DNA of 57,523 nucleotides from Clostridia bacterium. GTDB lineage: Bacteria > Bacillota > Clostridia > Christensenellales > Aristaeellaceae. The notes under the pieces were generated by a model, which was not told where the DNA came from, did no database searches, and was given only the letters and a program-made list of their open reading frames with translations. Of this stretch, positions 1 to 57,523 are shown piece by piece; the stretch's first letter is position 1; each line of letters opens with the position of its first letter. The stretch is from NCBI GenBank assembly GCA_017448975.1, contig JAFSKN010000012.1, positions 1 to 57,523 of the forward strand, read 5' to 3'. A program made the position numbers and the translations under genes.

Positions 1-34
1 CCAGAAGCACAATGGCGTCAAGCCAGACTTCCGC

Positions 35-169
35 GTCCTTTCATGCATCACCGGGAACCAACTTCCTTTTCCCTTTCAAGCGGCTTCCGGGTAAGAGGTC
101 CAGGAGGTGAAACCTCCTGGTGCAGGTGCGCGAGGGCCGCAAAGGCCCTCGCTTCCTTGTGACTTAAAG
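35..169. repeat. Left arm of long inverted repeat at window ends
   Basis: These 135 bases are the reverse complement of the last 135 bases of the window, with a single difference (A at 142 against G at 57416). The arm contains two perfect hairpins: CCAGGAGGT/ACCTCCTGG (100-108 with 112-120, loop GAA) and GCGAGGGCC/GGCCCTCGC (130-138 with 144-152). The single mismatch falls in the loop of the second hairpin, so both copies keep the stem. No reading frame of note lies in it. It may be a dispersed multicopy element or structured RNA on which assembly broke. Confidence 0.9.
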
Positions 170-207
170 TGTTCTTTAAACCGATACGCCTGACCAGTCC
201 CCCTGAC

Positions 208-247
208 AGCATAAAGGACGCGGAATCAAAGCCGCGTCCTTTATGCT
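208..247 (-). terminator. Hairpin terminator after the SpoVM-like gene
   Basis: A perfect 16-bp stem (208-223 with 232-247) has an 8-nt loop. Its right arm overlaps the stop codon of the SpoVM-like gene. The minus-strand 3' side ends in a short T run inside the stem rather than a long U tail, so it may act as a weak or two-way terminator. The stem itself is certain; the function is inferred from position. Confidence 0.6.
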
Positions 248-335
248 ATTTGGCTTTCTTTTTCTCTTTCGTAAATATGCGCAGCAAGCCGCGCAGGCCC
301 CTTGGGGCTTTCACACAGATCACCCGCATCGCCAT
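246..335 (-). CDS. spoVM: SpoVM-like spore morphogenesis peptide
   Basis: This 29-codon frame encodes a small amphipathic peptide matching SpoVM, the peptide that binds the convex forespore membrane and anchors the SpoIVA coat basement layer. Counting from the internal Met (codon at 327-329), the residues line up without gaps with Bacillus subtilis SpoVM as I recall it: Lys7, the key Pro9, a basic residue at 10, Leu12, Gly14 and Arg17, followed by a lysine-rich tail. AGGAGG lies 8 nt before the first ATG (333-335). The second ATG would give 27 residues, closer to the 26 of B. subtilis, so the start is not settled. The gene follows the small membrane gene by 12 nt and shares its SigE-type promoter. 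It is too short for most gene callers. Identification rests on residue pattern and context, not on a search. Confidence 0.75.
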   Translation of the reverse strand: MAMRVICVKAPRGLRGLLRIFTKEKKKAK

Positions 336-347
336 CTGTCCCGCCTC

Positions 348-545
348 CTATTTCTTCCGAATCAGCAGCAGTCCCAGCAGAATCAGCGCCGCGCCCACCA
401 GCGCCAGCCATGCCCAGAAGGGCACGCACAACAGGATCAGAATGACCCCCGTGCCGATCAGCACATACCCGGCGATGCGGAGAGAAAGGCTCCTGCCGCT
501 GGGATAGCATTGCACGCGCACCTCGTCTTCCCGCCGCCAGGACAT
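348..545 (-). CDS. Small membrane protein, co-transcribed with spoVM
   Basis: A 65-aa protein with a charged N-terminus (about residues 1-22) and two closely spaced hydrophobic segments (about 24-40 and 43-61), ending in a basic RKK tail. I do not recognise a named family. The ATG at 543-545 is chosen because GGGAGG sits 8 nt upstream; the in-frame GTG and TTG codons just before it overlap that site. A SigE-type promoter lies 20 nt upstream and the SpoVM-like gene starts 12 nt after its stop, so a mother-cell sporulation role is likely. This role is inferred from context only. Confidence 0.75.
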   Translation of the reverse strand: MSWRREDEVRVQCYPSGRSLSLRIAGYVLIGTGVILILLCVPFWAWLALVGAALILLGLLLIRKK

Positions 546-564
546 CAACACCACCTCCCGCTTG

Positions 565-593
565 ATTCTATGGCGGGGATGGGCGGTTTATGC
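565..593 (-). promoter_or_regulatory. SigE-type promoter for the small membrane gene and spoVM
   Basis: On the minus strand GCATAAA (587-593) and CATAGAAT (565-572) are separated by exactly 14 bases. This agrees with the SigE pattern of an ATA-containing -35 and a CATANNNT -10. The -10 ends 19 nt before the chosen start. The -35 overlaps the stop codon of the upstream acetyltransferase gene. SpoVM belongs to the SigE regulon in B. subtilis, which supports the call. Confidence 0.6.
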
Positions 594-1133
594 TTTTTGG
601 ATGGGCTGCGGGTCGGCTGGATGGTCGCCCAATTGCTTTTCCATCCAGATCATATCGTACCAGCGGCCAAATTTGTAGCCGCACTGGCGGAACGTGCCGC
701 AGCGCGTATACCCCATGCGTTCATGAAAACGCGGGCTGTCAAGGGTCAGCGTTTCGTCCTCGCGTTCGCTGTACGCGATGCAGGCGTAGGCGTTCAGGAA
801 ACGACGCCTTTTCAGTTCCTCCTCTAAGGCGGCATACAGCGCTTTTCCATAGCCTTTTCCGTGGGAGCCCTGGCGGATGTAAATGGTGGTTTCCACGGCC
901 CAATCATAGGCCGCCCGGCCTTTGAAGGGCCCCGCGTAAGCGTAGCCCTGGATTATTCCATCATCTTCTAATACAAGATAGGGGAAACCTTTCAGCGTTT
1001 CCGCGATCCGGCGGGAAAAATCCCGAAGGGAGGGCACTTCGTACTCAAAGGTGATGGCCGTTTTCTCCACATAGGGCGCGTATATTTCCAGAAGGGATTC
1101 CGCGTCGTCGGGCCGGGCGGGTCTGATGCGCAT
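588..1133 (-). CDS. GNAT N-acetyltransferase, phosphinothricin acetyltransferase-like
   Basis: A 181-aa single-domain acetyltransferase that would move acetyl from acetyl-CoA to an amine. It starts MRIRPARPDDAESLLEIY and carries the Pat/Bar pattern: a TFEYE-type segment near residue 30, the acetyl-CoA loop QGSHGKGYGKALY in the middle, and FHERMGYTRCGTFRQCGYKFGRWYD near the C-terminus as two joined blocks. Length is usual for the family. The start at 1133 is preferred over a frame-open ATG at 1157 because GAGGTG sits 6 nt before it. The gene lies 24 nt downstream of the AraC-GGDEF gene and is probably co-transcribed. The substrate is unknown; related enzymes act on methionine sulfoximine or other amino-acid analogues. 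Confidence 0.85.
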   Translation of the reverse strand: MRIRPARPDDAESLLEIYAPYVEKTAITFEYEVPSLRDFSRRIAETLKGFPYLVLEDDGIIQGYAYAGPFKGRAAYDWAVETTIYIRQGSHGKGYGKALYAALEEELKRRRFLNAYACIAYSEREDETLTLDSPRFHERMGYTRCGTFRQCGYKFGRWYDMIWMEKQLGDHPADPQPIQKA

Positions 1134-1157
1134 GAAAATCACCTCAACCTCGTTCAA

Positions 1158-1961
1158 TTATTTTACGGAATTCAGGGTTTGATGGATCTCGGTGAACAGC
1201 TCGCCGTAGCGGATGGAACGATCCGGGATCAGGAATTTGACGGCGTAGAGGGACAGGGGAATCTGCCTGCCTTCCCATTCAAAGGCTTCGCCATTCCTGC
1301 GCAGCACCTTTTCCATGATGGCGTCGGCAACGGCCGGGTCGGCGCTGCCGGTAGCCAGCACAAATTCATCCCCGCCGATGCGGAAGAGCAGCATGTTTTC
1401 CTCCGCCGCTTCTTCAATGCGCTTTAAGGAATCCCGGATGGCGATATCCCCGGCCTTGGTGGAGATTTCATTGATGGGCACCAGATGCTTGATATCAAAG
1501 CCGATCAGCCAGGCGCCGCGGTTGGCGGTCAGGTAATCGTACAGTTCGCTGATCACGTATTTGCGGTGCAGTTCCGTCATGTCAAACACTCCCTTTTCAT
1601 TTTTCGGTATTTCAAATTTAGGAAACAGGCCGGAAAACCGGCGGTTTTTCCGGAACACGGCGGGGGATTCCCCCCATACCCGGGAAAAGGCGCGGGTGAA
1701 CACTTCCGGGGAATTATAGCCCCAATCCATGGCGATATCCAGGGCGCTTTTGCTGGTGGAAATCAGTTCCCGGGCGCAGCAAGTAAGCCGGCGGCGGGTC
1801 ACATAGTCCGAAACGCCGATGCGGAACGCGTACCGGAACATCTTTTGCAGCGAGGACAGGGAACAGCCGCAGTGCTCCGCGATTTCCTGCTGATTCAGTT
1901 CGCTTTTCAGGTTGCTTTCGATGTAGTCCAGCGCGTCCGACAGGATGAAGAAATTATTCAC
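1158..1961 (-). CDS. AraC-type regulator fused to a GGDEF domain
   Basis: A 267-aa protein. Residues 1-105 form an AraC/XylS DNA-binding domain (two helix-turn-helix units, with QQEIAEHCGCSLSSLQKMF and SALDIAMDWGYNSPEVFTRAF). Residues about 145-265 are a short diguanylate-cyclase-like domain with an intact GGDEF motif (196-200) and a divergent upstream part (FDIKHLVPINEISTKAGD), where the usual glycine-histidine pair is lost. It may make or sense a cyclic dinucleotide, or be a degenerate sensor. GTG start: AAGGAGG lies 6 nt upstream. A SigA-like promoter sits at 2003-2031. Its target could be the neighbouring acetyltransferase or the amylase; no operator is obvious. Confidence 0.85.
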   Translation of the reverse strand: MNNFFILSDALDYIESNLKSELNQQEIAEHCGCSLSSLQKMFRYAFRIGVSDYVTRRRLTCCARELISTSKSALDIAMDWGYNSPEVFTRAFSRVWGESPAVFRKNRRFSGLFPKFEIPKNEKGVFDMTELHRKYVISELYDYLTANRGAWLIGFDIKHLVPINEISTKAGDIAIRDSLKRIEEAAEENMLLFRIGGDEFVLATGSADPAVADAIMEKVLRRNGEAFEWEGRQIPLSLYAVKFLIPDRSIRYGELFTEIHQTLNSVK

Positions 1962-2002
1962 CGTACACCTCCTTCCCTTATCCGGATCACGTGATCATGC
2001 AC

Positions 2003-2031
2003 AGTATAGCATGCGGAATCATTCCTGTCTT
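2003..2031 (-). promoter_or_regulatory. SigA-type promoter for the AraC-GGDEF gene
   Basis: On the minus strand AAGACA (2026-2031) and TATACT (2003-2008) are 17 bases apart. The -10 is close to consensus and lies 41 nt before the GTG start. Confidence 0.55.
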
Positions 2032-2067
2032 GATGATTTGCGTATTTTTGAAAAAAAGAAAGAAACA

Positions 2068-2097
2068 GCCCTGGCCGGAAAGAAAACCGGTCAGGGC
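2068..2097 (-). terminator. Intrinsic terminator after the amylase gene
   Basis: An 11-bp stem (2068-2078 with 2087-2097, one G-T wobble) with an 8-nt loop is followed on the minus strand by a T-rich tail (TGTTTCTTTCTTTTTTTC). It lies 11 nt after the amylase stop. Confidence 0.8.
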
Positions 2098-2108
2098 CAT
2101 TATCTGCG

Positions 2109-3743
2109 TCAACGCAGCACGGCGCTGGTCTGTCCGTCCAGGGTGAGCACCGCGCCGTTCAGGGAAGCGCCGCCCACGCCGATTACAGCGGAGAGCATGC
2201 CATAGGGCGCGCCCGCGGCCGCCAAGTCCAGGGTGATGGTGCGGCCCGTGGTATTGTGGATCACCGCCACGATATTGCCCTCCCAGGCGGCGATAAAGCC
2301 GCCCGCTTTGGTGTCCGGGAAGGAAAGGGCGGCGTATGTGCCCCGGGCGATTTCAGGATTGGCTTTGCGGATCATGATCAGCCGCTTGTAATAGTTATAC
2401 AGGCTGTCGCTCATTTTTTTCAGATCTTTCACGGAATAGGGGGTCTGCTTGGCGGTATCGTAGGTGGTGCCCACCGGGTCTTTCACCGTGTCGCCGTCGC
2501 CCCACAGCATGGCAAGGCGCCGGTTGGCGTCGGTATTGGCCCCGCCCCGGGAGCCCCGCATGCCGATTTCTTCCCCGTAATAGATGAAGGGCGAGCCGGG
2601 GGAGAGCAGATACAGATTGGCGGCGATTTTCGCCTGACCGCTGGCGACGGTCAGGTAGCCCGCCGCCCGGTCCGTATCGTGATTGGCGATGAAGAACACG
2701 TTGGCCGCGTCGGTACGCAGCGAAAGGATCTTTTCCTGATACTGCTGCACATAGGCCGTAAAGCGGTTCACGTTGCCCGCCTTGGCTGTTTCGGCGATCA
2801 GGCCGCTGGTCTGGCTGGCGGGGAAGTTGAAGCAGTTGGTGTAAGGGATATACTGGTCGATCACGCCGTCCCCGTCCCATACCTCGGCCACGGTGTACAC
2901 GTCGGGCTTGATTTGCCTGAGTTCTCCCATGTACCAATCCCAGAACTGGGCGCTTTGGGGATTATCGCCGAAGTATATGTATTTGGCCGCGTCGAAGCGG
3001 AAGCCGTCGATCCCCATATCGAGATAGAACTTCGCCACGTCCAGCATGGTCTTGCGCACGGATTCGTTATCGTAATTCAATTCGGGCATGGAATCGGAGA
3101 AATTGGCTTCATACAGCAGCTTGGCCCGTGAAACCGATATGAAGCGCCGCCCCGCGGGAGCCTTTGATCCCGCTGGCAGCCAGGTATAGAAATCATACCA
3201 GATGTTGTCCGGGTTGTTCATGGTGTGGGCGCTGACGAAGTTTTTAAACCACCGGTTTTCGGTGCTGGTGTGGTTGATGGGCAGGTCCAAGATCAGCTTC
3301 ACGTCCCGCTCATGGCACAGGGCGATCAATTCTTTTAAATCATTCAGGGAACCGAACTGCGGATCGACGGAATAGAAATCCGCAATATCATATTTGTGAT
3401 AGCTGGGGGAGGAGAAGATGGGCGTGAGCCAGATGCCCTCCACGCCCAAGCTCACCCCGGACTGGGGATCGCCGTCGTTCAGGTAATCCATGCGGTTGAT
3501 GATGCCGCGCAAATCGCCCACCCCGTCCCCGTCGGAATCGGAGAAGGAACCCACAAAGATTTCATAAAATACGCGGTTGTTATCGTCAACGGGCGTATAT
3601 CGGGAAAAATCCACGTCGTTCACCATCGCCTCTCCTTTTTCGTCCAGCGGGTACTGAACCGGCAGGTCAAGGTCCAAATATTCCGCCAGGCAGGCGGGAA
3701 CGATCAGCAGCAGCGCGGCCAAAATACAGAAAAACCTTTTCAT
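2109..3743 (-). CDS. Secreted GH13 alpha-amylase
   Basis: A 544-aa glycoside hydrolase family 13 enzyme that would cut alpha-1,4-glucan outside the cell and feed the neighbouring maltodextrin importer. Residues 1-20 are a signal peptide; VPAC at 15-18 could be a weak lipobox, otherwise cleavage after CLA is likely. The four conserved regions are present: DLPINH (153-158), GFRFDAAK (247-254, nucleophile Asp251), the acid Glu287 in VAEVWD, and NHD (354-356). A DSDGDGVGDLRG loop near 69-80 is typical of calcium-binding amylases. The C-terminal beta-domain spans about 450-544. Start chosen at the ATG 3741-3743 with GAAGGG upstream. Substrate could also be pullulan or dextrin. Confidence 0.88.
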   Translation of the reverse strand: MKRFFCILAALLLIVPACLAEYLDLDLPVQYPLDEKGEAMVNDVDFSRYTPVDDNNRVFYEIFVGSFSDSDGDGVGDLRGIINRMDYLNDGDPQSGVSLGVEGIWLTPIFSSPSYHKYDIADFYSVDPQFGSLNDLKELIALCHERDVKLILDLPINHTSTENRWFKNFVSAHTMNNPDNIWYDFYTWLPAGSKAPAGRRFISVSRAKLLYEANFSDSMPELNYDNESVRKTMLDVAKFYLDMGIDGFRFDAAKYIYFGDNPQSAQFWDWYMGELRQIKPDVYTVAEVWDGDGVIDQYIPYTNCFNFPASQTSGLIAETAKAGNVNRFTAYVQQYQEKILSLRTDAANVFFIANHDTDRAAGYLTVASGQAKIAANLYLLSPGSPFIYYGEEIGMRGSRGGANTDANRRLAMLWGDGDTVKDPVGTTYDTAKQTPYSVKDLKKMSDSLYNYYKRLIMIRKANPEIARGTYAALSFPDTKAGGFIAAWEGNIVAVIHNTTGRTITLDLAAAGAPYGMLSAVIGVGGASLNGAVLTLDGQTSAVLR

Positions 3744-3779
3744 GCGTCGCCCTTCTTTCTTCCGTTTTTTTCTAAGCAT

Positions 3780-3808
3780 ACTATGGCACGAAACGCGCCG
3801 CTTGTCAA
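3780..3808 (-). promoter_or_regulatory. SigA promoter for the amylase gene
   Basis: On the minus strand TTGACA (3803-3808) is 17 bases from CATAGT (3780-3785). The -35 shares five bases with the -35 of the opposing promoter, so the two cannot be occupied at the same time. Confidence 0.65.
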
Positions 3809-3830
3809 GAAAAGAAAATGATGGTATACT
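3802..3830 (+). promoter_or_regulatory. SigA promoter for the 3868-4925 gene pair
   Basis: TTGTCA (3802-3807), 17 bases, TATACT (3825-3830). The -35 overlaps that of the amylase promoter on the other strand. The -10 lies 37 nt before the first start codon. Confidence 0.65.
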
Positions 3831-3867
3831 TTCTTCATTCTGAATCGGCAGAAAGGGACCGGGACGC

Positions 3868-4356
3868 ATGATTTTCTTTTATTCCCAGGCGGACGTTCTC
3901 CGCGTGGACAGGCGCGCGAAAATCAGCCTATACTTTTCCTTGGCGCTGCTTTTATCATCGCTGATCGCCTGCATCGTGCTGTGTACGCGGGTGAATACCG
4001 GCAACGCGGAAAGCATGCTGTATACGGTGATCGGCCTGTTCACATTGGCCGGATGGATCACCATTCTGCTTTTGCGGCTGGTTTACTTTCCCAGCGCCGC
4101 CGTTTGCCGCCATATGAAAAGCATTTTGGACGGAGAGGAAGAAGAATGGGCAGGCCGTCTTTCCCTGTCTTCCGCCGCGTTTCAAATCCCCAAGGGCATT
4201 TTGGCGCGAAAGGTATTCCTTGCGGTGGAGGGAGAGGAAGAACCGAGGAAGCTGAATATCGACGACCGGCTGGTGAAAAAGCTGCCAGCCGACGGAACGC
4301 GGGTGCGCGTGCGCACGGTGCGGAAATTCATCACCGCCATCGAGGTGCTGCCATGA
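3868..4356 (+). CDS. Small two-helix membrane protein of unknown function
   Basis: A 162-aa protein not recognised as any named family. After a basic N-terminus it has two hydrophobic segments (about residues 20-40 and 52-70), then a soluble domain of about 90 residues that is acidic (DGEEEEW, VEGEEEPR) and ends in a basic beta-rich part (GTRVRVRTVRKFITAIEVLP). The layout resembles small membrane-anchored regulators or assembly factors, but no function can be assigned. Its stop overlaps the next start (ATGA), so the two are translationally coupled. It is transcribed away from the amylase and toward the maltodextrin operon. Confidence 0.75.
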   Translation: MIFFYSQADVLRVDRRAKISLYFSLALLLSSLIACIVLCTRVNTGNAESMLYTVIGLFTLAGWITILLLRLVYFPSAAVCRHMKSILDGEEEEWAGRLSLSSAAFQIPKGILARKVFLAVEGEEEPRKLNIDDRLVKKLPADGTRVRVRTVRKFITAIEVLP

Positions 4357-4925
4357 AAACGATTCGGAAAGCGATTACGCTGATCCCCCTGCTGATCCTG
4401 TGGCTGATGCTCAGCATCTTTTTATGGGGCTTCGTTTTCAATCTGATCACCGACGCGCCGCCCGCCCAGAAGATCACCCTGTACGTGGACGCGGAAACGC
4501 CGGGCGCCACGCAATTGGCCGTTCAATTGGAAGAAACGCTTGGGGGAAAGGTGCGCATGGTGAAGGTGCGGCCTTTTGATTACGCCATGTTCGACAGCGG
4601 CGCGCTGACCGGGGCTGATCTGTTTATCGTTCCCAGCTCCCATGCGGAAACCTATCAGGATTGGTTTTGTCCTCTGCCGGAGGAATTGAAGGATCAGGAT
4701 CTGATTCTGGAAATAGGCGGCGTGGCCTTGGGTACCCGCGTTTATAATGCCTCCGCCGATACGGGGATAGCGAAAGACTGCATTCAATACAGCAGAATAA
4801 ACGGGATAAAAGAGGACTATTATCTGTTCTTCGGAAAGAACGGCATCCATATGCAGGGAAATGAAAACGCGGTGGATAGCCTTGCCGTGGACGCCGCGCG
4901 CAGCCTGTTTGATTTATACAAATAA
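4353..4925 (+). CDS. Membrane-anchored protein of unknown function
   Basis: A 190-aa protein with one N-terminal membrane anchor (about residues 8-30) followed by an extracellular domain. The domain has alternating strands and helices (KITLYVDAETPGATQLAVQLEE, split here only for description) and a serine-rich turn FIVPSSHAETYQDW; this pattern is reminiscent of an alpha/beta binding fold but I cannot name the family. The ATG overlaps the previous stop by ATGA coupling. It ends 48 nt before the malE -35 region, and no terminator is visible between them. Confidence 0.75.
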   Translation: MKTIRKAITLIPLLILWLMLSIFLWGFVFNLITDAPPAQKITLYVDAETPGATQLAVQLEETLGGKVRMVKVRPFDYAMFDSGALTGADLFIVPSSHAETYQDWFCPLPEELKDQDLILEIGGVALGTRVYNASADTGIAKDCIQYSRINGIKEDYYLFFGKNGIHMQGNENAVDSLAVDAARSLFDLYK

Positions 4926-4950
4926 GCAATGAAAAAAATGGAAAATTCCC

Positions 4951-4971
4951 CTGTTTTTTTCAAAGAAACAG
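4951..4971. promoter_or_regulatory. Candidate operator upstream of malE
   Basis: A 21-bp near-palindrome, CTGTTT at one end and AAACAG at the other, with 9 of 10 base pairs symmetric about 4961. It ends one base before the -35 of the malE promoter, the usual place for an activator site. The binding protein is unknown. Confidence 0.45.
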
Positions 4972-4972
4972 A

Positions 4973-5001
4973 TTGACAAACCGGAAAAAAAGCGGTAGAA
5001 T
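4973..5001 (+). promoter_or_regulatory. SigA promoter of the maltodextrin operon
   Basis: Perfect TTGACA (4973-4978), 17-base spacer, TAGAAT (4996-5001). The predicted leader before the malE start is about 85 nt. Confidence 0.8.
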
Positions 5002-5094
5002 CGTGCATGGAAAAATCGATGAGAAAACAAGGCGCTCACCCTCATGAATCAAGGGCCGTTTTGGCTTGAGATAAAACTGAAAGGAGATACTTGT

Positions 5095-6582
5095 ATGAAA
5101 AAGTTCCTTGCGATCGTTCTCTCTCTGGTCATGGCGCTGTCCATGGTCGCCTCTGCCAGCGCTTCCAGCGTGGCGGGCACCTATGACATCACCATTTGGG
5201 TGGCTGAAAAGGCCGTTGAGCTGACCAAACAGCAGATTGCCGACTTCAACGCCTCCAACGAACTGGGCATTACCTTCAATGCCACCGTGGAACCCGTTTC
5301 CGAATCCGACTCCGCCACCCAGATGATTACCGACGTGGAAGCGGGCGGCGACATCTTCTGCTTCGCGCAGGATCAGTTCGCCCGTCTGGTGCAGGCCGGC
5401 GCGCTGGCCAAGCTGGGCAAAGGCGCTTCTGAAACCGTGACCGCCAACAACGCCGCTGGCGTCGTGGCCGCTGCCACCTCCGGCGACGCGCTGTACGCCT
5501 ATCCGCTGACCGCCGATAACGGCTACTTCATGTACTATGATAAGTCCGTCATCCCCGAAGCGGATATCGATTCCCTGGAAGCCATCATTGCCGACTGCGA
5601 AGCCAACCAAAAGTATTTCGCCTTTGAAATGCAGACCTCTGCCTGGTACATCGCTTCCTTCTTCTTCGGCACCGGCTGCGTCTCCGAATGGACCACCGAT
5701 TCCGACGGCCAGTTCATCGAAGTGCATGACACCTTCAACAGCCCCCAGGGCCTCATCGCCGTCAAGGGCATGAAGAAGCTGGTTTCTTCTCCCTATCATC
5801 TGTCCTCCTCCTCCGGTGCTGAATTCGCTTCCGGCGCTGCCGTGGTCGTGACCGGCACCTGGGATTACAACACCGTGGAAGGCATCCTTGGCGATAACAT
5901 GGGCGTTGCCGATCTGCCCTCCTTTGAAGTGGATGGCCAGCTCTATCACCTGGGTTCCTTCAACGGCTGCAAGCTGCTGGGCGTAAAGCCCCAGGTTGAC
6001 GCCGTTCGTCAGGCTGCCCTGAATCAGCTGGCGCTGTACCTGACTGACAAAAAGTGCCAGATGGAACGCTTTGAAGCCCTGGCCTGGGGTCCCTCCAACA
6101 TTGCCGCGCAGCAGTCCGACGCCGTGCAGGCCAACCCCGGCCTGGCCGCCCTGCTGGCTCAGAGCCCCTATTCCATTCCTCAGGGCCAGATCCACGGCTC
6201 CTGGTGGGATATTGCCAAGGTCATCGGTGACGACGTGAAGAACGCCGAAGACGAAGCTGGCCTGCAGGCCGCTCTGGACAACTACAACGACAAGATCGCC
6301 AGCCTGTTCACCATGAGCGACGATGTGAAGTATGGCTGGACCCTGATCGGCGCGGTGAACGGCACCATGTGGGACAACGACTTCCCCATGACCAAGATCT
6401 CCGCTTCCGAATGGAAGACCGACGAAGCCTACGCCATGGACGCCGGCACCGAATTCAAGGTGCGCCAGGGCCTGAGCTGGGACAACAACTTCCCCGCCGA
6501 GAACTTCAAGGTGGAAGAAGCGGGCACCTATTATGTGGTGTTCAACGAAACCACCGGCGAAGTGAGCATCGTGGCTGAATAA
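5095..6582 (+). CDS. malE: Maltodextrin-binding protein with extra C-terminal starch-binding-like domain
   Basis: A 495-aa extracellular solute-binding protein of the MalE type. Residues 1-23 are a signal peptide ending in ASASA; there is no lipobox cysteine, unusual for a Gram-positive binding protein. Residues about 30-405 are the binding fold (DITIWVAEKAVELTKQQI at the start of the mature part). Residues 413-495 form an extra domain with a SusE/SusF-like pattern: WTLIGAVNG, WDNDFPMT, GTEFKVR, SWDNNFP, and AGTYYVVF with a final TGEVSIV. Such domains bind starch in Bacteroidetes proteins. AAGGAGA lies 8 nt before the ATG. It heads the importer operon and is followed by a hairpin that should raise its expression over the permeases. 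Confidence 0.85.
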   Translation: MKKFLAIVLSLVMALSMVASASASSVAGTYDITIWVAEKAVELTKQQIADFNASNELGITFNATVEPVSESDSATQMITDVEAGGDIFCFAQDQFARLVQAGALAKLGKGASETVTANNAAGVVAAATSGDALYAYPLTADNGYFMYYDKSVIPEADIDSLEAIIADCEANQKYFAFEMQTSAWYIASFFFGTGCVSEWTTDSDGQFIEVHDTFNSPQGLIAVKGMKKLVSSPYHLSSSSGAEFASGAAVVVTGTWDYNTVEGILGDNMGVADLPSFEVDGQLYHLGSFNGCKLLGVKPQVDAVRQAALNQLALYLTDKKCQMERFEALAWGPSNIAAQQSDAVQANPGLAALLAQSPYSIPQGQIHGSWWDIAKVIGDDVKNAEDEAGLQAALDNYNDKIASLFTMSDDVKYGWTLIGAVNGTMWDNDFPMTKISASEWKTDEAYAMDAGTEFKVRQGLSWDNNFPAENFKVEEAGTYYVVFNETTGEVSIVAE

Positions 6583-6630
6583 GCTGTTTGCCATTGCGCA
6601 ACGCAATTTCCGGCAATAGGCAGTCCGGAC

Positions 6631-6664
6631 GGCCGGAGTCAATTCATCTTGGCTCCGGCCTTTT
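6631..6664 (+). terminator. Intercistronic hairpin between malE and malF
   Basis: GGCCGGAG (6631-6638) pairs with CTCCGGCC (6653-6660), followed by TTTTC. It is likely a partial terminator or 3' stabiliser that lets malE message exceed that of the permeases. Confidence 0.65.
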
Positions 6665-6742
6665 CATTAAAAGCTCCATGAGCGCTCGATTCGAAATGGC
6701 TTCAAGAAAAGCCGCTTCGCGTAAGGGGAGGAAAGTGAATGT

Positions 6743-8509
6743 ATGACGAATGATATGAAACAGGGCCGACAAAGCGGCGCGGGGGAATGGATCAAAATCC
6801 TGGCCGCCGTGGGCGTGGTGCTTTTGGGCGGCCTGATTTACCTGATCGTCGGCGGCATTTTTTCCGGTATCGGCGTGCCGATGTGGGTGAGCGGCATTAT
6901 TGCCGCCGTAATCATCGTGCCGCTGACCTTGGGATGCCTGCTGAAATGGGATAAGCTGTACGGCGTGTACAAAAGCACCAACAAAATGGAAACCCTGCGG
7001 CTGAGCAAGACCGAAAAGAAAATTTACGGCCTGATGAGCATCGTGCTGGGCATTCCCGCGTTTTTCAAAAACTTAGGCCTGACCATCTGGAACGCCATCA
7101 AGGCGGCTTTCAGCGCCATCGGGAAGGAACTGGCCGACATCGGCTCCACCTTCGTGCACGGCGACTGGAAAACCAAGATTTCCTATGTGGTCATGGGCTT
7201 TGGCTGCCTGGCCCGGGGCCAGATCCTGCGGGGATTGCTGTTCCTGCTGTTTGAAGCGGTCTTTATCGGTTACATGATCCTCACCGGCAGCTACTGGCTT
7301 TCCATGCTGCCCTCCCTGGGCACCCAGGGCCCCACCAAGGAATATGACCTGATCCTGGACGTGGAAGTAACGGCTTATCACGACAATTCCTTCAAAATTC
7401 TGCTGTACGGCGTGCTGACCATCTTCTTCATCATCGCCTTCATCTATACCTGGCGCGTCAACATCAAGCAGAACAAGATGGCGGAAAAGATCCTGGCTTC
7501 CGGCAAAAAGCTGCGCAGCGGCAAGGAAGACCTGCGCTCCATGGTGGACGATCAGTTCCATAAGACGCTGCTGGCCCTGCCCCTGACCGGCATCCTGATC
7601 TTCACCGTGCTGCCCATCGTGTTCATGATCCTGGTGGCTTTCACCAACTATGACGGCGCTCATAACGGCTACACCAACAACCTGTTCACCTGGATGGGCC
7701 TGGATAACTTCAACACCATGCTCTCCTGGACGTCGGGCAAGGGCGGCAACACCCAGTCCTACGCCGCCACCTTCGGCGAAGTGCTGAGTTGGACGCTGAT
7801 TTGGGCTTTCTTCGCCACCTTCACCAACTATTTCCTGGGCATGTTCGTGGCCATGGCCATCAACAAGAAGGGCATCAAGTTCAAGAAGGGCTGGCGCACC
7901 ATCCTGGTGCTCACCATTGCCATTCCCCAGTTCATTTCCCTGCTGTACGTTTCCAAGATGTTCGCCCGCAACGGCCTGATCAACCAGTTCCTGATCGGCA
8001 TGGGCTGGATCAAGGAAGCCCTGCCCTTCTGGGAGGACGCCACCTGGGCCCGCATCACGGTGATCCTGCTGAATATCTGGATCGGTATTCCGTACCTGAT
8101 GCTGGTCACCACCGGTATCCTGATGAACATTCCCGCGGACCTGTACGAATCGGCCCGTATCGACGGCGCTAACGCCTGGCAGCAGTACCAGAAAATCACC
8201 CTGCCCTATATGCTGTTCGTTACCGGCCCTTACCTGCTCACCAGCTTTACGGGCAACATGAACAACTTCAACGTAATCTTCCTGCTCACCGGCGGCGCGC
8301 CCACCAACGCGGCAGCCTCTTCGGCGTCGGGCAACGTGGGCTATACCGACCTGCTGATCACCTGGCTGTTTAAGATCACCACCGGCGCGGAAAGCCAGTA
8401 TTACTTAGCCTCCGTGGTTGGTATCCTGGTGTTCGTGGTGGTGGCGGTCATTTCCCTGGTGGTTTACAACATCCTGCCGTCTATCAAGAATGAGGAGGAT
8501 TTCCAGTGA
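6743..8509 (+). CDS. malF: Maltodextrin ABC permease, MalF-type, long N-terminus
   Basis: A 588-aa membrane subunit of the importer. The C-terminal half (from about residue 275) is a normal binding-protein-dependent permease core with an EAA loop (ADLYESARIDGANAWQQY near 470) that contacts the ATPase. The N-terminal 270 residues are an extension with several hydrophobic segments (about 19-38, 45-64, 92-110, 150-190, 213-235) and linking basic stretches. E. coli MalF is about 514 aa, so this version is longer. GGGGAGG lies about 11 nt before the ATG. The stop overlaps the malG start (TGATG). Confidence 0.88.
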   Translation: MTNDMKQGRQSGAGEWIKILAAVGVVLLGGLIYLIVGGIFSGIGVPMWVSGIIAAVIIVPLTLGCLLKWDKLYGVYKSTNKMETLRLSKTEKKIYGLMSIVLGIPAFFKNLGLTIWNAIKAAFSAIGKELADIGSTFVHGDWKTKISYVVMGFGCLARGQILRGLLFLLFEAVFIGYMILTGSYWLSMLPSLGTQGPTKEYDLILDVEVTAYHDNSFKILLYGVLTIFFIIAFIYTWRVNIKQNKMAEKILASGKKLRSGKEDLRSMVDDQFHKTLLALPLTGILIFTVLPIVFMILVAFTNYDGAHNGYTNNLFTWMGLDNFNTMLSWTSGKGGNTQSYAATFGEVLSWTLIWAFFATFTNYFLGMFVAMAINKKGIKFKKGWRTILVLTIAIPQFISLLYVSKMFARNGLINQFLIGMGWIKEALPFWEDATWARITVILLNIWIGIPYLMLVTTGILMNIPADLYESARIDGANAWQQYQKITLPYMLFVTGPYLLTSFTGNMNNFNVIFLLTGGAPTNAAASSASGNVGYTDLLITWLFKITTGAESQYYLASVVGILVFVVVAVISLVVYNILPSIKNEEDFQ

Positions 8510-9387
8510 TGAGCGAAAATAACGTCACGGCAGGAAAGCGCCATATGGGTTTGAAAGCCTCCCGCGTTCTCGCCAATTCCACCATCTATCTGGTGCTGGT
8601 GATAATCAGCGTGATCTGGCTGATCCCCTTCGTGTGCATCCTGCTGCAAAGCTTCCGGGTGGAAAGCACCTATCAGGTGGGCTACGTGATGCCCCAGCAG
8701 TGGGGGCTGGACAACTACAAAAACCTGTTCCAGACCGACTTTCCCCGCTGGTATGTGAACACCTTTGTCACAGCGCTGGTCACCGCCGCGCTGCAGACCG
8801 TGATCGTGCTTTGCATGAGCTACACCCTCTCCCGTTTCCGGTTTAAGATGAGAAAGCCCCTCATGAGCTTTATGCTGATCTTAGGCATGTTCCCCGGCAT
8901 GCTGTCCATGATCATCCTGTACCGCGTGCTCAAGGATCTGGGCCTGACCCAGGCCAACGCAGTGCCCGGCCTGATCCTGGTGTATGTGGCTTCCTCCGGT
9001 ATGGGCTATTACGTGTCCAAGGGCTTCTTTGACACCATTCCCAAATCCCTGGACGAAGCGGCCCGGGTGGACGGCGCGACGCGCTTCCAGGTGCTGAAAA
9101 AGATCATTCTGCCTTTGTCCAAACCCATCGTGATCTATACCGTGCTGACGGCTTTCATGGGCCCCTGGGGCGACTATGTGTTCGCCCGGTACATATCCTT
9201 CGGCACATCGGCGGGCATGAACGTGGCCGTGGGCCTGTATAACTGGCTGAACAAGGATCAGATCGCCACACGCTATACCATGTTCTGCGCCGGCGGCGTG
9301 CTGGTGGCCATCCCCGTGGCCGTGCTGTTCATGTGCCTGCAGCGGTACTATGTGGAAGGCGTCACCGGCGGAGCGGTCAAGGGATGA
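8509..9387 (+). CDS. malG: Maltodextrin ABC permease, MalG-type
   Basis: A 292-aa inner-membrane permease pairing with MalF. Six membrane segments are visible, with the EAA motif IPKSLDEAARVDGATRFQVL at about residues 175-195. Length is normal for MalG. The ATG at 8509 overlaps the malF stop; a GTG one codon earlier is also possible because GGAGG (8494-8498) is 7 nt from it and 10 nt from the ATG. A 230-nt gap with ordered hairpins follows before the ATPase gene. Confidence 0.9.
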   Translation: MSENNVTAGKRHMGLKASRVLANSTIYLVLVIISVIWLIPFVCILLQSFRVESTYQVGYVMPQQWGLDNYKNLFQTDFPRWYVNTFVTALVTAALQTVIVLCMSYTLSRFRFKMRKPLMSFMLILGMFPGMLSMIILYRVLKDLGLTQANAVPGLILVYVASSGMGYYVSKGFFDTIPKSLDEAARVDGATRFQVLKKIILPLSKPIVIYTVLTAFMGPWGDYVFARYISFGTSAGMNVAVGLYNWLNKDQIATRYTMFCAGGVLVAIPVAVLFMCLQRYYVEGVTGGAVKG

Positions 9388-9412
9388 ACCGCCGATTGTC
9401 GCCAGTGGACGA

Positions 9413-9452
9413 AGCCCAAATTGCCGCCTGTGGCGGAAATACCATTTGGGCT
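9413..9452 (+). promoter_or_regulatory. Nested hairpin after malG
   Basis: AGCCCAAAT (9413-9421) pairs with ATTTGGGCT (9444-9452), and inside it CCGCC (9424-9428) pairs with GGCGG (9432-9436). There is no U tail, so it is not a plain terminator. It is the first of three hairpins between malG and msmX. Confidence 0.65.
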
Positions 9453-9516
9453 GAGATCAACCGAAAGGGAGCAATCTCCCCATGAAGGGGAGTTGCGACC
9501 ATTGAGGTTGCGGACG
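9453..9516 (+). repeat. Structured repeat unit 1 in the malG-msmX gap
   Basis: First copy of a tandem repeat with a 78-nt period. The core hairpin 9471-9496 has a GCAA/TTGC base, a single bulged T, a six-pair upper stem (CTCCCC/GGGGAG) and an ATGAA loop. A second possible pairing, GTTGCG (9492-9497) with CGCAAC (9515-9520), would compete with the base of this hairpin. Confidence 0.75.
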
Positions 9517-9531
9517 CAACAAATCGGCGGT

Positions 9532-9594
9532 GAAATCAGCCGAAACGAGCGATCTGCCCATGAAGGGCAGTCGCGACGATTGAGGCTGCGGACG
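9532..9594 (+). repeat. Structured repeat unit 2 in the malG-msmX gap
   Basis: Second copy, hairpin 9549-9574. Relative to unit 1 two base pairs have changed on both sides at once: A9473-T9494 is G9551-C9572, and C9478-G9490 is G9556-C9568. Bulge, loop ATGAA and the downstream ATTGAGG(T/C)TGCGGACG block are kept. It ends 25 nt before the msmX start. The paired changes argue that the RNA structure is under selection. Confidence 0.75.
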
Positions 9595-9619
9595 GTATAT
9601 TGAAAGGAGAGAAACCTTT

Positions 9620-10750
9620 ATGGCAAGCGTAAAGCTCACCGATGTAAAAAAGGTGTATGACAATAACGTGACGGCTGTGCACGATTTTAACCTGGACATC
9701 AAGGACAAGGAATTCGTGGTGTTCGTCGGCCCCTCCGGCTGCGGCAAATCCACCACCATGCGCATGATCGCCGGTTTGGAAGACATTTCCGGCGGCACGG
9801 TGGAAATCGACGGCGTGGTGGTCAACGACCTGCAGCCCAAGGACCGCGATATCGCCATGGTGTTCCAGAATTACGCCCTGTACCCCCACATGACGGTGTA
9901 TGACAACATCGCATTCTCCCTGCGGCTCAAGAAAATGCCGGAGGATGAGATTTACGAAAAGGTCACCAACGCCGCGGAAGTGCTGGGCATTACTGAATAC
10001 CTGACCCGCAAGCCCCGCGCCCTGTCCGGCGGCCAACGCCAGCGCGTGGCCATCGGCCGCGCCATGGTGCGCAATTCCAAAGTGTTCCTGATGGACGAAC
10101 CGCTGTCCAACCTGGATGCCAAGCTGCGCAATCAGATGCGCGCCGAAATCATTCTGCTGCGAAAAAAACTGGACACAACCTTCATCTACGTGACCCATGA
10201 CCAGACCGAGGCCATGACCTTGGGTGACCGCATCGTGATCATGCACGACGGCTACATCGAGCAGGTGGGCACGCCCATGGAAGTGTTCGAGATGCCCCGG
10301 AACGTGTTTGTGGCGGAATTCATCGGCGCGCCTAAGATGAACCTGATGGAAACCGAGTTGGAATGCAGCGGCGGCAAGTACTACGTGCGTCCCTTCGGCG
10401 CCAAGATCGAAGTGACCGGCAGCAAGGCGGAAGAACTGCAAAAGAAGGGCGTCGGCAGCCGCAAGGTGCTGCTGGGCGTGCGGCCCGAGCATATCACCCT
10501 TGCCGACGCTTCCGCCGAGGACGCCATCCCCTGCAAGCTGGAAGTCAACGAAATGATGGGCAGCGAACTGCATCTGCACGTGTACACGCCGGACGAAACC
10601 CGCCTGATCGTGCGCGTGCCCACCATCAACCTGTCCGCCGAGAAGCGCAGGGCCATGGTTTACGGCGCGCAGCTGTATATCACCTTCGAGGGCAAGGTCA
10701 TGCACTTCTTCGACAAGGAAACCACCAAGAATCTGATCTACGGTGATTGA
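9620..10750 (+). CDS. msmX: Sugar ABC importer ATPase, MsmX/UgpC type
   Basis: A 376-aa ATPase that would energise the MalF/MalG permease and perhaps other sugar importers. Walker A GPSGCGKST is at residues 37-45, the signature LSGGQRQR near 135, Walker B VFLMDEP near 155, and the switch His in VTHDQ near 193. The C-terminal third is the regulatory OB-fold (MOP) domain, seen in MalK-type subunits (PKMNLMETELE, LGVRPEHI). AAGGAGAGAAACCTTT precedes the ATG. It is the fourth gene of the operon, separated from malG by structured repeats that could tune its expression. Confidence 0.93.
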   Translation: MASVKLTDVKKVYDNNVTAVHDFNLDIKDKEFVVFVGPSGCGKSTTMRMIAGLEDISGGTVEIDGVVVNDLQPKDRDIAMVFQNYALYPHMTVYDNIAFSLRLKKMPEDEIYEKVTNAAEVLGITEYLTRKPRALSGGQRQRVAIGRAMVRNSKVFLMDEPLSNLDAKLRNQMRAEIILLRKKLDTTFIYVTHDQTEAMTLGDRIVIMHDGYIEQVGTPMEVFEMPRNVFVAEFIGAPKMNLMETELECSGGKYYVRPFGAKIEVTGSKAEELQKKGVGSRKVLLGVRPEHITLADASAEDAIPCKLEVNEMMGSELHLHVYTPDETRLIVRVPTINLSAEKRRAMVYGAQLYITFEGKVMHFFDKETTKNLIYGD

Positions 10751-10775
10751 CAGAAAAAGCGGAATGGATTAAGAT

Positions 10776-10816
10776 GGGGGAGACCGCGCTTTTCCCAAAA
10801 AAGCACGGCCTCCCCC
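10776..10816 (+). terminator. Hairpin after msmX
   Basis: GGGGGAG (10776-10782) pairs with CTCCCCC (10810-10816), with inner CCG/CGG and GCTTTT/AAAAGC pairs and a CCCAA loop. No U tail follows, so partial termination or mRNA protection is more likely than full termination. Confidence 0.5.
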
Positions 10817-10851
10817 GTGCGAATCGGGCTGGAGGAAAGGATGGGTGATCG

Positions 10852-11157
10852 ATGCCGGAGACGGTCTTTTATTTCATGATGGAAGCCGTTCCGGGCGCAG
10901 GCACCGAAGAAGCCCGGGACTGCGGCGGCGCGTTCATCAACTGCTGGGTCAAGGCGGAGAATGAGGAAACGGCGCGGAGGAAGGCCCGCAGGTACGTGGA
11001 AGAAGAAAACTGGACGTTCCTCCGGGAGGAAGACGCGTTTATCGCACGGCGGGAATTCTACGCGGACGAGCCCGAGTCGCTGGAATGCTTCGACGAAGCC
11101 CGTGAATACGGGCTGTCCGCCGCCTTTTATATGTGGCCCAAGGGCCGGGACGCATGA
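10852..11157 (+). CDS. Hypothetical protein in the maltodextrin operon
   Basis: A 101-aa acidic soluble protein, not recognised. It has no signal peptide or membrane segment. The sequence shows a beta strand start (PETVFYFMMEAVPG), two cysteines at about 24 and 31, a helix rich in Glu and Arg (NEETARRKARRYVEEEN) and an aromatic C-terminus (AAFYMWPKGRDA). A purine-rich GGAGGAAAGGATGG stretch precedes the ATG. It lies between msmX and malQ on the same strand, so a role in glucan metabolism is possible but not shown. Confidence 0.7.
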   Translation: MPETVFYFMMEAVPGAGTEEARDCGGAFINCWVKAENEETARRKARRYVEEENWTFLREEDAFIARREFYADEPESLECFDEAREYGLSAAFYMWPKGRDA

Positions 11158-11229
11158 ACCCACGGTCAATTCCGGTTCTTCACAGCGCCAGTCAAACCGA
11201 TATTTTCTGAACGAAAGGACGAAAACGAC

Positions 11230-12711
11230 ATGCGGCAGAGCGGTATTTTGATGCACATCACCTCGCTTCCCGGCCCGGACGGCATCGGCAGCTTGGGGAA
11301 GGAAGCCTACGAATTCGCCGATTTTCTCCACGCCTCCGGCATGGGCATCTGGCAGGTGCTGCCCATGGGGCCCACGGGCTATGGGGAATCCCCCTACCAG
11401 TCCCCCAGCACCTTCGCGGGCAATCCCCTGGTGATTTCTTTGGATAAGCTGGCCGAAGCGGGCTATCTGGATCTGGAGGGGGAAGAACGCTACACCCCGG
11501 AAAACTTAGAGCAGGTGGATTACGCCGCGGTGCAGGAGCATAAAACCCGGCTGCTGCGCAAAGCCTTTGCCCAGTCCGAAAGGAAACTGAAAAAGGCCAT
11601 CGCTAAATTCCAGGAAGAAAACGAATGGGTGTACGATTACGCCCTTTTCGCCGCCATTAAAGCCCATTTCAATCTGATGATGTGGACCAAGTGGCCCGAT
11701 GAAGGCGCGCGCATGCGGGACCCCGAAACCCTGAAAAAGTATGAAAAGAAGCTGGACAAGGAAATCCGCTTCCATATGTGGTGCCAGTACATCTTCGCCC
11801 AGCAGTGGAAGGAACTGAAAACCTATGTAAACGGCCTTGGCATCAAGCTGTTCGGCGATATCCCCATTTATGTGGCCGAGGACAGCGCCGACACCTGGAC
11901 CAAGCCCGAAGTGTTCCAGCTGGATAAGGATCGGGTGCCCCGCCGGGTGGCGGGCGTGCCGCCGGATTACTTCTCCGAGGACGGCCAGCTGTGGGGCAAT
12001 CCCCTGTACCGCTGGTCCTACCTGAAGCAGAAGGGCTATGACTGGTGGGTGAAACGCTTAGGCCACTTGAGCAAAATGTACGATATGATCCGCGTGGACC
12101 ATTTCATCGGCTTCGCCAGATACTATTCCATCCCTCACGGGGCCGCTTCCGCCAAAACGGGCCGGTACATCGACGGGCCGGGGAAGGATTTGTTCATCAC
12201 CCTGAACAAGAAGCTGCCGGGGCTGGACATCGTGGCCGAAGACCTGGGCCTGGTGACCGACCAGGTGCGGGAGCTGATCGCCTTTACCGGTTATCCGGGC
12301 ATGAAGGTGCTGTCCTTCGCTTTCGGCGCGGATGATTCCAACGTGCATATCCCGGAAAACATTCCGGAGAACACCGCCTATTACACCGGCACCCACGATA
12401 ACGTGACCGCCCTGGCCCGCGTGAAGAACTGCACCCCGGAGGAGCTGAACAGCGCCAAGGAAATCGCCGGGTTTGAAAAGTTCAAGGACGCGCCCTGGGC
12501 CTTTATCCGCACGGTGTACGAGAGCAAAGCCCGCATCGCCATGGCCCCCATGCAGGACGTGCTGGGCCTGGACGATTGGGCCACCATGAACCGCCCCGGC
12601 ACCGTGGGCGGAAACTGGCTGTGGCGCATGAAGCCCGGCCAGACCACGGAGGCTTTGGCGGAAAAGCTCAAGCGCCTGAACCGGGACACCAAGCGGCAAA
12701 CGGAGGAATAA
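11230..12711 (+). CDS. malQ: 4-alpha-glucanotransferase (GH77)
   Basis: A 493-aa cytosolic amylomaltase that transfers maltooligosaccharide units between 1,4-glucans and releases glucose. It begins MRQSGILMHITSLPGPDGIG, the usual GH77 start. Conserved blocks include GESPYQSPSTFAGNPL (about 55-70), GDIPIYVAEDSADTW (about 212-226), the nucleophile region IRVDHFIGFARYY (about 286-298), VAEDLG with the acid Glu (about 338), and GTHDN (about 389-393). Length is normal. AAAGGACGAAAACGAC precedes the ATG. It completes the path from imported dextrins to glucose and is probably transcribed from the malE promoter. Confidence 0.95.
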   Translation: MRQSGILMHITSLPGPDGIGSLGKEAYEFADFLHASGMGIWQVLPMGPTGYGESPYQSPSTFAGNPLVISLDKLAEAGYLDLEGEERYTPENLEQVDYAAVQEHKTRLLRKAFAQSERKLKKAIAKFQEENEWVYDYALFAAIKAHFNLMMWTKWPDEGARMRDPETLKKYEKKLDKEIRFHMWCQYIFAQQWKELKTYVNGLGIKLFGDIPIYVAEDSADTWTKPEVFQLDKDRVPRRVAGVPPDYFSEDGQLWGNPLYRWSYLKQKGYDWWVKRLGHLSKMYDMIRVDHFIGFARYYSIPHGAASAKTGRYIDGPGKDLFITLNKKLPGLDIVAEDLGLVTDQVRELIAFTGYPGMKVLSFAFGADDSNVHIPENIPENTAYYTGTHDNVTALARVKNCTPEELNSAKEIAGFEKFKDAPWAFIRTVYESKARIAMAPMQDVLGLDDWATMNRPGTVGGNWLWRMKPGQTTEALAEKLKRLNRDTKRQTEE

Positions 12712-12791
12712 GAAATACCGGGGAGAAAAACCCCTCTTCCGAGAAAGCGACAAGGTATCTGCGTCATTTTGCAAATATTTGAAAAAGAGGG

Positions 12792-12820
12792 TTGACAATT
12801 CTCCGGGATACGGGTATACT
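12792..12820 (+). promoter_or_regulatory. SigA promoter of the exporter attenuator operon
   Basis: Perfect TTGACA (12792-12797), 17-base spacer, TATACT (12815-12820). It stands 35 nt before the leader peptide start and is one of the strongest promoters in the window. Confidence 0.8.
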
Positions 12821-12854
12821 TGGAACGAAATTTGAAGGAAAGGAGGCCGCGGGA

Positions 12855-12941
12855 ATGTACAGCAATATTCGGAAAATGATTGTTCTGTTTGCAACCAAGG
12901 GGTATCTCTGTGTATTTTTGCGGCCTGACAAAGCCTGCTGA
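12855..12941 (+). CDS. 28-codon leader peptide upstream of the ABC exporter
   Basis: A short frame with AAAGGAGG 9 nt before its ATG. It starts MYSNIRKMIVLF and ends FLRPDKAC before TGA. It lies between the promoter and an intrinsic terminator that ends 34 nt before the exporter gene. The layout is like bmrB, the leader peptide in front of bmrCD in B. subtilis, where ribosome stalling by translation inhibitors relieves termination. A CCTTG block just after the stop (12945-12949) can pair with CAAGG (12966-12970), the left edge of the terminator, giving a possible antiterminator. Sequence of the peptide itself is not matched to a known leader. Confidence 0.65.
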   Translation: MYSNIRKMIVLFATKGYLCVFLRPDKAC

Positions 12942-12966
12942 ACGCCTTGCGCGGAAGCGGGATTAC

Positions 12967-13000
12967 AAGGTCATCGGCTGCAAAGCGGATGGCCTTTTTT
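12967..13000 (+). terminator. Intrinsic terminator (attenuator) before the exporter genes
   Basis: AAGGTCATC (12967-12975) pairs with GATGGCCTT (12988-12996) with one G-U pair; an inner GCT/AGC stem closes a GCAA tetraloop. A run of six T follows from 12995. It lies inside the operon leader, between the leader peptide and the first exporter gene. Confidence 0.75.
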
Positions 13001-13033
13001 CATACTTCGTTTTCGGATTGGGAGGGATTTCCT

Positions 13034-14857
13034 ATGGAACAGCGGAAGCCGCGCCTGATGGGAAAGCTGATTGGCGATAACAAATGGTATTTTATCGCGG
13101 CGCTGGTGTGCACGGTGTTTACCGTTGCCATCGAGTTTATTACGCCCATTATTTTAGCGGAAACCATGGACCATTATTTGCTGGGCGAAGCCAGCCGCAT
13201 GCCGGTCTTTGTGAACGCCTGGATCGATTCCCTGGGCGGCAGGGAATTTATGATCGGCCATCTGTGGATCGCGGGGATCGTGCTGGTGGGGCTGAACGTG
13301 CTGAACGGCGTTTTCGGCTTCATCAAAGGCCGTTTCCAGGCGGTGGCTGGAGAAAACGTTTCTCTGACCCTGCGGGATAGGCTGTACAGCCACATCCAGC
13401 GCCTGCCCTACGCCTACCATGTGAAGGCGGAAACGGGCGACTTGGTGCAGCGCTGCACCTCGGACGTGGAAACCGTGCGGCGTTTCCTGGCAACGCAAAT
13501 GATGCAGGTGGTGAACGCCCTGCTCATGGTCGCCATTGCCTTGGGTTATATGTTCAGCGAGAACGTGAAAATCACCCTGATCAGCATGGTCATGATTCCG
13601 GGCCTGTTCCTGTTCGCCTGGCTGTTTTTCCGGTGGGTGATCAAGAACTTCCGCCTGTCCGACGAGGCGGAGGGCAAAATGAGCGCCGTTTTGCAGGAAA
13701 ACCTGACCGGCGTGCGGGTGGTGCGCGCTTTCGGCCAGCAGGAATACGAGGTGGAGAAGTTCGATCAGGCTTCCTCCGATTTCCGGAAGAAAACCTTCAA
13801 GCTCTGCAACCTGCTGGCGGTTTATTGGGCCACCAGCGACTTGATGAGCATGCTGCAGTCCATGATGACCCTGCTGGCCTGCGTGTATTTCGCCATTCAG
13901 GGCGAAATCACCGTGGGCGGCCTGATCATCTTCACAAGCTATATCTGGAAGCTGCTGTTTCCCATCCGCCAGTTGGGCCGCATTTTGAGCGACGCGGGCA
14001 AAAGCAAGGTGGCTCTGGACCGCATTCAGGAGATTTTGGGCGTGCCGGAGGAACCGGAAGAGCCCGACGCCGTCAAGCCATCCCTCAAAGGCGATATCGT
14101 GTTCGATCACGTCACCTTCGGCTATGACAGCGGCAAGGACGTGCTGCGGGACATGAGCTTCACCATTCCGGCCGGAAAAACGGTGGCCATTTTGGGGGCG
14201 ACGGGCAGCGGAAAATCCACTGTGGCCCACCTGATCCAGCGGCTGTTTGACGTAAAGAAGGGCGAAATCCGCATCGGCGGCACGCCCATCAACCAAATCG
14301 ACCGGTATTACCTGCGCTCCCGGGTGGGCCTGGTGTTGCAGGAACCCTTCCTGTATTCCAAAACGCTGAAAGAAAACGTGGCCATCGCCCTGCGGAACGC
14401 TTCCGACGCGGACATCGACCGTGCGGTGACCGACGCCGCTGCCAAGGAATTTATCCTGGACAGCGAAAAAGGCTTTGACACTTTGGTTGGCGAACGGGGC
14501 GTGACCCTGTCCGGCGGACAGAAGCAGCGCATCGCTATCGCCCGCACGCTGATGAAGGACAACGATATTCTGATTTTCGACGATTCCCTGTCCGCCGTGG
14601 ACACGGAAACCGACGCCCAGATCCGCGCGGCGCTGAAAAAGCGCAGCAAGGATACCACCACCATCATCATCAGCCATCGGGTGGTGACGCTTTCCCAGGC
14701 GGATTTGATTTTGGTCATGGAGGACGGAAAAATCACCGAGCAGGGCACCCACAATGAGCTGATCCACTCCGGCGGCCTGTACAGCAGGATTTTCAACATC
14801 CAATCCGCCTTGGAAGAAGAATTCAAAGAGGAGAAAAACAGCTATGCAGCAGTTTGA
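13034..14857 (+). CDS. ABC exporter half-transporter, degenerate-site subunit (BmrC-like)
   Basis: A 607-aa fused membrane-ATPase protein. Six membrane helices span about residues 15-310. Walker A GATGSGKST is near 390, the signature LSGGQKQR near 492 is canonical, but the Walker B end reads LIFDDSLSAVD, with Asp in place of the catalytic Glu. That is the mark of the degenerate half of heterodimeric exporters such as BmrCD, LmrCD and TM287/288. The start at 13034 has GGGAGG 8 nt upstream; an in-frame upstream codon at 12947 lacks such a site and lies in the attenuator. It overlaps the partner gene by 14 nt. Likely role is drug or lipid export. Confidence 0.92.
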   Translation: MEQRKPRLMGKLIGDNKWYFIAALVCTVFTVAIEFITPIILAETMDHYLLGEASRMPVFVNAWIDSLGGREFMIGHLWIAGIVLVGLNVLNGVFGFIKGRFQAVAGENVSLTLRDRLYSHIQRLPYAYHVKAETGDLVQRCTSDVETVRRFLATQMMQVVNALLMVAIALGYMFSENVKITLISMVMIPGLFLFAWLFFRWVIKNFRLSDEAEGKMSAVLQENLTGVRVVRAFGQQEYEVEKFDQASSDFRKKTFKLCNLLAVYWATSDLMSMLQSMMTLLACVYFAIQGEITVGGLIIFTSYIWKLLFPIRQLGRILSDAGKSKVALDRIQEILGVPEEPEEPDAVKPSLKGDIVFDHVTFGYDSGKDVLRDMSFTIPAGKTVAILGATGSGKSTVAHLIQRLFDVKKGEIRIGGTPINQIDRYYLRSRVGLVLQEPFLYSKTLKENVAIALRNASDADIDRAVTDAAAKEFILDSEKGFDTLVGERGVTLSGGQKQRIAIARTLMKDNDILIFDDSLSAVDTETDAQIRAALKKRSKDTTTIIISHRVVTLSQADLILVMEDGKITEQGTHNELIHSGGLYSRIFNIQSALEEEFKEEKNSYAAV

Positions 14858-16697
14858 TGAACAGGATTATACCCAGCGTTTTTCCCTGTCGCTGTGGCGG
14901 AAAATCCTGCTGTATGCCAGGGAATACTATCCCGATTTATGCAAGTTGAGTGTTACCATGGCGGTGACGGCGGGGTGCGACGTGGTATTTCCTTTGATGA
15001 CCACCTACGCCATCGACCATTTCATTCCCAACCTGGATCACGCGGGCACCATGGAAGGGCTGCCGGGATTCATCGGCGTCTATTTGGCGATCCTGGTGAT
15101 TCAGGTGGCGTCCATCTTCTATTTCCTGTATTTGGGCGGAAAGATCGAGGTGGGCGTATGCTACACCATCCGCAGGCAGGCTTTCCGCAAATTGCAGGAG
15201 CTTCCCTTTTCCTACTATGACAGGATGCCCGTGGGCTATCTCATGAGCCGCATGACCAGCGACACCCAGCGGCTGGCGGAAACCATCGGCTGGTCCATGC
15301 TGGACCTGGCCTGGGGCGCCGTCATGCTGGTGGCCGCCAGCGTGACCATGCTGGTGCTCAATTGGAAAATGGCGCTGATGGTGATGCTTGTGGTGCCGCC
15401 CCTGGCGCTGGTTTCCTGGTGGTTCCAGCAGAGGATTTTAAAAGCTTACCGCGCCGTGCGCAAAACCAACAGCAAAATCACCGGCGCCTTCAACGAGGGC
15501 ATTATGGGGGCCAAAACCACCAAGACCCTGGTGCGCGAGGAAATGAACATGGAGGAGTTCACCGAGCTCACCCATGACATGAAAAAATCCTCCGTCCGCG
15601 CCGCGTCCCTGTCGGCGGTTTATCTGCCCATCGTGGTGGCGCTGGGGTCTCTTGCCACGGCCTACGCCCTGTGGAAGGGCGGCAGCGCCGTGCTGGTGGG
15701 CGGCATGACCTTGGGCGTGCTCCAGGCGTTCATCAATTACACCGTGCAGTTCTTTGAACCCATCCGCAATATCGCCAACGTGTTCGCGGAAATGCAGTCC
15801 GCCCAGGCGGCGGCGGAACGGGTGCTGACCCTGCTGGAGACGAAACCGGACATCGTGGATTCCCCGGAAGTAGAAGAAAAATTCGGCGACAATTTTCACC
15901 CCAAGAAGGAAAACTGGCCCGAACTCAAAGGCGACGTGGAATTCTGCCACGTGGATTTCCAATATAAGGAGGGCGAAAAGGTCCTTTCCGATTTCAACCT
16001 GAAAATCAAGGCGGGGGAGACCGTGGCGCTTGTGGGCCCCACCGGCGCGGGCAAATCCACGGTGGTGAACCTGATCTGCCGGTTCTATGAACCCACGGCG
16101 GGGGAAATCAAGATCGACGGCGTGAACTACAAGGAACGCAGCCAACTGTGGCTGCAAAGCAATTTAGGTTACGTCCTCCAGGAACCGCGGCTCTTCTCCG
16201 GCACCATACGGGATAATATCCGGTACGGAAGACTGGACGCCACCGATGAGGAAATCGAAGCCGCCGCACGGATGCTGAACGCGGAAACCTTCATTCTGCT
16301 CATGGAAAAGGGCTACGATACGGACGTGGGCGAGGGCGGCAGCCGCCTGTCCACCGGCGAAAAGCAGCTCATTTCCTTTGCCCGGGCGCTGCTGGCCGAT
16401 CCCCGCATTTTCGTGCTGGACGAGGCCACCTCCTCCGTGGATACGCAGACCGAACAGATCATCCAGCAGGCCATTTCCAAGGTGCTCAAGGGGCGCACCT
16501 CCTTCATCATCGCCCACCGACTGTCCACCGTGCGCACGGCGGACCGCATCCTGGTGATCGACGACGGACAGATCAAGGAAATGGGCACCCATCAGGAACT
16601 GCTGCGGAAGAAAGGCGCGTATTACAAGCTGTACACCAACCAGTTTCAGGAAGAACAGGCCATGGAGATTTTGGGCAAATCGGAAGAAACCGCATAA
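14844..16697 (+). CDS. ABC exporter half-transporter, consensus subunit (BmrD-like)
   Basis: A 617-aa partner of the preceding gene. Membrane domain about residues 20-330; Walker A GPTGAGKST near 400; Walker B FVLDEATSSVD keeps the catalytic Glu; the signature motif is changed to LSTGEKQ. Together the two subunits would give one active and one degenerate ATP site, as in known heterodimers. GAGGAG lies 9 nt before the ATG and the gene overlaps its partner, so translation is coupled. The intrinsic terminator at 16716-16751 closes the operon. Confidence 0.93.
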   Translation: MQQFDEQDYTQRFSLSLWRKILLYAREYYPDLCKLSVTMAVTAGCDVVFPLMTTYAIDHFIPNLDHAGTMEGLPGFIGVYLAILVIQVASIFYFLYLGGKIEVGVCYTIRRQAFRKLQELPFSYYDRMPVGYLMSRMTSDTQRLAETIGWSMLDLAWGAVMLVAASVTMLVLNWKMALMVMLVVPPLALVSWWFQQRILKAYRAVRKTNSKITGAFNEGIMGAKTTKTLVREEMNMEEFTELTHDMKKSSVRAASLSAVYLPIVVALGSLATAYALWKGGSAVLVGGMTLGVLQAFINYTVQFFEPIRNIANVFAEMQSAQAAAERVLTLLETKPDIVDSPEVEEKFGDNFHPKKENWPELKGDVEFCHVDFQYKEGEKVLSDFNLKIKAGETVALVGPTGAGKSTVVNLICRFYEPTAGEIKIDGVNYKERSQLWLQSNLGYVLQEPRLFSGTIRDNIRYGRLDATDEEIEAAARMLNAETFILLMEKGYDTDVGEGGSRLSTGEKQLISFARALLADPRIFVLDEATSSVDTQTEQIIQQAISKVLKGRTSFIIAHRLSTVRTADRILVIDDGQIKEMGTHQELLRKKGAYYKLYTNQFQEEQAMEILGKSEETA

Positions 16698-16715
16698 AAA
16701 AAATTTTTAAGAATC

Positions 16716-16751
16716 AGCGCGAACGCGGCAAATGCGTTTCGCGCTTTTTTT
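16716..16751 (+). terminator. Intrinsic terminator after the ABC exporter
   Basis: AGCGCGAA plus CGC (16716-16726) pairs with GCG plus TTCGCGCT (16734-16745, one bulged T) and is followed by a T7 run. Confidence 0.85.
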
Positions 16752-16761
16752 CACGTTCTAT

Positions 16762-16793
16762 CGACGAATTCGGGCGGCCTCAAAGCCTATACT
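16762..16793 (+). promoter_or_regulatory. Possible Spo0A-activated spoIIG promoter
   Basis: CGACGAA (16762-16768) matches the 0A box TGNCGAA at all but one base, and TATACT (16788-16793) is a good -10 with no normal -35 at 17 bases. The B. subtilis spoIIG promoter has the same kind of Spo0A-dependent layout. Spacing to the spoIIGA start is 19 nt. Confidence 0.45.
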
Positions 16794-16812
16794 GAACGCG
16801 GAGGTCAGGGAA

Positions 16813-17601
16813 ATGCGGGTATACGGCGAAGTGTTTTTGGTGATGAACGGCTGGATGGATTATTTGTGCCTTTTATTGGCCGCTCGATTGGGCCGCAGCC
16901 GCTTTCATGCCGGAAAAGCGCTGATTTCAGCGGGCTTGGGCGCCGTTTACGCGGTGCTGGCGTGGACTGCGAAAACGTCCTTTCTGCGCGGCGTTCCGAT
17001 GCTGCTGGCGATCGATTTGCTCATGTGCTGGATTGCGTTCGGCAGGCGTTGCCCACGCCTGGCCCCATTGGTCATGGCGGCTGGGTGCTTGCTTTCCGGC
17101 CTGTCGAATTTTGTATTGGAACAGGGCATTCCTCCCTGGGCGGCCGTCATCATTGTCAGCGGCGCTGCGCTGGCCCTTTTGCTGCTGACCCGTCAGGTGA
17201 GGGGCGGGGAAGGCTGCTATAGACTGCAAATCGTGTATCGGGGACAGTCCGCCGAAACGCGCGCTCTGCGGGATACCGGCAATTTGCTTTGGGACGGCGT
17301 TTCCGGCCTGCCCGTGATCGTGCTGCCGGAAAGGCTGGGACGGGATTTTCTGCCGCCGGGAACCAATCTAAAGGACTTGTCCACCCTGCCGCGCGGCTGG
17401 CGTCTTTTGCAGGTGAAGACGGCGGCTGGAAGCAAAGCGCTCATGTGCTTTATTCCGGATCAAACCGTCTTGCGGCAGGGAACGCGCGTTCATTGCGTGG
17501 AAGCGGTGATCGCCGTGGCCGGCTTTCAGGAAAACTACGCGCTGCTTCCGGAACGTTTATTTTCTGAGCAAAGGGAGGAAATATGCCATGCAGTCCTTTG
17601 A
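16813..17601 (+). CDS. spoIIGA: Sporulation pro-SigE processing peptidase SpoIIGA
   Basis: A 262-aa membrane aspartic protease that cleaves pro-SigE after septation. The N-terminal half has five hydrophobic segments ([18 protein letters not shown] is the typical opening). The C-terminal half carries the catalytic DTGN at about residues 154-157 in [11 protein letters not shown], and later LLQVKTAAG and a [14 protein letters not shown] end typical of the family. The ATG at 16813 is preferred over an in-frame upstream start because GGAGG precedes it and the conserved region starts here. Its 3' end overlaps sigE by 14 nt. Confidence 0.92.
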
Positions 17602-18301
17602 TGTGAGAAAGTGGATGGCGGTGTTTTTTGCCCGTCTGCACCCCGATGGCATGTACTATATCGGCGGGGCCGATCCGCTGCCTCAGCCGCTGACGCCGGA
17701 GGAAGAAAGCGAGATGGTGGCGCGGCTGCCCAAGGACGACGGCACGGCGCGCTCCATCCTGATCGAAAGGAACCTGCGGCTGGTGGTTTTCATCGCCAAG
17801 AAATTTGAGAATACCGCCGTTGGCATGGAGGATCTGATTTCCATCGGCACCATTGGCCTCATCAAGGCGGTGAACACCTTTAACCCGGAGAAAAAAATCA
17901 AGCTGGCAACGTATGCCAGCCGATGCATTGAAAACGAGGTGCTGATGTATCTGCGGCACACCAGCCGCATGAAATGCGAAGTGTCCCTGGACGAGCCGCT
18001 GAAAACGGATTGGGACGGAAACGAGCTGCTGTTGTCCGACGTGCTGGGCACGGAGGGCGATTTGGTGTCCCGGGGCGTGGAGGAGGACGCGGAAAAGCAG
18101 GTGCTGTCCAGCGCCCTTTCCCGCCTGGCTCCCCGGGAGCGCCGGATCATGAACATGCGCTTTGGCCTTTCCGGCGGAAAGGAAATGACCCAGAAGGAAG
18201 TGGCGGACGAATTGGGCATTTCCCAGTCCTATATTTCCCGGCTGGAAAAGCGGATTTTGAACCGCCTGCAAACAGAAATGCAGCGGGCGTCCCTATTGTA
18301 G
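17588..18301 (+). CDS. sigE: Mother-cell sporulation sigma factor SigE (pro-form)
   Basis: A 237-aa sigma-70 family factor. The N-terminal pro-sequence of about 20 residues is followed by [14 protein letters not shown], matching the YYIGG cleavage-site region of pro-SigE. Region 2 includes [17 protein letters not shown] and [20 protein letters not shown]; region 4 has [22 protein letters not shown] near the end. It would direct mother-cell transcription, including the promoter found at 565-593. AAAGGAGG lies upstream within spoIIGA. In many Clostridia and Bacilli sigG follows directly; here rimO converges instead. Confidence 0.95.
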
Positions 18302-18329
18302 ACAGAATGGTTTCCCCAGATTTTTTTCC

Positions 18330-19649
18330 TCACCGAAGCGCCTGGGCGCTCAGATCGTAGGTGTCCGCGCCGGTGATCTTCGCCATGATGAACGTATGCT
18401 CCTTCAGCGGTTCATTGCTGAACAGCATGATTTCGCCGTCGGCGTCTGGCGCTTCCCATTGGGAACGGGCGGTATAGTTGGTTCCGTTGTGTCCTGTGAC
18501 CAGTACCTTTTCGGTTTTGCCGATGCGCTGGCGGTTCCTTTCCCGGCTGATCTTCGCTTGCAGCGCCATCAGACGGTTCAGGCGTTCCTGCTTGATTTCC
18601 TCGTCGATTTGATCGGGCATGGCCGCCGCCGGTGTGTCTTCCTCGGGGGAATAGGCGAAAGCGCCCATGCGGTCAAAGGCCATTTCTTCGGTGAAGGCCA
18701 TGAGCTGATCAAAGTCCGCTTCCGTTTCGCCGGGGAAACCCACGATAAACGTGGTGCGCAGGCAGAAGCCCATTTGCCGGGCGGCTGTAAGCATTTCCTT
18801 GGTATGGGCCATTTCGCCCCGGCGGTTCATTTTTTTGAGCAGGGCGGGGGAAGCGTGCTGCAGGGGAAGATCCAGATACTTGCAGATGTTATCATGGGCC
18901 GCCATGGTTTCCAGCAAGCCCATGTCCGTTTCGTCGGGGTACATGTACAGGCTGCGCAGCCATTCCACACCGGGGATTTGGCAGGCTTCGGAAAGCAGTT
19001 CCCTGAGGCTTGAACCGTTGTCGATGCCGTACTTGGTGGTGTCCTGGGCGATGAGGATATGCTCCTTTACCCCTTGACCGGCAAGCTTCCGCATTTCTTC
19101 CAAAATGGCGTCCTTGGGCCGGGAACGGTAGCCGCCCCGGATCAGGGGAATGGCGCAGTAGGTGCAACGGTTGTCGCAGCCGTCGCCGATCTTGATATAG
19201 GCGGAGCTGGGCGGCGTGGTCAGCACCCGGCCGCATTCTAAGAAGCCGGTATTCCTGCGGGTATCGGCGGGACGGCTGCCGGACAGGGCTTCGGACAGAT
19301 ACTGTTCCAGGTGCGCATACTGGCTGACGCCCAGCAGGCAGTCGATTTCCGGGATTTCCTTCAGCAGCTCGTCCTTGTAGCGCTGGACCAGGCAGCCGGT
19401 GACGCACAGCACCCTGCACCGTCCCGTATTTTTATACGCGGCCATCTCAAAAATGGCGTCAATGGATTCTTCTTTTGCCGGGGCGATAAAGCCGCAGGTG
19501 TTCACGATCAGCACGTCGGCTTCCTGGGGCTCGTGGGTGATCTCCATGCCGGCTTGCGTCAGCTTGCCAAGCATCTGTTCGGAATCCACCCGGTTTTTTA
19601 CGCAGCCCAAGGAAATCATGCCGATTTTCAGGCCTTGCAGGACGTTCAT
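18330..19649 (-). CDS. rimO: Ribosomal protein S12 methylthiotransferase RimO
   Basis: A 439-aa radical-SAM enzyme that methylthiolates an aspartate of ribosomal protein S12. Three N-terminal cysteines (16, 52, 86) bind the auxiliary cluster; the radical SAM cluster cysteines are C158, C162 and C165 in CDNRCTYC. The C-terminal TRAM domain begins near residue 375. Opening GMISLGCVKNRVDSE is typical of RimO rather than MiaB. It is downstream of tldD and pmbA on the same strand with 20 nt between, and converges on sigE with 28 nt between stops and no clear terminator. Confidence 0.95.
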   Translation of the reverse strand: MNVLQGLKIGMISLGCVKNRVDSEQMLGKLTQAGMEITHEPQEADVLIVNTCGFIAPAKEESIDAIFEMAAYKNTGRCRVLCVTGCLVQRYKDELLKEIPEIDCLLGVSQYAHLEQYLSEALSGSRPADTRRNTGFLECGRVLTTPPSSAYIKIGDGCDNRCTYCAIPLIRGGYRSRPKDAILEEMRKLAGQGVKEHILIAQDTTKYGIDNGSSLRELLSEACQIPGVEWLRSLYMYPDETDMGLLETMAAHDNICKYLDLPLQHASPALLKKMNRRGEMAHTKEMLTAARQMGFCLRTTFIVGFPGETEADFDQLMAFTEEMAFDRMGAFAYSPEEDTPAAAMPDQIDEEIKQERLNRLMALQAKISRERNRQRIGKTEKVLVTGHNGTNYTARSQWEAPDADGEIMLFSNEPLKEHTFIMAKITGADTYDLSAQALR

Positions 19650-19669
19650 CGTAACTTCACCGCCTTTTT

Positions 19670-20947
19670 TTACAGTACCGTCATGCCCTTGAGCATCAGA
19701 TGCCGGGGGCCTTCGTAAGCGCCTTCGGTTACGACGCCTTGAGACAAACGCAGGGAAGCCAAAACGGCGCTCAGCTTGCCGCTCATGGAAACGCCGGTGA
19801 CGGGCACAGTCTTTTCCCCGTCAAAGTAATAGGCCAAACGGATCTCGCCGCCGATGTAATCATTGTACAGATCGAGCTGCAGGCCGGACATGGAGGCGCA
19901 ATCCATGTACGGCGCTTTTTTCATGTCCGCGTCTGTCAGCGTGCCCGCTTCCGCCCGGATGCAGGGCAGGTCGCCGGTGGGCTTTTCCACGCCCAAGTAT
20001 TGGCCGAAACGGCTGCTGCCGTAGTTGGCGGCGGCCACGCCGTCCCGGATGACGCAGGTGTCGGTGAAGGCCGCGCCGTCCGCATCGAAGAAAGCGGATG
20101 CTTCGCTGCCGGGCACCTGGGCTTTCATGGTTACGGTCAGCTTATCGCCGTCGCCGTTTTCCTGCAAATCATCACCGATCTTGTGCAGATTCGCGTGGGC
20201 GTACACCGTACCGTAATTCAGATCGTCAGATAGCAGTTCCAGCAGCTCTCTGATTTCCTGAGGCCGAAGCAGTACGCTGATTTCCATGGGAACGGCGGGC
20301 TTTTTGGCCGTAAAGCGATCCCGGGCTTCCGCCATGCGGCGGGCAATCTCGGCGGTGACCTTGGCGGGATCGAAATCGGTGAACCGGTGATCCTCGTACA
20401 GCTCCACCGATTCCGCTTTTTCAGTGAAGGTGGGAATGGCTTCGATCATCACCCAATGCTTTTGCTGGGTTTTGTTGATGCCCCGGCTGTTGTTTACCCG
20501 CACAGTGTCCCGATAGAGGAAGATTTCACAGGCGTTGATGGATCCGCCGGGCACGGTGTCCGCCGCAAATACAGCGTCCGCGATCTGCCGGCCCAGTTCC
20601 TTGGGGTCACGATCCTTCATATTGGAGGGCAATTCGGAAGTTTCCGCTCCGCCCTCGGGCAGCTCGTAAGGCTCGTTGAACACCAGCTTGGCCCGGCGCA
20701 CGGCGGTTTCGATCTTCTGCCGCATATCGGCTTCGGTCATGGCGGCGCTGACGTCAAAGGAGGAATCGCCCTTTTTGCCGTCGTGATCCACATATACGGT
20801 CACATTGGTGGAAACGGTGTCCGTGGCCCGGACGGTCTCCAGCTTCCGATGCACGAAAAACAGCTCATAAGATGATCTGATTGTTTCATTGATCCGCCAG
20901 CCGCTTAACGCTTGGTTTTGTTCCAATAAACGCCGGATCACGTTCAT
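19670..20947 (-). CDS. TldD/PmbA family protein, PmbA-like subunit
   Basis: A 425-aa member of the TldD/PmbA (TldE) family. It lacks the zinc-binding HExxxH motif of its partner, as expected for the non-catalytic subunit of the heterodimeric metalloprotease. Family features are an N-terminal alpha/beta domain (residues 1-180) and a C-terminal part with GKLSAVLASLRLSQG and a final GPRHLMLKGM. ATG overlaps the tldD stop (ATGA), so the two are made together. In other bacteria the pair processes small peptides such as microcins or degrades CcdA. No peptide substrate is visible nearby. Confidence 0.85.
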   Translation of the reverse strand: MNVIRRLLEQNQALSGWRINETIRSSYELFFVHRKLETVRATDTVSTNVTVYVDHDGKKGDSSFDVSAAMTEADMRQKIETAVRRAKLVFNEPYELPEGGAETSELPSNMKDRDPKELGRQIADAVFAADTVPGGSINACEIFLYRDTVRVNNSRGINKTQQKHWVMIEAIPTFTEKAESVELYEDHRFTDFDPAKVTAEIARRMAEARDRFTAKKPAVPMEISVLLRPQEIRELLELLSDDLNYGTVYAHANLHKIGDDLQENGDGDKLTVTMKAQVPGSEASAFFDADGAAFTDTCVIRDGVAAANYGSSRFGQYLGVEKPTGDLPCIRAEAGTLTDADMKKAPYMDCASMSGLQLDLYNDYIGGEIRLAYYFDGEKTVPVTGVSMSGKLSAVLASLRLSQGVVTEGAYEGPRHLMLKGMTVL

Positions 20948-22341
20948 CCTAACTTCACCCTCGCTTTCAGGTTGGGGCCGCCGTCGGATACGCGCACCCA
21001 TTCTTTGTAGCCTTTGCCGCACATGCCCGCGCCGATGACCTTGAACTGGTCGCTGATCATGGAAATGGATTTAAGCAGCTCAGGCACGGAACCGCTCATG
21101 ACCACGGGGGACACGTAATTGTCCGTCAGCTTGCCGTCCACGATCTCGATACCGTATTCGGCGGTGCACTGAATCTGCCAGTTTTTGGGGTCTTCCATGC
21201 CGTTGTTGGTTTCAAACAGCATATAGCCGTGCTGGACGGAGGCGATCATATCTTCCAGCTTGTCTTTGCCCGGCTCAAAGAAGGTGTTGGTCATGCGGGA
21301 ATAAGCCTTGCGCTTGTAGGAATCCCGCCGCCCGTTGCCCGTAGGTTCGGTGGAAAGCTGGGAAGCGGAGGCTAAGTCGGACAGGCCCGCCACCAGAATG
21401 CCGTCCTTGATGATCTGGGTATCGTGGGCCAGAACGCCGTCGTCATCGAAGAAGTAGGACGCCACGGAATGGGCGGCCGCCGCGCCGTCGTGCATGTTGG
21501 TGATGGGAGAGGCCACGTACTGACCCATGCAGTGCTTGGCCATGGCCCGATCCTTTACGAACTGATCCATTTCCACGCCGTGTCCGAAGGCTTCATGGGC
21601 GATCAGACCGGTGATGGAGCTGTCGGTGATCACGTCGTACACGCCGGGTTCGATGGCCTCGGCGTGGGTCAGGTGTTCCGCAAGCTGAATCACGCCGTCG
21701 GTATGGGCTTTCATGCCCTCGATGATTTCCTTCAATTTGTCCGAGCCTTCCACATGCCGTGCCTGGGCCATCTTTTCCCCGCCGTATACCACCATCAGCA
21801 CGCCGTTGGCCCAGCCGTAATGCTGGCTCAGCTCCCGGTTTCGGGTAATAAAAAGCTTGGACACCGTGAAGGGCTGAATCACGGCGAAAGCGTTCAGTAC
21901 GCGTTCGTCCTTTTCAAGCAATTCCTGGCTCAGCGCCTTGCAGGTGGTAAGCATTGTTTCTTCATCGAAATCGGCAAAATCCGTTTCCCTCAGGAAATCC
22001 TGTTTCAGCGGTTCGTCCTGGGGCAGCGGCGCTTCGATCATGCGGGCGCACAGGGAGGGGTCAATTTCCACGGCGGTTTCGATTTTTTCCGCAAGCGCGT
22101 TCATATCGCCGGAAAGATCGTCCAAAGAGTATTCAAAGAAAGACCGGCCATCGTGCATTTTCAGCACGAAGCCGCATTCGCCCCGGCCATCCTGCACCAT
22201 GGAGCTTTTTTTATCCGCCCGGATCGCCGTGGCGCGCACGTCCGTGCCCAAGACGCTCACATAGGGGAAACGCTTTCCCAACGCCGCAACAAGCGCCCGG
22301 CATTCCGCGCGTTTTCCGTCCAGATAGGCAGAGAAAGGCAT
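20944..22341 (-). CDS. tldD: Metalloprotease TldD
   Basis: A 465-aa catalytic subunit of the TldD/TldE protease. The zinc motif HEAFGHGVE lies near residues 249-257 (HExxxH form), and the C-terminal block CGKGYKEWVRVSDGGPNL is a family hallmark. It forms an ATGA-coupled pair with the PmbA-like gene. The ribosome site AAAGGAGG lies 7 nt before the ATG. With rimO it forms a three-gene minus-strand group. Confidence 0.9.
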   Translation of the reverse strand: MPFSAYLDGKRAECRALVAALGKRFPYVSVLGTDVRATAIRADKKSSMVQDGRGECGFVLKMHDGRSFFEYSLDDLSGDMNALAEKIETAVEIDPSLCARMIEAPLPQDEPLKQDFLRETDFADFDEETMLTTCKALSQELLEKDERVLNAFAVIQPFTVSKLFITRNRELSQHYGWANGVLMVVYGGEKMAQARHVEGSDKLKEIIEGMKAHTDGVIQLAEHLTHAEAIEPGVYDVITDSSITGLIAHEAFGHGVEMDQFVKDRAMAKHCMGQYVASPITNMHDGAAAAHSVASYFFDDDGVLAHDTQIIKDGILVAGLSDLASASQLSTEPTGNGRRDSYKRKAYSRMTNTFFEPGKDKLEDMIASVQHGYMLFETNNGMEDPKNWQIQCTAEYGIEIVDGKLTDNYVSPVVMSGSVPELLKSISMISDQFKVIGAGMCGKGYKEWVRVSDGGPNLKARVKLG

Positions 22342-22416
22342 AAACCAACCTCCTTTATCGTAGCATTGTATCTGTTTGGTTATTGTTCAAAGTCCAAATC
22401 CCCTGTAACAAAGAAA

Positions 22417-22452
22417 GGCCCTTTGCAGGCGAAGCGGGGTCAGCAAAGGGCC
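22417..22452 (-). terminator. Terminator after the CobW-DUF1980 gene
   Basis: GGCCCTTTGC (22417-22426) and GCAAAGGGCC (22443-22452) form a perfect 10-bp stem. The minus-strand 3' flank, TTTCTTTG, is T-rich. Confidence 0.75.
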
Positions 22453-22462
22453 GGATACGGGA

Positions 22463-23413
22463 TCAATTGAAGGTAATGTACTTTTCCCGGGGCCGCGCCG
22501 CCGGTTCAGCAGCCAATTCCTTGAAGGTGACGATTTCCCGCCCGTCGCCGCCGGTGCGCTTTTCGCATTTGGCGGTGAGGCGGTAAAAATGCCGGGTGGT
22601 GGGTTTCAGATTGCCCTGGGTGACCCACCCCATTTGCTGGATATCGTTGGCGCAGCAGGTCATAGCCAGACGGCCGAAATAGTAATAGCCCTGTGGAATG
22701 GAGTTTTCCGGGAAGGGCTGGCCAACGAAGCGCACGGTTTTGCCGTCGTAGCGCTCTGGATGGTCCAGGGAATCGATGTAGAATACGCCTAACTGATCGT
22801 CGCTGATATCGATGATATCGGCTTTCATATCGTAGGGCAGGTCCTCATCGGAAATACCGTCCTCGGAGCTTCCGTCGTTGTTCTCAAACAGGATGGTGGT
22901 GTTCTGGTTCAGCGCCCGGATAGCGCGCCGCCATTGGGACTTGGGCATATCTTCCGTGCAGCGGTTGAACAGTACCAGATCGGCTTCCTTCATGGGGTCG
23001 GTCAGGATGGTGCGCACGTTGGCCATGTAGTTTTCAAAGGTGGTGGCGTCTACCGTGGTGATCACCTGCACCACCCGCCACAGGGCGGGCATTTCGGTGC
23101 TGCCCATGTGGTCGATGGTCCACATGTTGTTGTATTCGATGATCACGCGCTCCGGCTGTACCTGGGCATCGATGCGGCGCAGGTTTTCTTCGTTCCACTG
23201 GTCCTTGTCGTCCATGGTGACCAGGACGCAGTTGTTATCCAGCAGCTTTTTCTCATCGTATTCCTCAATGCCTTCTTCGCAGCTGATGAGCAGGGTTTTT
23301 TCCCCGCGGGAAAAGCCCTTGTCCTCCAGCATGGAATGGATCAGGGTGGTTTTGCCGCTTTCGATGAAGCCGGTCACGATGTATACGCCTACGATTTTCT
23401 GTGTCGTTTTCAT
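22463..23413 (-). CDS. CobW-type GTPase fused to a DUF1980-like domain
   Basis: A 316-aa protein. Residues 1-180 are a G3E GTPase: Walker A GFIESGKTT (15-23), a TMDDKD stretch in the switch area and FNRC (149-152) at the usual NKxD place. The CxCC metal motif of classic CobW proteins is absent. Residues about 195-316 resemble the C-terminal part of YcgQ/TIGR03943 (DUF1980), with GKTVRFVGQPFPENS, FGRLAMTCCAND (Cys253-Cys254) and a GWVTQGN strand. YcgQ-type proteins accompany permeases in metal-related loci, so this fusion suggests metal trafficking. It follows the His-rich CobW gene by 9 nt. Confidence 0.8.
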   Translation of the reverse strand: MKTTQKIVGVYIVTGFIESGKTTLIHSMLEDKGFSRGEKTLLISCEEGIEEYDEKKLLDNNCVLVTMDDKDQWNEENLRRIDAQVQPERVIIEYNNMWTIDHMGSTEMPALWRVVQVITTVDATTFENYMANVRTILTDPMKEADLVLFNRCTEDMPKSQWRRAIRALNQNTTILFENNDGSSEDGISDEDLPYDMKADIIDISDDQLGVFYIDSLDHPERYDGKTVRFVGQPFPENSIPQGYYYFGRLAMTCCANDIQQMGWVTQGNLKPTTRHFYRLTAKCEKRTGGDGREIVTFKELAAEPAARPREKYITFN

Positions 23414-23422
23414 ATTGATCCT

Positions 23423-24553
23423 TTACAGCTTGAACAGTTCCTTCAGCGCTTTTTCGTCGATGTTGGTGCCGATCACCACCAGGCGTCCGGCGTAATCGGG
23501 GGAGCAATCCCGAATCTGCAGTTCGCCGGGCACATAGTCGAACTGGAACCAGGCGCCTTCCGGCGTTTGCAGGATGCCCTTGGCCCGCAGGATCAGGCCG
23601 TATTCCTCCTGATCGGACAGGGCCTCGGTCATGCCGCGAATTTCGTCCTGGGTAAAGCGCCGGGCCGTCTCCACGCCCACGTTTTCAAACACCTCGTCCG
23701 CATCGTGCTCGCCGGGCTTATGGTGATGATGGTGATGGTGGTGTTCATGGCCGTGTTCGTGGTCATGATCGTGATGATGATGTTCATGTTCGTCTTCATC
23801 GTCGTCATCGTCATCATGGTCGTGATGATGGTGCTCGTGTTCATGCGCATCTTCATCGTGGTCATGATCGTGATGGTGATGATGATGTTCATGCTCGTGC
23901 TCGTCTTCATCATCGTCGTCATCGTCGTCCAGGTCCACATGGATTTCCATGGGCTTGCCGCTTTCGATCACTTCCAGCACCGTGTCCGCGTCCAGGTCGT
24001 CCCAGGGGGTGGTGATAATGCGGGCGTCGGGATGCTGTTCCTCGATCAGGGCGCGGCTCTTTTCCACCCGGTCGGCGGGCAGCAGCTGGGTGCGGCTGAA
24101 AATGATGGTGGCGGCGGACTTCACCTGATCGATGAAGAATTCGCCGAAGTTTTTCAGGTACATGCGGCATTTGCCCGCGTCCACCACGGTGGCGCAGCCC
24201 GCGATCACCAGATCATTATGCCGGGTCTTGGCCTTTTCCACGGCGGCAATGATTTCGCTCAGCTTGCCAACGCCGGTGGGCTCCACCAAAATGCGGTCGG
24301 GATGATAGGTATCGATCAGCTCGTCGATGGATTTCTGGAAATCGCCCGCCAGGGTGCAGCAGATGCAGCCGGAATTGAGTTCCGTTACCGTGATGCCGGA
24401 ATCCTTCATGAAACCGCCGTCAATACCGATTTCGCCGTACTCGTTTTCCAGCAAAATCACCTTTTCCTTGGCGATGGAGCCGCCCAGCAGCTTTTTGATC
24501 AGCGTGGTTTTGCCCGCGCCGAGAAAACCGGAAATAATGTTGACTTTTACCAT
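23423..24553 (-). CDS. CobW/COG0523 GTPase with His/Asp-rich metal-binding stretch
   Basis: A 376-aa metallochaperone-type GTPase, probably for zinc. Walker A GFLGAGKTT is at 9-17, the metal site GCICC at 62-66, and an SRTQ sequence stands in the guanine-specificity region. Residues about 207-281 are almost only His, Asp and Glu, with more than 30 histidines. The C-terminal CobW_C domain (about 295-376) begins near ARRFTQDEIRGM. Start at 24553 has AAGGAG upstream. Similar proteins (YciC, ZigA, ZNG1) deliver or store zinc under scarcity. Regulation by Zur is plausible, but I saw no clear Zur box. Confidence 0.88.
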   Translation of the reverse strand: MVKVNIISGFLGAGKTTLIKKLLGGSIAKEKVILLENEYGEIGIDGGFMKDSGITVTELNSGCICCTLAGDFQKSIDELIDTYHPDRILVEPTGVGKLSEIIAAVEKAKTRHNDLVIAGCATVVDAGKCRMYLKNFGEFFIDQVKSAATIIFSRTQLLPADRVEKSRALIEEQHPDARIITTPWDDLDADTVLEVIESGKPMEIHVDLDDDDDDDEDEHEHEHHHHHHDHDHDEDAHEHEHHHHDHDDDDDDEDEHEHHHHDHDHEHGHEHHHHHHHHKPGEHDADEVFENVGVETARRFTQDEIRGMTEALSDQEEYGLILRAKGILQTPEGAWFQFDYVPGELQIRDCSPDYAGRLVVIGTNIDEKALKELFKL

Positions 24554-24612
24554 GATGATACACTCCTTTTGCGGTACATAGCCTGAATCTGGAAACTTCT
24601 GCCGCACTTTAT

Positions 24613-24621
24613 ATTATACCA
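24613..24621 (-). promoter_or_regulatory. Extended -10 promoter for the CobW pair
   Basis: On the minus strand TGGTATAAT is a perfect extended -10 (TGN-TATAAT). A TTGACA also occurs but only 7 bases upstream, too close to serve as -35. It is 60 nt before the start codon. Confidence 0.5.
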
Positions 24622-24647
24622 GACTTGTCAAGGCCCCATCAGACGGA

Positions 24648-24679
24648 AACAAAACAAAAAGGTACGGCGCGGCCGTACC
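24648..24679 (-). terminator. Terminator of the MgtC pair
   Basis: GGTACGGC (24661-24668) pairs with GCCGTACC (24672-24679) around a 3-nt loop; the minus-strand tail TTTTTGTTTTG follows. It separates the MgtC pair from the CobW promoter. Confidence 0.85.
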
Positions 24680-24705
24680 AGAAAGCGTTCTCTCAAACGC
24701 GCGCA

Positions 24706-25395
24706 TCAAAGCGCGGCCACGGCCACCACGCCGTGCATCATGCGCATCTGCCGAAGCATATCGTCGGTTTCCACGTTGCCGCGCAGGGTAATGGTGGCGG
24801 TATACTGGGCACCGTCGTCGGCGGAAACGGCAATGGTGCGCACGCGCAGGTTCACAATGGACATGCGCTGATCCTTGCACAGCCGCAGCACATTTTCCAG
24901 CGAAGTCTTTTCATCGTAGGCCAATTCCACCGTATATTCCGGGGGGCGGTGGATTCTGGCGCTGATCATGCCGAAAAACGTTTCCGCGATCAGTACCAGC
25001 GCCGTGCCGATGACTGCCAGCTCATAGTAGCCGCTGCCGATGGCCAGGCCCACGATACCCGTGGTCCACAGGCCCGCCGCCGTGGTAAGGCCCTTGACGG
25101 ACAGGTTCCTTGTTACCACGATGGTGCCCGCGCCGATAAAGCCCAGGCCGGAAATCACCTGGGCGCTGATGCGGGAAATATCCGAGGGCATTTTTAATTC
25201 CAAATACAGATACAGTCCCGTCATGGCGGCTAAATTGGCTGCAACGCACACGAGAATGTGGGTGCGGAAGCCCGCCGGACGGTTCTTGGCGGACCTTTCC
25301 ACCCCCACCGCCGCGCCGCACAGGCAGGAAAGCAGCATCCGCAGCACCACCGTACCCGCGTCCAGCCCCCGCAGGGGATTCAAAAAGTTCAGCAT
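24706..25395 (-). CDS. MgtC/SapB family membrane protein, copy B
   Basis: A 229-aa protein with the MgtC core: LRMLLSCLCGAAVGVERSAK, GFRTHILVCVAANLAAM, VISGLGFIGAGTIVV and GLTTAAGLWTTGIVGLAIG, giving five membrane segments in residues 10-140. The C-terminal 85 residues form a soluble ACT-like domain. MgtC proteins modulate magnesium homeostasis and ATP synthase in pathogens; here the function is unknown. The ATG at 25393-25395 follows a GGGGGG run 11 nt upstream; an upstream GTG abuts that run and is less likely. It lies 19 nt after the other MgtC-like gene. Confidence 0.85.
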   Translation of the reverse strand: MLNFLNPLRGLDAGTVVLRMLLSCLCGAAVGVERSAKNRPAGFRTHILVCVAANLAAMTGLYLYLELKMPSDISRISAQVISGLGFIGAGTIVVTRNLSVKGLTTAAGLWTTGIVGLAIGSGYYELAVIGTALVLIAETFFGMISARIHRPPEYTVELAYDEKTSLENVLRLCKDQRMSIVNLRVRTIAVSADDGAQYTATITLRGNVETDDMLRQMRMMHGVVAVAAL

Positions 25396-25414
25396 GGCCG
25401 TTTGCACCCCCCTG

Positions 25415-26128
25415 TTATGAAATCAGTTCCTGCACGGAACGCACGCAGGGCAGCTCCGCCAGGGTGGAAAGGATGCCGGAATGGGAATGCTTCTCCCGGC
25501 TCAGCTTCAAAATGAAAACGGCAGAAGGGTATTTGCCGCCTTTTTGCTCCGTGCTTTCGATGTCGATATCCACGATCTGGGCCTGCTGCTGTTTCATCAA
25601 ATCGGTGATGGTGTTGATGTCCTCCGCGCAAGTGAACTCAACGCCGATGGTGATGTCCCGCAGCCTGCGCTTAAAGGCGTTTTCCAGGGGGGCCATCACA
25701 TTCAGCACCACGATAATGACGGCGGCGGCAATAATCACGCACTCGTAAAAACCCGCACCCGCCGCCAGGCTCATACATACGGTGGCGAACAGGGCGGTGG
25801 CTGTGGTCAGGCCGTTCACCTGCTGGTGCAGCGCCTTCATGATGATGCCGGCTCCCAAAAAGCCGATGCCGGTGACCACCTGGGATGCCATGCGGGACGC
25901 GTCGAATTTCAAGCCCACCTCCGCCGTTACGTCAGCCCAGGGACCGTTCAGCATCTCAAATAAATAGATGGGCAGCAGCACGCTCATAGCCGCGCCAATG
26001 CTTATCAGCATATAAGTACGAAGCCCAGCGGGCTGAGCTTTCTTGGCCCGGCCAAAGCCTACCGCGCCCCCCGCAAGAAAGGCCAGCAGCATACGCAAAC
26101 ATACGCTGGCGAAGGTGAAATCCCGCAT
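25415..26128 (-). CDS. MgtC/SapB family membrane protein, copy A
   Basis: A 237-aa paralogue of the next gene, with VCLRMLLAFLAGGAVGFGRAKK, GLRTYMLISIGAAMSVL, VVTGIGFLGAGIIMK and GLTTATALFATVCMSLA in the membrane part and a C-terminal ACT-like domain from about residue 150. The start at 26128 is chosen because the promoter -10 lies at 26169-26174, leaving an upstream in-frame start (26197) outside the message. The two copies are diverged and share an operon, so they may form a heteromer or act on different partners. Confidence 0.85.
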   Translation of the reverse strand: MRDFTFASVCLRMLLAFLAGGAVGFGRAKKAQPAGLRTYMLISIGAAMSVLLPIYLFEMLNGPWADVTAEVGLKFDASRMASQVVTGIGFLGAGIIMKALHQQVNGLTTATALFATVCMSLAAGAGFYECVIIAAAVIIVVLNVMAPLENAFKRRLRDITIGVEFTCAEDINTITDLMKQQQAQIVDIDIESTEQKGGKYPSAVFILKLSREKHSHSGILSTLAELPCVRSVQELIS

Positions 26129-26168
26129 ATTCAATCCGCCATCCTTTGCAGCGCTTTTTGTCCTTATA

Positions 26169-26197
26169 AGTATATCATAAATTTTTATGATTGGCAA
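26169..26197 (-). promoter_or_regulatory. Promoter with palindromic spacer for the MgtC pair
   Basis: On the minus strand TTGCCA (26192-26197), 17 bases, TATACT (26169-26174). The spacer is filled by a perfect 16-bp palindrome (26175-26190; arms TCATAAA and TTTATGA). A repressor bound there would block RNA polymerase. Confidence 0.65.
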
Positions 26198-26247
26198 TCA
26201 TTTGGATGAAACGGCAAAAAAATTCTGAATCGTCAGGGAAGAGAATC

Positions 26248-26276
26248 TTGCCTGAATCTGGCAAATGCGGTATAGT
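26248..26276 (+). promoter_or_regulatory. SigA promoter for the DUF3783 gene
   Basis: TTGCCT (26248-26253), 17 bases, TATAGT (26271-26276), 26 nt before the ATG. Confidence 0.6.
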
Positions 26277-26302
26277 ATATGGGAAACAGGAGGGATGAAA
26301 GC

Positions 26303-26671
26303 ATGAATCCGCTGCTGCTTTGCGCGCGTATGGAGCCGGGCAGGCTTCTGCGGCTTTCCATGATCGCGGGGGCCCTGGGAATCAAAGTAATGGAAGTAAA
26401 GGAAGATCAATGGAGCCAAAGGCTGGAATCGCTGTGCGGATTAAAACCCCCGGCCCCTGCCGTAAAAAGGGCAAAAACGGGCGGGGAAATGGCGGTGATG
26501 GCCTTTTTTCCGGATCATCTCATGGACGCGCTGTTTGAGGCCATCCGAAAAAACGGTTTGGAAAGGCCGCGCCTCATGGCGGTGCTGACCCCCACCAACC
26601 GGGCGTGGACGATGGAGCGGCTTTATGGAGAACTGCAAAAGGAATACGCCGCGATGAACACGAAAAAGTAA
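26303..26671 (+). CDS. DUF3783-like protein
   Basis: A 122-aa soluble protein resembling DUF3783: an N-terminal alpha/beta part (LLCARMEPGRLLRLSMIAGALGIKV), a basic linker, then MAVMAFFPDHLMDALFEAIRKNG and a C-terminal LMAVLTPTNRAWTMERLYGELQKEY. Function of the family is unknown. GGAGGG precedes the ATG at 26303; an in-frame ATG at 26279 overlaps the promoter and is unlikely. No operon partner on the 5' side; the DMT transporter follows after 83 nt. Confidence 0.75.
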   Translation: MNPLLLCARMEPGRLLRLSMIAGALGIKVMEVKEDQWSQRLESLCGLKPPAPAVKRAKTGGEMAVMAFFPDHLMDALFEAIRKNGLERPRLMAVLTPTNRAWTMERLYGELQKEYAAMNTKK

Positions 26672-26754
26672 AAATGTATTTTTTCTGTCGTTTTCACTTT
26701 TGATCAAAGACATCATCGTTCAATTGAACTGATATTGAAAGGAAGTTTCTTCGG

Positions 26755-27645
26755 GTGGGTTATGTTTATCTGGTGATGGTGGCCCTGTTTTTCAGCTTCG
26801 GCGGCACCTCCGTCAAGCTGATCCGGCCCTATTTTTCGCCGTACATGATCACGTTCCTGCGTTTTTTCGTGGCGGTGTTTTGGCTGGTCGGCTTAAAGGC
26901 CGTCAAGCGCCAGCGCTTTCGTGCCGATTTCTGGCCGAACCTTAAAAAGCATTGGAAATGGCTGGCCTTTGGGGCTTGTGCCAAGCTGGCGGCATACCTG
27001 ATGGAAAACGCCGCCCTGTCCGTGGGCGTGTCCTACGGCAATATCCTCACGCAGCCCGCCCAGATGATTCTGCTGACGATCCTCGGCGTTACCGTACTGC
27101 GGGAAAAAATGAGCGCCGCCAAGTGGGCTGGGGTGGCGTGCTGCATCATCGGCATCCTGCTCATTTCCTGGAACGGATTGCCGCTGGACGCGCTTGCGGG
27201 CGAACAGCTGACCCTGACGCTATTGTATGTTTTTTCGGGCTGCTGCGCCGGGCTGTTCGTATTCACCCAGAAAAAGATCGCGCAGGATTTTGATATTCTG
27301 GACAGCAATTTGTGCATGTTTGCCCTGGCGGCTGTGCTGGCCCTGCTCTTTCCTGCTGGGAGGGGAGAAATTCTTCCCAAAGCCCAGCCGGATCTGGCTT
27401 GTTTTGCCGCCGTGATCTGGTACGGATTTGTGACTGGCATCGGCTTTTATCTCAACGCCAAGGCCATACCATTGGTGCCCTTCCGTATGGTGGCGCTGCT
27501 GCAAAGCACCATGGTGTTCTTCGCCCTGGCCTGGGGCATCCTGTTCTTCCGCGAACCGGTCAGCGTCTGGATCGTTTCCGGCGCGGTGCTGTTCGTGGTC
27601 GGTATCGTGGTCATGCAGCGAAGAGAAAAAGCGAAAGGGGTTTAG
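26755..27645 (+). CDS. DMT superfamily transporter (EamA type)
   Basis: A 296-aa membrane protein with ten predicted helices in two EamA repeats (residues about 5-135 and 150-290). It opens VGYVYLVMVALFFSFGGTSVK and has the usual ENAALSVG segment near the end of helix 3. The family exports small metabolites such as amino acids or takes up nucleosides; the substrate here is unknown. GTG start at 26755 follows AAAGGAAG by 10 nt. Position between DUF3783 and cstA gives no clear functional link. Confidence 0.88.
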   Translation: MGYVYLVMVALFFSFGGTSVKLIRPYFSPYMITFLRFFVAVFWLVGLKAVKRQRFRADFWPNLKKHWKWLAFGACAKLAAYLMENAALSVGVSYGNILTQPAQMILLTILGVTVLREKMSAAKWAGVACCIIGILLISWNGLPLDALAGEQLTLTLLYVFSGCCAGLFVFTQKKIAQDFDILDSNLCMFALAAVLALLFPAGRGEILPKAQPDLACFAAVIWYGFVTGIGFYLNAKAIPLVPFRMVALLQSTMVFFALAWGILFFREPVSVWIVSGAVLFVVGIVVMQRREKAKGV

Positions 27646-27659
27646 TGCTTGTATTTTGC

Positions 27660-27689
27660 TTGACAGCTTTATTCCATTTGTGACATAAT
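27660..27689 (+). promoter_or_regulatory. SigA promoter for cstA
   Basis: TTGACA (27660-27665), 18 bases, CATAAT (27684-27689); a TATAAT follows at 27691-27696. The start codon is 37 nt from the -10. Confidence 0.6.
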
Positions 27690-27725
27690 GTATAATCATA
27701 ATCATATTTATGAGGGGATGGTTGC

Positions 27726-29147
27726 ATGATTTCTTTGATGATTTCTTTTGCGGTGCTGATCGTTGGCTATCTTGTTTACGGCAGGGTGATGGATCGCGTG
27801 TTCGCGCCCGATGGACGGAAGACTCCGGCCTATACAAAGCAGGACGGCGTGGACTTTATCCCGCTGCCCACCTGGAAAGCGTTTCTGGTGCAGCTGCTTA
27901 ACATCGCGGGCACCGGGCCGATTTTCGGTGCGCTGATGGGTGCCTGCTTCGGGCCGGTGGTGTTCCTGTGGATCATCTTCGGTTCTGTGCTGGCGGGCGG
28001 CGTTCACGATTACATGAGCGGCATGATCTCCGAGCGGCACGACGGCGCGTCTATCGCGGAGCTCAGCGGCATCTATTTAGGCAAGGGCGCAAAATGGGCC
28101 ATGCGTGTTTTTTCCATTCTGCTCCTGCTGCTGACGGGTACGGTGTTCGTCACTTCTCCCGCGGCGCTGCTGGCAAGGCTGACGCCGGACGCGCTGAACG
28201 GAACCTTCTGGATCGTAGTGATCCTCATCTATTATATTCTGGCCACGCTGCTGCCCATTGACAAAATCATCGGCAAGCTGTACCCGGTATTCGGCGCGGT
28301 GCTGATTATCATGGCGGCGGGCATCTTAGGCGGCGTCGTTTTCGGCGGCTACACCGTCCCGGAGATTACGCTGCAAAGCCTGCATCCGGAAGGGCTTCCC
28401 GTTTGGCCCTTTATGTTCGTTACCGTGGCCTGCGGGGCGATTTCCGGTTTCCACGCCACCCAGTCGCCCATGGTAGCCAAGTGCATCCAGTCCGAAAAAG
28501 TGGGCCGCAAGGTCTTTTACGGGGCCATGCTCTCCGAATCCGTAATTGCCCTGGTTTGGGCGGCGGGCGGCGTGGCTTTTTACGGCGCCACCGGCGGGCT
28601 GCAAAACGCGCTTTCCGAGCTGGGCCAGTCCGGCGCGGTCTATGATATTTCCACCGGCATGCTGGGGCCGGTGGGCGGAATTTTAGCGATCATTGGCGTG
28701 ATCGCATGCCCGATCACGTCCGGCGACACGGCGTTCCGCTCCGCCCGGCTGATTCTGGCCGAAATCACGGGACTGAATCAAAAGCAGATTCGCAACCGCC
28801 TCATCATTACGCTGCCGCTGCTTGGCGCGGGCGCGGTGCTGACGCAGCTGGATTTCAACGTGCTTTGGCGCTACTTTTCCTGGAGCAACCAGACGCTGGC
28901 GATGGTGTCCCTTTGGGTCGCCACGGCCTATCTGCTGAAAACCCATGAGCGCAAAGGGATGAGCCTGCTCACGGCCCTTCCCGCTGCCTTTATGACGGCG
29001 GTCAGCACGACCTATATCCTCATGGCATCCGAGGGCTTCCATCTCGGCGCGGGCGTCAGCTATCCCATTGGCGCCGCGTTCACGGCGGCGGTCTTTGCCG
29101 TTTATCTGTTTGTAAGCCGGAAGGTGAGCACGCAAAATCAAAAGTGA
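27726..29147 (+). CDS. cstA: Carbon starvation protein CstA-like peptide/pyruvate transporter
   Basis: A 473-aa multi-helix transporter. Family signatures include QLLNIAGTGPIFGALMGACFG (near residue 57, described here by its two halves QLLNIAGTGP and IFGALMGACFG), GGVHDYMSGMISERHDG near 97, and the later ACGAISGFHATQSP and ITSGDTAFRSARL blocks. CstA imports peptides in starved E. coli, and related proteins take up pyruvate. The short length (E. coli CstA is about 700 aa) matches the compact Firmicutes forms. GAGGGGA precedes the ATG. It is followed by the deaminase-like gene after 62 nt, so the two may be co-transcribed. Confidence 0.9.
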   Translation: MISLMISFAVLIVGYLVYGRVMDRVFAPDGRKTPAYTKQDGVDFIPLPTWKAFLVQLLNIAGTGPIFGALMGACFGPVVFLWIIFGSVLAGGVHDYMSGMISERHDGASIAELSGIYLGKGAKWAMRVFSILLLLLTGTVFVTSPAALLARLTPDALNGTFWIVVILIYYILATLLPIDKIIGKLYPVFGAVLIIMAAGILGGVVFGGYTVPEITLQSLHPEGLPVWPFMFVTVACGAISGFHATQSPMVAKCIQSEKVGRKVFYGAMLSESVIALVWAAGGVAFYGATGGLQNALSELGQSGAVYDISTGMLGPVGGILAIIGVIACPITSGDTAFRSARLILAEITGLNQKQIRNRLIITLPLLGAGAVLTQLDFNVLWRYFSWSNQTLAMVSLWVATAYLLKTHERKGMSLLTALPAAFMTAVSTTYILMASEGFHLGAGVSYPIGAAFTAAVFAVYLFVSRKVSTQNQK

Positions 29148-29209
29148 GAGCGTGACGGAACAGGAACTGTACGCGGAAGGAACCCGGCGCGGGGGAAAGG
29201 ACGGGCAGG

Positions 29210-31639
29210 ATGATCTTTTTTCAGCAGTTTTATCTGGATCGGGAAAAGGATATCGCGGTAGACCTGTACATGGAAGGGGACCGTCTTTTTCATGTGATCC
29301 GCACGCCCAATCACCACACGGGCAACCTGATCACCAATTTAGCCCGCCTGTGCGCGCTAAAAACCACGGAGGACGAGAACGGCTTAAAGGTGATCCGGGG
29401 TGAAATCCCCTGTTATTTCGACGGGGATAACCGGAAAATGTATATCCTGCGGCTGGGGAACACCAAGATCGCCAATATCTTCCCGGATGGGCGCGTGGAA
29501 CTGAAAGCGTCCATTCCCGCCATTTCCAAAACCCTCATGAGCCAGACCAAGGATTACCGCTTGGGCGTTGAAAAAACCATTGTGAAAACCTATATCCGGG
29601 GGGACTGCAAATTCCGCACCGACCTGCATACCCACATGAACGGCAACCTGCCGCCGGACGTCCTGATCGCCTTAGGGATTATTCACCAAATCCGGTATCC
29701 GCTTTACTATATCAAAAAGCTGGGCCTTCTTTGCACGGAATCCCAGTGGGCAAAGCTGGAAACGGAGCGGCAGGAAGCGGAAAAACGTCTGGATTTAGGA
29801 GAATTATCGGGCCGCCATCGGGAACGCCGCATCGACGATTTCACCTTCATCAATTTTGCCGGCCTGATTTTGGGCAACCCCCAAAGCGCCGCCGCCAATA
29901 TCGAAAAAATCCGCAATTCCCTCACCATTCCCAAGGACGGGCAGGCGGTGTTCGCCGACCTGGAAAAGGTGTATCTGTACCGCTATGTATTTACCAAGGG
30001 CGTGCCCGACCTGCATCCCTTTTCCGGCATCAATATCGAGGGCATCCCGGATCGGGAGGTGTACGCCTACGCGGAAAGAATGCGCCGGGATCGGGAGGAC
30101 AGCCGCTACCGTGCCAATACGCTGTACCAGGACTTGCTTTTGTGGATCGCCCGCGAGTATCAGAAGCGGGGTATCGAATACGCGGAAATCAGCGATACGT
30201 CCCTTTTGAACAAAGCGGAATTCCCGGAAAAGCTTCGCCAAATCCATGAAATCATGCCCTCCGTCACCCGGGAAACCGGCGTGCTGCTGCGTTTTTTGAC
30301 CGGTATCCGCCGCATTCCCCTGACCATCGTAAAGGATCAGGTCACGCCCAACGATTATCTGGTGGAAAACCTGCGCTGCCTGCGCGTCATCGCTGGCGAT
30401 CCCTACATCGCGGGCAGCGATATCATCGGCGAGGAAATCAACGATATTATGGAGCTGCGCGGCGTGATCGCGGAACTCACGGCCATCGCGGGGGAGTATC
30501 CCGGTTTTGTGATCCGCATTCACGCCGGGGAAAACGACGGCCTCCGGGAAAACGTGGCAAACAGCATCCGCTGCGTAAAGGAATCCCTGAAGGAAGGGAA
30601 ACCGATGCCCCCTTTGCGGCTGGGCCACGGTTTATATACCTGTGATCTGAACAGCCCCAAGGGCAAAAAGCTGCTGGAGGATATGCGGAAATACGGCGTG
30701 ACCCTGGAATTCCAGATCACCTCCAACGTGCGCTTGAATAATCTGAGCAGCCTGGAGAGGCACCCCCTGCGCCAGTATTTGCAGGCCGGGGTCCGCTGCG
30801 TGCAGGGCACGGACGGCGGCGCGCTGTACGGCACCAATTCCATTGACGAAGAACTGAGCCTGGAAAAGCTGCTGAACCTGACCCACGAGGAGCTTTGCCG
30901 CATGCGCCGGGCGGAGGACGGGATTTTGGCGGACAGCCGCCGGGTGTTTGAAGAAAAAATGCACTCGTTCCGGCAGAATTGTCCCGGGGGAGATGTGGCG
31001 CTCTATTACAGCCGCAAACAGGAAAACGCCGCGCGGACGGCCAAAACCCTGTGGGAGGCTCCCGGCAGGATCAACACGGAAAAGGCGCTGAAAAGCCAGC
31101 TCGCCGTTTTACCCAAGGAGCTTTTGCCCATCGTGGCGGCGGGCGGCAGCTTTAACAGCAGCGGACGCCGCACCGTGATCCGGGAAGAGGACCGCGCCTT
31201 TATCGACAGGCTGCTGCAATGCGCCGATCCTCAAAAGGTTTGCTTTGTCGTGGGGCATACGCTGTCCGGTTTGGAAGGGTATCTGGTGCGCCGCGCCGTG
31301 GATCGCTTTGCCGTATTCGCCATCGTGCCCAATCAAATCACCCGCATGGAAAAAACGCGGCTGGAAAAATCGGGGATCGGGATCATCGTCTCCATTGAAA
31401 GCTCCGGCATGGGGCTGTATAAAAGCTTCGCCTATGAAATCTTCCAAAAAACCCCTTCCCTCCTGATGGCTTTCGACGGGAACTCCGCCGCGCTCAATCT
31501 GATCCAGGAGGCCCGGAACGGGCGGGAAAAATGCCGTATTTATATCAATCCCAAATCCCGCGATCTGGCCGCCAAAGCCAAAATGCTGGAGGGCTATGTG
31601 CAGCCCCTGGGGGATCCGGAAAGTATGCTTTCCTGCTGA
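29210..31639 (+). CDS. Adenosine-deaminase-like protein with N-terminal extension and Rossmann/SLOG-like tail
   Basis: An 809-aa three-part protein. Residues 1-135 are an extension with no family I know. Residues about 136-590 match the adenosine/AMP deaminase barrel with all metal and catalytic positions: H140 and H142 in DLHTHMNGN, H438 and E441 in RIHAGEN, H473 in RLGHG and D535 in GTDGG (the second Asp of the usual TDD is Gly). Residues about 635-800 look like a Rossmann fold of the SLOG/LOG kind: AAGGSFN (643-649), CFVVGHTLSGLE (678-689), SSGMG (731-735) and FDGNSAALNLIQEARN (755-770). It probably deaminates an adenine nucleoside or derivative. Normal adenosine deaminases have 330-350 residues. 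RADAR RdrB is also a long deaminase, but no RdrA ATPase gene is present. Confidence 0.8.
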   Translation: MIFFQQFYLDREKDIAVDLYMEGDRLFHVIRTPNHHTGNLITNLARLCALKTTEDENGLKVIRGEIPCYFDGDNRKMYILRLGNTKIANIFPDGRVELKASIPAISKTLMSQTKDYRLGVEKTIVKTYIRGDCKFRTDLHTHMNGNLPPDVLIALGIIHQIRYPLYYIKKLGLLCTESQWAKLETERQEAEKRLDLGELSGRHRERRIDDFTFINFAGLILGNPQSAAANIEKIRNSLTIPKDGQAVFADLEKVYLYRYVFTKGVPDLHPFSGINIEGIPDREVYAYAERMRRDREDSRYRANTLYQDLLLWIAREYQKRGIEYAEISDTSLLNKAEFPEKLRQIHEIMPSVTRETGVLLRFLTGIRRIPLTIVKDQVTPNDYLVENLRCLRVIAGDPYIAGSDIIGEEINDIMELRGVIAELTAIAGEYPGFVIRIHAGENDGLRENVANSIRCVKESLKEGKPMPPLRLGHGLYTCDLNSPKGKKLLEDMRKYGVTLEFQITSNVRLNNLSSLERHPLRQYLQAGVRCVQGTDGGALYGTNSIDEELSLEKLLNLTHEELCRMRRAEDGILADSRRVFEEKMHSFRQNCPGGDVALYYSRKQENAARTAKTLWEAPGRINTEKALKSQLAVLPKELLPIVAAGGSFNSSGRRTVIREEDRAFIDRLLQCADPQKVCFVVGHTLSGLEGYLVRRAVDRFAVFAIVPNQITRMEKTRLEKSGIGIIVSIESSGMGLYKSFAYEIFQKTPSLLMAFDGNSAALNLIQEARNGREKCRIYINPKSRDLAAKAKMLEGYVQPLGDPESMLSC

Positions 31640-31663
31640 TCGCCTCCTTGTTATGCTCATACG

Positions 31664-31691
31664 AAAAAGCGCGGCGGACCGCGCTTTTTTT
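31664..31691 (+). terminator. Intrinsic terminator after the deaminase-like gene
   Basis: AAAAAGCGCGG (31664-31674) pairs with CCGCGCTTTTT (31679-31689) around CGGA, followed by more T. It can also serve the convergent WG-repeat remnant. Confidence 0.85.
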
Positions 31692-31705
31692 ACAGGCTTT
31701 GAGGG

Positions 31706-32209
31706 CTATTCGTCCGTTGCCACTTCGATCAGCGAATATGTGCCGTCCTTCTTCTGGATGACCGCTTTATCGTCGTTCGTAATGGTGAAAGGATTCTTGT
31801 AGTATTTCAACACGATTTCCCCGCGCCAGGTTACGAGCATGTTGCTGTAGGTTTCTGAGGTAAACTCAAACAAATACCCGGTGCCTGCATTTTGGTTTTT
31901 CGCAAGCTTGGCGTCGTTTACGTATGCGATCTTCCGATCGGGTGCGAGAATTTGGTATCTTGCGTTTTTCCCATCGTTAAGAATATATAAGCAGCCGATC
32001 TTCTGCCATTTTTCCCCCGGTTTGGGCGATTCGTACAGCGAGCCGTCAGCGACAGCGTAATAATACGTTTTCCTGTTTTTTTCCACACAGACGTAGCCGC
32101 GCTGGGAGTAGGGATCAAGGGAAGAATTGTTGGCGACCACCTTATCAAAGGCGCAGGGAACCGCCAGCTTCTGTTCCCTGAGGGAATAGAGGCCCTTTTT
32201 GGCTCTTCC
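31706..32209 (-). pseudogene. C-terminal remnant of a WG-repeat-like protein
   Basis: An open frame of 168 codons bounded upstream by a TAG at 32210-32212. It starts GRAKKGLYSLREQKLAV and continues PCAFDKVV, the pattern of a WG repeat (GLYSL then IPxxFDKV), but no ATG or good ribosome site is present at this end. An internal GTG at 32138-32140 gives at most 144 aa. Near the C-terminus QKKDGTYSLIEV resembles another unit. The likely full-length gene had several more repeats upstream; these are replaced by sequence that includes the 153-nt inverted-repeat element. WG repeat proteins are often surface or self-recognition proteins of unknown role. It may still be expressed as a short protein. Confidence 0.55.
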
Positions 32210-32256
32210 CTAGAAAGTGTGGGTGACCAAAGGATATAGAAGTAAGGAGATAAAAG

Positions 32257-32409
32257 GATTTGCAGGGTTGACATGGAGCCTCTGACATATGTGATGTACG
32301 CCAGTTGTCGAGCCAGCATTTTTCCCGCCATCCGTATAGGCGGGAATTGATGGCTGGCTCGCCAGACAGGCTTTCACATATGTCTGCTCCATGTAAACCC
32401 ATGCAAATC
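32257..32409. mobile_element. 153-nt imperfect inverted-repeat element (MITE-like)
   Basis: The two halves pair along almost their whole length. Outer blocks GATTTGCA (32257-32264) and TGCAAATC (32402-32409) are perfect; ACATGGAGC, GACATATGTGA, CGAGCCAGC and finally CCCGCC/GGCGGG follow inward, with small interruptions. There is no reading frame of note, no transposase and no obvious target duplication. It stands just upstream of a truncated gene. It may be a miniature inverted-repeat transposable element or a long structured RNA. Confidence 0.7.
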
Positions 32410-32555
32410 ATCAGTTAGTCTTCGACAATTTACCCACATCTTTTAGTGAAGCCTCCTTTTTTTCAACACTTTTTCAATCCGCCCGCACCGGACGGCATGA
32501 TCTTGGCCCTAACTGTGTAAAATGATAAAAAAATACAGCATTTTTAACATTTCAG

Positions 32556-32584
32556 TTGCTTTTTTCTCTTGGTTGCTGTAAAAT
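32556..32584 (+). promoter_or_regulatory. SigA promoter for the HPr-like gene
   Basis: TTGCTT (32556-32561), 17 bases, TAAAAT (32579-32584), 32 nt before the ATG. The stretch 32410-32555 holds nothing else I can name. Confidence 0.55.
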
Positions 32585-32616
32585 GGATATCAACATCGAA
32601 GAGGAGGTGCGTTTTC

Positions 32617-32844
32617 ATGCGCTCTGTACCCATTAAGCTCAGCTTTGCCGAGGAAGTGAAAACTTTCGTCAACACGGTGAACCGGTATCCCTATGAAGTG
32701 GACCTGCGGGCCGGCCGTCACGTGGTCGACGCAAAATCCATCCTGGGCATTTTCTCCCTGGATCTAAGCAAGCCCATTACCATGGACGTTTACGAGGATA
32801 ACTGCGACGATCTGATCGCCGATATCCAGCCCTTTACCATCTGA
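32617..32844 (+). CDS. HPr-like protein without the catalytic histidine (Crh-like)
   Basis: A 75-aa HPr-fold protein. The usual phosphoryl-accepting GIHARPAT block is replaced by SFAEEVKT, so it cannot carry the PTS phosphate on His15. The regulatory site is kept: DAKSILGIFSL at 38-48 puts Ser41 at the position of Ser46, the target of HPr kinase. This is the logic of B. subtilis Crh, which acts only in catabolite repression with CcpA. GAGGAGGTG lies 6 nt before the ATG. It is monocistronic, between its own promoter and a terminator. No HPr kinase or CcpA gene is in the window. Confidence 0.85.
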   Translation: MRSVPIKLSFAEEVKTFVNTVNRYPYEVDLRAGRHVVDAKSILGIFSLDLSKPITMDVYEDNCDDLIADIQPFTI

Positions 32845-32860
32845 TTTGCTGAGCAGCATA

Positions 32861-32891
32861 AAAAGCCGCGAGCCGAACGCCCGCGGCTTTT
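32861..32891 (+). terminator. Terminator after the HPr-like gene
   Basis: AAAAGCCGCG (32861-32870) pairs with CGCGGCTTTT (32882-32891), an 11-nt loop between. It ends 127 nt before livK. In between, TTGTAA (32954-32959) and TATGAT (32976-32981), 16 bases apart, are a possible livK promoter. Confidence 0.8.
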
Positions 32892-33018
32892 GTCTGCCAA
32901 TCCATGCCCTGATAGCGCATTGTATCAGATTTGCATTTTTTTTCGTTTTTACTTGTAAAATGGACAAAAAAATTGTATGATGCTTTGCGAAAATCTTTAG
33001 AAATTGGAGATGAAACAC

Positions 33019-34176
33019 ATGAAAAAGATGCTGGCCCTGATCATGATCCTCGCGCTGATGGCGCCCGTTTTCGCGCTGGCGGACGATATGCCCGTTGTAA
33101 AAATCGGCGTGTATGAACCCGCTTCCGGCGACTCCGGCGCGGGCGGCAAGCAGGAAGCCCTCGGCGTTCAGTACGCCAACGTTGTGACGCCCACCGTCGT
33201 GATCGGCGGCGTGGAATACAAAGTGGAACTGGTGCCGGCGGACAACGGCTCCTCCACCGATAAGGCGCCCTCCGCCGCCCAGAAGCTGGTTTCTGAAAAC
33301 GTGAGCGTTGCTCTGGGTTCCTACGGCTCCAGCGTATCCATTGCCGGTTCCCAATACTTTGCCGACGCCAAGATCCCCGTCATTGGTCTGACCTGCACCA
33401 ATCCCCAGGTCACCGCGGGCAACAGTCACTATTTCCGCGTTTGCTTCCTGGATGACTTCCAGGCCACTGTTTTGGCGAATTACGTATCCAAGACCCTGGG
33501 CGCTAACATGGTTTATTGCCTGGGTGAACTGGGCAATGACTATGACCAGGGGCTGATCGCTTTCTTCACCCAGCAGTTTGAGGCGCTGGGCGGATCGGTC
33601 ATTAAGGAAGACTTCCCCACCAACACCGCCGATTTCACTTCTTATCTGACCAATGCCGCGATGTACGGCGCGGATATTTTCTTCTGCCCTGTGTCCATCG
33701 CTTATTCTACGCAGATCATTCAGCAGGCTGCCGCGCAGGGTTTTGAAATTTCCATTCTTGGCGGCGACACCTTAGACAGCAACGTAGTTGCCGAAGCGGC
33801 CAAGGGTACCAACGTATCCGTCGTGATCACCACTTTCTATCAGGAAGGCGCCAACGAGGAATTTGACAGCGGTTTCAAAGCCTGGCTGAACAGTGATTCC
33901 GAAGCGCTGACCAATAATGGCGGCAATGATATGGTTTCTGCCGTGTCCGTAATGGGCTACGATGGATATTACATGGCGCTGGCCGCGCTGCAAGCCGCTG
34001 GATCGCCTGATTCCGCCGCTGTGATGGCTGCGCTTCCCAGTGTGGCAATCGACGGCGTATCCGGCCACATTGCTTTTGATGAAAAAGGCGATGCCATCCG
34101 CACTTCCGCATTCGTCAAGACCATCAATAACGAGACTGGTGAATGGATTTTTGTTACGGAACAGACCGTGGAATGA
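33019..34176 (+). CDS. livK: Branched-chain amino acid binding protein LivK
   Basis: A 385-aa periplasmic-binding-protein type I receptor. Residues 1-20 are a signal peptide (MKKMLALIMILALMAPVFALA) with no lipobox cysteine, an oddity shared with the maltodextrin-binding protein. The mature part opens DDMPVVKIGVYEPASGDSG and has the PBP1 features SVALGSYGSSVSIAG and CTNPQVTAGNSHYFR. GGAG lies 9 nt before the ATG at 33019; an in-frame TTG at 33004 overlaps that site. It heads a complete livKHMGF operon and is followed by a GC-rich hairpin. Substrate (Leu, Ile, Val, amides or other) cannot be read from sequence. Confidence 0.92.
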   Translation: MKKMLALIMILALMAPVFALADDMPVVKIGVYEPASGDSGAGGKQEALGVQYANVVTPTVVIGGVEYKVELVPADNGSSTDKAPSAAQKLVSENVSVALGSYGSSVSIAGSQYFADAKIPVIGLTCTNPQVTAGNSHYFRVCFLDDFQATVLANYVSKTLGANMVYCLGELGNDYDQGLIAFFTQQFEALGGSVIKEDFPTNTADFTSYLTNAAMYGADIFFCPVSIAYSTQIIQQAAAQGFEISILGGDTLDSNVVAEAAKGTNVSVVITTFYQEGANEEFDSGFKAWLNSDSEALTNNGGNDMVSAVSVMGYDGYYMALAALQAAGSPDSAAVMAALPSVAIDGVSGHIAFDEKGDAIRTSAFVKTINNETGEWIFVTEQTVE

Positions 34177-34215
34177 TTTCATCCAATCGCGGCTGACCGT
34201 TTCAGATCGCTCATT

Positions 34216-34244
34216 GCGGCGGGGGCGGGTTTCGCCTCCGCCGC
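34216..34244 (+). terminator. Hairpin between livK and livH
   Basis: GCGGCGGGGGCG (34216-34227) pairs with CGCCTCCGCCGC (34233-34244) with one G-U pair; loop GGTTT. No U tail, so it probably protects livK message or causes partial termination, raising binding-protein output over the permeases. Confidence 0.6.
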
Positions 34245-34281
34245 GCTTCATATTGTCTGAACGAAAGGGAGTGCTCTGACC

Positions 34282-35205
34282 GTGTGGGATACTGTTTTCC
34301 CCTACCTGCTTTCCGGTATATCCGTAGGCGGGCAATACGCGCTGATTGCCATTGGATACACCATGGTTTACGGCATTCTGCGCCTGATCAATTTTGCCCA
34401 CGGCGACGTGTTCATGGTGGCGGGCATCGTGATGGTGTATATCGCGGCCTCCGGCGTGCCGCTGTGGCTGTCCATTCCGTTGGTGCTGATCATCACGGCG
34501 CTTGTCGGCTTTCTCATTGAGCGCGTCGCCTATAAGCCCCTGCGCTCCGCGCCGCGCATGAGCGTGATGATTTCCGCTATCGGCGTCAGCTACACCCTGC
34601 AAAACCTGGTGCTGTACGTCACCGGCGGCTTGAACAAGCAATATCCCACCATTCCCTGGGTTTCTGAAACCATCGTGCTGGGCGCTGCGAAAACCAAGCT
34701 GGTCACGGTGGTCACCCCCATCCTTGTGATCATCCTGGTGGCAGCCTTGGTTACGCTGATCAACAAGACAAAAATCGGCATGGCCATGCGCGCCGTCAGC
34801 AAGGATTTTGAAACCAGCCAGCTCATGGGCATCAAGATCAACAGCGTGATTTCCGCCACGTTCGTGATCGGTTCCTTCCTGGCGGGCGTGGGCAGCCTGC
34901 TGTACTTCACCAATTATTCCACCGTGATTCAGACATCCGGCGCCATGCCCGGCCTGAAAGCCTTCGTGGCGGCGGTGTTCGGCGGCATCGGCTCCATTCC
35001 CGGCGCGGTGATCGGCGCATTCCTGATCGGTATTATGGAAAATATCATCAAGGGCCTGGACGTGATCCTGTTCAAATCTGGCGTTATCACAAAGCCGCTG
35101 GGCCTTGCCACCTTCTCCGACGCGTTCACGTTTGCGCTGCTGATTATTATTTTGGTGGTCAAGCCGACGGGGCTGTTCGGCGAAGCGGCCACGGATAAGG
35201 TGTGA
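34282..35205 (+). CDS. livH: Branched-chain amino acid permease LivH
   Basis: A 307-aa permease with the LivH opening LSGISVGGQYALIAIGYTMVYGILRLINFAHGD (blocks GGQYALIAIGYTMVYG and LINFAHGD) and eight hydrophobic segments. GGIGSIPGAVIGAFLIG near residue 233 is the typical loop and helix. GTG start at 34282 with AAAGGGAG 10 nt upstream. Length is normal. Confidence 0.94.
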   Translation: MWDTVFPYLLSGISVGGQYALIAIGYTMVYGILRLINFAHGDVFMVAGIVMVYIAASGVPLWLSIPLVLIITALVGFLIERVAYKPLRSAPRMSVMISAIGVSYTLQNLVLYVTGGLNKQYPTIPWVSETIVLGAAKTKLVTVVTPILVIILVAALVTLINKTKIGMAMRAVSKDFETSQLMGIKINSVISATFVIGSFLAGVGSLLYFTNYSTVIQTSGAMPGLKAFVAAVFGGIGSIPGAVIGAFLIGIMENIIKGLDVILFKSGVITKPLGLATFSDAFTFALLIIILVVKPTGLFGEAATDKV

Positions 35206-35215
35206 GGTGAGCGAA

Positions 35216-36322
35216 ATGAACAAAGAGCAATCCAAACGCCCCTTTATCGTAACCTGGGTGGTCGTGGCGCTGATTTACGCGGCTGTATTCATCTCTGAAC
35301 AGATTCTGCCGCCCTCCTCCATGCTGTTTACGGTGCTGAAAAAAGGCGCCACCTACGCGCTGGTGGCCGTATCCATGAACCTGCTCAACGGATTTACGGG
35401 CATTTTCTCCCTGGGTCAGGCAGGCTTCATGCTGATCGGCGCTTATGTGTACGGTATTTTCACGATTCCTGTTGCTGATCGTAGCCAAGTATACCAGTAT
35501 TTTGATGGCGGACTTGTTCAGTTCACGGTGCCGGTGGTAACGGCAATGATTTTATCCGGCGTTGCTGCCGCGTTCTTTGCGTTTTTGATCGGTCTTCCTG
35601 TGCTAAGACTGAAAAGCGATTATCTTGCCATTGCCACACTGGGCTTTGCGGAAATTATTCGTGCTATTGTTCAATGGAACGGCCTTGGCCCGATCACAAA
35701 TGGTTCCAATCTGCTGCGGTTATTCCCAAATTTCAATGATTTCAACATACGAAATGCTGACGGCAATGTGACGGTATATCTGTCAACACTTGTGCCTTTT
35801 CTGATTTCTGGCGTGTGCATTTTCCTGATCGTGCTGCTGATCCGTTCCAACTATGGCCGCGCCTTCAAAGCCATCCGGGACGACGAGGTGGCGGCGGAGG
35901 CCATGGGCATCAATCTGGCCCACCACAAGCAATTGTCGTTCTGTATTTCTTCCTTCTTTGCCGGGGTGGGTGGGGCAATGCTGGCCATGTACCAGACTAC
36001 GGTGCAGGCCAAGAGCTTTACTTCGGCCATGACCTATGAGATTCTGCTCATCGTGGTCATCGGCGGCGTGGGCTCTATCACCGGCAGCGTGCTTTCCTCC
36101 TTCCTGTTCGTGGCCTGCTCCGAATGGTGGCTCAGGTTCCTGGATGAAAAGCAGATGATCGGCGATTTTGAAGTGCCCCTGCTGCGCAACGGCTTCCGCC
36201 TGGTGGTGTTCTCCGTGATCATCATGATCGTGGTGCTGTTCTTCCGCCGGGGCATCATGGGGGACCGCGAGCTATGGGACATGGGCGCGGACAGTAAAGC
36301 CGAAAGGGGGACGAAGCAATGA
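35216..36322 (+). CDS. livM: Branched-chain amino acid permease LivM
   Basis: A 368-aa permease partner of LivH. Family features are ALVAVSMNLLNGFTGIFSLGQAGF (read as blocks LVAVSMNLLNGFTG and FSLGQAGFML) near residue 50, RLKSDYLAIATLGFAEIIR near 130 and FGRAFKAIRDDEVAAEAMG near 213 (here YGRAFKAIRDDE). GAGGTG lies 6 nt before the ATG at 35216, which is preferred over a GTG three codons earlier. About ten hydrophobic segments. A stretch around 35460-35800 is less GC-rich than its surroundings. It overlaps livG by ATGA. Confidence 0.93.
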   Translation: MNKEQSKRPFIVTWVVVALIYAAVFISEQILPPSSMLFTVLKKGATYALVAVSMNLLNGFTGIFSLGQAGFMLIGAYVYGIFTIPVADRSQVYQYFDGGLVQFTVPVVTAMILSGVAAAFFAFLIGLPVLRLKSDYLAIATLGFAEIIRAIVQWNGLGPITNGSNLLRLFPNFNDFNIRNADGNVTVYLSTLVPFLISGVCIFLIVLLIRSNYGRAFKAIRDDEVAAEAMGINLAHHKQLSFCISSFFAGVGGAMLAMYQTTVQAKSFTSAMTYEILLIVVIGGVGSITGSVLSSFLFVACSEWWLRFLDEKQMIGDFEVPLLRNGFRLVVFSVIIMIVVLFFRRGIMGDRELWDMGADSKAERGTKQ

Positions 36323-37161
36323 GCGAAAATGTGCTGCGGCTGGAAAATATTACGATGCAGTTTGGCGGCGTTGTCGCCGTAAACGATTTTTCCATGCATG
36401 TGGACAAGGGCGAAATCGTTGCCCTCATCGGCCCCAACGGCGCTGGGAAAACCACGGCTTTCAACTGCATTACCGGCGTATACCAGCCCACCAACGGCGC
36501 GGTGTACTTCCATGATAAGCTGATCGCCGCCAATCATCCCACCGGGAAAATGAAGCATCTGTACGCAGGGTCCGACCCGGATAAGTTCTCCGGCATGCGC
36601 GTGGTGATGACGCCGGACAAGATCACCAGGTTAGGCATCGCCCGCACCTTCCAGAACATCCGCCTGTTCAAGAGCCAGACGGCCTTTGAAAACGTGCTCA
36701 TCGCCACCCACCTTCGCAGGACCAGCAACGTCTTCACCGCCGCGCTGCACATGAACGGCAGGGAGGAAATGCGCAACCGCATCAAAACCACCGACCTGCT
36801 GGATATCGTGGGCCTCAAGGACGTAGCCAACGAAAAAGCCACTTCGCTGCCCTACGGCATGCAGCGGCGGCTGGAAATCGCCCGGGCGCTGGCTACGGAA
36901 CCCACCTTGCTTTTGCTGGACGAACCGGCGGCGGGCATGAATCCCCAGGAAACGCTGGAATTAGGCGCGTTCATCCAGCAGATCAAGAAGGATTTCAACC
37001 TGACCGTGTTCGTGATCGAGCATCATATGGATTTGGTGATGGGCATCTCCGACCGCATCTATGTGGTGGAGTTCGGCAAGCTGATCGCCGAAGGCACCCC
37101 GGAGGAGATTCAGAATAATCAGGCGGTCATCGACGCCTATTTGGGAGGGAATGACGAATGA
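36319..37161 (+). CDS. livG: Branched-chain amino acid ABC ATPase LivG
   Basis: A 280-aa ATPase. Walker A GPNGAGKTT is at 38-46, the ARTFQNIRLF block near 110 is typical of LivG, the signature region reads SLPYGMQRRLEIARALA and Walker B LLLLDEPAAGMNP. The family-specific C-terminal tail (GTPEEIQNNQAVIDAYLG) is present. It overlaps livM and livF by ATGA, so the operon is tightly coupled. Confidence 0.95.
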   Translation: MSENVLRLENITMQFGGVVAVNDFSMHVDKGEIVALIGPNGAGKTTAFNCITGVYQPTNGAVYFHDKLIAANHPTGKMKHLYAGSDPDKFSGMRVVMTPDKITRLGIARTFQNIRLFKSQTAFENVLIATHLRRTSNVFTAALHMNGREEMRNRIKTTDLLDIVGLKDVANEKATSLPYGMQRRLEIARALATEPTLLLLDEPAAGMNPQETLELGAFIQQIKKDFNLTVFVIEHHMDLVMGISDRIYVVEFGKLIAEGTPEEIQNNQAVIDAYLGGNDE

Positions 37162-37877
37162 GCCTGCTGTATATCAAGGATTTAAAAGTCAGCTATGGCG
37201 GCATCGAAGCCATCAAGGGCATTTCCCTGAGCGTGGAAAAAGGCGAAATCGTCACTTTGATCGGTGCCAACGGCGCGGGCAAATCCACCACCCTGCGCGC
37301 CATTTCCGGCCTGGTGCCCATCCAGAACGGCACCATCACTTATGACGGCCAGATCATCAGCGGGCAAAGCCCCCAGAAAATCGTTTCCGAGGGCATCGGC
37401 ATGGTGCCGGAGGGGCGGCGGGTGTTTCCCAACCTGACGGTGCTGGAGAACCTGAAAATCGGCGCGTATCTGCGCAAGGACGATTTGGCCCCCGATATCG
37501 AGCACGTTTATCAGCTGTTCCCCCGGCTAAAGGAACGCTCCTGGCAGCCCGCGGGCACCCTGTCCGGCGGCGAGCAGCAAATGCTGGCCGTAGGCCGGGC
37601 CATGATGATGCGGCCCAAGCTGCTGATGATGGACGAGCCTTCCCTTGGCCTTGCGCCCCTGGTGATCCGGGATATTTTCCGCATCATTCAAACGCTGCAC
37701 GAGGAAGGCATCACCATCCTGCTGGTGGAACAGAACGCCAACGCCGCCCTGCGCATCGCTGATTCCGCGTACGTGCTGGAAACGGGCAGCATCACCATGC
37801 ACGGCACGGGCAAGGAACTGCTGGATAATCCCCAGGTGAAGGAAGCCTATTTGGGAAAAAAGCGCGGCGCAACCTGA
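37158..37877 (+). CDS. livF: Branched-chain amino acid ABC ATPase LivF
   Basis: A 239-aa ATPase, last gene of the liv operon. Walker A GANGAGKST (36-44), the LivF block GIGMVPEGRRVFPNLTV near 80, signature LSGGEQQMLAVGRAMM and Walker B LLMMDEPSLGLAP. It overlaps livG by ATGA. A 21-bp stem terminator follows at once. Confidence 0.95.
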   Translation: MSLLYIKDLKVSYGGIEAIKGISLSVEKGEIVTLIGANGAGKSTTLRAISGLVPIQNGTITYDGQIISGQSPQKIVSEGIGMVPEGRRVFPNLTVLENLKIGAYLRKDDLAPDIEHVYQLFPRLKERSWQPAGTLSGGEQQMLAVGRAMMMRPKLLMMDEPSLGLAPLVIRDIFRIIQTLHEEGITILLVEQNANAALRIADSAYVLETGSITMHGTGKELLDNPQVKEAYLGKKRGAT

Positions 37878-37883
37878 TCCAAA

Positions 37884-37931
37884 CGCAAAGAAAAACGCTT
37901 CTGCACAATGGCAGAGGCGTTTTTCTTTGCG
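37884..37931. terminator. Bidirectional terminator between livF and prsA-like gene
   Basis: A 21-bp stem with one G-U pair (37884-37904 with 37911-37931, loop ACAATG). Outer arms are CGCAAAGAAAAACGC and its complement, so T runs appear on the 3' side in both directions. It serves the convergent liv operon and PrsA-like gene. Confidence 0.88.
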
Positions 37932-37944
37932 GAGATTCGCGCGA

Positions 37945-39216
37945 TTATTCCGCGGCCGCTTCCTCTTCCTGGGCAGAGGCGGTCAGGGCATCGATGGCTT
38001 CCTGGTTGTATACGACCTCGTGCTCCGCGATCCAGCCTTCCAGCGCTTCGGCATAGAAGGAATTAACTTTTTCCGTATAAATGGACTGTTCGATTTCAGC
38101 GCTGATTTCGTCGGACAGATCGATCATTCCGCCCGGAATATCCCGCTGGTAATACAGGATGTGAATACCGTGGGCGCCAATCACGGGATCGGACGTATCG
38201 CCGGGCTTCTGCATTTTTTCGCTGAACGCGCCGGAGGTGAAAGCGGAATCATACATAATGCTGTCGGCGTGTACCAAATAACCTTCGGCCAGGGTGGCCG
38301 CGTCGGCCATGCCGGTGTCCTCGCCATACTGGGCAATCAGGTCGGCAAAGCTTTCGCCTTTGGAAAGCCGATCATAAATATCATCGATTTCCGTCTGCTT
38401 GCTGGCCAGCACCGCATCCTTGGCAGCATCCATAGCGGCCTTCTTTTCAGCGTCGCCATCGGGGTTTTCTTCGTTTTTGCTTTCTTCATACGCGGCCTGC
38501 GCTTCGGTGTACGCGGTCAAGAGCTCGTCGTCCACCTTCATCAGGATGTGGATGATGCTCCGGTAGCCCTCGGGCGTATACCAGAAATCCATGCCGTAGT
38601 AGGTCTTGTACAGCTCATAGAGCCCGATATTGCCTTCTACGGCGGCCTGATGCTGGGCAGCGGTGGCTTCAAATTCAGCGCGGATATCTTCCTTGGAAAC
38701 GGTCAGGTCCTTGTCCTCCAGCACCTTCTGCTCCAACTTTTCATAGGCCGCGGACATTTTCAGGTTTTCCGCCAATCCTTCTTCGCTGTATCCGTAGGCC
38801 GTAAAATAGGCGGCGCCGTCCTCCCGGGCCTGGGCGCGGGCTTCGTCGGTATCCTCGGTGAGGAAATAGCTGACGTAGGAATCGATGGCGGCTTCCCATT
38901 CGCTGTGGGCTTCATTGCGGAAAGCTTCCATTTCTTCCTCGGTAAACTGATCCAGCCCCCATTCGGTGATTTTGCTTTCAATCACCTGATCCTGAACCGC
39001 GTATTCGATCGCCAGAGCATAGTCGCCTTCAACGGCATAGCCCGCGTTGATCAATTGATTCAGCAACTCGATTATCTTGTCCTGACGGATCTCCTTGCCG
39101 TCCAGGGTGATCAAAACCGGGTTTTCTTCCGTTTCCTCCGCGAACGCGGCGCAGCAGCCCAGGGCCAGCACCAGCGCCACGCACAGCGCCAAAATACGAT
39201 TCAGCTTGCAAATCAT
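37945..39216 (-). CDS. PrsA/SurA-like peptidyl-prolyl isomerase, secreted foldase
   Basis: A 423-aa secreted chaperone. The signal peptide is residues 1-24; ALGC at 17-20 is a plausible lipobox, and AFA at 22-24 an alternative cleavage site. An N-terminal SurA-like helical domain follows (about 25-185, rich in Glu), then a parvulin domain (about 205-370) with IIHILMKVD, SKGESFADLIAQYGED and GAHGIHILYYQRD. A charged insertion (ESKNEENPDGDAEKKAAM) splits the parvulin fold. It would fold exported proteins such as the amylase and xylanase. GAGAGGA precedes the ATG. An in-frame longer start at 39294 lacks such a site. Confidence 0.85.
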   Translation of the reverse strand: MICKLNRILALCVALVLALGCCAAFAEETEENPVLITLDGKEIRQDKIIELLNQLINAGYAVEGDYALAIEYAVQDQVIESKITEWGLDQFTEEEMEAFRNEAHSEWEAAIDSYVSYFLTEDTDEARAQAREDGAAYFTAYGYSEEGLAENLKMSAAYEKLEQKVLEDKDLTVSKEDIRAEFEATAAQHQAAVEGNIGLYELYKTYYGMDFWYTPEGYRSIIHILMKVDDELLTAYTEAQAAYEESKNEENPDGDAEKKAAMDAAKDAVLASKQTEIDDIYDRLSKGESFADLIAQYGEDTGMADAATLAEGYLVHADSIMYDSAFTSGAFSEKMQKPGDTSDPVIGAHGIHILYYQRDIPGGMIDLSDEISAEIEQSIYTEKVNSFYAEALEGWIAEHEVVYNQEAIDALTASAQEEEAAAE

Positions 39217-39370
39217 AAGGGTTCCTCTCTTTTCTCCCCGATGGAACGGGGTCATTCGCTTTCCTATTATGACACAGGTTGAAGGGTTTCGCAAGCATTT
39301 TTCCGGTATGCCGGTGAAAGTTACATTCTGTTCACGATTTGCTCTTTTTCTTTTTACTTTTTGACAATAC

Positions 39371-39400
39371 TTGCCAATGAAAAGAAAAACGTGCTATACT
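39371..39400 (+). promoter_or_regulatory. Promoter-like sequence facing into the 3' end of tadA
   Basis: TTGCCA (39371-39376), 18 bases, TATACT (39395-39400). No plus-strand gene follows until 39913, so transcripts would be antisense to tadA. It may be a chance match. Confidence 0.35.
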
Positions 39401-39849
39401 GTACCCGTGAAGCGCTTCTTTTGAAAAAAGCCGTTTAACACCTCCCGGCAGGGCTGCTCCAGCACGCCTCCGGCGCAGGGAACGCGATGGGAAAAGGCGG
39501 GATCCTCCGGCAGGGCGTAAACGCTGCCGCAGCAGCCCTGGCGGGGATCGTAGGCCCCGAACACGCAGCCGTCCGCCTCCGCCATCATCAGCGCGCCGGC
39601 GCACATGGGGCAGGGCTCCAGGGTGACGTACAGCGTGCAGCCGTGCAGGCGGCGGGTGCCCAGGGCCTGGCAGGCCCGGTCCATGGCCAGCATTTCGGCA
39701 TGGGCGAAGGGGTGGCTTTCCTCCCGCTGATTATGTGCCCGGGCAATCACGCGCCCTTCATAAACCACCACCGCGCCTACCGGCACCTCGTTTTCGTCTT
39801 TTTTCGCTTCCAAAAGCGCTTCCCGCATAAACGCTTCATGTTTCAGCAC
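39394..39849 (-). CDS. tadA: tRNA adenosine(34) deaminase TadA
   Basis: A 151-aa zinc deaminase that converts A34 to inosine in tRNA-Arg. Zinc and catalytic residues are His50 and Glu52 in HAE and Cys80 and Cys83 in EPCPMC. ARAHNQREESHPFAHAEML and GCCGSVY are typical. GTG start at 39849 is preceded by GGTGAT; no in-frame ATG before codon 8. It is divergent from the nitroreductase with 63 nt between. Confidence 0.93.
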   Translation of the reverse strand: MLKHEAFMREALLEAKKDENEVPVGAVVVYEGRVIARAHNQREESHPFAHAEMLAMDRACQALGTRRLHGCTLYVTLEPCPMCAGALMMAEADGCVFGAYDPRQGCCGSVYALPEDPAFSHRVPCAGGVLEQPCREVLNGFFQKKRFTGTV

Positions 39850-39912
39850 GATCCATCACCACCCGACCGTAACTATACCATAACGCTTATATGAAAGCAA
39901 GGAGGAAAAGCC

Positions 39913-40473
39913 ATGAGCAACGACACCCTGCGCCTGATTTCCGCCCGCCGCAGCCATCGCGCTTACGAAAGCACCCCCATCAACGAAGAACAGCTGAACG
40001 CCATTCTGCAAGCAGCGGTAGAATCGCCCTCCGCCGTCAATCGACAGCCCTGGCATTTTACCGTGGTTCGCAACCAGGGGCTGCTGGACGAAATGAACAA
40101 AGCCGTATGGGAGCAGATGATGAAGCGTGACACGGAAAAGCGCAGCCCGCGCTTTGCCGACAGCAAATTCCATGTGTTTTATCACGCGCCCACGGTCATT
40201 TTCATTTCCGGCATGCCGGATAACCCCTATACGCCCATCGACGGCGGCATCGCGGTGGAAAACATCGCGCTGGCGGCGGAAAGCCTTGGCCTTGGCAGCG
40301 TGATCCTCGGCATGCCCCGGGATGCTTTCGCCGGGGAAAAGGCCGACGCCTTCCGGCAGGCCCTGCGTTTTCCCCAGGGCTGGGATTTTGTGATCGCCAT
40401 TGCCGTCGGCGTGCCCGCCGATACCAAGGACGCTCATATCGTGAAGGAAGACCGGATTTCCTTCGTGGATTAA
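39913..40473 (+). CDS. Nitroreductase family flavoprotein
   Basis: A 186-aa FMN-dependent oxidoreductase. It has the ISARRSHRAYESTPI start (SRRSxR-type FMN-binding basic cluster), SPSAVNRQPWHFTVV near residue 38-52, and AAESLGLGSVILGMP near 120. The family reduces nitroaromatics, flavins or quinones; the real substrate is not known. AAGGAGG lies 8 nt upstream of the ATG. A long hairpin (40513-40562) follows. Confidence 0.9.
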   Translation: MSNDTLRLISARRSHRAYESTPINEEQLNAILQAAVESPSAVNRQPWHFTVVRNQGLLDEMNKAVWEQMMKRDTEKRSPRFADSKFHVFYHAPTVIFISGMPDNPYTPIDGGIAVENIALAAESLGLGSVILGMPRDAFAGEKADAFRQALRFPQGWDFVIAIAVGVPADTKDAHIVKEDRISFVD

Positions 40474-40512
40474 GGGAAAAAGTGAAAAGTGGAAAGATAC
40501 CCCAAAAATCGT

Positions 40513-40562
40513 CTGTCCCGCCCTGTGGCCGCGCCTTTTCAGCGGCCCATCGGGCGGGACAG
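40513..40562. terminator. Long hairpin between nitroreductase and TraX-like genes
   Basis: CTGTCCCGCCC (40513-40523) pairs with GGGCGGGACAG (40552-40562), with a nested TGGCCGC/GCGGCCCA stem. No clean T run follows, so termination is probable but not sure. Confidence 0.6.
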
Positions 40563-40624
40563 GAAATGTATGGAGGTTCTTCCATCCTCTCTATCCTATG
40601 CTTATCATGAGGAATTGATGTGAC

Positions 40625-41437
40625 ATGAGTGTGGCAATTCATGAAATCGACAGCAAAGGCGCCGTTTTTCCCCGTACGTGCGGAAACGAAAACACTGGGC
40701 TGATCAAGCTCATTGCCATCGCGTGCATGATCGTGGATCACGTTGGGGCGGCGTTTTTCCCAAAAATGTATGAACTGCGCATCATCGGCCGCATGGCTTT
40801 TCCCCTGTTTGCCTGGTGTCTATGCGTCGGCGTGGAATACACCCGAAACATACGGAAATACGCCATGCGGCTATTGATCATCGGGATTCTTTCCCAGCCG
40901 GTGTACCAATGGGCCATGAACCACCGATGGTACGAGCTGAACGTGTTTTTCGAGCTGCTCGCCGGCATGAATGCCATCGTATCGTTTCGGGAAAACCGAA
41001 AGGGCAGCCGGTATTGGGGGCCTGTACTGGCGATCCTGACCACCTGCGTCATCCATCTGAATCATAACTATGGCTGGAAGGGCGTTCTGTTCATCCTGCT
41101 GTTATACGCGAGCAGGAAAAACCGTGCCGCCATAATCGGGCTGATGACCGTGTTCTGTCTGTACTGGGGCCAGGGATCGGTGCGTTTGATCCAGCTGTTC
41201 GGCCTGACTTTGCCCACGGAAATTTCTTTCCTGCCCTATGCGGCCGGCCTGCTGAACGATCTGTTTCGGGTTCAATTTTTTGCCATTCTGGCGCTTCCGC
41301 TGATGGTGATTCCCATGAAAAGCCGCCTGCGGCTGCCTAAATGGGTTTTTTACGCGGCTTATCCCGGCCATTTGCTGGTGATCGGCGTGATCCGCCATTG
41401 GGACGAAATCGTGAGAATGATCAATCAATGGCGGTAG
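40625..41437 (+). CDS. TraX family membrane protein
   Basis: A 270-aa multi-helix protein of the TraX family. It has GLIKLIAIACMIVDHVGAAFFP near residue 25 (family hallmark is the KxIAxxxMxxDHxG region), RIIGRMAFPLFAWCLCVGVEYTRN and a final YPGHLLVIG. TraX acetylates pilin in F plasmids, but chromosomal Firmicutes copies stand alone and have unknown acyltransferase roles. No conjugation genes are nearby. Start at 40625; no strong ribosome site is visible, which leaves it less certain. Its end overlaps the convergent gene by 17 nt. Confidence 0.88.
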   Translation: MSVAIHEIDSKGAVFPRTCGNENTGLIKLIAIACMIVDHVGAAFFPKMYELRIIGRMAFPLFAWCLCVGVEYTRNIRKYAMRLLIIGILSQPVYQWAMNHRWYELNVFFELLAGMNAIVSFRENRKGSRYWGPVLAILTTCVIHLNHNYGWKGVLFILLLYASRKNRAAIIGLMTVFCLYWGQGSVRLIQLFGLTLPTEISFLPYAAGLLNDLFRVQFFAILALPLMVIPMKSRLRLPKWVFYAAYPGHLLVIGVIRHWDEIVRMINQWR

Positions 41438-41711
41438 TCTGGAAAGCGCCCGCCTGCCGCATGGCCTTTCGGTGGCGGGATATGACCTCGTCCAATTCCC
41501 GATGCCGGGCCGGAGCCGCGATGCGCATATTGGGAAGCCGCATGCGCGGCAAGCCATCCTCCTTTTGCGTATCGGGCGGGTTCGGATTCCGCGCCGCGTT
41601 GGCCGGCTGATAATCCAATTGCCGGGAACGCCATTCCAGCCACCGGTCCTGCTGTTCCTGATAGGTGAGCGCCGAAAAGGGAGACGCCGCCGAAGCTTTT
41701 TCCTGATCCAT
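41421..41711 (-). CDS. Hypothetical small hydrophilic protein
   Basis: A 96-aa charged protein with no membrane segment and no recognised domain. It starts MDQEKASAASPFSALTYQEQ, has a repeat of Trp-Leu-Glu-Trp and Pro/Asn-rich linker, and ends in a basic helix (ARHRELDEVISRHRKAMRQAG). GGAGGAAGGAAAG precedes the ATG at 41711. It is downstream of the PBP gene on the same strand by 62 nt. The competing frame on the same strand is Pro/Arg-rich and looks like a shadow. Confidence 0.6.
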   Translation of the reverse strand: MDQEKASAASPFSALTYQEQQDRWLEWRSRQLDYQPANAARNPNPPDTQKEDGLPRMRLPNMRIAAPARHRELDEVISRHRKAMRQAGAFQTTAID

Positions 41712-41773
41712 CTTTCCTTCCTCCTTGCCTGTTGTTCTCCCTTTCATGGTATGCGGCGCGGGCGTTCCGGTGC

Positions 41774-44308
41774 TTAGTCGCCGGACTGCCAGAACAGGGA
41801 AAGGGCGTCGGCGCTTTCATCCTGTGCCGCCTGTCCGAACAGCAGATTGGAAATATCCTGCCATATCCGGTTCCCGGCGGAAGGCGGTTTCGCGCTGGCT
41901 ACCTGAACGGCCTGCTTGCCCTCCATGAGAATGCCGTTATTCAGCAGCTCCGCGTTGATGGGAATGATCCGGTAGGTGTATTCAACGCCTAATTTTGCTT
42001 TTTTGTCCGTATAGTACAGGGTTTCTCCCGCGCTGCCGTACAGCTCGTTCAGGATGATACATTCCCCGATGGCGTCCCGCTGGATGCGGTAAATCCCCGC
42101 GTCCGCCGCCGTGATCACCAGTACCGGGTTGCCCTGATTGTTGTGGGTCACGTAGAACGCGGAGGGTGTGCGCGGGGCGCTCCACACGTTGGATTCCTTG
42201 GTGGGGCGGTTGGAGGATAAAAAAACCTCCGAAATGCTGTAGCTCTTGGGCGTATTCTTGGTGGCAAGCATGGGTTCGCCCGCCCATTCGATGGATTTTA
42301 AGTCGATATTCAGCCACACGATGCCGTCCGCCTTGAGAAAGGCGGGCTTTTCTTTGTCCGCGTAATAGCTTTTGAAAAAGCGCGTGGCCATGGCGGCGGT
42401 ATAATCGCCGCCGGATACCCAGCTTTGCAGCTTGTGCTGGCTGTCCGGGTTATCAAAGCCCATCCAGAAAGCGGTGGATATTTCGCTGTTATAGGCGGCC
42501 ATCCAAATGTCCCGGTTGCCGCCGCCGGTCATGTTTACGGTGCCCGTTTTGCCCGCCACGGGGGTGCCCGCGCCGCTCAGCTTCGCGCCGGTACCGGAAG
42601 ATGTGACCGTTTGCAAAAGGCTGGTCATGAGATAAGCCGTCTGGGCGGACAGCACCTTGTTCCCGTTTGCTTCGTGGCGGTAGATCACGCTGCCCGCCGC
42701 ATCCTCGATGCGCTCGATGAAATACGGCGCGTAAAAGGTGCCGCCGTTGGCGAAGGGCGCGTAAGCCGCGGCGAGCTGCACGGGGGAAACGCCGTAGGTC
42801 ATGGCCCCCAGGGCCAGGGACAGGTTCCAATCCCGGTCGTCCAGCTCAATGCCGGTTTTTTGCAGATAATCCCGGGCAGAGGCCACGCCGATTTTGTTGA
42901 GCAGGGATACCGCCGCCACGTTCAGGCTGTTTTTCAGGGCCGTACGGATGGTCACGTTGCCGTAATACAGATTGCCGCTGTTGCGGGGGGAGTAGTTGCC
43001 GAATTTCTGGGGCGTATCGTTCAATACGCTGGCGGTCATGTATCCATGGTTTTCAATGGCGGGAGCATAGACCGCCAGGGGCTTTAGCGACGAACCGGGC
43101 TGGCGGCGCATCTGGGTTGCCCGGTTCAGGCCCCTTTGCACTTCATATTCCCGCCCGCCCTCAATGGCCCGCACAGCGCCGCTGTGCACATCCACGCAGG
43201 CCATGGCCGCCTGGGATCGGGTGCCGTCGGAGGCGTTGGCGGGGAAATTGCCCTCCGGCTCAAAATGCCCGTCGATGATCTCCTGCTGCTCGGGGTCAAA
43301 AGCCGTGTAAATGTGATAGCCGCCCCCTAACAGCGTTTCCGCCTGCATGGACAGCAGGCTTTCCGCCTCGTCCAGCACCGCGTCCACATACCAGCCGTAG
43401 CGCGTTTCCTGGGCTTTCTGCGGGATGGGCGTTACGTCCTGGGCAAGGGCCGTCTGATATGCTTCTTCCGACAGCATAGCGTTTTCCCGCATGGTGCGCA
43501 GGATGTATTCCTGCCGTTGGCGGTTGGCCTCCGGGTGCAGATGCGGCGCGTAGGCGGAGGGTGCTTTGATCACCGCCGCCAGCACCGCCCCCTGGGCGGC
43601 GGAAAGCTCGGATGCCGATATGCCGAAATATGCCCGGGCCGCCGCTTCGATGCCGTAAGCGCCCCGGCCGAAATAAATGAAATTCAGGTACATTTCTAAA
43701 ATCTCATCCTTGCCGCACCGGCTTTCCAATTGCAGGGCCAAATACATTTCCTCCAATTTGCGCCCGATCGTCTTTCGCGCGCTTAAGTGGCTCAGCTTTA
43801 CCAGCTGCTGGGTGATGGTGCTGGCCCCTTCCGCGTAGTCGCCGGAGCGCAGGTTGGAACGGATGGCCCCGAAGATGCGCAGGGGATCAATGCCAAAATG
43901 CTGATAAAACCTAAGATCCTCCGCCGCCAAAAAGGCGTTCTGCACATCCTTGGGCACGCTGGACAGGGGCACGCTCACCCGATCCTGGGTGGATTGAATT
44001 TTGGAAACAAATTCCCCGTTGCGGTCATAGATCGCCCCGGTCTGGGGCAGATTGACGATTTTTTGCAGGTCCAGCCGCTGCCAGGAACCCACGTCGAACA
44101 CAAAATAAAAGGCCGCCGCGCCGCCCAACAGCAGGATCAAAAAGCCCGCCAATAAACCGCGCTTCAATCCCCGGCGGCGAATACCGTCCAAGGCTTTCAA
44201 ATCTTTCAGGCTTTCGTTCTTCGTCTGCCTGTCCATCCGGCGGATAGCCCGTCCCCATTTTCCCTTCCGCACGAAGCGCCGCCTCCCGTTCACCATCGTT
44301 TTTTCCAT
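41774..44308 (-). CDS. Class A penicillin-binding protein (PBP1A type)
   Basis: An 844-aa bifunctional peptidoglycan synthase. After a basic cytosolic tail and a membrane helix (about 53-70) comes the GT51 glycosyltransferase domain, with AAEDLRFYQHFGID near 130 and GASTITQQLVK near 163. The transpeptidase has SSLK (the SxxK serine near 403), KNSLN (SxN) and GKTGT (KTG) near 583. A C-terminal Fn3-like tail of about 130 residues follows (YVTHNNQGNPVLVITAADAG). AGGAAG lies 8 nt before the ATG. It is divergent from the FtsH-like gene. Confidence 0.93.
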   Translation of the reverse strand: MEKTMVNGRRRFVRKGKWGRAIRRMDRQTKNESLKDLKALDGIRRRGLKRGLLAGFLILLLGGAAAFYFVFDVGSWQRLDLQKIVNLPQTGAIYDRNGEFVSKIQSTQDRVSVPLSSVPKDVQNAFLAAEDLRFYQHFGIDPLRIFGAIRSNLRSGDYAEGASTITQQLVKLSHLSARKTIGRKLEEMYLALQLESRCGKDEILEMYLNFIYFGRGAYGIEAAARAYFGISASELSAAQGAVLAAVIKAPSAYAPHLHPEANRQRQEYILRTMRENAMLSEEAYQTALAQDVTPIPQKAQETRYGWYVDAVLDEAESLLSMQAETLLGGGYHIYTAFDPEQQEIIDGHFEPEGNFPANASDGTRSQAAMACVDVHSGAVRAIEGGREYEVQRGLNRATQMRRQPGSSLKPLAVYAPAIENHGYMTASVLNDTPQKFGNYSPRNSGNLYYGNVTIRTALKNSLNVAAVSLLNKIGVASARDYLQKTGIELDDRDWNLSLALGAMTYGVSPVQLAAAYAPFANGGTFYAPYFIERIEDAAGSVIYRHEANGNKVLSAQTAYLMTSLLQTVTSSGTGAKLSGAGTPVAGKTGTVNMTGGGNRDIWMAAYNSEISTAFWMGFDNPDSQHKLQSWVSGGDYTAAMATRFFKSYYADKEKPAFLKADGIVWLNIDLKSIEWAGEPMLATKNTPKSYSISEVFLSSNRPTKESNVWSAPRTPSAFYVTHNNQGNPVLVITAADAGIYRIQRDAIGECIILNELYGSAGETLYYTDKKAKLGVEYTYRIIPINAELLNNGILMEGKQAVQVASAKPPSAGNRIWQDISNLLFGQAAQDESADALSLFWQSGD

Positions 44309-44447
44309 TTTCCCAACTTCCTGCCCGTTTCAATCTGTTATTATTTCCCAGGAAGCAAGATATTACCATGGATTTTCGCTTTGTTCCCCTGTATAATGAC
44401 CCCATACGAAAGCGGACGATACAGGAACGGAAACGGGGGAAACGGCT

Positions 44448-46100
44448 GTGAAGCGCAGGCGCTGGATGAAACCTGCGGCGTTTGCCGCGGCGGGGGCGGC
44501 TTTATTGTTGTTTTTCATTCTGAGTGCGGGGGAGCAGCCCGTGGTTCTTTCTTATTCTGATTTTTGGCTTTTAGCGGAATCCGGGCAGGTGGAAAGCGTG
44601 ACCCTGAGCGACGGGGAATACTGGCATTCGATTCTAACTGACGGAACGGCCATCCGCACGCCCAATCCCCGGGCGGTAGACGGAAAGGAACGGCTGCTTG
44701 CCCTGGATATCGCTGTCAAAGAACGGGAAAGCGCTTTGCCCGGTTGGGCGCTGGGTTTGATCGCCGTCGGCGCGTTCATCCTTTTTTCCCAAGCCAAAGG
44801 AAAAGGAGCGCTTGGGCTCAAAAAATACGCCGCCGTGCAGGCGGACGAACGGGCGCCGGATATTACTTTTCAGGATGTGGCAGCTTCAGGTGAAACGCTG
44901 CAAAGCCTACGGGATTTGGCGGCGTTTCTGAAGGAACCCAAACGTTTTGCCGATTACGGGGCGCGGGCCCCCAAGGGCGTGCTGCTCTACGGCCCGCCCG
45001 GCACGGCCAAAACCCTGCTGGCCAAAGCGCTGGCGGGGGAAGCGAAAGCCCCCTTTTTCGCCATGAGCGGCGCGGACTTTGTGCAGGTCTATGTGGGTGT
45101 GGGCGCGTCCCGGGTGCGGGAACTGTTCCGCAAAGCGCGGAAATCGGGGGGCGGCGTGATCTTCATCGACGAAATCGACGCCATCGGGAAAAAGCGGGAC
45201 AGCGGCAACGACGAACGGGAACAAACGCTGAACGCCCTGCTGACCGAAATGAGCGGCTTTTCCGAAAGCGACGGCATCATCGTGCTGGCCGCCACCAACC
45301 GCCTGGACACCCTGGACCCGGCGCTTCTGCGGGAAGGGCGCTTCGACCGCCGCATCGAAGTGGGGTTGCCGGACTGCGGCCAGCGGCTTCAAATCCTAAA
45401 GGTGCACGCCCGGAAAAAGCCCCTGCATGAAAACATTTCCCTGGAAAGCTGGGCCGGACAAACGGCGCTGTTTTCCGGGGCGCAGCTGGAAGCGCTGCTC
45501 AACGAAGCGGCCATCCGCGCCGCCCGGCGGGGCAGCGGCCCCATTTTAGAATCCGATCTGGAAAGCGCTTTCTGCGGCGTGACCGTTGGGGAGGAATCGC
45601 CCCGGCTTATGACGGACGCGGAAAAGCGCGTGACCGCGTGGCACGAGGCGGGCCACGCCCTGATCACCCATTGCATGCTGCCCGACGCCCGGCTCACCCG
45701 CGTGACCATCATTCCCTCCAGCCGCGGCGCGGCGGGGTATTCCATGAGCGTGCAGCCAGACCGCCTGCTGCTTTCGCGAAAAGACCTGCTTGCCATGATC
45801 TGCGCCGCCTTAGGTGGCCGCGCGGCGGAAGAAATGCTGCTGGGACGGGAGAACGTGACCACCGGCGCTGCCAACGATTTAAAAAAAGCCCGGGAAATCG
45901 CCGCCGCCATGGCGAAGGATTACGCCATGGGGGAGACCGGCGACCCGGACAAGGATGAAAACGCGATCCTGGCAGATGCCATGGAACGCGCCAGCGTGTG
46001 CCTGAAAGAACACAGGGAAACCCTGGAAAAGCTGGCAAAGGCGCTGCTGATCAAAGAAACCCTGCGGGAAAACGATCTAAAGGAAATCCTGACGCCATAA
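44448..46100 (+). CDS. FtsH-like membrane AAA+ zinc protease
   Basis: A 550-aa paralogue of FtsH. One N-terminal helix (about 9-26), a short extracytoplasmic part, a second helix (about 100-115), then the AAA domain: Walker A GPPGTAKT (182-189, Ala where FtsH has Gly), Walker B FIDEID (239-244) and ATNRLDTLDPALLREGRFDRR. The peptidase motif HEAGH lies near 399-403 with the third zinc ligand in GAANDLKKA. FtsH proteins are usually 600 residues or more; this one has a reduced periplasmic domain and a short tail. GTG start with a purine-rich ACGGGGGAAACGGCT upstream. Could be a sporulation or stress paralogue. Confidence 0.9.
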   Translation: MKRRRWMKPAAFAAAGAALLLFFILSAGEQPVVLSYSDFWLLAESGQVESVTLSDGEYWHSILTDGTAIRTPNPRAVDGKERLLALDIAVKERESALPGWALGLIAVGAFILFSQAKGKGALGLKKYAAVQADERAPDITFQDVAASGETLQSLRDLAAFLKEPKRFADYGARAPKGVLLYGPPGTAKTLLAKALAGEAKAPFFAMSGADFVQVYVGVGASRVRELFRKARKSGGGVIFIDEIDAIGKKRDSGNDEREQTLNALLTEMSGFSESDGIIVLAATNRLDTLDPALLREGRFDRRIEVGLPDCGQRLQILKVHARKKPLHENISLESWAGQTALFSGAQLEALLNEAAIRAARRGSGPILESDLESAFCGVTVGEESPRLMTDAEKRVTAWHEAGHALITHCMLPDARLTRVTIIPSSRGAAGYSMSVQPDRLLLSRKDLLAMICAALGGRAAEEMLLGRENVTTGAANDLKKAREIAAAMAKDYAMGETGDPDKDENAILADAMERASVCLKEHRETLEKLAKALLIKETLRENDLKEILTP

Positions 46101-46101
46101 A

Positions 46102-46860
46102 CTATCCGGCGACGGTTTCCAGTTTCGCTACGTGATCGGACAGCATTTCGCAGAAGGCGGGCAGTCGCCGTTCTCTTTCCGCCATTTCGCAGCCTAAGAA
46201 TTCCTTACACTCCTGAACCAGCGCCTTGGCGGCAAGCTGTAAATCCTCCACCTGCATCAAGAGCAGATCGCGCTGCACCCGAAGCCTGTCGTTTTCAGGC
46301 GCCGGATCGCCTGCCCGCCGGGCCAGGGAAGCGGCAGCCCGCAGAATGGCCTGCACATCCGGGTCGGCCTGTACGGGCGGATCGTCCTTGGGCAGGGGAG
46401 AAACGGTCACAGTGACGTCCGGGCAGGGAAGCCCTTCCTGTTTCAGTTCCCGGCAAACCTGATCGATCAGGTCCGGCTTCTTGCGCAGGATGGCGCGGTA
46501 CTTGTTCTGATAGCGGAGCATGCGGCTGCGGTCGCCGCCGGACATTTCCATCACGCAGGCGCGCACGGATCGCCCGCTGCCCCGGCCCAACAGCACATTT
46601 CGCAGCAGATCGTGAATTTCCTCCTCAGAAAAGGCATCGAAAGGGGCGGCGCGTTTCAAATCCTCGCCGCCCTTTTCCCTCATTTGCATATAGTAGTAAT
46701 TTCTTACGCTGTTGGGCTTGCGGCCCAGGGCCTGGCCCGTTCGGTCAAACACGCCGCGCAGGGGCGTGCCCTCGTTCAGGGCGGAGTGGATCTCCTTCCA
46801 CAGCAAATCAGTTTCTTCCTGGCTCCAGCCGTTTCGGTTCATATGCGCTGTCTGTTCCAT
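46102..46860 (-). CDS. Myb/SANT-domain regulator, RsfA-like
   Basis: A 252-aa DNA-binding protein. The N-terminal Myb-like domain (about residues 11-65) has GWSQEETDLLWKEI, GTPLRGVFDRTGQALGRKPNSVRNYYYMQ (given as two blocks GVFDRTGQALGRK and PNSVRNYYYMQ). This matches the RsfA/YlbO-type layout. The middle is basic, the C-terminal part (about 190-252) is a predicted coiled coil. B. subtilis RsfA is a forespore regulator of similar length. GGAGGG lies 8-9 nt before the ATG at 46860. A SigF/SigG-type promoter is at 46896-46925. It converges on the FtsH-like gene with one base between stops. Confidence 0.8.
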   Translation of the reverse strand: MEQTAHMNRNGWSQEETDLLWKEIHSALNEGTPLRGVFDRTGQALGRKPNSVRNYYYMQMREKGGEDLKRAAPFDAFSEEEIHDLLRNVLLGRGSGRSVRACVMEMSGGDRSRMLRYQNKYRAILRKKPDLIDQVCRELKQEGLPCPDVTVTVSPLPKDDPPVQADPDVQAILRAAASLARRAGDPAPENDRLRVQRDLLLMQVEDLQLAAKALVQECKEFLGCEMAERERRLPAFCEMLSDHVAKLETVAG

Positions 46861-46895
46861 TGTTTTTTCCCTCCATGTTTTGCCTGTATGCTCCA

Positions 46896-46925
46896 TAGTA
46901 TGCATGAAGGAGGGAAAGAATATGC
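46896..46925 (-). promoter_or_regulatory. SigF/SigG-type promoter for the Myb-like regulator
   Basis: On the minus strand GCATA (46921-46925), 18 bases, CATACTA (46896-46902). This agrees with the forespore sigma pattern (GNATR, 18 bases, CATNNTA). The -10 is 35 nt before the start. Confidence 0.6.
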
Positions 46926-46939
46926 GCATGGATCAACTT

Positions 46940-48142
46940 TTATTGTTTCAGCGTTTCGTACACCTTCTGGAAGGCGTCCTTCGGGCTGAGCTTCACAGTG
47001 AACAGGCCGCCGTAAGGGCTGTTCATTTTGTACACATAATTGCCCTTGGGGGCGGTGGTATCAGTGAGGCCCCAGATGGAAACGGCTTTCAGGGGATTGC
47101 CGTTTTCACCGTTCAAATCCATGAACATGCGGAAGAGCTTGGCGTAAAATTCCGCGTGTTTGTCCGCCTGATCAAGCTCGAAATTGCGCACGGCCATTTC
47201 GGTGATCTGCACCTCCAGGCCCATGGCGGCATAGTTGAGGATTTCCTTCCGGATCATGTCCACATGGCTGTCTTCCAGGCAGCCTTCCTGCACGCCGTAG
47301 CCGCCGATATAGCCCTGCAAGCCCACGCCGTCGCAGAGCTGGCGATTATTGCCGTTTTCGTCCTGGGCGAAGGTGTTCACGCTGTCGATCAGGGCGCGGA
47401 TGGCTTGGGCTTTTTCCTCGAAGTAAGCGTTATAGTCATTATAGTACAGCTTGATATCCGCGCCCAGGGCTTCCACCGCGTTTTTCGCGTACAGGAAAGA
47501 GAGCGCCACATAATCGTCGCCCATGAGCTCCTTAAATAAGTTGGGGCCGCTTCCGCGCAGGGTGCGCAGATGGCGCGGATCGCCCGTTTCGTATTCCTTA
47601 TCATTATCACCCACGGCTTCGTTGACCACGTCCCAGCAGTAGACCACGCCGGGGAACGCTTCTTCAAAGTGCGCCACCACCTGGGTGATGTAGCTTTCCG
47701 TGCGGGCCTTGATGGTTTCCTGATCCGCGTAAGGCTTCTTGCTGTCGTAATCCTCCCTAAAGAACCAGTCGGTCATGTAGGCGTCCCACACCAGCACGTG
47801 GCCGCGCACGCCGATGCCGTTATCCTGGGCCCATTTCACCATCTTGTCCGCGGCGGCGTAATTCATACCGGGCATGCCGTCGTCTCTTGCCAGGGTGGCC
47901 TGGAGGTTCAGCAGAGAATAGGCTTTCATTTCGTTGGTGGCGGTGATGGAATTGAAGTTTTCCTTCACCAGATTCAGGTATTTCAGATTCCGCGTCTGAT
48001 CGAAGGACAGGGGCGCGCCCAGTTTAAAGCCGTATGGGGCGGCCAGGGCATACAGCGGTTCGCAGGCAGTTTCCTCCGCCAGGACGGGCATGCAGGCGCA
48101 CACCAGCGCCAGCATGGACAGAACGGCAGCGATCTTCTTCAT
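46940..48142 (-). CDS. Secreted GH10 endo-xylanase
   Basis: A 400-aa family 10 glycoside hydrolase cutting beta-1,4-xylan. The signal peptide is residues 1-22 (LALVCACMPVLA; a lipobox is possible at VCAC). The barrel opens KLGAPLSFDQTRN, the acid/base is Glu175 in DVVNEAV and the nucleophile Glu315 in ITEMAV; substrate-binding GHVLVWD is at 114-120. Domain length is normal and no carbohydrate-binding module is attached. ATG at 48142 has AGGAGG 12 nt away. Divergent from a GH43 gene, which would finish the degradation inside the cell. Confidence 0.92.
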   Translation of the reverse strand: MKKIAAVLSMLALVCACMPVLAEETACEPLYALAAPYGFKLGAPLSFDQTRNLKYLNLVKENFNSITATNEMKAYSLLNLQATLARDDGMPGMNYAAADKMVKWAQDNGIGVRGHVLVWDAYMTDWFFREDYDSKKPYADQETIKARTESYITQVVAHFEEAFPGVVYCWDVVNEAVGDNDKEYETGDPRHLRTLRGSGPNLFKELMGDDYVALSFLYAKNAVEALGADIKLYYNDYNAYFEEKAQAIRALIDSVNTFAQDENGNNRQLCDGVGLQGYIGGYGVQEGCLEDSHVDMIRKEILNYAAMGLEVQITEMAVRNFELDQADKHAEFYAKLFRMFMDLNGENGNPLKAVSIWGLTDTTAPKGNYVYKMNSPYGGLFTVKLSPKDAFQKVYETLKQ

Positions 48143-48322
48143 CGGCAGTAACTTCCTCCTGTTTCTTGGGTTCGCGTTTTTCTTTTCTCGCAAACCGGCA
48201 AAAATCCTTTTCATTTGGTGCTTTCCGCTTGGTGTTTATTGCTTTTCCGTATGGGCCGCATTGATTTTCCGGCGGGTTTATGCGAAAATGCGGGGGAAAG
48301 AATTGCGAAAGAAGGTACACGC

Positions 48323-49723
48323 ATGAAAAAACAGGCGTTCAACCCCTATTTGCCTTCCTGGGAATACATTCCGGACGGGGAACCTTATGTGTTCGGCGAC
48401 CGGGTGTACGTGTACGGCTCCCATGATTTTTTTAACGGCTGCGTGTTCTGCATGGGCGATTATATGGGCTGGTCGGCTCCGGTCAACGATCTGTCGGACT
48501 GGCGGTGCGAGGGCGTGATCTTCCCCCGGGACGGCGACCCCGCCAACGCGGCGGGGAAAATGTGCCTGTACGCGCCGGACGTGACCAAAGGGCCGGACGG
48601 GCGGTATTACCTGTACTATGTATACGACAAAGTAGGCTTCGTGTCCGTGGCGGTGTGCGATTCTCCCGCGGGCCGCTACAAGTTCTTGGGTTATGTGCAT
48701 GACAGAAACGGCGTGCGCTTAGGGGACAGGCCGGGCGACGAACCCCAGTTCGACCCCGGCGTGCTGACCGAGGGAGACAAAACCTATCTGTATACCGGCT
48801 TCTGCGCCAGGGGCGACAAGAGCCGTCACGGGGCCATGTGCACCGTACTGGGGCCTGATATGCTCACCATCGAAGAAGAACCGGTTTTCGTGGCGCCCGG
48901 CTGCGAATACGCGGAGGGCACCGGCTTTGAGGGCCACGCTTTCTTTGAAGCGTCCTCCATCCGCAAGCGGAACGATACCTATTACTTCGTTTATTCTTCC
49001 ACCGTGATGCATGAATTGTGCTACGCCACCGCCTCCGATCCGCGCGGTCCGTTTACCTACGGCGGCGTGATCGTGAGCAACAACGACCTGCACATAGCTG
49101 CCTACAAGCCCGCCGACAAGCCCGTGGCGCTGGGGGGCAACAATCACGGAAGCATCGTGGAAATCAACGGACAATGGTATATTTTCTATCACCGGCAGAC
49201 CAACGGTTCCTGGTTCAGCCGCCAGGGCTGCGCCGAACCCATCTTCTTTGACGAAAAGGGCCATATCCAACAGGTGGAAATCACCTCCTGCGGCCTCAAC
49301 GGCGGGCCGCTGAAAGGCGAAGGGGAATATCCTGCCTATATCGCCTGCCATCTGTTCACCGGGAAACCGGTGCTGTATTCCGGCGAACCCGGCCTGCCCC
49401 GGATCACCCAGGACGGGCGGGACGATGATAAAACCCCCGGCTTTGTGGCCGACATTCAGGACGGCACCACCATCGGGTTCAAGTATTTTGATTGCAAAGG
49501 GGTCAAAGGCGTTTCCATCGAAACCCGCTGCTACTGCAACGGCGCGTTTGAAGTAAAGACCGCGTGGGACGGGCCGGTATTAGCAAAAATCCCCGTGGTC
49601 AGCTCCAACGTGTGGGAAAAGAACACCGCCCGCTTTGATTTCCCGGACGGAAAACAAGCCCTGTATCTTACCTATCGGGGCACGGGCAAGCCTTCGCTCA
49701 AATGCGTGGCGTTTGAAAAATAA
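48323..49723 (+). CDS. GH43 beta-xylosidase/alpha-arabinofuranosidase
   Basis: A 466-aa family 43 enzyme without signal peptide, so cytosolic. The five-bladed propeller residues are visible: Asp18 in YIPDGEP, Asp86 in YAPDVTKGPDG and Glu209 in FFEASSIRK. The C-terminal 130 residues form a beta-rich domain with a CBM6-like end (GTTIGFKYFDCKGVKG). It would release arabinose or xylose from imported oligosaccharides. ATG at 48323 with GAAGG upstream. Its end overlaps the convergent membrane gene by 26 nt. The 180-nt gap to the xylanase carries both promoters, though none is clear. Confidence 0.9.
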   Translation: MKKQAFNPYLPSWEYIPDGEPYVFGDRVYVYGSHDFFNGCVFCMGDYMGWSAPVNDLSDWRCEGVIFPRDGDPANAAGKMCLYAPDVTKGPDGRYYLYYVYDKVGFVSVAVCDSPAGRYKFLGYVHDRNGVRLGDRPGDEPQFDPGVLTEGDKTYLYTGFCARGDKSRHGAMCTVLGPDMLTIEEEPVFVAPGCEYAEGTGFEGHAFFEASSIRKRNDTYYFVYSSTVMHELCYATASDPRGPFTYGGVIVSNNDLHIAAYKPADKPVALGGNNHGSIVEINGQWYIFYHRQTNGSWFSRQGCAEPIFFDEKGHIQQVEITSCGLNGGPLKGEGEYPAYIACHLFTGKPVLYSGEPGLPRITQDGRDDDKTPGFVADIQDGTTIGFKYFDCKGVKGVSIETRCYCNGAFEVKTAWDGPVLAKIPVVSSNVWEKNTARFDFPDGKQALYLTYRGTGKPSLKCVAFEK

Positions 49724-50129
49724 GGGAAGCAAGGAAAAGAGCGCACAGCAATCCCCCCAATCCCCAGGCAAGCCAGCGGGGCAGGGGCAGGCTGAGCGCT
49801 CTTTTTCCCATGGGCAGAGAAAAGCCCGCCGCGCCCATATAAAACAGCAGGTTCCATAAAAAGCCGGGCGCGAAAAAGCGGCGGACGGCCCATGCGGCCC
49901 CGCCAATGAGAAACGCGGTGAGCGAAAAGCAAAAAAACAGCGTATGCGCGCGGAGTTTTCGCTTTCGGGGGTAGGGATACCTTTCGCGGCATGGCAGCAG
50001 CGAAGCCATCCCAAGCCATAACAGCAGCGCGGCCGCCGCGCCGCCCGCATGCCAGCACAGGCCAACCAGCACCATCACCGGGGCGGCTGAAAGCAGCCGC
50101 AGCCGCATGCGGGCAGCAGAACAGATCAT
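49698..50129 (-). CDS. Hypothetical membrane protein
   Basis: A 143-aa protein with four or five hydrophobic segments (about 10-25, 30-45, 64-84, 90-107 and 118-138) and a basic loop RERYPYPRKRKLRAH between the second and third. Not recognised. ATG overlaps the stop of the upstream lipoprotein gene (ATGA), which supports the reading frame against two competing frames on the same strand. It may form a unit with the spore lipoprotein. Confidence 0.75.
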   Translation of the reverse strand: MICSAARMRLRLLSAAPVMVLVGLCWHAGGAAAALLLWLGMASLLPCRERYPYPRKRKLRAHTLFFCFSLTAFLIGGAAWAVRRFFAPGFLWNLLFYMGAAGFSLPMGKRALSLPLPRWLAWGLGGLLCALFLASLIFQTPRI

Positions 50130-50680
50130 CCGCCGTAAACCGTAAGCTGTTTGAGCACCTCTTCGGCCCGGTTGTTTACATCCTCCAGGGACGAGGCGCT
50201 TTTCAGCGCTTCGGTGAGCGCCTCAATGCTGGTCACCAAAGGCTCGTCACTGGTCAAGGCCACCTTGGAAATGTTCTTATCCACCGTCTGCAAACGGGCC
50301 AGCACCATCTTTTTCAGGCGGTCGTCCGTTCCGCCCTGGTACTGGTTTTCAAATTCCAGCCCCACCAGGGCGGTATCGCCCAGGGTGATCACATAAGCGT
50401 CATCCACTTCGCTCAGCTTTTCCACCGCTTCCTCCATGGCCTGAACGGCCTTTCGGGTGTCTTCGATGGTAGCGGCGGGGGACGCCGTGCCGTCGGGCTG
50501 CATGGTGGTGTTGTCCATCATGGGGCTTGCGGTGGCTGTGCCCGTGCCGGGCATCAGGTTATCCAGCATGTTGGTCGCGCCGGGCGTGGGGGACGCCAGG
50601 GTGTCCGCGTTACTGGCGCAGCCGGTGAGCAGCACCGCCGAAAGCAGGGTCAGCATAAGAATCATCAGCGTTTTTTTCAT
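50126..50680 (-). CDS. YhcN/YlaJ-like sporulation lipoprotein
   Basis: A 184-aa lipoprotein. The signal peptide ends in the lipobox LLTGC (Cys21), followed by a Ser/Thr/Pro/Met-rich linker to about residue 68. The C-terminal domain (about 70-184) has DDAYVITLGDTALVGLEFENQ, and the stretch KKMVLARLQTVDKNISKVALTSD, the YhcN/YlaJ pattern seen in forespore membrane lipoproteins important for germination. AGGAGG lies 9 nt upstream. A clear forespore promoter was not found; GATAA and CACAATA spaced 17 bases at about 50710 are a weak candidate. Confidence 0.85.
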   Translation of the reverse strand: MKKTLMILMLTLLSAVLLTGCASNADTLASPTPGATNMLDNLMPGTGTATASPMMDNTTMQPDGTASPAATIEDTRKAVQAMEEAVEKLSEVDDAYVITLGDTALVGLEFENQYQGGTDDRLKKMVLARLQTVDKNISKVALTSDEPLVTSIEALTEALKSASSLEDVNNRAEEVLKQLTVYGG

Positions 50681-50741
50681 AGCAAATCGCCTCCTCGCGG
50701 CTATTGTGCGCAGGGAGGCGATAAATTATCATTGGGAAAAA

Positions 50742-52403
50742 TTATGTGGAATGGGGCGTATCGTAAAGCGTGCAGCCGCCGATGAATTCCCGAAGCAGAG
50801 AAAGGGGCGGAATATCCGGCATGGCTTCGTCCGGCGCGGGCAAAATGTAATGGAGGATTTTCAGCAGCCGCCGGGAGCTTAAATACACCGGGTTTTCCGG
50901 CGGGATGGATTTGAGCAGCTCGTAAGCGTAGCGCTTGAGCACCGGCAGTTCATAGTGCAGGGCGGAATTGAACACGAAATCCGCCTTTTCCTGATAGGGG
51001 AAAATCCACTTTTCCTCGCCCCGGCGCACGCTGTTCCACATGTTCAGGGTGTCTTCCGGCGGGGTGGAACGGAATTGATGATCCCGCACGATCCGGCGCA
51101 AAAGCCGGGCGTCGGTGGTTCGGATGCGGTTGTGATGATCCAGATTCAGGCAGGTCAGCTCGCTGATATATACCTTGCTGATCAATTGCGGATCAAAGCC
51201 CTCGTGCAGGGTGGGGTTCAGGCCGTGGATGCCTTCCATCACCAGCACCTGATCCCGGAATAATTGAAGGGGATACATTTCCGAAAACCGCTTGCTCTGA
51301 TGGAAATCGAACCGGGGCATCATCACCTGTTCGCCCCGCAAAAGGCCCGCCACGCATTGCCGGAGCAGATCCACGTCCAGGGCGGAAAGGGCTTCCAAAT
51401 CGGGCTGACCGTCCGCTTCCAGGGGGAGGGAATCCCGGTTCCGATAGAAATCATCCAGGGAAACCAGCACGGGGTCCAGCCCCAGCACCCTTAAATGGAT
51501 ACACAGACGGTTGGAAAAGGTTGTTTTCCCGCTGGAGGAGGGCCCCGCCACAAACACCGCCTTGGCCTTTTTCTGCATAATGCCCTGGGCGATCTCGGTG
51601 ATGGACTGATCGTGCAGCGCTTCGTTCACGCGAATGAACTGGGGCAGCTCCCCGCAGATGATCATATCGTTGAGGTCGGCGGCATTCATCACGTGCAGGA
51701 TATGGCACCAGTGATTGGACTGGGCGAAGGTGCTCAAAATCTTGGGCCGGGACACGAAGGGAGCGGCGTGCTCGGGATCGGCGGGAGAGGGCATTTGCAG
51801 CACCATGCCCGCGCCATGCAGCCGGAGCTTAAAAGACGAAACCCAGCCTGTGGAGGGCAGCATGGTGCCGTAAAAGTATTCCGCGATGCCGCCGCACAGA
51901 TACATGGGGAAGTAATCATAGGGCCGGTAGGCCAAAAGCCGCGTTTTATCCGGCCGGTCCATCTGCAGAAAGTAGGAAATGGCCCTGTCCCGGCTCCAAA
52001 CCTCCCGGGTAAAGGGCAGATCTTCCGCGACGATTTTTTCCATTTCCGCTTGGATCTGATCCACAATCTGCTGATCGGCGTCCCGGTCCAGCAAACGCAT
52101 ATAGACCCCGTAGCCGATGGAATGTTCGATGCGCACATCGGATTCCGGCAGCACGCGGTGCAGCGCCAGCAGCAGCACAAAGCGAAGGGAACGCTCGTAC
52201 ATGCGCCGACCTTCCTCGTTCTGGAAGGTGATGGGATGGAGCGCGCAGCTTTGTTCCACCCTTTGCGTCAGCTCCAGCGCCTGGCCGCCGCAGAAGCAGC
52301 CCAAGGCTTTTCCGACGTATTCCGGGGCCATGGCCGCGATGATATCACCCACGGCCACGGGGAAATCAAAAGTTTGGGTTTTTCCCAGCATGGTGATATT
52401 CAT
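50742..52403 (-). CDS. Uridine-kinase-like enzyme with ThrRS-like N-terminal domains
   Basis: A 553-aa protein. The N-terminal 240 residues resemble the TGS and second additional domains of threonyl-tRNA synthetase (MNITMLGKTQTFDFP; FQNEEGRRMYERSL). From about residue 270 there is a phosphoribulokinase/uridine kinase domain: P-loop GPSSSGKTT near 288, LVSLDDFYRNRDSLP near 313, and HNRIRTTDARLLRRIVRD near 435. This architecture is common in Clostridia and is often called nucleoside kinase; the phosphate acceptor is not certain. ATG at 52403 has AAGGAG 8 nt upstream. Confidence 0.85.
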   Translation of the reverse strand: MNITMLGKTQTFDFPVAVGDIIAAMAPEYVGKALGCFCGGQALELTQRVEQSCALHPITFQNEEGRRMYERSLRFVLLLALHRVLPESDVRIEHSIGYGVYMRLLDRDADQQIVDQIQAEMEKIVAEDLPFTREVWSRDRAISYFLQMDRPDKTRLLAYRPYDYFPMYLCGGIAEYFYGTMLPSTGWVSSFKLRLHGAGMVLQMPSPADPEHAAPFVSRPKILSTFAQSNHWCHILHVMNAADLNDMIICGELPQFIRVNEALHDQSITEIAQGIMQKKAKAVFVAGPSSSGKTTFSNRLCIHLRVLGLDPVLVSLDDFYRNRDSLPLEADGQPDLEALSALDVDLLRQCVAGLLRGEQVMMPRFDFHQSKRFSEMYPLQLFRDQVLVMEGIHGLNPTLHEGFDPQLISKVYISELTCLNLDHHNRIRTTDARLLRRIVRDHQFRSTPPEDTLNMWNSVRRGEEKWIFPYQEKADFVFNSALHYELPVLKRYAYELLKSIPPENPVYLSSRRLLKILHYILPAPDEAMPDIPPLSLLREFIGGCTLYDTPHST

Positions 52404-52457
52404 GGACGGCACTCCTTTTTGGTCATTGTTTATTCGAGCCGGAAAGATCTTTTTTTC

Positions 52458-52574
52458 AGAGTTGAGAGCGGAGAGTTGAGGGTTGAGATTTTTATTGTTC
52501 TTCGCTTTTGTTCTGTAATTGCACCGAACGGAATACTTGAACCGTTTATATCTCAGCGCTTAGCTCTCAACTCT
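52458..52574. repeat. Heptad-type short inverted repeat
   Basis: AGAGTTGAGAGC (52458-52469) and its exact complement GCTCTCAACTCT (52563-52574) flank about 93 nt. The left arm continues with more GAGTTGA-like units. The right arm forms the last codons and the stop of the exonuclease gene. Confidence 0.7.
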
Positions 52575-53508
52575 CCTCTTTCTGCATCGCCATTTTCTGC
52601 GCCCATTGCAAATGCTTGGTATGCACGTAGGCGGGGCTTTGCTCGTCGGACAGGGAGGAGGAACGGGTCATGATCCGCTTTCCTTCCTCGTTTTTTCCGA
52701 AAGCGATCTTCACGAAAGCCAGACCGTGCTGTTCACAGTCCGCCAGGGCCATAAATTGATCCCCGCGCTGGCACACGTAGCCCTCCGGCACCTCCATGCG
52801 CTTGCCGCAGACCGGGCAGGGGGGCTTCATGGCGGCGGTGCTCTTTAAAGCGTCTTTGGAAGAACGCACGCGAAGGATGGCGGTGCTTTCTTTTTTGGTA
52901 CGCTCCAAATGCTGCAGTTTCCGCGCGGTCAGGGGATATTCCAGCACCTTTTCAGGTTCCGGCATTTTGGCGAAGACCAGGGCCGTGTAGTAAGCGTCGT
53001 TGACCGCGTTGTGGAAGGGCATGTTTTCCTCGTCCGGCACGATCTCCATCATTTCCATGGCGGCCTTCAGGCCTTTGCGTTCCTTGGGCGTGCCCGTCAC
53101 ATCGGAAAACAGCTTCTGCGCGTCGTAGATTTTGGAAAGGGTTGTTTCGCACTGGAAGAAGGACATATTCTGGTTCAGCACGGAAATATCGTCGCAACCC
53201 CAGGTGAGCAGCACATAATCTTCCCCGCACCATGCGGCGAAGGCGGCCACCGCCTCATTAAATTGAGGCGCGTCGGCCAGATCGTCCTGGGTGATGTGGG
53301 TGATGCGGGAAATGCGGGGATGCAGGCGGATATAATGCTGAGGCTGGATCAATTGGGAGAAAGAATCCACCACCTGCAACTGTTCGTTCACCTTCACCGC
53401 GCCGATCTGGATCATTTCAAACAGCAGCTTGCCGCCTACGCTTTTGTAGGCGGGGGAATGATAGGAGATGGGCTGGTTCCATTCTAAGTCCAGGATAATG
53501 TACTGCAT
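52567..53508 (-). CDS. DEDD-family 3'-5' exonuclease with C-terminal zinc ribbon
   Basis: A 313-aa exonuclease of the DnaQ/KapD type. Catalytic residues are Asp7 and Glu9 in LDLEWNQ, an Asp in TWGCDDISVL near 106, and the HNAVNDA end motif near 166-172. From about 230 a linker leads to a zinc ribbon-like CPVCGKRMEVPEGYVC. It could trim RNA or DNA, perhaps as an inhibitor of the KinA pathway in analogy to KapD, but that is only a family comparison. ATG at 53508. Stop codon lies in a short repeat. Confidence 0.85.
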   Translation of the reverse strand: MQYIILDLEWNQPISYHSPAYKSVGGKLLFEMIQIGAVKVNEQLQVVDSFSQLIQPQHYIRLHPRISRITHITQDDLADAPQFNEAVAAFAAWCGEDYVLLTWGCDDISVLNQNMSFFQCETTLSKIYDAQKLFSDVTGTPKERKGLKAAMEMMEIVPDEENMPFHNAVNDAYYTALVFAKMPEPEKVLEYPLTARKLQHLERTKKESTAILRVRSSKDALKSTAAMKPPCPVCGKRMEVPEGYVCQRGDQFMALADCEQHGLAFVKIAFGKNEEGKRIMTRSSSLSDEQSPAYVHTKHLQWAQKMAMQKEES

Positions 53509-53531
53509 ACGGGAAAACCCTCCGGTCCTTG

Positions 53532-53879
53532 CTACTTGATCTTGTATTTTTCAAATGCTTTTTCAGCATCGATGTGCATTTCCCTGCCGATGGAAATCAA
53601 AAACAGGATAAACGCCGCGCCTATCGCCCACCAGGAAAGCCACAAGGCCAGCACGGCGAACAGGAACGCGCCCACGGTCCACCAGGTAAACAGCTTTTGA
53701 TAATCCCTTGCGATGGCGGCCTGATCGTACCGGGCCTGCTGGGCCTCGGTGAAGAAATTGAACCCGCCGATCAGCCTGCATGCTTTTTCCTTTTTCACCG
53801 CGAAAACCACGGCGAAAATGAGGAAAAGCACGCCGGTCGACGCTAAGATGATGGCAAGGCCGATGCCCGTTTCGCTCAT
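53532..53879 (-). CDS. DUF3784 family membrane protein
   Basis: A 115-aa protein with three hydrophobic segments (about 6-26, 65-82, 84-100) and the DUF3784 pattern (KKEKACRLIGGFNFFTEAQQARYDQ). Function unknown. ATG overlaps the upstream flavoprotein stop (ATGA), with GGAGGAAGGAAC before it. Confidence 0.8.
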   Translation of the reverse strand: MSETGIGLAIILASTGVLFLIFAVVFAVKKEKACRLIGGFNFFTEAQQARYDQAAIARDYQKLFTWWTVGAFLFAVLALWLSWWAIGAAFILFLISIGREMHIDAEKAFEKYKIK

Positions 53880-55144
53880 GTTCCTTCCTCCAAAACGGCT
53901 TCGGCGGCGCTTTTGCCTGCCAGCGCCCCGGTGCTCCATGCGATTTGCAGGTTGTAGCCGCCGGTATGGGCGTCCACGTCGATCACCTCCCCGGCGAAGT
54001 ACAGGCCGGGGATGCTTTTGCTTTCCATGGTGCCGGGGGAAAGGGCCTTTACGTCCACTCCGCCCCGGGTCACGATGGCTTCCGCAATAGGCCGCGTGCC
54101 GGTGACGGTGAGGGGAAGGGCCTGTAGTTTTTCCGCGATTTGCGCCCGCATGCCGCCCGTCACCTGGCTGCACGGAGCCTTTCCATCTACGCCGCAAAGG
54201 GCGGGGAACAGGGAAGCAAAGCGCAGGGGCAGAAGCGACTGCATGACGGTGGAAAGCTGCTTTTTCCCGGCGGCGGCAAACTCGCGGGTCAGCCGCTGGT
54301 CCAATTGCTCGCGGGTCAAGCCCGGCTTTAAATTCAAAAGCAGTTGGCACTGTCCGTTTTCCGGCAAGTGACAGGAACATTCGATCACCAGGGGCCCGGA
54401 CACGCCGAAGTGGGTGAACAGCAATTCACCCTGCTCCGAATAAATTATTTTACCACAGTTTTGCCCGGTTAGGCAAATGTTTTTTAAGGTCAGCCCCTGC
54501 AGCTCCATGGGCCAGCGTTCCTTGGTGCAAAGCCCCACCAGCGATGGGCGCGCGGGGGAAACGCTGTGACCCGTTTCCGCCGCCCACCGATAGCCGTCGC
54601 CGGTGGAGCCTGTGGATGGATAGCTGACCCCGCCGGTACACACGATCACCTTGGATGCGGAAAGGGCTTGTCCGTTTGCCAGCTCCACGCCGCGAACGCC
54701 CGTTTCATCGGCCAGTACCCGGCGGACCTCCGTATGCAGCCGGATTTCAACGCCTGCCTGACGCAGGCCTTTTTCCAGGGCCCTGGTTACGTCGCTGGCG
54801 TGATCGGACACGGGGAAAGCGCGCCGTCCTCTTTCGATCTTGGTTTCGCAGCCCAGTTCATTCAGCAGGGCCAGCATATCCGAAGGGGAAAACAGGCGCA
54901 GAGCGCTGTACAGAAAGCGGGGATTGCGGGGCACCTCCCGCAGAAAATCCTGGATGTCCTCGCATACGTTGGTCACGTTGCAGCGGCCTTTGCCGGTGAT
55001 ATACACCTTTTTGCCCAGCTTTTCGTTTTTTTCCAGCAGCGTGACCCCGGCCCCCGCCCGCGCGGCGAACAGCGCGGCCATCATGCCCGCCGCGCCGCCG
55101 CCGATCACCAGGATATCATTGGTTTTCCTTGTTGATATATACAC
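53876..55144 (-). CDS. HI0933/YhiN family FAD-dependent oxidoreductase
   Basis: A 422-aa flavoprotein. It has the dinucleotide fold GGGAAGMMAALFAARAG at 16-32, then NEKLGKKVYITGKGRCNVTN near 40-60 and the C-terminal block GEVIDVDAHTGGYNLQIAWSTG near 390-410. Family substrates are unknown; some members act on RNA or lipids in reports. The GTG start at 55144 is weakly supported, since it overlaps the RpiR gene by 29 nt and the ribosome site is poor. Coupled to the DUF3784 gene. Confidence 0.9.
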   Translation of the reverse strand: MYISTRKTNDILVIGGGAAGMMAALFAARAGAGVTLLEKNEKLGKKVYITGKGRCNVTNVCEDIQDFLREVPRNPRFLYSALRLFSPSDMLALLNELGCETKIERGRRAFPVSDHASDVTRALEKGLRQAGVEIRLHTEVRRVLADETGVRGVELANGQALSASKVIVCTGGVSYPSTGSTGDGYRWAAETGHSVSPARPSLVGLCTKERWPMELQGLTLKNICLTGQNCGKIIYSEQGELLFTHFGVSGPLVIECSCHLPENGQCQLLLNLKPGLTREQLDQRLTREFAAAGKKQLSTVMQSLLPLRFASLFPALCGVDGKAPCSQVTGGMRAQIAEKLQALPLTVTGTRPIAEAIVTRGGVDVKALSPGTMESKSIPGLYFAGEVIDVDAHTGGYNLQIAWSTGALAGKSAAEAVLEEGT

Positions 55145-55982
55145 TGTAAGCGTCCCATATTCCTTCTAATTTTTCAAGATGCGCGTTCAGATCCGCCCGT
55201 TTTTTCAGGGCCAGGGCTACCAGCAGCGCGTTGATCACCGACAGGGGAGCCACCAGGGAATCCACGAAGGAGGTCATATCCGTGCGGGCGGAAAGGCAGA
55301 TATCCGCCTCTTTGTGCAAGGGGCTCATGGGCCCGTCGGTGAGCCCGATCACCTGGGCCCCGCTTTCGTGGGCAAAGCGCATGGCCTCCAGGGTGCGGGT
55401 GGAATAGCGGGGGAAGGAGATACCCACCAGCACGTCGGTTTTGCGGATGCGGGCGATGGACTGGAAAACGTCCGTCGTTCCGGCGGCCACCTCCCGCACG
55501 TCGTCGAAAATAAAGCGCAGGTAATAGCTGAAAAACTGAGCCAGGGGCGCGGCGGAGCGCAGGCCCAGCACATAAATGGTTTCGGCGGATAAAAGGCGGC
55601 GCACCACTTCGGCAAATTCCCCGCCGTTCAGCTGTTCCACCGTGCGCCGGATGTTCTGCATATCCGCCCGGATCACGGTGGGCAGCACTTCTTCCTCCGC
55701 AAGGTCCGCGCTCATATCGAACCGCTGGGCGGCGGTGAGCCGGTGCCGGGCCAATTCCTGCATGGCATGCTGCATTTGCGGATAGCCCTCGTAGCCCAGG
55801 GCCATGGCAAAACGCACCACCGTGCTTTCGCTGACGCCCACCTGCTCGCCCAGCACGGCGGCGGTCATGAACACGGCCTTGTCGTAATGGGCCACGATGT
55901 AATCGGCGATGCGGCGGTGGCTTTTGCTCAGGCGTTTGCCGCTCCGGTTCAGCCTTTCCACCAGGTTTTGCTGGTCATCCAT
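55116..55982 (-). CDS. RpiR/MurR-family transcriptional regulator
   Basis: A 288-aa regulator. The N-terminal helix-turn-helix domain (residues 1-78) includes LGEQVGVSESTVVRFAMALGYEGYPQMQ; the C-terminal SIS domain (about 115-255) has VYVLGLRSAAPLA in the ligand region (here IYVLGLRSAAPLAQ) and SFPRYSTRT, and would bind a phosphosugar. It is 7 nt downstream of surE and overlaps the flavoprotein gene. Targets are unknown; no sugar operon is adjacent. Confidence 0.92.
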   Translation of the reverse strand: MDDQQNLVERLNRSGKRLSKSHRRIADYIVAHYDKAVFMTAAVLGEQVGVSESTVVRFAMALGYEGYPQMQHAMQELARHRLTAAQRFDMSADLAEEEVLPTVIRADMQNIRRTVEQLNGGEFAEVVRRLLSAETIYVLGLRSAAPLAQFFSYYLRFIFDDVREVAAGTTDVFQSIARIRKTDVLVGISFPRYSTRTLEAMRFAHESGAQVIGLTDGPMSPLHKEADICLSARTDMTSFVDSLVAPLSVINALLVALALKKRADLNAHLEKLEGIWDAYSVYINKENQ

Positions 55983-55989
55983 GAAAGCC

Positions 55990-56763
55990 TCACATATCCT
56001 TTAAAAAATCCCGCATGTTTGAACAAAAACCGTCGTTATAATCGATGAAATTGCCCAGGAACGTGCAGGTGGTATGGCCGGAACGCAGAAAATAATAATC
56101 GCTGCCCGGTTCGGGATCCTCCATGGGCACGCCGGAGGTATCGTTGGCCTTGAGCCAGAAATACGTCTGTCCCAGGGGGCTGACCCGTTTTTCGTATCCG
56201 TCCAAATAATAGGTTTGGGAAAGGGGACAGATTTTCATGGGTTTCAGTTCCTCCGGCGGCACGGCGGGGGCGTTCAGATTGATGATGGTAAAGCGCGGAA
56301 GCGGAATATGCTGAAAATGTTCGGCCAGCCGCACGGCGGTGTCCGCTAAGTTTTTCCGCATTTCGTCATTGGCCCCCGGCATGATGGAAACAGCCATGGC
56401 GGGGATATAGCACATGGCGGCCTCCCGGGCGGCGGCCACGGTGCCGCTGTAATATACGGCGCTGCCCGCGTTTTCGCCGTTGTTGATACCGGACAGGCAG
56501 TAATCAAAGGGCGTATCCACCATGAAGGGGGCGATGCGGGCGCAGTCCGTGGGCGTGCCGTCGACGGCGATGGCCTCGGCCCCCGGCCATTTGATCTCAT
56601 GGGCCAGCAGGGGCGCGGTCAGGGTGATATGCTGGCTGTTGGCGCTGCATTGGCTGCTGGGGGCGCTGATGGTGACCTTGTGGCCCCGGGCAATCGCCGC
56701 TTCCGCCAGCGCTTTCAGGCCCACGGAATAAATACCGTCGTCATTGGTGATCAGGATGTGCAC
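55990..56763 (-). CDS. surE: 5'/3'-nucleotidase SurE
   Basis: A 257-aa metal-dependent nucleoside-monophosphate phosphatase. The metal-binding NDDG (7-10), SAPSSQCSANSQHIT (34-48, SurE-type SxxQSxxS region) and SGINNGENAG near 95 are present. GTG start at 56763 follows AGGAGG by 8 nt. It heads the minus-strand group surE, RpiR, flavoprotein, DUF3784. Confidence 0.94.
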   Translation of the reverse strand: MHILITNDDGIYSVGLKALAEAAIARGHKVTISAPSSQCSANSQHITLTAPLLAHEIKWPGAEAIAVDGTPTDCARIAPFMVDTPFDYCLSGINNGENAGSAVYYSGTVAAAREAAMCYIPAMAVSIMPGANDEMRKNLADTAVRLAEHFQHIPLPRFTIINLNAPAVPPEELKPMKICPLSQTYYLDGYEKRVSPLGQTYFWLKANDTSGVPMEDPEPGSDYYFLRSGHTTCTFLGNFIDYNDGFCSNMRDFLKDM

Positions 56764-56827
56764 GCGAAAAGCCTCCTTTGGTGCGTACTCGCTTATCCAT
56801 TATACGGGAAAAAGCCGCCCGGCGCAA

Positions 56828-56856
56828 GCATGAATCCGCCTTCGGCCCCATATTCT
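56828..56856 (+). promoter_or_regulatory. Possible SigE-type promoter for the last gene
   Basis: GCATGAA (56828-56834), 14 bases, CATATTCT (56849-56856). The spacing equals that of the SpoVM promoter and the -10 starts CATA. It lies 17 nt before the start codon. Confidence 0.35.
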
Positions 56857-56873
56857 GAAAAGAAAGGGGTGAA

Positions 56874-57356
56874 ATGATGGCGTTTGGTTATGCTTTGCTG
56901 AAAGGCCGCGGGGGCGCGGCGGGTTACGCGCGGGAAAGCGGCGGGCGGCGGGAGGTATCAGCCCGGAATATAAGACCGGGTACGACCTGCTCCTTATATA
57001 CAATTCAGGATGGCAAATACAGTCTGTGCGGCACGGAAACGGCGGAAAGCGGCGGCAGCGTGCAATGGACGGCGCCTAAGGATGGCGGTTTATTGGTCGT
57101 AAGCGGCAACAAAGTGCTGCTCTGGGATGGGGGAGACGACGTATTTCTGCAAGCCAGCGCATGGCTTGAAAAGCAAAGCCAAAGAAAACCCGAACCGGAA
57201 GACATCCCGGCGGCAAGAATGGAAGCCCGGGAAGCAAGCCCGCCGCCTGAAACAAAAACGCCAGAAAAAGAAAGCCCGCCGGAGCGGGCATATATCCTGC
57301 GTCCGGCGGGGACAGGCGAACCGGTGGATACCCTGACGGAACGCCAGAGAAGGTAG
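56874..57356 (+). CDS. Hypothetical protein with Pro/Glu-rich tail
   Basis: A 160-aa hydrophilic protein not recognised. Residues about 35-100 are beta-rich (TTCSLYTIQDGKYSLCG, two cysteines, QWTAPKDGGLLVVSGNKVLLWDGG). Residues 100-150 are a low-complexity Lys, Glu and Pro linker. No signal peptide or membrane segment. AAAGGGGTGA precedes the ATG pair at 56874/56877. The inverted repeat arm begins 32 nt after its stop. A spore-related role is possible if the SigE-like promoter is real. Confidence 0.65.
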   Translation: MMAFGYALLKGRGGAAGYARESGGRREVSARNIRPGTTCSLYTIQDGKYSLCGTETAESGGSVQWTAPKDGGLLVVSGNKVLLWDGGDDVFLQASAWLEKQSQRKPEPEDIPAARMEAREASPPPETKTPEKESPPERAYILRPAGTGEPVDTLTERQRR

Positions 57357-57388
57357 ATTGTATTTGTTGGTTGTCCACATAATGAACG

Positions 57389-57523
57389 CTTTAAGTCACA
57401 AGGAAGCGAGGGCCTGTGCGGCCCTCGCGCACCTGCACCAGGAGGTTTCACCTCCTGGACCTCTTACCCGGAAGCCGCTTGAAAGGGAAAAGGAAGTTGG
57501 TTCCCGGTGATGCATGAAAGGAC
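57389..57523. repeat. Right arm of long inverted repeat at window ends
   Basis: Reverse complement of 35-169, one mismatch, cut by the window end. The two hairpins are in the same order when read from the outside. The repeat may extend past the window, since the left copy is followed outward by 34 more bases (1-34). Confidence 0.9.

Follow-up and report, generated by a model that had tools for sequence, protein, structure and literature searches.

In the vmlR leader of Bacillus subtilis, an upstream open reading frame (uORF) is described as lying inside an anti-antiterminator hairpin, and a ribosome stalled by an antibiotic keeps this hairpin from forming and lets the antiterminator form, so that termination does not occur (PMC9226507). 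The results given in that study include induction by drugs that arrest initiation; among its uORF variants, MDN and MDK were at least equal to MIN, and MRK was less good (PMC9226507). For bmrB-bmrCD, also of B. subtilis, translation of the leader is described as required, lincomycin, erythromycin and chloramphenicol as inducers, and the role of an anti-antiterminator is left open for bmrB in the passages concerned (PMC4191407).

We analyzed a leader in a stretch of 57,523 nucleotides (the window) from contig JAFSKN010000012.1 of a Clostridia bacterium. It is probably a transcription attenuator of the vmlR/bmrB kind, built from three helices that exclude one another; a ribosome arrested in the start region would cause read-through into an exporter. 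The elements of the leader and the genes behind it are as follows.

12792-12820, + strand: promoter of sigma-70 type, TTGACA-17-TATACT, 11 of 12 consensus matches
12840-12846, + strand: Shine-Dalgarno sequence (SD) of the leader ORF, AAGGAGG, from the sequence
12845-12862, + strand: segment 1, predicted 5' arm of the anti-antiterminator (end of the SD and leader start codon), in an 18-bp helix with 12908-12925
12855-12941, + strand: leader ORF of 28 codons, MYSNIRKMIVLFATKGYLCVFLRPDKAC, from the translation
12908-12925, + strand: segment 2, predicted 3' arm of the anti-antiterminator, under the codons for CVFLRP, containing TTTTTGCGGCC, paired with segment 1
12916-12929, + strand: predicted 5' arm of the antiterminator (segment 2 plus TGAC), paired with 12970-12973 and 12976-12985
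12967-13000, + strand: intrinsic terminator, with hairpin 12967-12996 and U tract 12995-13000, -18.3 kcal/mol, z -5.7
12970-12985, + strand: segment 3, predicted 3' arm of the antiterminator, within the 5' arm and loop of the terminator, from fold and pairing counts
13034-14857, + strand: ABC exporter subunit 1, 607 aa, with FDDSLSAVD at the end of Walker B, from the translation
14844-16697, + strand: ABC exporter subunit 2, 617 aa, with signature LSTGEKQ and with LDEATSSVD, from the translation

The leader, the exporter and their relatives

The earlier note, which had only the letters of the DNA, described a strong promoter, a 28-codon peptide with its own ribosome site, an intrinsic terminator with a U tail and a heterodimeric ABC exporter downstream, and all of these were found again. 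A promoter scan returned 2 promoter-like sites in 901 bases (shuffles averaged 0.4), and similar sites can be read from sequence 5' of the leaders of relatives. The leader ORF with its own SD stands ahead of an intrinsic terminator in the window and in relatives. No shuffle out of 200 gave a hairpin as good as that at 12967-12996; a simple terminator scan found none (shuffles averaged 1.3), presumably missing this hairpin because of its 1x1 mismatch. Conservation of the terminator, named in the earlier note as a check, is borne out in alignment A1, which holds 28 of the 98 leaders presented below (25 from the window's genus and 3 others): both sides changed at 7 of 11 pairs, and the covariation score was reached by none of 500 shuffles. 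The antiterminator proposed there, CCTTG (12945-12949) with CAAGG (12966-12970), had to be given up: the window has both words, but three near relatives (G025, G005 and G010) lack CCTTG in the corresponding interval, which leaves this pairing unsupported.

Compared with solved structures, subunit 1 matched YheI (8t1p_C, E = 3.9e-89) and subunit 2 matched YheH (8t1p_D, E = 4.3e-100), which we take to be BmrC and BmrD, respectively; TM_0288 was likewise among the matches, and P-glycoprotein-type chains outscored YheI/YheH among the best 60 matches listed. FDDSLSAVD on one side and LSTGEKQ/LDEATSSVD on the other are presumably the unequal catalytic motifs of the two half-transporters. Two adjacent half-transporters whose motifs, read from the translations, are unequal make this a pair of the BmrCD/TM287-288 type. 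MsbA and other exporter families of NCBIfam matched subunit 1 below their curated cut-offs, and no cut-off was passed among the best 25 of 91 matches of subunit 1 or the best 25 of 86 of subunit 2. The two-gene pump probably expels drugs. Nine other exporter reading frames of the same genome showed no uORF by the detection rule, some of these frames being second genes of pairs and one (L008) having less than 300 nt upstream.

Of 300 genomes sampled from the family, 124 have an orthologue of the exporter at E ≤ 1e-170. Leaders were detected by a fixed rule, which asked for a promoter-like site, an SD, an ORF of 12 to 60 codons and a hairpin with a T run; 98 of the 124 upstream regions passed it, with ORFs of 16 to 57 codons. 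Since the rule itself required a promoter-like site, the 98 leaders with a promoter are no independent count. The motif AAAGG(A/G)GG precedes the leader start in 73 of the 98. Of the 26 upstream regions lacking a leader by the rule, 2 were too short and 24 failed it. The figure of 98 is probably an underestimate, because one of the failures (G175) has an SD and a complementary segment that can be read by eye. Several of the Clostridia carrying the leader come from rumen samples.

Within the window's genus, the rule found the leader in 25 of 29 genomes. In G007, G011, G015 and G024, congeners without it, the exporter is only 42 to 44% identical and has a different leader. Six genomes, these four congeners among them, carry this different structured leader before the 42-44% identical exporter:

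L099:576-658, L101:544-631 and L104:554-639, + strand: different structured leader
L100:163-250, L102:128-213 and L105:132-218, - strand: different structured leader

It carries ATCGGAGGGTC in most cases, a small hairpin and then a long terminator-like hairpin. Of its 22 predicted pairs, 9 have changed on both sides in one or more of the six sequences, and Rfam listed no match for the six loci up to E 0.5. No leader ORF was noticed in it. It could be a separate riboswitch-like element.

Other searches traced the main leader further. The pattern GGAGGCCGC..TTTGCGGCC gave 22 matches in the 300 family genomes, 15 of them the exporter leader, one per genome, and 7 elsewhere (G204, G087, G099, G208, G119, G194 and G093). 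A scan of all genome contigs gave 29 matches; among the 16 that were read, 4 (L071, L072, L078 and L090) lie ahead of apparent ABC exporters and 12 were not leader-like. The covariance model R1, built from the 25 congeneric leaders and 3 others, necessarily recovers those 25. Against 297 genomes of the order it returned 12 matches: 3 in the genus, 1 in G035, 6 in other families, ahead of exporters, and 2 (L226 and L228) judged false by their surroundings. The 6 lie in families f10 (G336, G572, G536, G458 and G555) and f17 (G363), before genes that were identified as apparent ABC exporters from their translations. R1 is insensitive, as it missed G047, G122, G044 and G084, in all of which the detection rule finds a leader. 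Its search of the genus added 7 weak matches, of which 6 were not leader-like and 1, L232 (G027:C27:14589-14754, E = 0.0012), was. This is a leader of the same build before an apparent oligopeptide-binding protein gene: a segment late in the ORF is complementary to the SD region, a terminator follows, and the peptide contains MRMRL. Rfam 15 gave no match in the window at the gathering score (the best sub-threshold match in the leader reached 16.3 bits, against 42), so that a known riboswitch was set aside, and searches of open-licence papers listed no description of such a leader.

Pairing among three segments

Segments 1 and 2 would form the anti-antiterminator, a helix open to disruption by a ribosome on the ORF, as in attenuators of the vmlR/bmrB type. 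The stretch 12843-12927 folds with 19 pairs at -32.6 kcal/mol, and none of 200 shuffles did as well (z -4.25). Compared with dinucleotide shuffles, helix 1:2 had a mean z of -2.52, and 34 of the 98 leaders beat all 100 shuffles. Matched segments scored 24.1, against 18.5 when mismatched between genera, and 46 of the 98 leaders lay in the top 5%; by genus, the median did so in 10 of 20 genera and missed it in the other 10, and genus g57 has no clear helix. One upstream region (L189) has its start misplaced in the shuffle, frame/peptide and pause counts and correctly placed in the matched-versus-mismatched and start-masked counts.

In the window's genus, helix 1:2 is 90.3% paired and shows no significant covariation, because it is nearly invariant there; T86, T87, G88, C89, G90, G91 and C93 of segment 2 are identical in the 28 sequences of A1. 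Covariation becomes visible in A2, a structure-fitted alignment of 86 sources (80 of the 98 leaders and 6 loci of other families), 67 of which gave a match. Changes on both sides occur at 9 of 13 pairs of helix 1:2. Over the whole A2 structure, terminator included, doubly changed cells number 250; shuffles gave 77 (sd 7.7), with none of 500 reaching that number, and sliding the partners gave at most 62. The alignment has 71 rows, including 4 secondary or reverse matches, and, being fitted, favours its own structure. Re-paired segments can be seen by eye in other families (AGACCGCA/TGCGGTCT, AGGTCGC/GCGACCT and GCCGGTA/TACCGGC; the helix of G555 has one mismatch). Judged by these sequences, other letters have taken over the pairing of helix 1:2 across genera and in two further families.

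Helix 2:3, the putative antiterminator, gave weaker signals. The fold of 12908-12987 has -30.7 kcal/mol (z -2.33; 4 of 200 shuffles as good). In A1, 92.5% of its cells are paired, against 36 to 50% for slid versions, and no significant covariation was seen within the genus. Its score was 18.7 for matched and 15.5 for mismatched segments between genera; 23 of the 98 leaders were in the top 5%, and the median was so in only 5 of 20 genera. The shuffle test was weak, with a mean z of -0.72 and none of the 98 beating all shuffles. Clear re-paired triples of segments 1, 2 and 3 occur in G036 (GGGTCGC / GCGACCC / GGTCGC), in G031 (TTCGGATAT / ATATCCGAG / ATCGGAT) and in G118 (ACACAGACAT / ATGTCTGTGG, then CTGTGGCCG / CGGCCATAG). 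By these counts the pairing has good support in the window's genus and a few other genera, and weak support in the rest. Opposite the exporter leader of G031, at L092:138-331 on the - strand, there is a sub-threshold T-box match (82.4 bits, cut-off 93).

Folding in silico is consistent with a switch between these helices. Naked full-length leaders of the genus formed 1:2 in 24 of 25 cases and 2:3 in none, and before the 3' arm of the terminator was present, 1:2 formed in 15 and 2:3 in 10. With the start codon masked by a ribosome at this stage, 2:3 formed in 21 of 25. Masking thus favours 2:3, but another route to it exists, as the 10 unmasked cases show. Once the whole terminator was present, the minimum free energy fold of the masked leader kept 2:3 in only 3 of 25, the window included, so that read-through would depend on the order of folding. 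By a looser count over the 98 leaders, 1:2 formed in 90 and start-masked 2:3 in 82 (all 25 of the genus and 57 of the 73 others). Giving them the terminator arm of another genus (20 draws) lowered start-masked 2:3 to 18.3 of 25 (maximum 20) and 42.2 of 73 (maximum 50), respectively.

At 12901-12912, just ahead of TTTTTGCGGCC, the core of segment 2, the window fits GGN6TGYG, the consensus of elemental pauses of RNA polymerase. This motif occurs in 21 of the 98 leader ORFs, against a mean of 5.1 and a maximum of 11 in 200 simple shuffles, a count from which relatedness was not removed. The enrichment is no more than suggestive; as a speculation, such a site could hold the polymerase until a ribosome loads.

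Reading frame, mechanism and alternatives

The SD-linked frame is open from the start codon to segment 2 in all 25 congeneric leaders, compared with 0 of 25 for frame +1 and 16 of 25 for frame +2. In these leaders GCGG(C/T)C sits 61 to 98 nt past the start codon, and the stop codon ends 16 to 32 nt beyond segment 2. The motif TTGCGG(C/T)C is read as LRP in 12 of the 25 (FLRP in 11) and as CG(R/L) in 13, and G156, which belongs to another genus, reads it in the third frame (FAAC). Among the window (G000), G025 and G010, the leader differs at 10, 14 and 10 sites at codon positions 1, 2 and 3, and the first 400 codons of the exporter at 62, 22 and 277. The conserved peptide typical of nascent-peptide sensors of the erm/msrD type was not found in the leader, which has two frames in 13 and 12 of 25 leaders and no third-position bias; the codon-position differences show no sign of selection on the peptide. 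With the SD-linked frame always open, the stop codon just behind segment 2 and neither peptide nor frame conserved, the leader appears to have kept its translation as far as shortly beyond segment 2 and to have left the peptide free. The leader frame is therefore not conserved, an outcome that the earlier note had named as refuting its proposal, and the idea given there that a ribosome-targeting compound is sensed through FLRP falls with it. The DNA under FLRP would owe its conservation to its partner in the SD/start region and to the terminator as the alternative partner.

We base the proposed mechanism on the open ORF with its free frame behind a promoter and SD, on the covarying pairings of helix 1:2 and of the terminator and on the potential of 2:3 to pair. 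Segment 1, with the SD and start codon, and segment 2, which lies late in the ORF, would pair as the anti-antiterminator; segment 2 could instead pair with segment 3, in the terminator's loop and 5' arm, as the antiterminator. When the ORF is not translated, 1:2 would form and the terminator would halt transcription. When it is translated freely, ribosomes would cover segment 2, ending 16 to 32 nt past it, and the terminator would form again. A ribosome arrested at or near the start codon would mask segment 1 and leave segment 2 free, 2:3 would form first and the exporter would be transcribed. Only arrest in the start region would give read-through. The simplest signal would then be the position of the held ribosome and not a peptide motif, which would require an open ORF and leave frame and peptide free. 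We infer both the folding in the cell and ribosome arrest as the signal. The inducers would be drugs that arrest ribosomes at early codons, namely lincosamides and pleuromutilins, perhaps also phenicols, and, where +X+ is present, macrolides.

A classical nascent-peptide sensor, with the ribosome stalling at FLRP or +X+ in the presence of one drug class, seems unlikely to explain the leader. FLRP occurs in fewer than half of the congeners, as a by-product of the frame, and the codon-position differences speak against purifying selection on the peptide. Such a sensor would nevertheless fit the leaders of genus g17 (e.g., L093, L180, L193 and L194), where M(K/R)LR opens 8 of 14 peptides (in G165 at an inner start) and gives +X+, the macrolide arrest motif, at codons 2 to 4. 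It would also fit the excess of +X+ within residues 2 to 12, found in 26 of the 98 leaders; shuffled peptides averaged 15.4 (sd 3.3), and 1 shuffle in 500 reached the observed number. This excess suggests that peptide context may matter in part, and macrolide-specific arrest may have been added in some genera. We give somewhat less credence still to a switch independent of translation, in which the hairpin between SD and segment 2 would be the binding site of a ligand or protein, and the ORF incidental. The strong and conserved RNA structure would suit it, but an incidental ORF would not explain why, in the 25 congeneric leaders, the SD-linked frame alone is open throughout and ends shortly after segment 2; the letters of the helices vary freely between genera, no conserved pocket-like loop was seen, and Rfam provides no family.

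Two further readings are far less probable. That the ORF encodes a functional small protein would agree with its good SD and promoter, yet the peptides vary between genera and cross segment 2 in different frames. Least probable of all is an ordinary end-of-operon terminator of the upstream gene combined with a chance ORF. The exporter does lie directly 3' of another gene on the same strand, but the terminator stands 3' of the promoter, and the set of promoter, SD, ORF and terminator is kept, as seen by eye, where the sequence further upstream differs, a conservation that already contradicts this reading.

Comparison with known attenuators

The proposed attenuator with three exclusive helices is of a known kind; what looks new is the use of the SD and start codon as a switch arm, the frame-free ORF and the spread through Clostridia. 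The chances are about even that it represents an undescribed family of attenuators, present in at least three families of one Clostridia order, that responds to translation stress when its own ribosome landing site is occupied, as a sensor of initiation arrest that is free of the peptide and drifts through all three frames while segments 1, 2 and 3 change jointly. If this is true, the peptide-free sensing would follow from the SD and start codon forming one arm of the switch. In bacteria found in rumen samples, the attenuator is predicted to respond generally to ribosomes that are arrested early. Tools of the uORF4u type are described as finding leader ORFs through conserved peptides; searches of this kind would tend to miss such leaders, whose peptide is unconserved and whose frame slides, and the covarying triple of SD, segment 2 and terminator could be searched for instead.

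Among described leaders, that of cplR in Clostridia is also a short uORF with attenuation, which combines transcription and translation attenuation; it differs from the present leader in its conserved uORF consensus MR(I/M) and in the control of access to the resistance gene's own SD (PMC10201436). The main text of the study on the attenuator of patAB in Streptococcus pneumoniae uses neither "leader peptide" nor "open reading frame" as a term (PMC4319486). The toiL uORF of E. coli topAI is similar in its stalling at various positions, with several drug classes, a proposed RNA switch and no single peptide motif, whereas it acts through the downstream ribosome binding site and Rho-dependent termination, and the present leader would act through an intrinsic terminator (PMC12121999).

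The logic of anti-antiterminator, antiterminator and terminator is that of vmlR, where a three-codon uORF lies in the bulge of SL-1 and the SD precedes the hairpin, whereas here SD and start codon form the 5' arm and the ORFs have 16 to 57 codons; the vmlR leader controls an ABC-F factor, and the present one precedes an exporter pair (PMC9226507). The likeness to bmrB-bmrCD that the earlier note had seen holds for a translation-linked transcription attenuator before a YheI/YheH-like pair, and was lost for FLRP sensing and the CCTTG/CAAGG pairing. As in bmrB-bmrCD, a leader ORF, a terminator and an antiterminator precede a heterodimeric ABC exporter; the present leader is set apart by a terminator past the stop codon and by the anti-antiterminator, its best-supported helix besides the terminator (PMC4191407). 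It thereby offers comparative support for an anti-antiterminator ahead of a BmrCD-like exporter.
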